A stretch of 20,536 nucleotides of DNA from a virus, in IMG/VR virus record IMGVR_UViG_3300035670_001457, positions 1-20,536 of that record; one strand, written 5' to 3'. This document shows positions 1 through 20,536 of this stretch, one piece after another. The position numbers and the translations under genes were made by a program. Numbering within the stretch: the stretch's first letter is position 1; each line of letters starts with the position of its first letter. Under the pieces are notes generated by a model that did not search any database, had not been told where the DNA came from, and saw only the letters and a program-made list of their open reading frames with translations.

Positions 1-260
1 GTAAAACCCGTTGTGGTCACACTCTGCAACGGCGGGTAGGGCAAGCGCAGATAGTCTACACACGGGAACTGATTGTAGTATACGCGCAAAGTCTGAGGCA
101 TGAATCTTCTACTGGTTATCTCCTCCGCCTGCTGTCTCGCCGCCGTTATAAACCCCGACAATAAAGTATCTTCTAACGTAGAGGATACCCTAAGATGTGA
201 CCTTAATTCTGCTACGGTTACTGGCTCACCAGTTGCGGACGTTACAGTTATAACTTTCAT
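1..260 (-). CDS. Head-tail connector protein (phiE125 gp8 / gp6-like), 3' end cut off by window edge
   Basis: The gene begins at the ATG at 258-260, behind AAGGAG at about 266-271, and runs off the left edge, leaving 86 codons. The protein starts MKVITVTSATGEPVTVAEL, followed by a helical stretch and RRFMPQTLRVYY, then LRLPYPPLQSVT. This order, with an N-terminal L-rich helix pair and a later LPYPPLQSVT strand, is typical of the small head-completion (connector) proteins that sit under the portal in HK97-like siphoviruses. It is the last gene of the visible leftward head block, which fits. The C-terminal part is outside the window. Family assignment is from recognised sequence pattern; no search was run. 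Confidence 0.8.
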   Translation of the reverse strand, partial: MKVITVTSATGEPVTVAELRSHLRVSSTLEDTLLSGFITAARQQAEEITSRRFMPQTLRVYYNQFPCVDYLRLPYPPLQSVTTTGF

Positions 261-332
261 ATAACTCCTTAGAAAGGGCGATGTATAATTAGCTGTATAG
301 GGGCCACATACAATCTAAAAATACCCGCCCTT

Positions 333-668
333 TTATTCATTGGGTCTCCATACTATTTCAATGCCATACGTTCGAGTTGATGGGTTAGCATACGCAACAA
401 CAAGCTTATCATTCGAAGACGTAAACCTATGAGGCACCGTCGGTTGATATGCATACGTGTTTGTCGCAGTAGTTATGCTTTGCGTCTTAATTCTAGCGTT
501 ATAGATATTAGTTGACGAATACCCTGAATTTAAGGTTACGGTAAAATCTACCGCAGCAGTTGAAAAAGTAGATAAATTTAACCTAACTTCCTCTAAACAA
601 AACGCCCTGCCAGGTGAAAAGGTAGAATTTAAAGCGCTCGACCCTGTATATAGCTGTGAATAGCTCAT
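333..668 (-). CDS. Small beta-rich phage structural protein, unknown function
   Basis: 111 residues, start ATG preceded by GGGAG eight to twelve bases upstream; the start directly follows the stop codon of the previous gene. The sequence is rich in Ser, Thr, Asn and Tyr with alternating hydrophobic residues, predicting mostly beta strands, and it has one Cys and no visible catalytic motif. It ends in a short strand EIVWRPNE. Its position between capsid-associated genes and the connector suggests a virion or head-decoration role, but this is inference from place and composition only. I do not recognise the family. Confidence 0.65.
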   Translation of the reverse strand: MSYSQLYTGSSALNSTFSPGRAFCLEEVRLNLSTFSTAAVDFTVTLNSGYSSTNIYNARIKTQSITTATNTYAYQPTVPHRFTSSNDKLVVAYANPSTRTYGIEIVWRPNE

Positions 669-1439
669 TTATAGTGCTCCCATTTCTTTTATATGATTGA
701 ACCAACATCGGTCAACGTAATCATTGTCGGACCTTGCCCCAATCATTTGATTTTTCTGGTCCCTAATATGCTGCTCTTGTGCGCTGAGCTCCGCTACTCG
801 CTGATCTAATTCTGCCCGGCGTGCGTCCATCTTGATTTTGAACGTGCTGGCGTCTTCATACGGGTATAGAAAAAATGATTTTAGTAGGTCTGACTTATCT
901 GGTATAACAAGCTTACAACCAGCCCCCTCAGCATAGCCGCAAAAATATTCAACGCTCGGTCGCTCGAACGCATACTCACCGTCAGTTGCCATGTCTACCC
1001 CGAAGATAAAAATCTCCTTAAAACCCTCATAGATGGCTAACGCAATTTCCCATGAAATAGAATTAGTAAAATACCGTCTGAATTTCTTAAGTAGGATATC
1101 TTTTGGGAACTCTATAGACATAGGGACATCGTCGTTTTTGGCTTGCATGTAGATGGGAAACTGAGTTTGGGTCGCTAGCCATTCATGATGGCTATGGTCC
1201 CTTCCTACTGTTTGCTCGTATGACCGTTTAGTGTGTATCTGAAACCATCGCGTCACTTTATTTACTATTCGAGGGAATGTAATATACAACTGATTTAGCC
1301 CCCAAATCTCTAAATCTGGGTCGTCCCACATATGGATCACATCTCTCATAGAAGAAGGCGCGAAGCCCATAATTGCAACCTTGTTTCGCGTCCTGGGTAT
1401 CCCACCTTCCTGTAAAATCTCTGAACCTGTAACTATCAT
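669..1439 (-). CDS. Rossmann-type protein resembling DUF115 / GT42 sialyltransferase-like enzymes, in the head operon
   Basis: 256 residues, ATG start behind AGGGGC. The N-terminus has a Rossmann-like beginning (KVAIMGFAPSS, about residues 20-30) followed by PDLEIWGLNQLY and TRWFQIH. The middle has a helix-strand unit, SWEIALAIYEGFKEIFIFGVD, then MATDGEYAFERPSVEYFCGYAEG. This arrangement, with a small-residue loop, WGLN, and an IFGVDM...YAFE segment, resembles the MAF/DUF115 proteins and GT42 sialyltransferases, which use nucleotide-sugar-type ligands. Residues 200-256 form a charged, probably coiled-coil tail with repeated E, Q and R. Homologues of this pattern are known to me in phage structural clusters without a proven function. 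Enzyme activity is inference; it may instead be a non-catalytic virion protein. Confidence 0.6.
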   Translation of the reverse strand: MIVTGSEILQEGGIPRTRNKVAIMGFAPSSMRDVIHMWDDPDLEIWGLNQLYITFPRIVNKVTRWFQIHTKRSYEQTVGRDHSHHEWLATQTQFPIYMQAKNDDVPMSIEFPKDILLKKFRRYFTNSISWEIALAIYEGFKEIFIFGVDMATDGEYAFERPSVEYFCGYAEGAGCKLVIPDKSDLLKSFFLYPYEDASTFKIKMDARRAELDQRVAELSAQEQHIRDQKNQMIGARSDNDYVDRCWFNHIKEMGAL

Positions 1440-1460
1440 AATATGCCCCTTATACTATTA

Positions 1461-1898
1461 TTAGGTTGTGGCAGCCAGCGCTACCGTATGTTGAACGGTT
1501 GAATATCCATTGATAGCAGTCCACCATTGTGTCGTAGAACCGCCTGTTAAATTAATCCGCAGCCCTTTGTTACTAACTTTTGAAGTATTCGCTGTAACTG
1601 TAATAACACAATCTGCTCCAGCTGAAGAGTTGAAGAATATAGCCGTTGACCCGGTTTTCAATATGCCTTTTTTACCCGTTGTGGCTAAAAATATAACCGA
1701 TTTTTCGCACCCCTTTATAGGAGCAGATAAGGTAACAGGAAGAGTTGAGGCTATAATAGATACCCCGTAGTTAGCAACGGTCGCAGCCGCAGTGGACTTC
1801 AAAACATTTTCATTGACCAAGGATGTCCCAGTTGAAAAAACTAAACTAGTAGAATCTTGAGTCCTATATATTTTAGCATTATATGATGCATCCGCCAT
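1461..1898 (-). CDS. Small capsid-associated protein of unknown function (beta-rich)
   Basis: 145 residues; ATG start with AGGAGGG seven to eight bases upstream. The protein is Ala/Thr/Ser-rich with alternating hydrophobic positions (for example VNENVLKSTAAATVANYGVS and a C-terminal TTQWWTAINGYSTVQ), suggesting an all-beta fold. No signal peptide or membrane segment is apparent. It lies two genes downstream of the major capsid protein and 14 bases after the preceding gene, in the same leftward transcription unit. The composition and place fit a head decoration or minor virion protein, but I do not recognise a family. Confidence 0.6.
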   Translation of the reverse strand: MADASYNAKIYRTQDSTSLVFSTGTSLVNENVLKSTAAATVANYGVSIIASTLPVTLSAPIKGCEKSVIFLATTGKKGILKTGSTAIFFNSSAGADCVITVTANTSKVSNKGLRINLTGGSTTQWWTAINGYSTVQHTVALAATT

Positions 1899-1913
1899 TG
1901 TTAAGCCCTCCTA

Positions 1914-2384
1914 TTATGCGGTTGTAGGACTTGCAACAACAGTCGATCCAGCAACAGTAGTAGAATTTTGAAGCGCACTTGACCCAGGGCGTCTTGCACC
2001 ATATTGGATTGCCAAAATAGCATCCGTATAGCTAGCCACACTTGAACCTTTAAGGCATGCTTTCAAATATCGATCCGTTGGTTTATATACATCCACCATA
2101 AGCAATCGTTTATTAACACCAGCGGCCAGCCCTGAAGAACTCGCAGCGTGCCCAACGTATCGGTTATATGTTCCAGCGGCAGCGCTCGAACCCTTAACGT
2201 ATAACTGGGCTTTGGTGTTGCCTGCTGTGGACCCTGTAGTAGCAGCTAATAGAGTTGACCCCACAGCAATAAATAAGCACCCTTCAAAACCAGCCATATC
2301 TACCGCTTTTGACAGCCCGGTAGCCGCTGCAACTACTCTAGCGGTGGTCGCTTTTATTACGTTAATATTTTTAAGTAAATTCAT
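1914..2384 (-). CDS. Probable capsid decoration or minor head protein
   Basis: 156 residues; ATG start behind AAGGAGACATTAAC. The order of segments is an N-terminal IKATTARVVAAATG, a FEGCLFIAVGS strand, LLMVDVYKPTDRYLKACLK, and a C-terminal AILAIQYGARRPGSS followed by VAGSTVVASPTTA. The VDVYKPTDRYLK...AIQYGARR pattern is one I associate with small proteins encoded immediately after HK97-fold capsid genes in siphoviruses. It is encoded 15 bases after the capsid gene. Roles suggested for such proteins are capsid cementing or decoration; that is inference here. Confidence 0.6.
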   Translation of the reverse strand: MNLLKNINVIKATTARVVAAATGLSKAVDMAGFEGCLFIAVGSTLLAATTGSTAGNTKAQLYVKGSSAAAGTYNRYVGHAASSSGLAAGVNKRLLMVDVYKPTDRYLKACLKGSSVASYTDAILAIQYGARRPGSSALQNSTTVAGSTVVASPTTA

Positions 2385-2399
2385 GTTAATGTCTCCTTA

Positions 2400-3644
2400 T
2401 TATGCTAATTTTACTCTTACAAAAGCTTCGGACACTGTAGGCATGCCATCAGTTTCTTTACGCCCAATATAACCCGTTTGGTTAGTTTCACTATATAACT
2501 CTGATACTACTTGGATGCTAAAATCCATAGAGTCAACAACCCAATAATATGTCCAATCACACAACGCCCCTACATATAGGCCGGTTGTAAATGTAGATGG
2601 GCAATACTCTGACTCATCGTAAGGCAGATCCAAGATAGTATCTGGAGCACCAGATGAAATGCCAGGGCGCCATAAATAATTACCTTCACCGTCTTTTAAT
2701 TTTCTAATCATTTTAAGGGCGTCTCTGTGGAATATCCAGCGGCAGCCTTTACGATATTGTGCTTTCAAAGCATATTTCACGTTAATTAAGTTATCTGCTT
2801 TAATAGCGGTTATAGTATTACCGTCTGATACGTCTCTATCTGTGTTGATGCCCTGGGCGGATGCAGTAAATACACCAAGAGGCTGGTTGGTCCCAGTACC
2901 ATTCAAAAATGCATTTTCTTCCACCACACCAAACTTATAAGCTAATCTGTCCCTAACCAATGCCTCTACATCCATGGTAGCCACTCTAAGTAGCCGATTA
3001 GATACCTTAATGCGCCGCGCTAACGGGTGAGGGGTTAACGACCGTTTATCGAAGTCCATTGTGCTGTCCAGTGCACCGGTACCTAGCTCAGATGTCCAAG
3101 TCGGGTCACCAGGGTCATTATCAAGAGCAGCCGCACCTAAAGAGGCCGCACGCTCTACCATGATCTTGGTAGCATATTGACGCACAAATACCATATTATC
3201 AAGCTTTTGGATAAGTTGATTTGTGAACTGCTCTGGTGCCACTAAAAAGCCACCTGCGGTATCTTTGTCCGCTTGCAATGCACGTTGCTCCTCTAACCCA
3301 AAACCATTGCGCCCGTGCAACAAGTAGCGTCTAAACATCTCGGTTTGGTCGTTTCGAACTTCTTCCTTTACCGCTACATTCTCTGGATCAACAAGCATAG
3401 GCTTAAAATACGATTCGTTGGCACGCTTAGCGTTTTTCTCCACTGCTTTGGCTCTTTGCTCCGCTTTCTCCGCTTTTGACCGCTCCTCATTAATCTGGGC
3501 GTCTATCTTTGCAAAATCCGACTCCATAACGTCCCAGCTCACCTGCTCCTCTGCTGTGAAGTCTCTGCCCTCGGCAGCCGCCTTATCATTAAGCTGTCGT
3601 TGCTCGGCTACAATTTTATTCCGTTTTTCAAATAACTCTTTCAT
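2400..3644 (-). CDS. Major capsid protein, HK97 fold
   Basis: 414 residues. The first about 75 residues are a charged coiled-coil (KIVAEQRQLNDKAAAEGRDF, then KAEKAEQRAKAVEK), matching the scaffolding delta domain that the prohead protease removes. The rest has the HK97 capsid pattern: TAGGFLVAPEQFTNQLIQKL, a VRQYATKIMVE strand, GTGTNQPLGVF in the E-loop/P-domain region, YRKGCRWIFHRDALKMIRKL, and DLPYDESEYCPS. The ATG lies directly after the stop of the protease gene, with GGGAG about nine bases upstream inside that gene. The adjacent order protease then capsid is the standard HK97-type assembly pair. Length is normal for the family including its delta domain. Confidence 0.96.
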   Translation of the reverse strand: MKELFEKRNKIVAEQRQLNDKAAAEGRDFTAEEQVSWDVMESDFAKIDAQINEERSKAEKAEQRAKAVEKNAKRANESYFKPMLVDPENVAVKEEVRNDQTEMFRRYLLHGRNGFGLEEQRALQADKDTAGGFLVAPEQFTNQLIQKLDNMVFVRQYATKIMVERAASLGAAALDNDPGDPTWTSELGTGALDSTMDFDKRSLTPHPLARRIKVSNRLLRVATMDVEALVRDRLAYKFGVVEENAFLNGTGTNQPLGVFTASAQGINTDRDVSDGNTITAIKADNLINVKYALKAQYRKGCRWIFHRDALKMIRKLKDGEGNYLWRPGISSGAPDTILDLPYDESEYCPSTFTTGLYVGALCDWTYYWVVDSMDFSIQVVSELYSETNQTGYIGRKETDGMPTVSEAFVRVKLA

Positions 3645-4550
3645 TTACACGATCTCCCTTAAGTTTAACATTTTTGACCTGATCATTGCTTTTCTAATAT
3701 AGTATGATTGCCGACTTGTATACCCGCGAACTGTCGCATATGTTCCTTCATACGCTGGAACCGTAACAACTGATACGTCATGCAATCTACTAACTCTATG
3801 GATAGTTCTAACTAAACCTAACTCACTACGGCTCCACGAATCGCCATTTGACGTAACCGTAAACCCAAACGACATTTGGTTGACGTCCCCCCTTTGCATA
3901 CTAATCTTTAAGTCGTTTGCCCATGTAGTATCGGGGATGTCTATATCTACGCTTAGCCCAACCTCATCTTCACCTAGTCGTAAGGTTCCGGCGGATACCC
4001 TACCTAGAACGTAGTTTCTATCGTGGTTATAAAACGCTCTCACGTCATCATTCAATGCTTCTCTAAAAGCGTTTGGGTCAATCTTTTCTACGAACCCCCC
4101 AAGGTCTCTAGAATATGAATTGAATACGGCTGCATGCCCTGTAATCCTGTTCTCCTCCACATTAAGCCGCTTAGTAGTATCATACAGCCCACTATATCTA
4201 GATTCGTATTTACCTGCATCGCTCTTGACCTCTGGCAACAAGTCTAGCAAACGCCCAGCAGCCTCAAATATATTGCTATCACCCGTTTGACCTGCTCGCT
4301 GACGAATTGCGACAATACCGCCTCTATACACTTTGCCATCTTTTCCAAAAGGGTATTTATAATACTCTTTTGTATTCTCAGACTTAGAACTATCAAATGC
4401 CAAATGAAACTTACTATAAGTTGCCCAATCACTATCCCCAAGAATTGAGTTGCCATCATCTGCTGAAAACCCCCATGCTGACGTTAAATCAACTTTGCCC
4501 GCCCGTATCAACAAAACCGCATTCTCATACCCTGCTGTGTTTACCTGCAT
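3645..4550 (-). CDS. HK97-family prohead protease (peptidase S78) with an N-terminal extra domain
   Basis: 301 residues from the ATG at 4550, chosen because GGAGG sits five bases upstream; a longer reading from a GTG at 4610 would run through a hairpin and lacks a good ribosome site. Residues 1-110 form an extra domain (AVLLIRAGKVDLTSAWGFSA, later KYPFGKDGKVYRGGIVAIRQ) not needed for catalysis. Residues about 125-280 are the S78 protease: RITGHAAVFN, VEKIDPNAFREAL, the histidine loop YNHDRNYVLGRVSAGTLRL (His176) and the serine motif NQMSFGF (Ser227). It processes the delta domain of the capsid protein encoded next. The usual upstream portal and terminase genes are absent at this place. Confidence 0.93.
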   Translation of the reverse strand: MQVNTAGYENAVLLIRAGKVDLTSAWGFSADDGNSILGDSDWATYSKFHLAFDSSKSENTKEYYKYPFGKDGKVYRGGIVAIRQRAGQTGDSNIFEAAGRLLDLLPEVKSDAGKYESRYSGLYDTTKRLNVEENRITGHAAVFNSYSRDLGGFVEKIDPNAFREALNDDVRAFYNHDRNYVLGRVSAGTLRLGEDEVGLSVDIDIPDTTWANDLKISMQRGDVNQMSFGFTVTSNGDSWSRSELGLVRTIHRVSRLHDVSVVTVPAYEGTYATVRGYTSRQSYYIRKAMIRSKMLNLREIV

Positions 4551-4554
4551 AAAG

Positions 4555-4560
4555 CCTCCA
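4555..4560 (-). promoter_or_regulatory. Ribosome binding site that sets the protease start
   Basis: GGAGG on the minus strand, followed by five bases and ATG at 4550. It decides for the 301-residue reading of the protease over the 321-residue reading from a GTG. Confidence 0.75.
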
Positions 4561-4561
4561 A

Positions 4562-4600
4562 ATAAAAAATGCGCACCACACCTTACGGCATGGGCGCATT
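4562..4600 (-). terminator. Strong hairpin plus U-run in the leader of the head operon (terminator or attenuator)
   Basis: On the minus strand two 7-bp arms stack: AATGCGC with GCGCATT, a one-base bulge, then CCATGCC with GGTGTGG (two G-U pairs), closed by a GTAA tetraloop of the GNRA type. A T-rich run (TTTTTTATTT) follows directly. This has the shape of an intrinsic terminator for leftward transcripts, yet it ends only a few bases before the protease ribosome site. It may act as an attenuator, an RNA processing site, or a target of antitermination. Confidence 0.6.
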
Positions 4601-4624
4601 GGTATAGCACTCCCTTAATATATT

Positions 4625-4655
4625 ATCATATACCTGAATATTGTCTAAATATCAA
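4625..4655 (-). promoter_or_regulatory. Possible promoter for the head operon
   Basis: Minus strand TTGATA (4655-4650, five of six to consensus) and TATGAT (4630-4625, five of six) with a 19-base spacer, or TATATG with a 17-base spacer. It lies between the terminator closing the replication operon and the protease leader hairpin, where a late promoter would be expected. The AT-rich background makes chance matches likely. Confidence 0.3.
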
Positions 4656-4660
4656 TAACT

Positions 4661-4682
4661 AAAACGCCCCGAAGGGCGTTTT
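4661..4682 (-). terminator. Intrinsic terminator closing the leftward replication operon
   Basis: Perfect 9-bp inverted repeat, AAAACGCCC and GGGCGTTTT, around a TTCG loop when read on the minus strand, giving the very stable C(UUCG)G tetraloop. The arm itself supplies the U-run. It lies 38 bases after the stop codon of the last HTH gene. The flanking A/T arms mean it could also stop rightward transcripts. Confidence 0.85.
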
Positions 4683-4720
4683 AGAGGAGGGTAGAATTTA
4701 TGGAGAAGATATAGATAGTC

Positions 4721-5176
4721 TTACCGCAATTTCAACTTGGTGTCAAGTTTTTTTACGTAGTTAGTAGTAACCCCAACCTCCTTGGCAACGTCTGCCAAAC
4801 TTACACCATCTTTTAATCGTTGCCGTATTACATCCTTCTTCCATACCTGCATATGCCCTAAAGACTTTCTAATAATAATAACATACTCGTAGCTACACCC
4901 TACAACATCCGCTACCGCCCTCGGTGTCAGCCCCTTATCTAGTAGATCCGTAATTCGTTTATGCTTAATAGTAGGGCTACGCCACCCTTTAGACTTGCGA
5001 TCAATACCTAGCTTAACCATATGATACTTAAACGTTCCAGCAGAGCAAAACACCGCCTCCCCTGCTTTTTCTAGCGTTCCGTAGCGTTCGTATATAGCAG
5101 TAAAAAAAGCAGGCGCCTCCGCAAATCCCGTTCCGTGCCTTCTATTATAAGACGCAATTACCTGGCTATAATCCAT
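4721..5176 (-). CDS. Multi-HTH DNA-binding protein (paralogue D), unknown role
   Basis: 151 residues, ATG start; the first 11 bases overlap the thyX end. Three helix-turn-helix-like units can be seen: an N-terminal one (HGTGFAEAPAFFTAIYERYG then KAGEAVFCSAGTFKYHMVKL), a second at about residues 80-105 (LTPRAVADVVGCSYEYVIII) and a third at about 122-148 (GVSLADVAKEVGVTTNYVKKL). The second and third have the resolvase/homeodomain-like pattern. The N-terminal unit matches that of the protein at 5689-6258, which also has the same three-unit plan. No catalytic motif is visible. A regulator or DNA-organising protein is the natural reading; binding sites are unknown. Confidence 0.75.
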   Translation of the reverse strand: MDYSQVIASYNRRHGTGFAEAPAFFTAIYERYGTLEKAGEAVFCSAGTFKYHMVKLGIDRKSKGWRSPTIKHKRITDLLDKGLTPRAVADVVGCSYEYVIIIRKSLGHMQVWKKDVIRQRLKDGVSLADVAKEVGVTTNYVKKLDTKLKLR

Positions 5177-5780
5177 AGACTTCAGGTAGGTCAGACCTGA
5201 ACCCCTCCTGTATGCTGCGCATTAGCGCCCGCATCTGCGGGTGCGCCCGCTCGGACGTTCGCAAAGAAAATATATGCAGCCACTCCCTTAGATTGGCTGT
5301 CATAACCAACTCCGTTTTAAGCGAATTGGGCAAAACCTCTCTCGCCTGCTCCGGACGCCACCCGCAATCTAACAAGTATCTATAGTCATACTCCGCCGAC
5401 TGGCACGACTTTAGGAACCTGTTCTGTGCCATTATTGTGTACTCGCTATCATCACAATCCCACCACACGGGCCTTATGAATTCCATGTCTTTTCGACCGT
5501 AGTTGCAATACCTAGAACTCTCTTGAGCTACCGAGCAAAGACGATGGCGCACCAGTTCTAAACTTACCCCACGATTCGTTACTACGCGGACCGATGCTAT
5601 AACGTGTTCTATAATGGCATGGTGCCCGTTGCCCACAATCATCTGGATAAACTTCTTGTCCGTCCCGCTCCCTATTTTATTTTCTGACTTATAGCATGTC
5701 CGTCCAATACGTTCTAGTATCTTTAACGTGTCTGGCGGAAACTTTTGCTCCCACTCCCAGTGCTGCTCTATAATTTGCAT
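5166..5780 (-). CDS. thyX: FAD-dependent thymidylate synthase ThyX
   Basis: 204 residues. ThyX makes dTMP from dUMP with methylene-tetrahydrofolate, FAD and NADPH, without needing a separate dihydrofolate reductase. The ThyX motif RHRxxSx4SxR is present as RHRLCSVAQESSR at residues 78-90, preceded by HHAIIEHVIASVRVVTNRG (the conserved H-E-H region) and followed by NYG. The C-terminal LPNSLKTELVMTANLREWLHF-like segment and the RTSERAHPQMRAL segment also match the family. Length is in the usual 200-250 range. The ATG is set by AGGAGGTG seven bases upstream. This start lies 92 bases inside the preceding HTH gene, an unusually long overlap. Confidence 0.96.
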   Translation of the reverse strand: MQIIEQHWEWEQKFPPDTLKILERIGRTCYKSENKIGSGTDKKFIQMIVGNGHHAIIEHVIASVRVVTNRGVSLELVRHRLCSVAQESSRYCNYGRKDMEFIRPVWWDCDDSEYTIMAQNRFLKSCQSAEYDYRYLLDCGWRPEQAREVLPNSLKTELVMTANLREWLHIFSLRTSERAHPQMRALMRSIQEGFRSDLPEVYGL

Positions 5781-6258
5781 GCTTTCGCACCTCCTGTTTT
5801 AAAACCACTTTGACATACGATACGCGGGCGCCTACCCGGCTGGCTACCTCCGACAGAGATACTTCGTTCTCATGTTTTACAATATCTAGCACCATTTGGC
5901 GTTTGGTTACTACGGGTCGCTTACGAAATCTTCGCCGAATTACCCCAACATAGTTAACCACACACTTTACCCGACTTGCAACCTCCCTGTTTGTATATTC
6001 CGGATGTGCGTCTAGCACCTCTAATATGCTGTGCTTTACACGGCTTCGACTTTCCCTATCACCGCCGCGCGGCTGTATCACAATGCCATACGCCTTAAGT
6101 TGGGTCAACACCGTATTCGCGTTGCTATTCAGGTCCACCGCCATCCGCCATGCCGCTTTATGCTTGCGGTATAAATCCCTGAAAATCTCCGCGTTATCGC
6201 CATAATTCGTTCCATTAGCCTTATTATAAAATTGTATGTTACGCTCCCATTTAGTCAT
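5689..6258 (-). CDS. Multi-HTH DNA-binding protein (paralogue C), unknown role
   Basis: 189 residues from the ATG at 6258 (MTKWERN); a longer ORF beginning at 6312 lies inside the Dam-type methyltransferase gene and was not used. Three HTH-like units: residues about 18-60 (NGTNYGDNAEIFRDLYRKH, then NANTVLTQLKAYGI followed by PRGG), about 85-115 (YTNREVASRVKCVVNYVGVI) and about 132-155 (VSLSEVASRVGARVSYVKVV). The last two are clear duplicates of each other. The protein overlaps the methyltransferase by 8 bases and runs 92 bases into thyX in another frame; the C-terminal about 30 residues come from that overlap and look less like a fold. Probable regulator. Confidence 0.72.
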   Translation of the reverse strand: MTKWERNIQFYNKANGTNYGDNAEIFRDLYRKHKAAWRMAVDLNSNANTVLTQLKAYGIVIQPRGGDRESRSRVKHSILEVLDAHPEYTNREVASRVKCVVNYVGVIRRRFRKRPVVTKRQMVLDIVKHENEVSLSEVASRVGARVSYVKVVLKQEVRKHANYRAALGVGAKVSARHVKDTRTYWTDML

Positions 6259-6658
6259 TTTGAAACACCACCACCATAGAAGGAAACGGAGCCGGGTTAG
6301 CCGCCCCAGCAAACGTAAGCCTGCCTTTTAGAAACTTAAGCGGCCTATGTAGACAAAACTTATGAAACCATACCGTATCCGTCCTTGCAGGCAGCAAGGC
6401 GACCGTTAATGCTATCTCTTCACTGGCTTTCTTAACCCACCTACCCACCTCTCGCCCATACGGAGGGTTCATAAATACCCGCTCCCCCGCCCAACTCTTA
6501 GACAGCCCGTCATCCTGCTTGGTATAATATCGGGCGCACTTATGGTTGTCAGCAGACGCGCAGGCGTCTATCGTAAACCCATACTGCGCATTAAGACTAT
6601 CATACAACGCCTGCGGTGTTGACCACTCATAGGACTTTGATGAGAAATGAATACTCAT
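6251..6658 (-). CDS. Phage DNA N6-adenine methyltransferase (Dam family, PF05869 type)
   Basis: 135 residues; ATG start with AGGAGGTAAGT upstream. The protein has the phage Dam pattern: EWSTPQALYDSL at the start, FTIDACASADNHKCARYYT (residues 28-46), DDGLSKSW (49-56) and the catalytic VFMNPPYGREVGRWVKKA with NPPY at residues 64-67, then a strand TVALLPARTDTVWFH and a C-terminal RLTFAGAANPAPFPSMVVVF. The enzyme would methylate adenine in phage DNA, for example to escape restriction. It is shorter than many family members (about 150-180 residues) but all core motifs are present. Sequence specificity cannot be read from the sequence. Confidence 0.92.
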   Translation of the reverse strand: MSIHFSSKSYEWSTPQALYDSLNAQYGFTIDACASADNHKCARYYTKQDDGLSKSWAGERVFMNPPYGREVGRWVKKASEEIALTVALLPARTDTVWFHKFCLHRPLKFLKGRLTFAGAANPAPFPSMVVVFQND

Positions 6659-6667
6659 ACTTACCTC

Positions 6668-6850
6668 CTACAACATATAAAATTGCTTTCTCAGCACCTT
6701 GGCTAATTTCGCCATAAATGCTATTTCTCTATCCTCGAGAACCATCCTATCTGTTCCCGCCGTTTGTTTCAACACTTCGGATAGCCTCGCGGTATATCTA
6801 TACATATACATACCCACCTTGTCTATCTCGTCCCGTAATTCTGAATTCAT
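6668..6850 (-). CDS. Small helical protein, unknown function
   Basis: 60 residues; ATG start with GGAGGGG four bases upstream, and the gene is placed between the clamp and methyltransferase genes with gaps of 8 and 9 bases, all of which support it as real. The sequence is mostly helical and charged (RDEIDKVGMYMYRYTARLSE and LEDREIAFMAKLAKVLRKQF). There are no cysteines, no membrane segment and no recognised motif. Confidence 0.65.
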   Translation of the reverse strand: MNSELRDEIDKVGMYMYRYTARLSEVLKQTAGTDRMVLEDREIAFMAKLAKVLRKQFYML

Positions 6851-6858
6851 TTCCCCTC

Positions 6859-7908
6859 CTACCTAAGCGGCATTACTAAGTTATTAATCGAAACATCCGC
6901 CGTTCCGCATACACACAGAGGCCTGGAGTTCTCGTTAGGAAGATACAAGGAACAGGACCTATTAGCAAAGGCATCTAAAACATAGTATGCGTTAATATGA
7001 ACGTCCAAGCCCTGCCCATTATACTCATCTTGAAATTCTATCTCTGTCCAAGCTTCTCCTACCTGAGGGCTACTCGCACTAATCTTAATGCGATCGGTCA
7101 CACTTAGCCTGACTACACTGGATATTCTACTTACATCTATTATCTTGTTTTTAAAATCCTCATAGTCAATACACAGTACATTCCTATCAAATGAAGGCAC
7201 GGATAGCATACCCTCATCGCTTATCACTACCAATATCTGATGAGTATCGTTTTTTACCACGATATGATTCTCTACCTTTGCGAGCCATACGTCCCCCTTA
7301 CCCAAACACTTAATCATTAGTGCCAACGCCTTTTTCGTAATTGACGCGGTAAAAGGGCCTCCAACGCAAGTAATAGTTGAAGAATGCCGTCTATAAGAAT
7401 CCGTAGTTACTAATTGCATAGTGGCACCGTCCAGCACCAACTGGACATACCTACTCATCCTGTTTGAAGATTCCCTAACCTTCAACACATTAGCCGCAGC
7501 CTTAATAAACTTATCGCGGGAAACTCTTGTAAGATTATCCCCGCTATGACTAGGCACGCAAGGAAAATCCAACGGCTCTAACCCTCCTATCCGATACATA
7601 ATATTCTCATAACTAATTTCAAACCAACGATCTTGAATTTCGCTAATTTCAACTGTGTCACAAGGCAGCCCCTTAATAACAGATAATAAGACCCCGACAG
7701 GCATCAGCGCCTTTCCTTCTTCTATAACTTCCGCCTCTATTCGTGTCGTGTAATAAAAATCTAAATTGGTCGCTGAAATAGTTATAAAATCCCGATACGT
7801 TACTATTAATACACCCGCAAGAGCAGAAATATTTTTATCCGCAAGGGCAATCCCCTCACACTTCTTCAACTCTTCAATAAGAAATTTCTTCCTACACAGA
7901 ATTCGCAT
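6859..7908 (-). CDS. dnaN: DNA polymerase III beta subunit (sliding clamp) homologue
   Basis: 349 residues from the ATG at 7908, chosen for GGAAGG eight bases upstream and because the start MRILCRKKFLIEELKKC matches clamp N-termini. Three-domain clamp features include SATNLDFYYTTRIEAEV (about residues 47-63), a GLEPLDFPCVP loop at about 107-117, LVTTDSYRRHSS near 175-186 (the family's ATDGHRL-like loop), and a C-terminal NNLVMPLR that matches the clamp YxVMPMR ending. A ring clamp tethers the DNA polymerase to DNA. The length is slightly below the bacterial norm (about 365-380). No clamp loader is visible in the window, so the host loader would probably be used. Confidence 0.92.
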   Translation of the reverse strand: MRILCRKKFLIEELKKCEGIALADKNISALAGVLIVTYRDFITISATNLDFYYTTRIEAEVIEEGKALMPVGVLLSVIKGLPCDTVEISEIQDRWFEISYENIMYRIGGLEPLDFPCVPSHSGDNLTRVSRDKFIKAAANVLKVRESSNRMSRYVQLVLDGATMQLVTTDSYRRHSSTITCVGGPFTASITKKALALMIKCLGKGDVWLAKVENHIVVKNDTHQILVVISDEGMLSVPSFDRNVLCIDYEDFKNKIIDVSRISSVVRLSVTDRIKISASSPQVGEAWTEIEFQDEYNGQGLDVHINAYYVLDAFANRSCSLYLPNENSRPLCVCGTADVSINNLVMPLR

Positions 7909-8050
7909 CGTTGCTACCTTCCATCTTGCCAAGTTTTCCACACCAAGGACAATAATATGACATACCTTGTAGAGGGGCATCCCCGATACTAAACCACCCC
8001 TCACAATATGTGCACTGGAAGTGCACTAACGTCTCAATGCTGTATCTCAT
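7892..8050 (-). CDS. Small zinc-ribbon-like protein
   Basis: 52 residues, reading M-R-Y-S-I-E-T-L-V-H first, with two Cys pairs: FQCTYCEGW (Cys13, Cys16) and YYCPWCGKLG (Cys34, Cys37). CxxC-x17-CxxC is a standard zinc-ribbon spacing. The ATG at 8050 has GAGGAG four to six bases upstream, an excellent ribosome site. The 3' end overlaps the dnaN start by 17 bases in another frame, as other genes here do. Function unknown; small zinc ribbons in phages often bind nucleic acid or protein partners. Confidence 0.72.
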   Translation of the reverse strand: MRYSIETLVHFQCTYCEGWFSIGDAPLQGMSYYCPWCGKLGKMEGSNDANSV

Positions 8051-8144
8051 AACTCCTCCTCAAAACCAATTTCCTTGTGAATCTTGCATACATTCTTTCT
8101 CGCAAATACAACATTGTCCGAGAAAAGAACAGCCATTCCTCCGT

Positions 8145-8169
8145 CACCGTCCGAACAGCACGGACATAA
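8145..8169 (-). repeat. Orphan 25-bp copy of the DUF1566 gene end, with GC hairpin
   Basis: Identical at 24 of 25 positions to 8433-8457, which encodes the TTATGTCCGTGCTGTG... end of the DUF1566 gene. The copy keeps the small hairpin GTCCG-7-CGGAC (8149-8165). It lies outside any convincing gene, with stop codons just upstream in the YVRAVRTV frame. Either it is the remnant of a lost second DUF1566 gene or an element related to retroelement targeting. Confidence 0.75.
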
Positions 8170-8196
8170 AAGGTTTATCACAGAAACTTACATGAA

Positions 8197-8427
8197 TCAA
8201 TTTTCCTTACTATAACCAGGTTTTTCATTCAAATATGCTTCCAGACACATATGAACTAGAGCAATAACTCCGTCATCTCTTACATGCTCTGGGATATGAT
8301 ATGTCTCGTTATTATATCGGCATATATATGACCCTTTTAAGGGGTGCTCCTTATGTTTTCCTGTGTTGAAAATTATAAATTTCACTATATATTCATTACC
8401 GTTTATCGATATAACTACTTGAATCAC
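8197..8427 (-). CDS. Small protein translated through the DUF1566 stop, unknown function
   Basis: 76 residues with a GTG start that overlaps the DUF1566 TGA stop by four bases (GTGA), implying translational coupling; no independent strong ribosome site is seen. The sequence is strand-rich at first (IQVVISINGNEYIVKFIIF) and has ICRYNNETYHIP and a helical C-terminus (GVIALVHMCLEAYLNEK). It has two cysteines, not paired. No family recognised. It immediately follows the putative variable region, so it could only be judged real by conservation. Confidence 0.5.
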   Translation of the reverse strand: MIQVVISINGNEYIVKFIIFNTGKHKEHPLKGSYICRYNNETYHIPEHVRDDGVIALVHMCLEAYLNEKPGYSKEN

Positions 8428-8801
8428 TCTGACACCGTCCGCACAGCACGGACATAATAACTAGCCGACTTATAGACGCAGCCGACGAAGCCACCGTCAA
8501 AGCCGACGCGCCACGCGTAGCCACTACTATCGGCATCGGTAGTAGACGACCAATAATCGGACGACAAAGTGTCTGGAAAAACTTCGATATCGATTGCTGG
8601 GCTATATCGGCTATAATCCACAATACTATGTAATTCCTGAATAGTTGGTAATCGCCAATCATTATAGCCACCCAGTGATAAATTTTTACAATAAGAAATC
8701 GCCGCTTCCCAATTCATTGGATTGCCATCCATTTCTTTCTGCCACATAAGACCTGTAGTGATGTCTGTTACTGTCTCATCTTTATTGTCTTTGAATCTCA
8801 T
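8424..8801 (-). CDS. DUF1566 (Lcl C-terminal-like) protein with a putative variable 3' end
   Basis: 125 residues, ATG start behind GGAGAAG. It is a single DUF1566 domain: RFKDNKDETVTDITTGLMWQ, WEAAISYCKNLSLGGYNDWR, LPTIQELHSIVDYSRYSPAI, DYWSSTTDADSSGYAWRVGF and a terminal SYYVRAVRTV. Such lectin-like domains occur on surface or adhesion proteins and are a common target of diversity-generating retroelements. From residue 88 on, the codons at positions that vary in the family are almost all NNC or NNT (GAT, GAT, AGT, AGT, GGC, CGC, GGC, GAC, GGT, TTC, GGC, TGC, GTC, TAT, GCT, AGT), as expected if copied from AAC/AAT. No membrane segment or fibre domain is fused, so how it is displayed is unknown. 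Confidence 0.88.
   Translation of the reverse strand: MRFKDNKDETVTDITTGLMWQKEMDGNPMNWEAAISYCKNLSLGGYNDWRLPTIQELHSIVDYSRYSPAIDIEVFPDTLSSDYWSSTTDADSSGYAWRVGFDGGFVGCVYKSASYYVRAVRTVSE
8437..8540 (-). other. Putative DGR variable region with IMH-like hairpin
   Basis: Codons at 8457-8540 form the candidate variable region of the DUF1566 gene. It is followed by a GC-rich hairpin GTCCG-TGCTGTG-CGGAC at 8437-8453, in the position of the initiation-of-mutagenic-homing site of known systems. Neither the template repeat nor the reverse transcriptase is in the window, so this is a call from codon pattern and family only. Confidence 0.55.
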
Positions 8802-8824
8802 ATCTTCTCCTCATCAATTTTTAC

Positions 8825-8830
8825 ATTATA
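8825..8830 (-). promoter_or_regulatory. Possible -10 box of a promoter for the DUF1566 gene
   Basis: Perfect TATAAT on the minus strand about 25 bases upstream of the DUF1566 ATG, in the only gap of size (8802-8937, 136 bases) in this part of the operon. No good -35 box was found at 16-18 bases. The rest of the gap holds a small CTCCAT-GGG-ATGGAG hairpin at 8911-8925 and no gene. Confidence 0.3.
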
Positions 8831-8937
8831 CATTTGATTATCCTACAACCAGATAGAAATGAGTTAACAAATCGTCCCCTATCGGTTACATTCCCTTTAT
8901 TGTTTTTTTTCTCCATCCCATGGAGTAATAAAAATCA

Positions 8938-9084
8938 CTAATAGATACCAATCTCTGTGATACCCCCTTCGTAAATTTCTTGTTCGTCAAGACATAATTC
9001 AATAGTGTCTGTGTCACAAACAATTTCCCCAAGATACCCAAACACTACTTGTCCATCTTTATAGCCTCTTGCTTTTCTTTTCAT
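8938..9084 (-). CDS. Small acidic protein, unknown function
   Basis: 48 residues, beginning MKRKARGYKDGQVVFGYLGE and then an acidic part with CDTDTIELCLDEQEIYEGG. The ATG overlaps the TGA of the preceding gene (ATGA), the coupling used by several neighbours, and the TGGTGGAATG context gives a GGTGG ribosome site. Too short to assign; no motif recognised. Confidence 0.55.
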   Translation of the reverse strand: MKRKARGYKDGQVVFGYLGEIVCDTDTIELCLDEQEIYEGGITEIGIY

Positions 9085-9341
9085 TCCACCACCGCTAAAT
9101 AACTCTCACTGGTCATACCAGGAGGTATATTGACTATGTATAAATCATACGGTAGCCCCTCGACCTCTCCCTGCTTGGCCACCAGATATTTTTTATGTGT
9201 TCCAGGCGAAAATTTGTAAATCGTCCAATCCGGTTCACTCGATATGGAGAACCTCTTAGCCTTTTCTACTACCGAATCAGGGAGTAAGAACTTTCTAACC
9301 TTCTCGTTCGGTAATATATTTACGCTATAATACGTTATCAT
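9081..9341 (-). CDS. Small protein, unknown function
   Basis: 86 residues; ATG start with TTGGAGGTGC five bases upstream. The sequence mixes strands and helices (ILPNEKVRKFLLPDSVVEKA, then DLYIVNIPPGMTSESYLAVV). There are no cysteines or membrane segments. It overlaps its upstream neighbour by 17 bases and its downstream neighbour by 4. No family recognised. Confidence 0.62.
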   Translation of the reverse strand: MITYYSVNILPNEKVRKFLLPDSVVEKAKRFSISSEPDWTIYKFSPGTHKKYLVAKQGEVEGLPYDLYIVNIPPGMTSESYLAVVE

Positions 9342-9450
9342 TTAGCACCTCCAATATATCTCCGTCACAGCAATCACACGTAGGCCAAAGCCTACGATAG
9401 AAATTGCCTGGGGTTACCTGCCCACAACTACAACATCTAAATAATTTCAT
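9325..9450 (-). CDS. Tiny cysteine-rich, probably zinc-binding protein
   Basis: 41 residues starting MKLFRCCSCGQVTPGNFYRR and followed by CDCCDGD. Cysteines 6, 7 and 9 and 27, 29 and 30 form two clusters, CCSC and CDCC, in the manner of a small zinc ribbon or rubredoxin-like knuckle. The ATG overlaps the TGA of the DUF5664-like gene (ATGA), so translation is probably coupled; the nearest ribosome-site-like AGGA is about twelve bases away. Function unknown. Confidence 0.6.
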   Translation of the reverse strand: MKLFRCCSCGQVTPGNFYRRLWPTCDCCDGDILEVLNDNVL

Positions 9451-9746
9451 CTGTCATCAATTCCTTTATTATTTATGCTCATCCATAATAAGGTAATGAC
9501 GTTCCATGCTGCTTGGGCTAAGTGATATAACCCAGTCTCTTCATCCTTATCTTGTCCTTTCCAAAACGATGTAAGATGTCTTAATGTGGCGTCATATATC
9601 CTACTATATTGGAAACCTTTTTTCCAATTATCGATGCCATACTTTTTTGCCCCTACCATATACACCTCTATAATAGCTTCAATGGCTGTTAGGGGTAGTT
9701 GATGCCATTGAAGCTTTTGTAAATCGTTTTTAGTTCCCTGTTCCAC
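9447..9746 (-). CDS. DUF5664-type protein, related to phage dATP/dGTP diphosphohydrolases
   Basis: 99 residues, GTG start with AAAGGAA about eight bases upstream. The family pattern is complete: LQWHQLPLTAIEAIIEVYMV, GAKKYGIDNWKKGF (residues about 32-45), SRIYDATLRHLTSFWKGQDKD, then ETGLYHLAQAAWNVITLL. Acidic and His residues (DATLRH, DEETGLYH) resemble the metal-binding part of all-alpha NTP pyrophosphohydrolases of the MazG type. The family includes phage enzymes that hydrolyse dATP or dGTP and thereby alter the nucleotide pool; the substrate here is not known. Its place beside replication genes and thyX fits a nucleotide-pool role. Confidence 0.82.
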   Translation of the reverse strand: MEQGTKNDLQKLQWHQLPLTAIEAIIEVYMVGAKKYGIDNWKKGFQYSRIYDATLRHLTSFWKGQDKDEETGLYHLAQAAWNVITLLWMSINNKGIDDR

Positions 9747-10140
9747 AACTGTGTTCCTTTACTTTTTTTAATATATCGTCCAAATGAACACTCTTAGCTT
9801 CGGTTATCATATAGCCACACGATACACATCGTACATAAGAGAAGTTAAAATTATCATGCTTAACGCCAGCTACAAAAGCGATTCCATTATATCTCCCATT
9901 AATTTTGTATTTATACCATACCCCCCGACGGTTACCCCTTGTGGCACCCCCCTGAGACCGTAACGCAATGCCCATATACTTACACCAATTCACCACAGAA
10001 CTGGAAGTAACCCCCAACTGCAACGCCACTAATTTTACAGATTTTAACCCTCCATACAACGACTCTACAGCCTGCTCCAAAGATTCAAATCCTAACTGCG
10101 CCACCTTGCGGCGTAAGTCGCCTTCGTGTTTATGCTTCAT
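9730..10140 (-). CDS. HTH plus CxxC zinc-binding protein (paralogue A)
   Basis: 136 residues from the ATG at 10140 (MKHKHEGDL); a longer ORF from 10236 overlaps the next gene in full and was rejected. Residues about 10-65 form an HTH unit with LGFESLEQAVESLYG, then SVKLVALQLGVTSSSVVNWC and GIALRSQGGA. The C-terminal part has RCVSCG (CxxC) and a terminal EHSCG, so CxxC...HxC could bind zinc. The neighbouring gene at 10130-10519 has the same plan and obvious sequence similarity (LGF...ESLY, GIA.R..GGA, RGV.Y, RCV.C), so the two arose by duplication. Probable DNA-binding regulator. Confidence 0.75.
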   Translation of the reverse strand: MKHKHEGDLRRKVAQLGFESLEQAVESLYGGLKSVKLVALQLGVTSSSVVNWCKYMGIALRSQGGATRGNRRGVWYKYKINGRYNGIAFVAGVKHDNFNFSYVRCVSCGYMITEAKSVHLDDILKKVKEHSCGTGN

Positions 10141-10519
10141 GACACCTATGAGACTCCACAGCTTCAAGGACATCATCGTGGTGTATTGGCCCCTCTTCAA
10201 TAATTGTATTGCAATCAACGCAACGAATGCCCTCAAACACGCAATCCTCTAAAACCGTTGCCGCAACATATACCCTGTTCTTACAATAGAACACCCCACG
10301 CTTACATTTCTTTGCACCTCCGCGCTTTCGCGGAGCGATGCCCGCCGCAGCTACCCATCTTTGGATAGTAGATGGCGATCTTCGCAATATCCGGGCAATC
10401 TTCAGTGACGACCTATGCTCCCGATAAAGAGACTCCATAGCGTCTTGAAGGGTAGCAAACCCCAACTTTTCTACTATGTAGAAAACTTCTTCTTTAAATT
10501 TTAGACGCGAAGTATTCAA
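10130..10519 (-). CDS. HTH plus CxxC zinc-binding protein (paralogue B)
   Basis: 129 residues with a TTG start at 10519, the only start before the conserved region; AAGAGG lies eight bases upstream. The N-terminal unit reads LGFATLQDAMESLYREH, then SLKIARILRRSPSTIQRW, GIAPRKRGGAKKCKRGV and C-terminal RCVDCNTIIEEG followed by ESHRC. CxxC...HxC is kept, as in its duplicate downstream. It overlaps the helicase by 26 bases and paralogue A by 11. HTH-type DNA binding is likely; targets are unknown. Confidence 0.75.
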   Translation of the reverse strand: MNTSRLKFKEEVFYIVEKLGFATLQDAMESLYREHRSSLKIARILRRSPSTIQRWVAAAGIAPRKRGGAKKCKRGVFYCKNRVYVAATVLEDCVFEGIRCVDCNTIIEEGPIHHDDVLEAVESHRCHEA

Positions 10520-11822
10520 TCATGGCCTCTTGTTTATTTTCTCTATTTCTTAACACAGTTTGTATTTTATTGTCAATAGTTTTATCTGCAATTATGTCGT
10601 ATATTCTAACTTTATTAAGCTGCCCTTGTCGATAAATTCGACAATTCATCTGCTCATATAGCTCTAGAGACCACGGCAGCCCAAACCATATAAGAATACT
10701 GCCCCCTTTTTGCAAGTTAAGCCCGTGCCCCGCACTAAGCGGATGCGCTAGTAACATGCGAACTAGCCCACTATTCCACCTATCTACGCTTCCGCCGTCC
10801 CTAATATCAACCGCTTCGGGAAACCTGCGCTTTATCCTCTCGTAGTCATGTTGATACGCATAAGCTACTATAATAGGCTCACCCCCCGCACCCTCTACAA
10901 GCTCGCATAACGCCTCTAACTTAGCGTCATGCAGAACAACAAACCCTTTCTCCGAGTATATAGCTCCGTTGGCCAGCTGCTGTAACTTGTTGGCTAACAC
11001 CGCCGCGTTAGCGGCTGTTATCTGCTGGCCTTCGCACTGTAATATATACTCACTTTTCATACTTGCATATTGGTCTAGCTCCTCCCTTGTCAAATGCACA
11101 GGTATAGTAATATTAACCCTATCGGGCATATCTATGTAATCCGAGGGTTTTAACGATATAGTTATATCTGATATCTTTTGGTATATTGTATCCTCCGCTC
11201 CTCTACGCGGCTCCCACCCGTAGGGCACCTCTCTGAAATACATCTCCCGGTATTTCATGACCCCTTTCTCCAATCGCTGCCCACCATCCAGTAAGTATAC
11301 CTGTGGCCAAAGGTCTAGCAGCCCCGTAGGCGTTGGCGTGCCTGTCAACAAAACCACACGTTTAAAAAAGCTCCTAACTCTCCTAAGCCATTTAAAACGC
11401 TCTGATTTTTGATTTTTAAAAGATGTAGACTCGTCTATAACAACCATGTCGTAAGGCCATTTCTCGCGATAACGGTTTACTAGCCATTTAGTGTTTTCCC
11501 TGTTGACAATAGTTATTGTCGCATTCGTATCTAACGCCCTAGCTCGCTCTTTCTCCGACCCTATCGCTATAGCGTATGTAAGGCCACCCAGATGACCCCA
11601 CAACGCAATCTCAGACGGCCAAGTATATCTACCTACCCGTAGAGGGCAAATTACAACCACACGCCTAATAAGCCCCTTCTCGTAAAGATCTGATATGGCA
11701 GTTAGAGTAATAACCGTCTTACCCAGCCCCATTCCTAAAATACAGAAACAAGAAGGCTTCTGCTTTATGAACTCAATTGCACTTATCTGGTATTTGTGCA
11801 AGTTCTCTCTGTATAATACCAT
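10494..11822 (-). CDS. SNF2-family DEAD-like helicase
   Basis: 442 residues from the ATG at 11822, which has GGAGGGG five bases upstream. The helicase motifs are in order: CILGMGLGKTVITL (Walker A, MGLGKT), VVVICPLRVGRYTW (Ia), DMVVIDEST (Walker B as DEST), VVLLTGTPTPTGLLDLWPQ (III), and late SAGHGLNLQKG and QMNCRIYRQGQ (VI, with the RxxRxGQ of SNF2 proteins). The protein would be an ATP-driven DNA translocase used in replication or recombination. The phage SNF2 helicase next to a VRR-NUC gene is a known arrangement. The gene overlaps VRR-NUC by 50 bases. Confidence 0.93.
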   Translation of the reverse strand: MVLYRENLHKYQISAIEFIKQKPSCFCILGMGLGKTVITLTAISDLYEKGLIRRVVVICPLRVGRYTWPSEIALWGHLGGLTYAIAIGSEKERARALDTNATITIVNRENTKWLVNRYREKWPYDMVVIDESTSFKNQKSERFKWLRRVRSFFKRVVLLTGTPTPTGLLDLWPQVYLLDGGQRLEKGVMKYREMYFREVPYGWEPRRGAEDTIYQKISDITISLKPSDYIDMPDRVNITIPVHLTREELDQYASMKSEYILQCEGQQITAANAAVLANKLQQLANGAIYSEKGFVVLHDAKLEALCELVEGAGGEPIIVAYAYQHDYERIKRRFPEAVDIRDGGSVDRWNSGLVRMLLAHPLSAGHGLNLQKGGSILIWFGLPWSLELYEQMNCRIYRQGQLNKVRIYDIIADKTIDNKIQTVLRNRENKQEAMIEYFASKI

Positions 11823-12063
11823 CGCACCCCTCCTTGGAGTCAATAACGTATACCGTCGCTCCTAAGTCTCTTAGCTTTTTATGTTGATATTCTTGAATCT
11901 TAGATGGCTTTTTACCAGGAGCCTTAAACTCTACAAAAAAAATACCCCCTGGCGACACTACAATCCTGTCCGGCACCCCCCTATCTGACGTAAATTTGTA
12001 ACACCTCCACCCCAAACGGGTTGCCTTGGTTCTAAAATATGTTTCTATGCTCTTTTCTAACAC
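11773..12063 (-). CDS. VRR-NUC domain nuclease
   Basis: 96 residues, GTG start, GGGG six to nine bases upstream. The VRR-NUC pattern is complete: ATRLGWRCYKFTSDRGVPDR, IVVSPGGIFFVEFKAPGKKP, SKIQEYQHKKLRDLGATVYV and a terminal IDS. The PD-(D/E)xK catalytic residues are Asp (VPDR) and the E-F-K of VEFK. Standalone phage VRR-NUC proteins are proposed to cut branched DNA such as Holliday junctions. Neighbours are the SNF2 helicase and the VapE primase, so a role in replication-linked recombination is likely. Confidence 0.93.
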   Translation of the reverse strand: MLEKSIETYFRTKATRLGWRCYKFTSDRGVPDRIVVSPGGIFFVEFKAPGKKPSKIQEYQHKKLRDLGATVYVIDSKEGCDGIIQRELAQIPDKCN

Positions 12064-12084
12064 CTTAGCCCCTATATCTTATCG

Positions 12085-12108
12085 CTGTGCCATGGCACAG
12101 TGGCACAG
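12085..12108 (+). repeat. 16-bp palindrome plus tandem TGGCACAG (iteron group 1)
   Basis: CTGTGCCATGGCACAG (12085-12100) is a perfect 16-bp palindrome, immediately followed by a further TGGCACAG (12101-12108). Three units in 24 bases. Confidence 0.85.
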
Positions 12109-12155
12109 CAACGAAAAACCAGGTAAACGCAATTATTTCCATAGCTTAACCCCTC

Positions 12156-12171
12156 TGGCACAGCGGAACAG
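12156..12171 (+). repeat. Iteron group 2: TGGCACAG-CGGAACAG
   Basis: Two adjacent units; the 16-bp TGGCACAGcGGaACAG matches 12093-12108 at all but two positions. Confidence 0.8.
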
Positions 12172-12304
12172 AATTTTCCTTCCCTCTCTATATTTTTTTT
12201 TATACCCCCCTAGGAGGGTTATGATTTTTACTTGTAGAATGTTATTCATATTTATATACCACTAGTTCCATACTAGATAAGATATGGATATATAAGGATA
12301 ATTT

Positions 12305-12344
12305 TGGCACAACCATCACTGTGCCAGGGCTGTTCCATGTGCCA
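12305..12344 (-). repeat. Iteron group 3: inverted and tandem units on the far side of the AT-rich core
   Basis: Minus strand reads TGGCACA (12344-12338) directly joined to TGGAACAG (12337-12330), then TGGCACAG (12326-12319); the plus strand carries TGGCACAA at 12305-12312, forming an inverted repeat with the last. These units run in the opposite direction to groups 1 and 2. Confidence 0.8.
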
Positions 12345-12349
12345 GGTAA

Positions 12350-14590
12350 TCATGTCTTTATCCATCCTCTAGACTTCCCGAACCTAACCCCAAAATGAAT
12401 AGGATTAGGAGCGCAGGACCAACCAGGAAGCGTATTGAGTATATCTTTGATACGTTTTGCGTCTTTAATTTCTAAATCCGCAACCCGTTTTTGAAACAGG
12501 TCAGTCCAAATTTCGTTAACGCATACCCGTTTTCGTTCCTCCATCTCTGTGTCTATGTCATATTGGTATCTTCGGACAGGACCGGGGCTGTTCAAAAACT
12601 CAATTATCATTCCTGTCCATTCGTCTTCTAGCGCTCTGCTTTGTTGCAGGGTCAGCGCCTCCGCTAGCGCGTCCGCCTGTAGATACAGGTCGATGTCTTC
12701 GGTCTTGTAAGTGTGGTATGCTTCCGCCCATAATAGGTCTATGTTTTGTTTTAGTGTGCATATGTCTATGTCTACGGTGTTGCAGGCAATTGGCCAAAAC
12801 CGTCGGTTACCGGTTGTATCTTTTAGGTATGCATTCTTATTAGTGCTGCCCACAAATACACACTGGCGAGGGAATGTTTTTGCTAGCCGATCGTATGCAA
12901 GTCTTACACGGTCAGACCCTTGGGAGAAAAAAGTTTTGATACGTTCTACTTCGTGCTTGGTAAACGCTTCCAGTTCTGAAGTTTCTATAATCCAGTTTCC
13001 CATAATTATTTCGCAAGCCGCTTTAGGCTCGAATGTCGTCAGTTCGGCCGTCCAGTCGTTGCCCAAGACTTTCCAAAAAGTGGACTTTTTTATGCCTTGT
13101 TTTCCCTCCAGTATAGGGACAAAATCAAACTTACATCCCGGTTCGTATAGCCGTTTAACCGCCCCAACCATTAGCTTTTTAGCGGTTTCTCGTGTATATT
13201 TACTATCCTCAGCTTTCAAGTAATCTATGAATAGGGTTTCTATCCTTTTCTTTCCGTCCCAATGCAAGCTCTCTATCCATGCTTTTATGGGGTGAAACGC
13301 GTAGTCTTCAGCGGCAACGTTTACTGCCTTCAGCACTAGGTTACAATTTAACTTGGTGGGCTTCATAAGATACTCTATGTGCGCGGTTAGACGGGTTATG
13401 GTGGTATCTTCGATAGCCTCCCCGCATTTTTTATTAAACCCGTCTGACAGCATTTGGACCCGATTAGTAAGCTGATTATATCCAAAAAGTCCCTTTAGAC
13501 CGGGCATGTTTGCTATTATATGAGACGTGTTATACTGTGACGGCTCTACAACCCCATACTTATTAGTTACAAGTCCGCTCAGCCAGTCAGTATCATCAGC
13601 TGCAACGCCAAAATCCGCTAGCGCTTTTTGAGTTTTTTCTAACAGTAAAGTTTTTTTCACCGCAGGATCGTTTATGGCGAATTCTGTCATTTTGCGGTTG
13701 CTGTCTGCGTCATCGCCGAATAGGTATACGCGGTATAGGTCAAATGCGTTTAGCAGTTTACCGCCATTCGGATCTTTGGCGTGGAATGAATAAAAAAATT
13801 TGTGGTCATACACTACGCCGCCTTTGGATAGCGTAGACCCTACGTGAGTGTAGCGATCCCCGTCTCTGAGGTAAAAATCTGACAGAAAAGTATCTAAAAC
13901 ATACTCTACGGAATAGGTTTTACAAAACGCCCCTACTATACCCGGCTTTTCTAACGGGTCTTGCTGCTTTCCGCTCTGCTTAGGCATGCTCCAAGTGGTT
14001 ATGTCTTTCCAGTTAGGGACAAGATTAGTATCTACATCAAATACCATTCCGCTGTTATGTATGAACACGTAATCCGCGTCTTTAGGGATACTAGGCTTGT
14101 AGGATACCTGGCTAAAAACAAAAGATTGCGGGTCAACGCTATCTATATCCAGCTTCATATTCGCAAAGTGGCGTGATAGAAAGGCATGCTCTTCTATGTT
14201 TATTCCTCGACTTAACGGCACTAGCATGCGGTATCGTGGCTTATCTGGTCTGTGGCTGTGTGTACTGTGGAGCACGAATTCCCAAGCAAATGGTAAATCA
14301 TCCATGTCAATATCGTTGTCAATATCAAGGGCTAGAATGTCGATATGTTGGACATTATCTTTTTTCCTCATCCCTCCCTTGACATACCCGAAAATGTAGT
14401 AGCCTACATTTTTGATGTTGTTCTGCGCTTCCTTTGACATCTTATGATACTCAGATGTGCTTTCGCCCGTTCTTATGGGGGTTCTTAGTTCTTCGACTAA
14501 ATCCGTCCATGCAATCTCCCTGTTGCTTACGGTATTAAGTTTGCTTGAGTATCCTTGTGCAACATTCATCTTTCTATATATAACTCCCAT
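12350..14590 (-). CDS. Primase-helicase: N-terminal AEP-like primase and C-terminal VapE-type helicase
   Basis: 746 residues; ATG start with GGAGGG five bases upstream. The N-terminal third has features of an archaeo-eukaryotic-type primase: IDILALDIDNDIDMDDL (DxD acid pair at residues 89 and 91), then HSTHSHRPDKPRYRML (about 108-123, the SxH and R motif). The C-terminal part is the VapE (PF05272) helicase: FVPILEGKQGIKKSTFW with the P-loop G496-K502-S503, TTFEPKAACEIIMGNWIIET, ELEAFTKHEVERIKTFFS, KTFPRQCVFVGSTNK and GNRRFWPI. It would make primers and unwind DNA at the phage origin, which is next to it on the downstream side. It sits one base after the DNA polymerase gene. Confidence 0.92.
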   Translation of the reverse strand: MGVIYRKMNVAQGYSSKLNTVSNREIAWTDLVEELRTPIRTGESTSEYHKMSKEAQNNIKNVGYYIFGYVKGGMRKKDNVQHIDILALDIDNDIDMDDLPFAWEFVLHSTHSHRPDKPRYRMLVPLSRGINIEEHAFLSRHFANMKLDIDSVDPQSFVFSQVSYKPSIPKDADYVFIHNSGMVFDVDTNLVPNWKDITTWSMPKQSGKQQDPLEKPGIVGAFCKTYSVEYVLDTFLSDFYLRDGDRYTHVGSTLSKGGVVYDHKFFYSFHAKDPNGGKLLNAFDLYRVYLFGDDADSNRKMTEFAINDPAVKKTLLLEKTQKALADFGVAADDTDWLSGLVTNKYGVVEPSQYNTSHIIANMPGLKGLFGYNQLTNRVQMLSDGFNKKCGEAIEDTTITRLTAHIEYLMKPTKLNCNLVLKAVNVAAEDYAFHPIKAWIESLHWDGKKRIETLFIDYLKAEDSKYTRETAKKLMVGAVKRLYEPGCKFDFVPILEGKQGIKKSTFWKVLGNDWTAELTTFEPKAACEIIMGNWIIETSELEAFTKHEVERIKTFFSQGSDRVRLAYDRLAKTFPRQCVFVGSTNKNAYLKDTTGNRRFWPIACNTVDIDICTLKQNIDLLWAEAYHTYKTEDIDLYLQADALAEALTLQQSRALEDEWTGMIIEFLNSPGPVRRYQYDIDTEMEERKRVCVNEIWTDLFQKRVADLEIKDAKRIKDILNTLPGWSCAPNPIHFGVRFGKSRGWIKT

Positions 14591-16441
14591 TTACCCTCCT
14601 TTGCTGTAATATTTTCCTGTGTACCCGTCCGCCGTTATGGGGGCGTCACACCATTTCGGGTTTGTAGTCATGGCTTTGACCAGTTCTTGCAGGCAGTCAC
14701 CTTCAACCATGATCTCGTCGTGGACGTGGCCTATTATTTTCATTCCCGCCCTGTCTGTGTTAAAGAGGCCGTTAACTAATATGTCCCGGCTTATCGCTTG
14801 AACTATGTTTTCAAATAGCCTCGCGCCATACGTATATTTTCGTGTTTTTTCAATATACGTTAAGCCTTCTTCGTGGTATTCGGGTTTGTAGTAATATAAT
14901 ATTCGGTCACTAGGTAGGTGGCATTTTAAGAAATTAGCATCCCGCGAGAAGCTAACACGCTCATTAACCCAGATCCTCTTATATGAAGCCATGGCCTCGC
15001 TAACTGACTTCTCTATAGCATACCACATAGCCGGTATTTCTTTATATCGTTTACGCAAAGCATCTATGTGCTCTTTTGCGGCTCTTACGGGGATGTCTAC
15101 CCGGTATTGCTGTGCATAGGATACCAGGCCGTTAGCACCTAATCCGTATATGCCACCTAGAAAACAGGGTTTTGCGGTCTGCCGCTCTTCTTTTGTTACT
15201 TTTTCATACGCTTTTTTATATATTATTGCTGCCAAATCGATGTAAGGGTCTTTATCTGTTCGGTATAGTTGTAGAAGCGTTTCACACCCGGATAGCCAGC
15301 CCGCCATTACGCTTTCGATTCCGTGATAGTCGGCTACTGTTATAATTTCGGCGGCAATACAAGTTCTTATCAAGCTAGACAATACACCACTTACATCATC
15401 ATATAGCATGTTAAATACGTTTATAGACGACCGTTTAACTATCTCTCTGGCTACCTCCAGACTTTTACTTTTTAGTATTGGCCTGGGTAGATTTTGTGGT
15501 TGGAATACGCGGCCAGCCCATCGACCTGTCCGGCTACCGTAGAAAGCGAAGGCGCCTCTTAACCGGCCATCCTCGTTCTTAGCGTTTAACAGGGATTCAA
15601 ATTTTCTGAGGCTACTTTTTGACATCTGTTCTCTGGCCACTAACAGAAAGCGCATTTTATCACTCAGGTTACTTTGTTTTAGCAGTTCGGTTACGGTCTT
15701 CTTAGTCAAGTTTGGGGCGTCAATTTCTTGACGCAAATACGCTAAAACCTGATTGCGGCTGTTAGGGTTGGCCAAGCCAGTCTCTTTTTTTACACTTTCT
15801 ATAACACTTAGCCGGTTCATATCTGCTAACACGCTGGCTGCGGAGGTGAACTTTTCATCAATGGGCAGCCCGATAGTATTTATTTTTTGGTCTAAGCACC
15901 ACTCCTGCCATATATTGACATTGTCATATGAATGTAGTGCCTTGACAATCTCTATTGTGGCCCTAACATCATACTCACAATACTGCTTAAATTCTACCCA
16001 CTCCTCCTCAGTAGTTTTATATCTGCTTGGCGTGCAAAATTTCTGTATTAGTTTTTTGCCTGTAGCTAGCTTCTTATGTTCTACGTTAAGCGCCTTACCT
16101 AGTTCATCCAAGGAGGCAGGCAAGGCTAGATAGCGGGCTAATACCATAGAGCATCTCCACTGGCTACAGTCGGTGGCATACCCAAGATGGGTTAGAACCG
16201 TTATCTCGAATGCGGCGTTATGCGCCCATTTTTGGACGCTTGGGTCGTTGATGTCCTGTATCACCTGCAGTGGGACCGCCTCTCCGTGCTTAACGTCAAT
16301 TACGTGAATTTCCTGGCCATAGGAGTAAGCAAAAAGCAGCAAAGAGGCTTTTTCGGCATAACGAAAATAGCCACATTTCTTTAAGTTAATGTGGCTATAG
16401 GTTTCGATGTCTATAAATAAATTAGAAGGGGAGCGTGTCAT
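14591..16441 (-). CDS. Family A DNA polymerase with proofreading exonuclease
   Basis: 616 residues, phage-length Pol I-type enzyme without a 5' nuclease domain. The 3'-5' exonuclease motifs are FIDIE (D11, E13), HNAAFE (N75, with Glu79 in place of the usual Asp), and YCEYD (Y154, D158). Polymerase motif A is VADYHGIES (D371), motif B RQTAKPCFLGGIYG (R420, K424, Y432), and motif C HDE (574-576). The residue matching E. coli Phe762 or T7 Tyr526 is Leu428. The enzyme synthesises phage DNA. The start overlaps the SSB gene by 20 bases and its ribosome site is weak (AGAAG near the ATG), so it may depend on coupled translation. Confidence 0.96.
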   Translation of the reverse strand: MTRSPSNLFIDIETYSHINLKKCGYFRYAEKASLLLFAYSYGQEIHVIDVKHGEAVPLQVIQDINDPSVQKWAHNAAFEITVLTHLGYATDCSQWRCSMVLARYLALPASLDELGKALNVEHKKLATGKKLIQKFCTPSRYKTTEEEWVEFKQYCEYDVRATIEIVKALHSYDNVNIWQEWCLDQKINTIGLPIDEKFTSAASVLADMNRLSVIESVKKETGLANPNSRNQVLAYLRQEIDAPNLTKKTVTELLKQSNLSDKMRFLLVAREQMSKSSLRKFESLLNAKNEDGRLRGAFAFYGSRTGRWAGRVFQPQNLPRPILKSKSLEVAREIVKRSSINVFNMLYDDVSGVLSSLIRTCIAAEIITVADYHGIESVMAGWLSGCETLLQLYRTDKDPYIDLAAIIYKKAYEKVTKEERQTAKPCFLGGIYGLGANGLVSYAQQYRVDIPVRAAKEHIDALRKRYKEIPAMWYAIEKSVSEAMASYKRIWVNERVSFSRDANFLKCHLPSDRILYYYKPEYHEEGLTYIEKTRKYTYGARLFENIVQAISRDILVNGLFNTDRAGMKIIGHVHDEIMVEGDCLQELVKAMTTNPKWCDAPITADGYTGKYYSKGG

Positions 16442-16943
16442 CTTCTATGCGCGTAAACTCAGCTTCTGGTTTAATTCTCCCGGTCATGGAGGCGCCCTTG
16501 CCTACTATCTGCACATTGCTTAGCCCGAACGCAACGCCTTTATTCGCCTTGTTGTCGTAAGCGTATGGATTAATAGATACGCGGCAGTAGTCACCGCTTG
16601 TAAACTCTTCTGGGTCTATGACGGCCTGTAAGTTTCGATCTACTATGCCCGGCCTGATGGAGCTTTTTAGGTTCATAAAGAAATGTCCCTTAAAATCCTC
16701 TCCTTTATTTTCTTGGGTATCGTCGCCGTCCCTAAGAGGTGTGCGTAGATTAGTTGGCGGTTTTGACCCCCATTTCCCCACAATACATTCCTTAATACTA
16801 TCTTGTATCCTTTGTATCGTAGGGGAGTCAGTTTTTGGGATGAGGATGCACATACTAAACTCCTCCTTACCGCTTAACTGGTTTAATTTTTTTTCAAAAA
16901 TGTTTACAAATGCAGCCCTCACTTTGTTAGTTACTACCTTCAT
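16422..16943 (-). CDS. ssb: Single-stranded DNA-binding protein (DUF2815 family)
   Basis: 173 residues from the ATG at 16943, with AGGAG six bases upstream (a TTG one codon earlier lacks this spacing). The DUF2815 pattern is present: VRAAFVNIFEKKL, FSMCILIPKTDSPTIQRIQD, NLRTPLRDGDD, GHFFMNLKSSIRPGIVDRNL, and CRVSINPYAYDNKANKGVAF followed by GLSNVQIV. The acidic end EDDTLPF is like the C-terminal tip of bacterial SSBs that binds partner proteins. The family has been shown to bind single-stranded DNA in phages. It lies between DUF2800 and DNA polymerase, the usual order in Bacillota siphophages. Confidence 0.9.
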   Translation of the reverse strand: MKVVTNKVRAAFVNIFEKKLNQLSGKEEFSMCILIPKTDSPTIQRIQDSIKECIVGKWGSKPPTNLRTPLRDGDDTQENKGEDFKGHFFMNLKSSIRPGIVDRNLQAVIDPEEFTSGDYCRVSINPYAYDNKANKGVAFGLSNVQIVGKGASMTGRIKPEAEFTRIEDDTLPF

Positions 16944-17928
16944 CAAAATCTCCTTTCATTTCTTTTCTTTTATCGTCGTCAGGCACCAGCACAGGAGCGC
17001 CTTTTGGTTTTGTCACGTATGGGCCTATGTCCATAATTTTTTGTGCTTTAGTAATCCCTATTAATTTTTTCTCGAACATCTCCTCCTTATCTTTTAGTAA
17101 TTCTTCCGCATTAGGCGCCCAAACTCTGTTTGAGCGCCCCTCTACTAGTTTAAACCCTGCGAATTTTACGCCCGCCATAGCTTGCTTCAAGGCGTGCTCT
17201 TTTACGTCTGAAACCCAGGCGATAATTTCAGACGCTTTTTTCAGGATACCAGATATCTCCTCATTAGTCAACTCAGCCCTAAAATCGCTTATGATATCGG
17301 CCTCCGCCCTTGCCCGGCATGTGGCCTTGATACTGCACCAACGGCAGGCCTTTTCAGATGGTGTATATTCGACTTCGCCTCTCTCTATTCGGCCTACTGT
17401 GACGGCCAGGTCTCTGCCAAAAGCTGCTAGCATAGTGGCTGATATTTCCCATTCGTCTATGTGGTCTATCCGTGGCTGGCATATACACAGCTTCACAGAG
17501 CTAAAGTCGTAAAACTCTGCCAGTTTGTCATATACCGCCAGTGCATATATCATAAGCTGGTAGTTAAAACTGGCGTCGATTTTAACGCCTTTACCGAATT
17601 TTAGGTCTATTATTTTTAACACGGGAGGGGCGACTATCACGCAATCAATCGTTCCAAAGCCACCGGGGGCGAACTTCTCAAAATCCACCTGTTGTTCTAT
17701 AAACATAGTGGACGCCCCGGCCTTCTGCTCCGCAACGTAGTCTAGGTAGTATTGTATGTCTTCATCTTCTGATGTGGTGTGAGAAAGGAGGCACTTTGCG
17801 GCCTCCTCGTGGGCTTTTCGTCCTTCTTCCGCGTATACGGAAGTTGACTCCTCCACCTGGTGCTGCAACGAGGCCGTGCAAGTTAGCCACATCGCCGCTT
17901 TGCTAGGGCTGTATTTGCTGTGGTTCAT
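16927..17928 (-). CDS. DUF2800 protein: PD-(D/E)XK nuclease of the RecB/Cas4 type with Fe-S-type cysteines
   Basis: 333 residues; ATG start overlaps the preceding gene by four bases. The N-terminus reads HSKYSPSKAAMWLTCTASLQ (Cys17), followed by the GFGTIDCVIV and LKIIDLKFGKGVKIDASFNY motif, whose Asp and D-x-K supply the nuclease acid residues, and QLMIYALAV. Near residue 200 is CRWCSIKATCRAR; with Cys17 this gives the four-cysteine iron-sulphur pattern of AddB/Cas4-type nucleases. It probably processes DNA ends or joins the SSB in recombination, but activity has not been read from the sequence. The tail after about residue 280 is charged and less conserved. Confidence 0.85.
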   Translation of the reverse strand: MNHSKYSPSKAAMWLTCTASLQHQVEESTSVYAEEGRKAHEEAAKCLLSHTTSEDEDIQYYLDYVAEQKAGASTMFIEQQVDFEKFAPGGFGTIDCVIVAPPVLKIIDLKFGKGVKIDASFNYQLMIYALAVYDKLAEFYDFSSVKLCICQPRIDHIDEWEISATMLAAFGRDLAVTVGRIERGEVEYTPSEKACRWCSIKATCRARAEADIISDFRAELTNEEISGILKKASEIIAWVSDVKEHALKQAMAGVKFAGFKLVEGRSNRVWAPNAEELLKDKEEMFEKKLIGITKAQKIMDIGPYVTKPKGAPVLVPDDDKRKEMKGDFDEGSN

Positions 17929-18251
17929 AGTGCCTCCAGTCTTTGGAATACGGTTTCATAAGATTCGGGTGGCAGTTCAAACAACTTTTGCACCCCGTAT
18001 TCTTGCAACAGGTCTATTAACTCTTTGGTTTTGTTTTTAGCCACCGCAAGGTGGTTGAACCGGTCCCGTAGCTGATCGAGTGTAACCAGTTTTTTATGCT
18101 CTGCTGGCTTTACGGATTCTTCTTCTTCTTCTTTTATCGGCTCTGCCGTTTTTTCGATAGTAAGAAGTGAAAGCGCAATCTCAGCCCTCTCTTTGTCTGA
18201 CATCGTATATCTTGTCAGCTCTTCCATATAACTCTTAAATTTGTTTATCAT
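17925..18251 (-). CDS. Small acidic, helical protein upstream of DUF2800, unknown function
   Basis: 108 residues; ATG with AGGAGGT about ten bases upstream. Predicted all-helical with an acidic linker at about 40-50 (IKEEEEESVKP) and a C-terminal helical part (LVTLDQLRDRFNHLAVAKNK). No Cys. Such proteins often lie before DUF2800 in this module. No function is known to me. Confidence 0.62.
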   Translation of the reverse strand: MINKFKSYMEELTRYTMSDKERAEIALSLLTIEKTAEPIKEEEEESVKPAEHKKLVTLDQLRDRFNHLAVAKNKTKELIDLLQEYGVQKLFELPPESYETVFQRLEAL

Positions 18252-18631
18252 AGCAATGTTACCTCCTCTTTATTTCTAATGGTTTCGTATGTTCTTGGAT
18301 ACTTTGCCTGAAAAAAGGCCAATGCCTCATCGTCAGTTGGCTCGTATTTTAGGTAGCCGTTACACGATTTTTTTACATGCTTAAGGCACGCTGTCAGATC
18401 CTCTGGCCAACCATCGAACGGGGCCATACATACAATTAGCTTGGCGGTGTTAGTCCTCACCTCCCATGTAGTGTTTGACCACAATCCCGCTTTAGTATGC
18501 CCCATGGATTTGAAGACTGCTAACTTAGCCGCTTCCGCGTCCGAATGGTTGTATATTCTACCTTGGTAGGATATGCCATAACAACATTTTCGCGACCTAT
18601 TACCTTGTTTGTCATTAAAATCATAAATCAT
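18248..18631 (-). CDS. Small protein, unknown function
   Basis: 127 residues; ATG behind an excellent AGGAGGG site. It contains WSNTTWEVRTNTAKLIVCMA and DLTACLKHVKKSCNGYLKYE with scattered cysteines (Cys16, 17, 68, 82, 90) and a KYPRTYETIR stretch near the end. No motif recognised. Linked by a four-base overlap to the next gene. Confidence 0.62.
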   Translation of the reverse strand: MIYDFNDKQGNRSRKCCYGISYQGRIYNHSDAEAAKLAVFKSMGHTKAGLWSNTTWEVRTNTAKLIVCMAPFDGWPEDLTACLKHVKKSCNGYLKYEPTDDEALAFFQAKYPRTYETIRNKEEVTLL

Positions 18632-18640
18632 ATACCCTCC

Positions 18641-18712
18641 TTATACCAAAAGAATTAAATACGCTGTGGCGGCCATGGCTACCACAAACCCTACATTATA
18701 AATTATCTCCAT
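18641..18712 (-). CDS. Possible 23-residue membrane peptide
   Basis: MEIIYNVGFVVAMAATAYLI followed by LLV: one continuous hydrophobic stretch long enough to span a membrane. The ATG has GGGGA five to six bases upstream, and the stop overlaps the ribosome-site region of the following gene. It starts just after a terminator-type hairpin. Too short to be sure of; may be a chance frame. Confidence 0.4.
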   Translation of the reverse strand: MEIIYNVGFVVAMAATAYLILLV

Positions 18713-18721
18713 ATCGTCCCC

Positions 18722-18757
18722 AAAAAAATAGCGGCTACCGCGTATAGCGGTGCCGCT
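18722..18757 (-). terminator. Intrinsic terminator inside the leftward early operon
   Basis: On the minus strand AGCGGC/GCCGCT and GCGGT/ACCGC arms (11 paired bases, one bulge, five-base loop) are followed by ATTTTTTTG. It lies just after the stop of the 98-residue gene and before the membrane-peptide frame. On the plus strand it is followed by only TTTT. Confidence 0.8.
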
Positions 18758-18764
18758 TTTAAAG

Positions 18765-19061
18765 TTAAGATATGCAAGCCCACCGAACAAACTCAAACTT
18801 ACGTGTCTTGCTTTGATCAGCCTCTGTTACGGGTCTATTTACGGCGCTAAACCACCGCCCACTCCCGTGGGAGGGGTGGTTAACTATGGCCTCCACTGCT
18901 TGCGCAGGGAAGACCCCGTAAATTTCGTCGTATTCTGCCAGTAATTCGTGCACTTGCCCTATGCAGAGCGTGAAGCTCTCAGGCCATAGGATTTCTTCTA
19001 CAACGTCTGGCTGCCCCTGCCCGGGCCAGGGGTGTCTACTTGCCCATAATTTTTTTCTCAT
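18765..19061 (-). CDS. Early protein, unknown function
   Basis: 98 residues; ATG with TAGGAGG six to seven bases upstream. Starts MRKKLWASRHPWPGQGQPDV, rich in Trp, Pro and His at first, then an acidic helical part (CIGQVHELLAEYDEIYGVFP) and a basic end. Two inverted repeats lie within the coding sequence (19,014-19,032; 18,850-18,881). No family recognised. Confidence 0.6.
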   Translation of the reverse strand: MRKKLWASRHPWPGQGQPDVVEEILWPESFTLCIGQVHELLAEYDEIYGVFPAQAVEAIVNHPSHGSGRWFSAVNRPVTEADQSKTRKFEFVRWACIS

Positions 19062-19070
19062 AAAATCCTC

Positions 19071-19247
19071 CTAAGTGCTTAGCCCTTTTGGGGCGTAGTT
19101 ATTATAGTGTTCGTTCCATTCCCACTCCATCGCCGCCCCTGTGATACAGGGGCAATGCCTCGAATGCTCGATGTTACGGTGTCTGGGCTCGTAATCTGGG
19201 TCGTCGACCCAGAAATACTCAGTTCCGTCGTTATACAAATGCGTCAT
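19071..19247 (-). CDS. Small acidic early protein with a CPC motif, unknown function
   Basis: 58 residues: MTHLYNDGTEYFWVDDPDYE, then RHRNIEHSRHCPCITGAAME and an aromatic, acidic WEWNEHYNNY stretch. The ATG has an almost perfect AAGGAGGT seven bases upstream and the gene fills the gap between its neighbours, so it is likely real. HxxRHCPC (His27, His31, Cys32, Cys34) could bind a metal. Two perfect inverted repeats (19,135-19,153; 19,196-19,212) lie inside it. Confidence 0.68.
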   Translation of the reverse strand: MTHLYNDGTEYFWVDDPDYEPRHRNIEHSRHCPCITGAAMEWEWNEHYNNYAPKGLST

Positions 19248-19258
19248 GTTCTACCTCC

Positions 19259-19513
19259 TTATTCTGTTTCTTGCCCGTCGGCATAACGGGCAAGGCGCTC
19301 TATCGTCCACTGTTCCCGGGCCGCTTTTCCTGGAATGCGGCATACGAGATTCCAGTATCTGTCCTCAACGTTTTTTCCGTTTCGCCTATACTCCGGCGAT
19401 ATGGTTTCTGGCAACGAATTGCAATATTCTTTATATTGCAATTCCTCGTCCGATGGTTTGCTTGGGTTCGCTCTTTCCCAAGCGGTTATTATTTCGTCCA
19501 AATTGTCTTCCAT
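19259..19513 (-). CDS. First gene of the leftward early operon, small acidic protein of unknown function
   Basis: 84 residues; ATG with AAAGGAGA seven bases upstream. Helical, acidic start (MEDNLDEIITAWERANPSKP), then DEELQYKEYCNSL and ISPEYRRNGKNVEDRYWNLV. Single unpaired cysteines. It faces the divergent winged-helix gene and is therefore the first product of the leftward promoter. Function unknown; early anti-host or regulatory roles are possible. Confidence 0.62.
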   Translation of the reverse strand: MEDNLDEIITAWERANPSKPSDEELQYKEYCNSLPETISPEYRRNGKNVEDRYWNLVCRIPGKAAREQWTIERLARYADGQETE

Positions 19514-19537
19514 ATTTTCTCCTTTGTTCTGTTTTTT

Positions 19538-19608
19538 GTTATAATCGTAAATAAAAAAAATATACTTGTCAAGAAAAAAATTGACAATATTTTAAAAAAC
19601 GTTATAAT
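19538..19608. promoter_or_regulatory. Divergent promoters with mirror-image -35 boxes and candidate operator
   Basis: Plus strand: TTGACA (19581-19586), 16 bases, TATAAT (19603-19608), a consensus promoter for the winged-helix gene. Minus strand: TTGACA (19572-19567), 17 bases, TACGAT (19549-19544), for the leftward operon. The two -35 boxes form an inverted repeat TTGTCAA-8-TTGACAA (19566-19587), and GTTATAAT occurs at 19538 and 19601. A repressor bound between the boxes would control both directions. Confidence 0.7.
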
Positions 19609-19628
19609 AAGAACAGAAAGGAGATATT

Positions 19629-20030
19629 ATGAATACAATTAAGGTACTAGAATTCTTAAGAGGCAGGCATGATGGTCTCGCTTCGATAACTGAAATAAGG
19701 GGGCATGTAGAATTACCAAATGACGCCTTATTTGACGCCCTATACCTATTAGGGCAAACTGGCCGGGTTAAGAAGGTGGGAAGCCGGCTCTATCAATATG
19801 TAAGTGACCTGCCTAAGCAAAGGTCAAGGTTTCAAGAAACCGCAGAGTTCTGGGACCTCTACCAGCGATTTAGGGAGTATCTCAAAGACAGGCAGGTCCT
19901 GTCAAAGAAAGAAGCCCAGAACGTAATGGGCATTAAAGGAACTCGGTTACGGTCCTTGCTCTGTGTGCTGAAACGACAGGGCGAAGTAACAATAGAGGGG
20001 GAGCTTATTCGGTATGCTGTTACAGGGTGA
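19629..20030 (+). CDS. Tandem winged-helix protein, probable regulator
   Basis: 133 residues, ATG behind AAAGGAG with consensus promoter upstream. Two winged-helix-like units: residues about 5-55 (VLEFLRGRHDGLASITEIRG, then LFDALYLLGQTGRVKKVGSR) and about 88-130 (LSKKEAQNVMGIKGTRLRSL, then VLKRQGEVTIEGELIRYAV). The second helix of each is basic. It lies divergent from the early operon across a symmetrical promoter, the classic place for a switch regulator, but it is not of a family I recognise as CI or Cro. The last bases overlap the truncated methyltransferase. Confidence 0.72.
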   Translation: MNTIKVLEFLRGRHDGLASITEIRGHVELPNDALFDALYLLGQTGRVKKVGSRLYQYVSDLPKQRSRFQETAEFWDLYQRFREYLKDRQVLSKKEAQNVMGIKGTRLRSLLCVLKRQGEVTIEGELIRYAVTG

Positions 20031-20445
20031 TTGGTTTGCAAAGCAAATACCAGCGTATTACCCGGTTATGGGGGTTGGTAAACCCTATACGGCTAGGGAT
20101 GGAAAACATAGCGTCTCCACGTCTTCAGACCCTAAAATTCGGAACGGCGGATACACATGTGCCAACAACGGGGTCCGATACCCCAAGTCGATATTGTCGT
20201 TTAATGTTCAGACTGGCCGCCACCCCACTCAAAAGCCTGTGGCTTTGTGTGAATACCTAATACAGACATATACCAGAGAGGGCGATCTGGTATTAGATAA
20301 TTGTGCTGGCTCGGGTACAACTGGGGTTGCCTGCCAGAACCCTAGCCGAAGGTGTATTCTGATGGAGATGGAGTCCGAATACATTAGAATAGCAGAGGAG
20401 CGGCTAACCCATGGAAAACGCCATTCTACAGAGGGTCAATCGTGA
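20014..20445 (+). CDS. DNA methyltransferase lacking its N-terminal half
   Basis: 143 residues matching only the C-terminal half of a phage N4-cytosine/N6-adenine methyltransferase (PF01555 type): VMGVGKPYTARDG, RYPKSILSFN, GRHPTQKPVALCEYLIQTYT, DLVLDNCAGSGTTGVAC (AdoMet-binding motif I, AGSGTTG) and a terminal ESEYIRIAEERL. The family's catalytic (D/N/S)PPY motif lies about 100 residues upstream in normal proteins and is absent: the region is occupied by the winged-helix gene in another frame. It overlaps that gene by 17 bases, with GGGGGAG ten bases before the ATG. It is either a decayed gene or a fragment kept for another reason; it should not methylate DNA alone. Confidence 0.8.
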   Translation: MLLQGDWFAKQIPAYYPVMGVGKPYTARDGKHSVSTSSDPKIRNGGYTCANNGVRYPKSILSFNVQTGRHPTQKPVALCEYLIQTYTREGDLVLDNCAGSGTTGVACQNPSRRCILMEMESEYIRIAEERLTHGKRHSTEGQS

Positions 20446-20536
20446 AGAGCTGTGTGGCTGTAGGCTTCTCAGCAACAGCCCGAAAGCCGCCATTACCAAG
20501 GGTTTCGGGTTGTTTGCGCCGCCAGAAAAATTTGCT
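20411..20536 (+). CDS. Unidentified gene, cut by right edge
   Basis: ATG at 20411 with GAGGAG about ten bases upstream; the frame is open to the window end (42 codons) and overlaps the methyltransferase by 35 bases. It begins MENAILQRVNREELCGCRLL and goes on SNSPKAAITKGFGLFAPPEK. An alternative is a GTG frame at 20442 that overlaps the methyltransferase stop, and it is also open. The family is not recognised. Its position downstream of a methyltransferase would fit a packaging or head gene, but that is a guess. Confidence 0.4.
   Translation, partial: MENAILQRVNREELCGCRLLSNSPKAAITKGFGLFAPPEKFA

Follow-up and report, generated by a model that had tools for sequence, protein, structure and literature searches.

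A probable target of a diversity-generating retroelement in a phage Lcl_C gene, recognised by its codons on a contig without reverse transcriptase

Results and discussion

The 3′ end of a small Lcl_C (DUF1566) gene on a phage contig, positions 8427..8558 of the minus strand, was very probably written by a diversity-generating retroelement (DGR), a system that randomises chosen codons. From the sequence comparisons, we put the probability of this reading at about 0.9, because all 11 of 11 template columns match and third-base identity to DGR-type relatives, about 0.35 before the variable region (VR), rises at its start, while it stays flat in controls. An initial annotation had proposed a DGR target here, and this proposal is now well supported: the template columns agree one by one with the template repeats (TRs) of relatives, conservation at silent sites sets in at the VR boundary, and the codon signature tracks the presence of a reverse transcriptase (RT). 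DUF1566 has been reported to be the commonest Pfam domain among DGR targets (PMC6642488).

Gene neighbourhood and predicted fold

The window, meaning the whole stretch of DNA analysed, is a linear virus record of 20,536 bases with 44% GC, and represents a fragment of a phage genome. Its other genes encode an HK97-type capsid protein, ThyX, Dam, a DnaN-like clamp and a dATP/dGTP diphosphohydrolase, as well as helicase, exonuclease, ssDNA-binding, VapE and DNA polymerase I proteins. The Lcl_C gene (8424..8801, minus strand), its ATG immediately preceded by GAGGAGAAG, codes for a standalone domain of 125 aa without N-terminal extension, and matches PF07603 (Lcl_C/DUF1566) over the full profile length (E=5.9e-40, 136.7 bits, cut-off 34.9). 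It lies between the gene of the DnaN-type sliding clamp (6859..7911, minus strand; PF00712 E=1.6e-11, PF02768 E=2.6e-8) and that of the diphosphohydrolase (9447-9746). The clamp gene occupies the slot that the RT gene has in most DGR-bearing relatives. Similarly, a 76-aa ORF without family match (8197..8427, minus strand), located between the end of the Lcl_C gene and a second copy of the VR tail, sits in the slot of avd in relatives such as L022. Rfam searches of the window gave no match.

The AlphaFold2 model of the 125-aa protein, built on a 60-sequence alignment, had a mean pLDDT of 97.0. Its Foldseek matches were Lcl and C-type lectins, the nearest PDB fold being the Legionella Lcl C-terminal domain (8q4e; E=9.5e-6, TM 0.67, 31% identity). 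As modelled, the product is a small protein with a C-type-lectin fold.

Codon and base signature

Codons 89-116 (8454-8537, minus strand) read GAT GCC GAT AGT AGT GGC TAC GCG TGG CGC GTC GGC TTT GAC GGT GGC TTC GTC GGC TGC GTC TAT AAG TCG GCT AGT TAT TAT, bearing out the codons that had been listed earlier for this gene end. NNY codons account for 25/29 of codons 89-117; upstream, in codons 1-82, they make up 42/82 (Fisher p=0.0006). Among the 5,107 windows of 29 codons in 25 gene models, this one ranks highest for NNY, and the best elsewhere has 23. In the variable stretch, coding-strand adenine drops from 34% to 14% and GC3 rises from 0.34 to 0.59. Together with the rise in third-base identity described below, these shifts delimit the putative VR (8427..8558, minus strand), with a 5′ edge at about codons 79-83 and a 3′ edge near the stop codon.

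Such a pattern could also come from ordinary lectin evolution, in which a preference for Y, N, D, S and G at the binding face would yield NNY codons without any retroelement, and indeed many of the variable residues (Y, D, F, C) have NNY codons only. However, where the amino acid offers both NNY and NNR, NNY is still used in 15/17 cases, versus 20/42 upstream (p=0.004). Furthermore, Lcl_C relatives with neither RT nor signature use NNR codons, and K, E, M and W, at the same columns, and the conservation of silent sites begins at the VR. We therefore consider ordinary evolution very improbable.

Templates of relatives match the window by column

An alignment-based search gathered 77 viral loci with Lcl_C. 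RT was found in 36/80 of the viral contigs searched (the 77 Lcl_C loci plus three capsid relatives), and an ungapped search tolerating changes at template adenines recovered a TR in most of the RT-bearing contigs. Downstream of the gene, the TR typically comes after 0.5-1.1 kb and the RT some 200-300 bases later. VR and TR agree closely outside the adenines: in 34 loci, mismatches at non-adenine template positions number only 6/1,517.

The window belongs to a VR subclass with the pattern YWSSTT-A----YAW-V-F--G-V----KS--YYVRAVR. Scanning bacterial genomes for this subclass gave four loci with a TR, from three Campylobacterales MAGs (L094, L095, L098) and a Verrucomicrobia MAG (L102), and phage L124, in which all differences between TR and VR are at adenines, came from a scan of viruses with the template pattern. 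The template codons of the four bacterial loci place the diversified codons of the window at 8457..8537 (minus strand). Eleven test columns were defined by requiring AAY in three or all four of the bacterial TRs. At the columns aligned with the relatives' template AAC/AAT, the window has TAC CGC GGC GAC GGT TTC GGC TGC GTC TAT GCT, i.e. NNY in 11/11. Non-DGR controls, with neither RT nor pattern, reached 8/11 (L014), 6/11 (L071) and 6/11 (L068).

In place of template adenines, the window has 11 G, 6 T and 2 C by hand count, which follows the spectrum of true VRs (212 G, 125 T and 44 C). Template adenines were kept at 3/22 positions (0.14), below every true VR measured (0.27-0.61), and therefore some of the assumed template codons may be wrong, or the gene may have passed through many rounds.

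Two observations concern the relatives themselves. The Campylobacterales locus L095 (9758-11190) has a target, an Avd-like gene and a TR differing at adenines only, with no RT match anywhere in the MAG. The loci L087, L035, L026 and L031 each hold 2-4 Lcl_C VRs differing at first and second bases; mostly, 35-38 of 39-40 third bases are common to a pair, and one L087 copy shares 27-28 of 38. No RT was found in the contigs of the viral loci L035, L026 and L031, and RTs are present in the MAG of L087.

Proposed mechanism

A DGR reverse transcriptase would copy a template RNA rich in AAC/AAT codons, misreading its adenines, and the cDNA would then replace the end of the Lcl_C gene, turning AAY codons into random NNY. 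Scaffold codons (YAW, V, F, G, KS, YVRAVR) would retain the template sequence, and the variable residues of the product would fall at the variable positions of the Lcl_C family. RT and TR presumably act from elsewhere, or once did. The variable face of the protein probably binds a ligand.

Third-base conservation begins at the VR boundary

Compared with ten DGR-type relatives, third-base identity of the window was about 0.31-0.48 over the first 70 codons; from codon 73-79 onward it reached 0.56-0.77. Six controls stayed at 0.21-0.49 throughout, without any rise, and at 0.21-0.38 in the VR. At NNY columns shared with the window, agreement in C or T with the VRs of unrelated loci exceeded that of shuffles for L049 and L095 (p=0.003) and for L007, L080 and L087 (~0.013), and was not above shuffles for L010, L014, L071 and L045 (p>=0.69). 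The C/T third bases of the window, set against the majority of the four subclass TRs, gave p=0.06, and this comparison was dropped as a stand-alone proof. The silent-site tests are interdependent and were chosen after the pattern had been seen; the controls behaved as expected.

VR tail, hairpin and tail copy

The VR ends in an invariant tail, YVRAVRTVSE (8427..8456, minus strand), at the position of the IMH-type tail that VR and TR have in common in relatives. This position was set by comparing VR and TR tails in the viral loci with a TR and in the four subclass loci. Inside the tail lies a small hairpin, GTCCG-N7-CGGAC (8437..8453, minus strand; DNA fold -5.3 kcal/mol, z=-2.3). The GC-rich hairpin of the initial annotation thus exists, but it is weaker than claimed, having a stem of 5-6 bp, and it is located within the last codons and not 3′ of the gene. 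Target hairpins described in phage DGRs have a GC-rich stem of 7-10 bp and a GRNA loop (PMC3240598). Similar tails of relatives, TR-bearing loci included, folded no better than shuffles. We rejected the hairpin as a DGR recognition element: its stem is too short, it lies in the coding tail, and it is absent from the TR-bearing relatives tested.

A second copy of the VR tail is found 288 nt downstream (8139..8169, minus strand), with 28/31 identical positions; the next best place for the 31-nt tail in the window reaches 18-20/31. The copy keeps the hairpin stem and has one loop base altered. No template body precedes it, as the stretch upstream matches the predicted TR at only 24/99 positions, and it was discarded as an intact template end for this reason. 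We regard it as a remnant, of either another target or a template. The tail of a second target fits slightly better, because the codon before TATGTC is TTT, not AAT.

The signature tracks RT among viral relatives

Across 66 viral relatives, a 7-column signature was compared with RT in the contig: RT was present in 32/53 signature-positive loci versus 1/13 signature-negative ones (p=0.0006). The remaining 21/53 signature-positive loci had no RT in the contig and no TR in the fetched stretch, and ten of these 21 are on contigs >30 kb, besides L015. Same-strand RT matches were mostly close to the target, with 28/36 at 0.76-1.36 kb downstream and 5 at 3.5-6.6 kb. The RT of L008 was rejected as the DGR of the L008 Lcl gene, being 10 kb away on the opposite strand, with no TR found.

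Location of the RT and template

The initial annotation had placed the template outside the window and had suggested looking for an RT and an adenine-biased repeat. This search covered the 20.5 kb fragment, and neither is present there. No PF00078 match was obtained in the 20,536-base record, including the 8.4 kb downstream of the Lcl_C gene, and with adenine mismatches allowed, only the 31-nt tail copy was recovered as a repeat in the window. The data would agree with a template outside the window. The Avd profile PF05635 had no match in the fragment, and that family's control genomes gave none either. The VR-tail pattern had no match in 2.9 million viral contigs, and single-protein searches of viral contigs with Lcl, helicase, VapE and clamp confirmed no near relatives; none was found in phage records either. 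A capsid search found three relatives, all without Lcl_C and RT.

The DGR core may well lie in the same phage genome outside the contig, a placement to which we give somewhat less than an even chance. It might, for example, be near the tail genes expected after the capsid, beyond coordinate 1. Several relatives carry additional Lcl_C VRs, at distances from the first that range from hundreds of bases to kilobases, and most pairs have 31-40 of 39-40 third bases in common; second targets are therefore common.

Alternatively, the core once stood beside the Lcl_C gene, TR and RT were lost, and the VR is now frozen. A pair of phages, L015 and L022 (about 10680 onward), ~93% identical over long stretches, illustrates such a loss: L022 has Lcl, avd, TR and RT, and L015 lacks ~1.36 kb (the 3′ end of avd, TR and RT) and keeps the target. 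The window would fit, with its 31-nt tail copy 288 nt from the VR and nothing else of a template, and RT-less DGR remnants are on record (PMC4372165; PMC4891356). Such RT-less fragments were interpreted either as fossils or as being diversified from a distance (PMC4372165). However, NNY has persisted at all 11 template-type columns, which means that any loss must be recent, and with 5 of the 36 RT matches of relatives several kilobases from their targets, distance alone is no proof. We hold a relic to be possible, if rather unlikely.

Finally, the phage may carry the target only, rewritten in trans by a DGR that belongs to the host or to a co-resident element. The RT-less signature-positive loci on long contigs would agree with this, as would the VR silent sites common to the window and L049 or L080, which share no other gene with the window (tblastn 1e-4, fetched loci). 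Within a single genome, remote targets have been described (PMC4891356, PMC7517822). On the other hand, no host is known for the window phage, the contigs of relatives may be incomplete, and conserved silent sites are equally expected from TRs conserved across DGRs. Rewriting in trans is, in our estimate, unlikely. Its extension to a class of phages, in which bare early-region Lcl_C genes would be RT-less targets diversified by host or other DGRs and unrelated phages would share one template pool, is decidedly doubtful.

Wherever the core resides, the DGR-written reading of the gene end implies that codons alone suffice to recognise a target when RT and template are missing, and the controls gauge how reliable this is in the Lcl_C family. 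DGR searches that begin with the RT miss orphan targets such as the window gene and the 21 viral loci. If such targets are diversified in trans, phages make use of machinery that belongs to others; as relics, the orphan targets would be a record of DGR loss. The position of the window gene amid replication and nucleotide genes hints at a role of the variable lectin other than tail adsorption.

Comparison with known systems

The protein resembles the C-terminal domain of Legionella pneumophila Lcl (8q4e) in fold, but only at the identity of 31% given above, and we know of no evidence that this Lcl is DGR-diversified. With the DUF1566/Lcl_C targets of DGRs (PMC6642488), the window gene shares the Lcl_C fold, a VR at the 3′ end, the AAY-to-NNY pattern and the scaffold YWSST..YAW-V-F--G-V----KS--YVRAVR. 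Unlike them, it is found on a 20.5 kb fragment without RT, TR or detected Avd, as a bare 125-aa domain amid replication and nucleotide genes and not in a tail module.

Within the VR subclass, L094, L095, L098, L102 and phage L124 have template AAY at the same columns. In contrast to the window, a TR is found in each of them at 0.65-1.5 kb from the VR, and L098 and L124 also have an RT. Most similar in setting are the RT-less phage genes L007, L009, L049, L080 and L077, which encode small Lcl_C proteins among early or accessory genes and have NNY at all 11 template columns, with no RT in contigs of 22-91 kb; these are otherwise unrelated phages. In L007 (7013-7753), one open frame joins an Lcl_C domain with a DGR-type VR to a domain resembling dATP/dGTP pyrophosphohydrolases (PF04447, just under its cut-off). 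In the 54 kb contig of L049, which has no RT, the full gene is preceded at a distance of ~3.6 kb by a truncated second Lcl_C frame (MRFQEADYAWHVHFYYGYDRCCFKYHSSYYVWSVRGGR, 6286-6387), which apparently arose by an internal deletion.

A limited term search of the literature, and hence a weak one, found no paper in which bare Lcl_C genes from the early region of phages are treated as orphan targets. The kind of system is already known, as DUF1566 targets, remote targets and RT-less DGR fragments have all been described; RT-less phage lectin targets are an under-described class.
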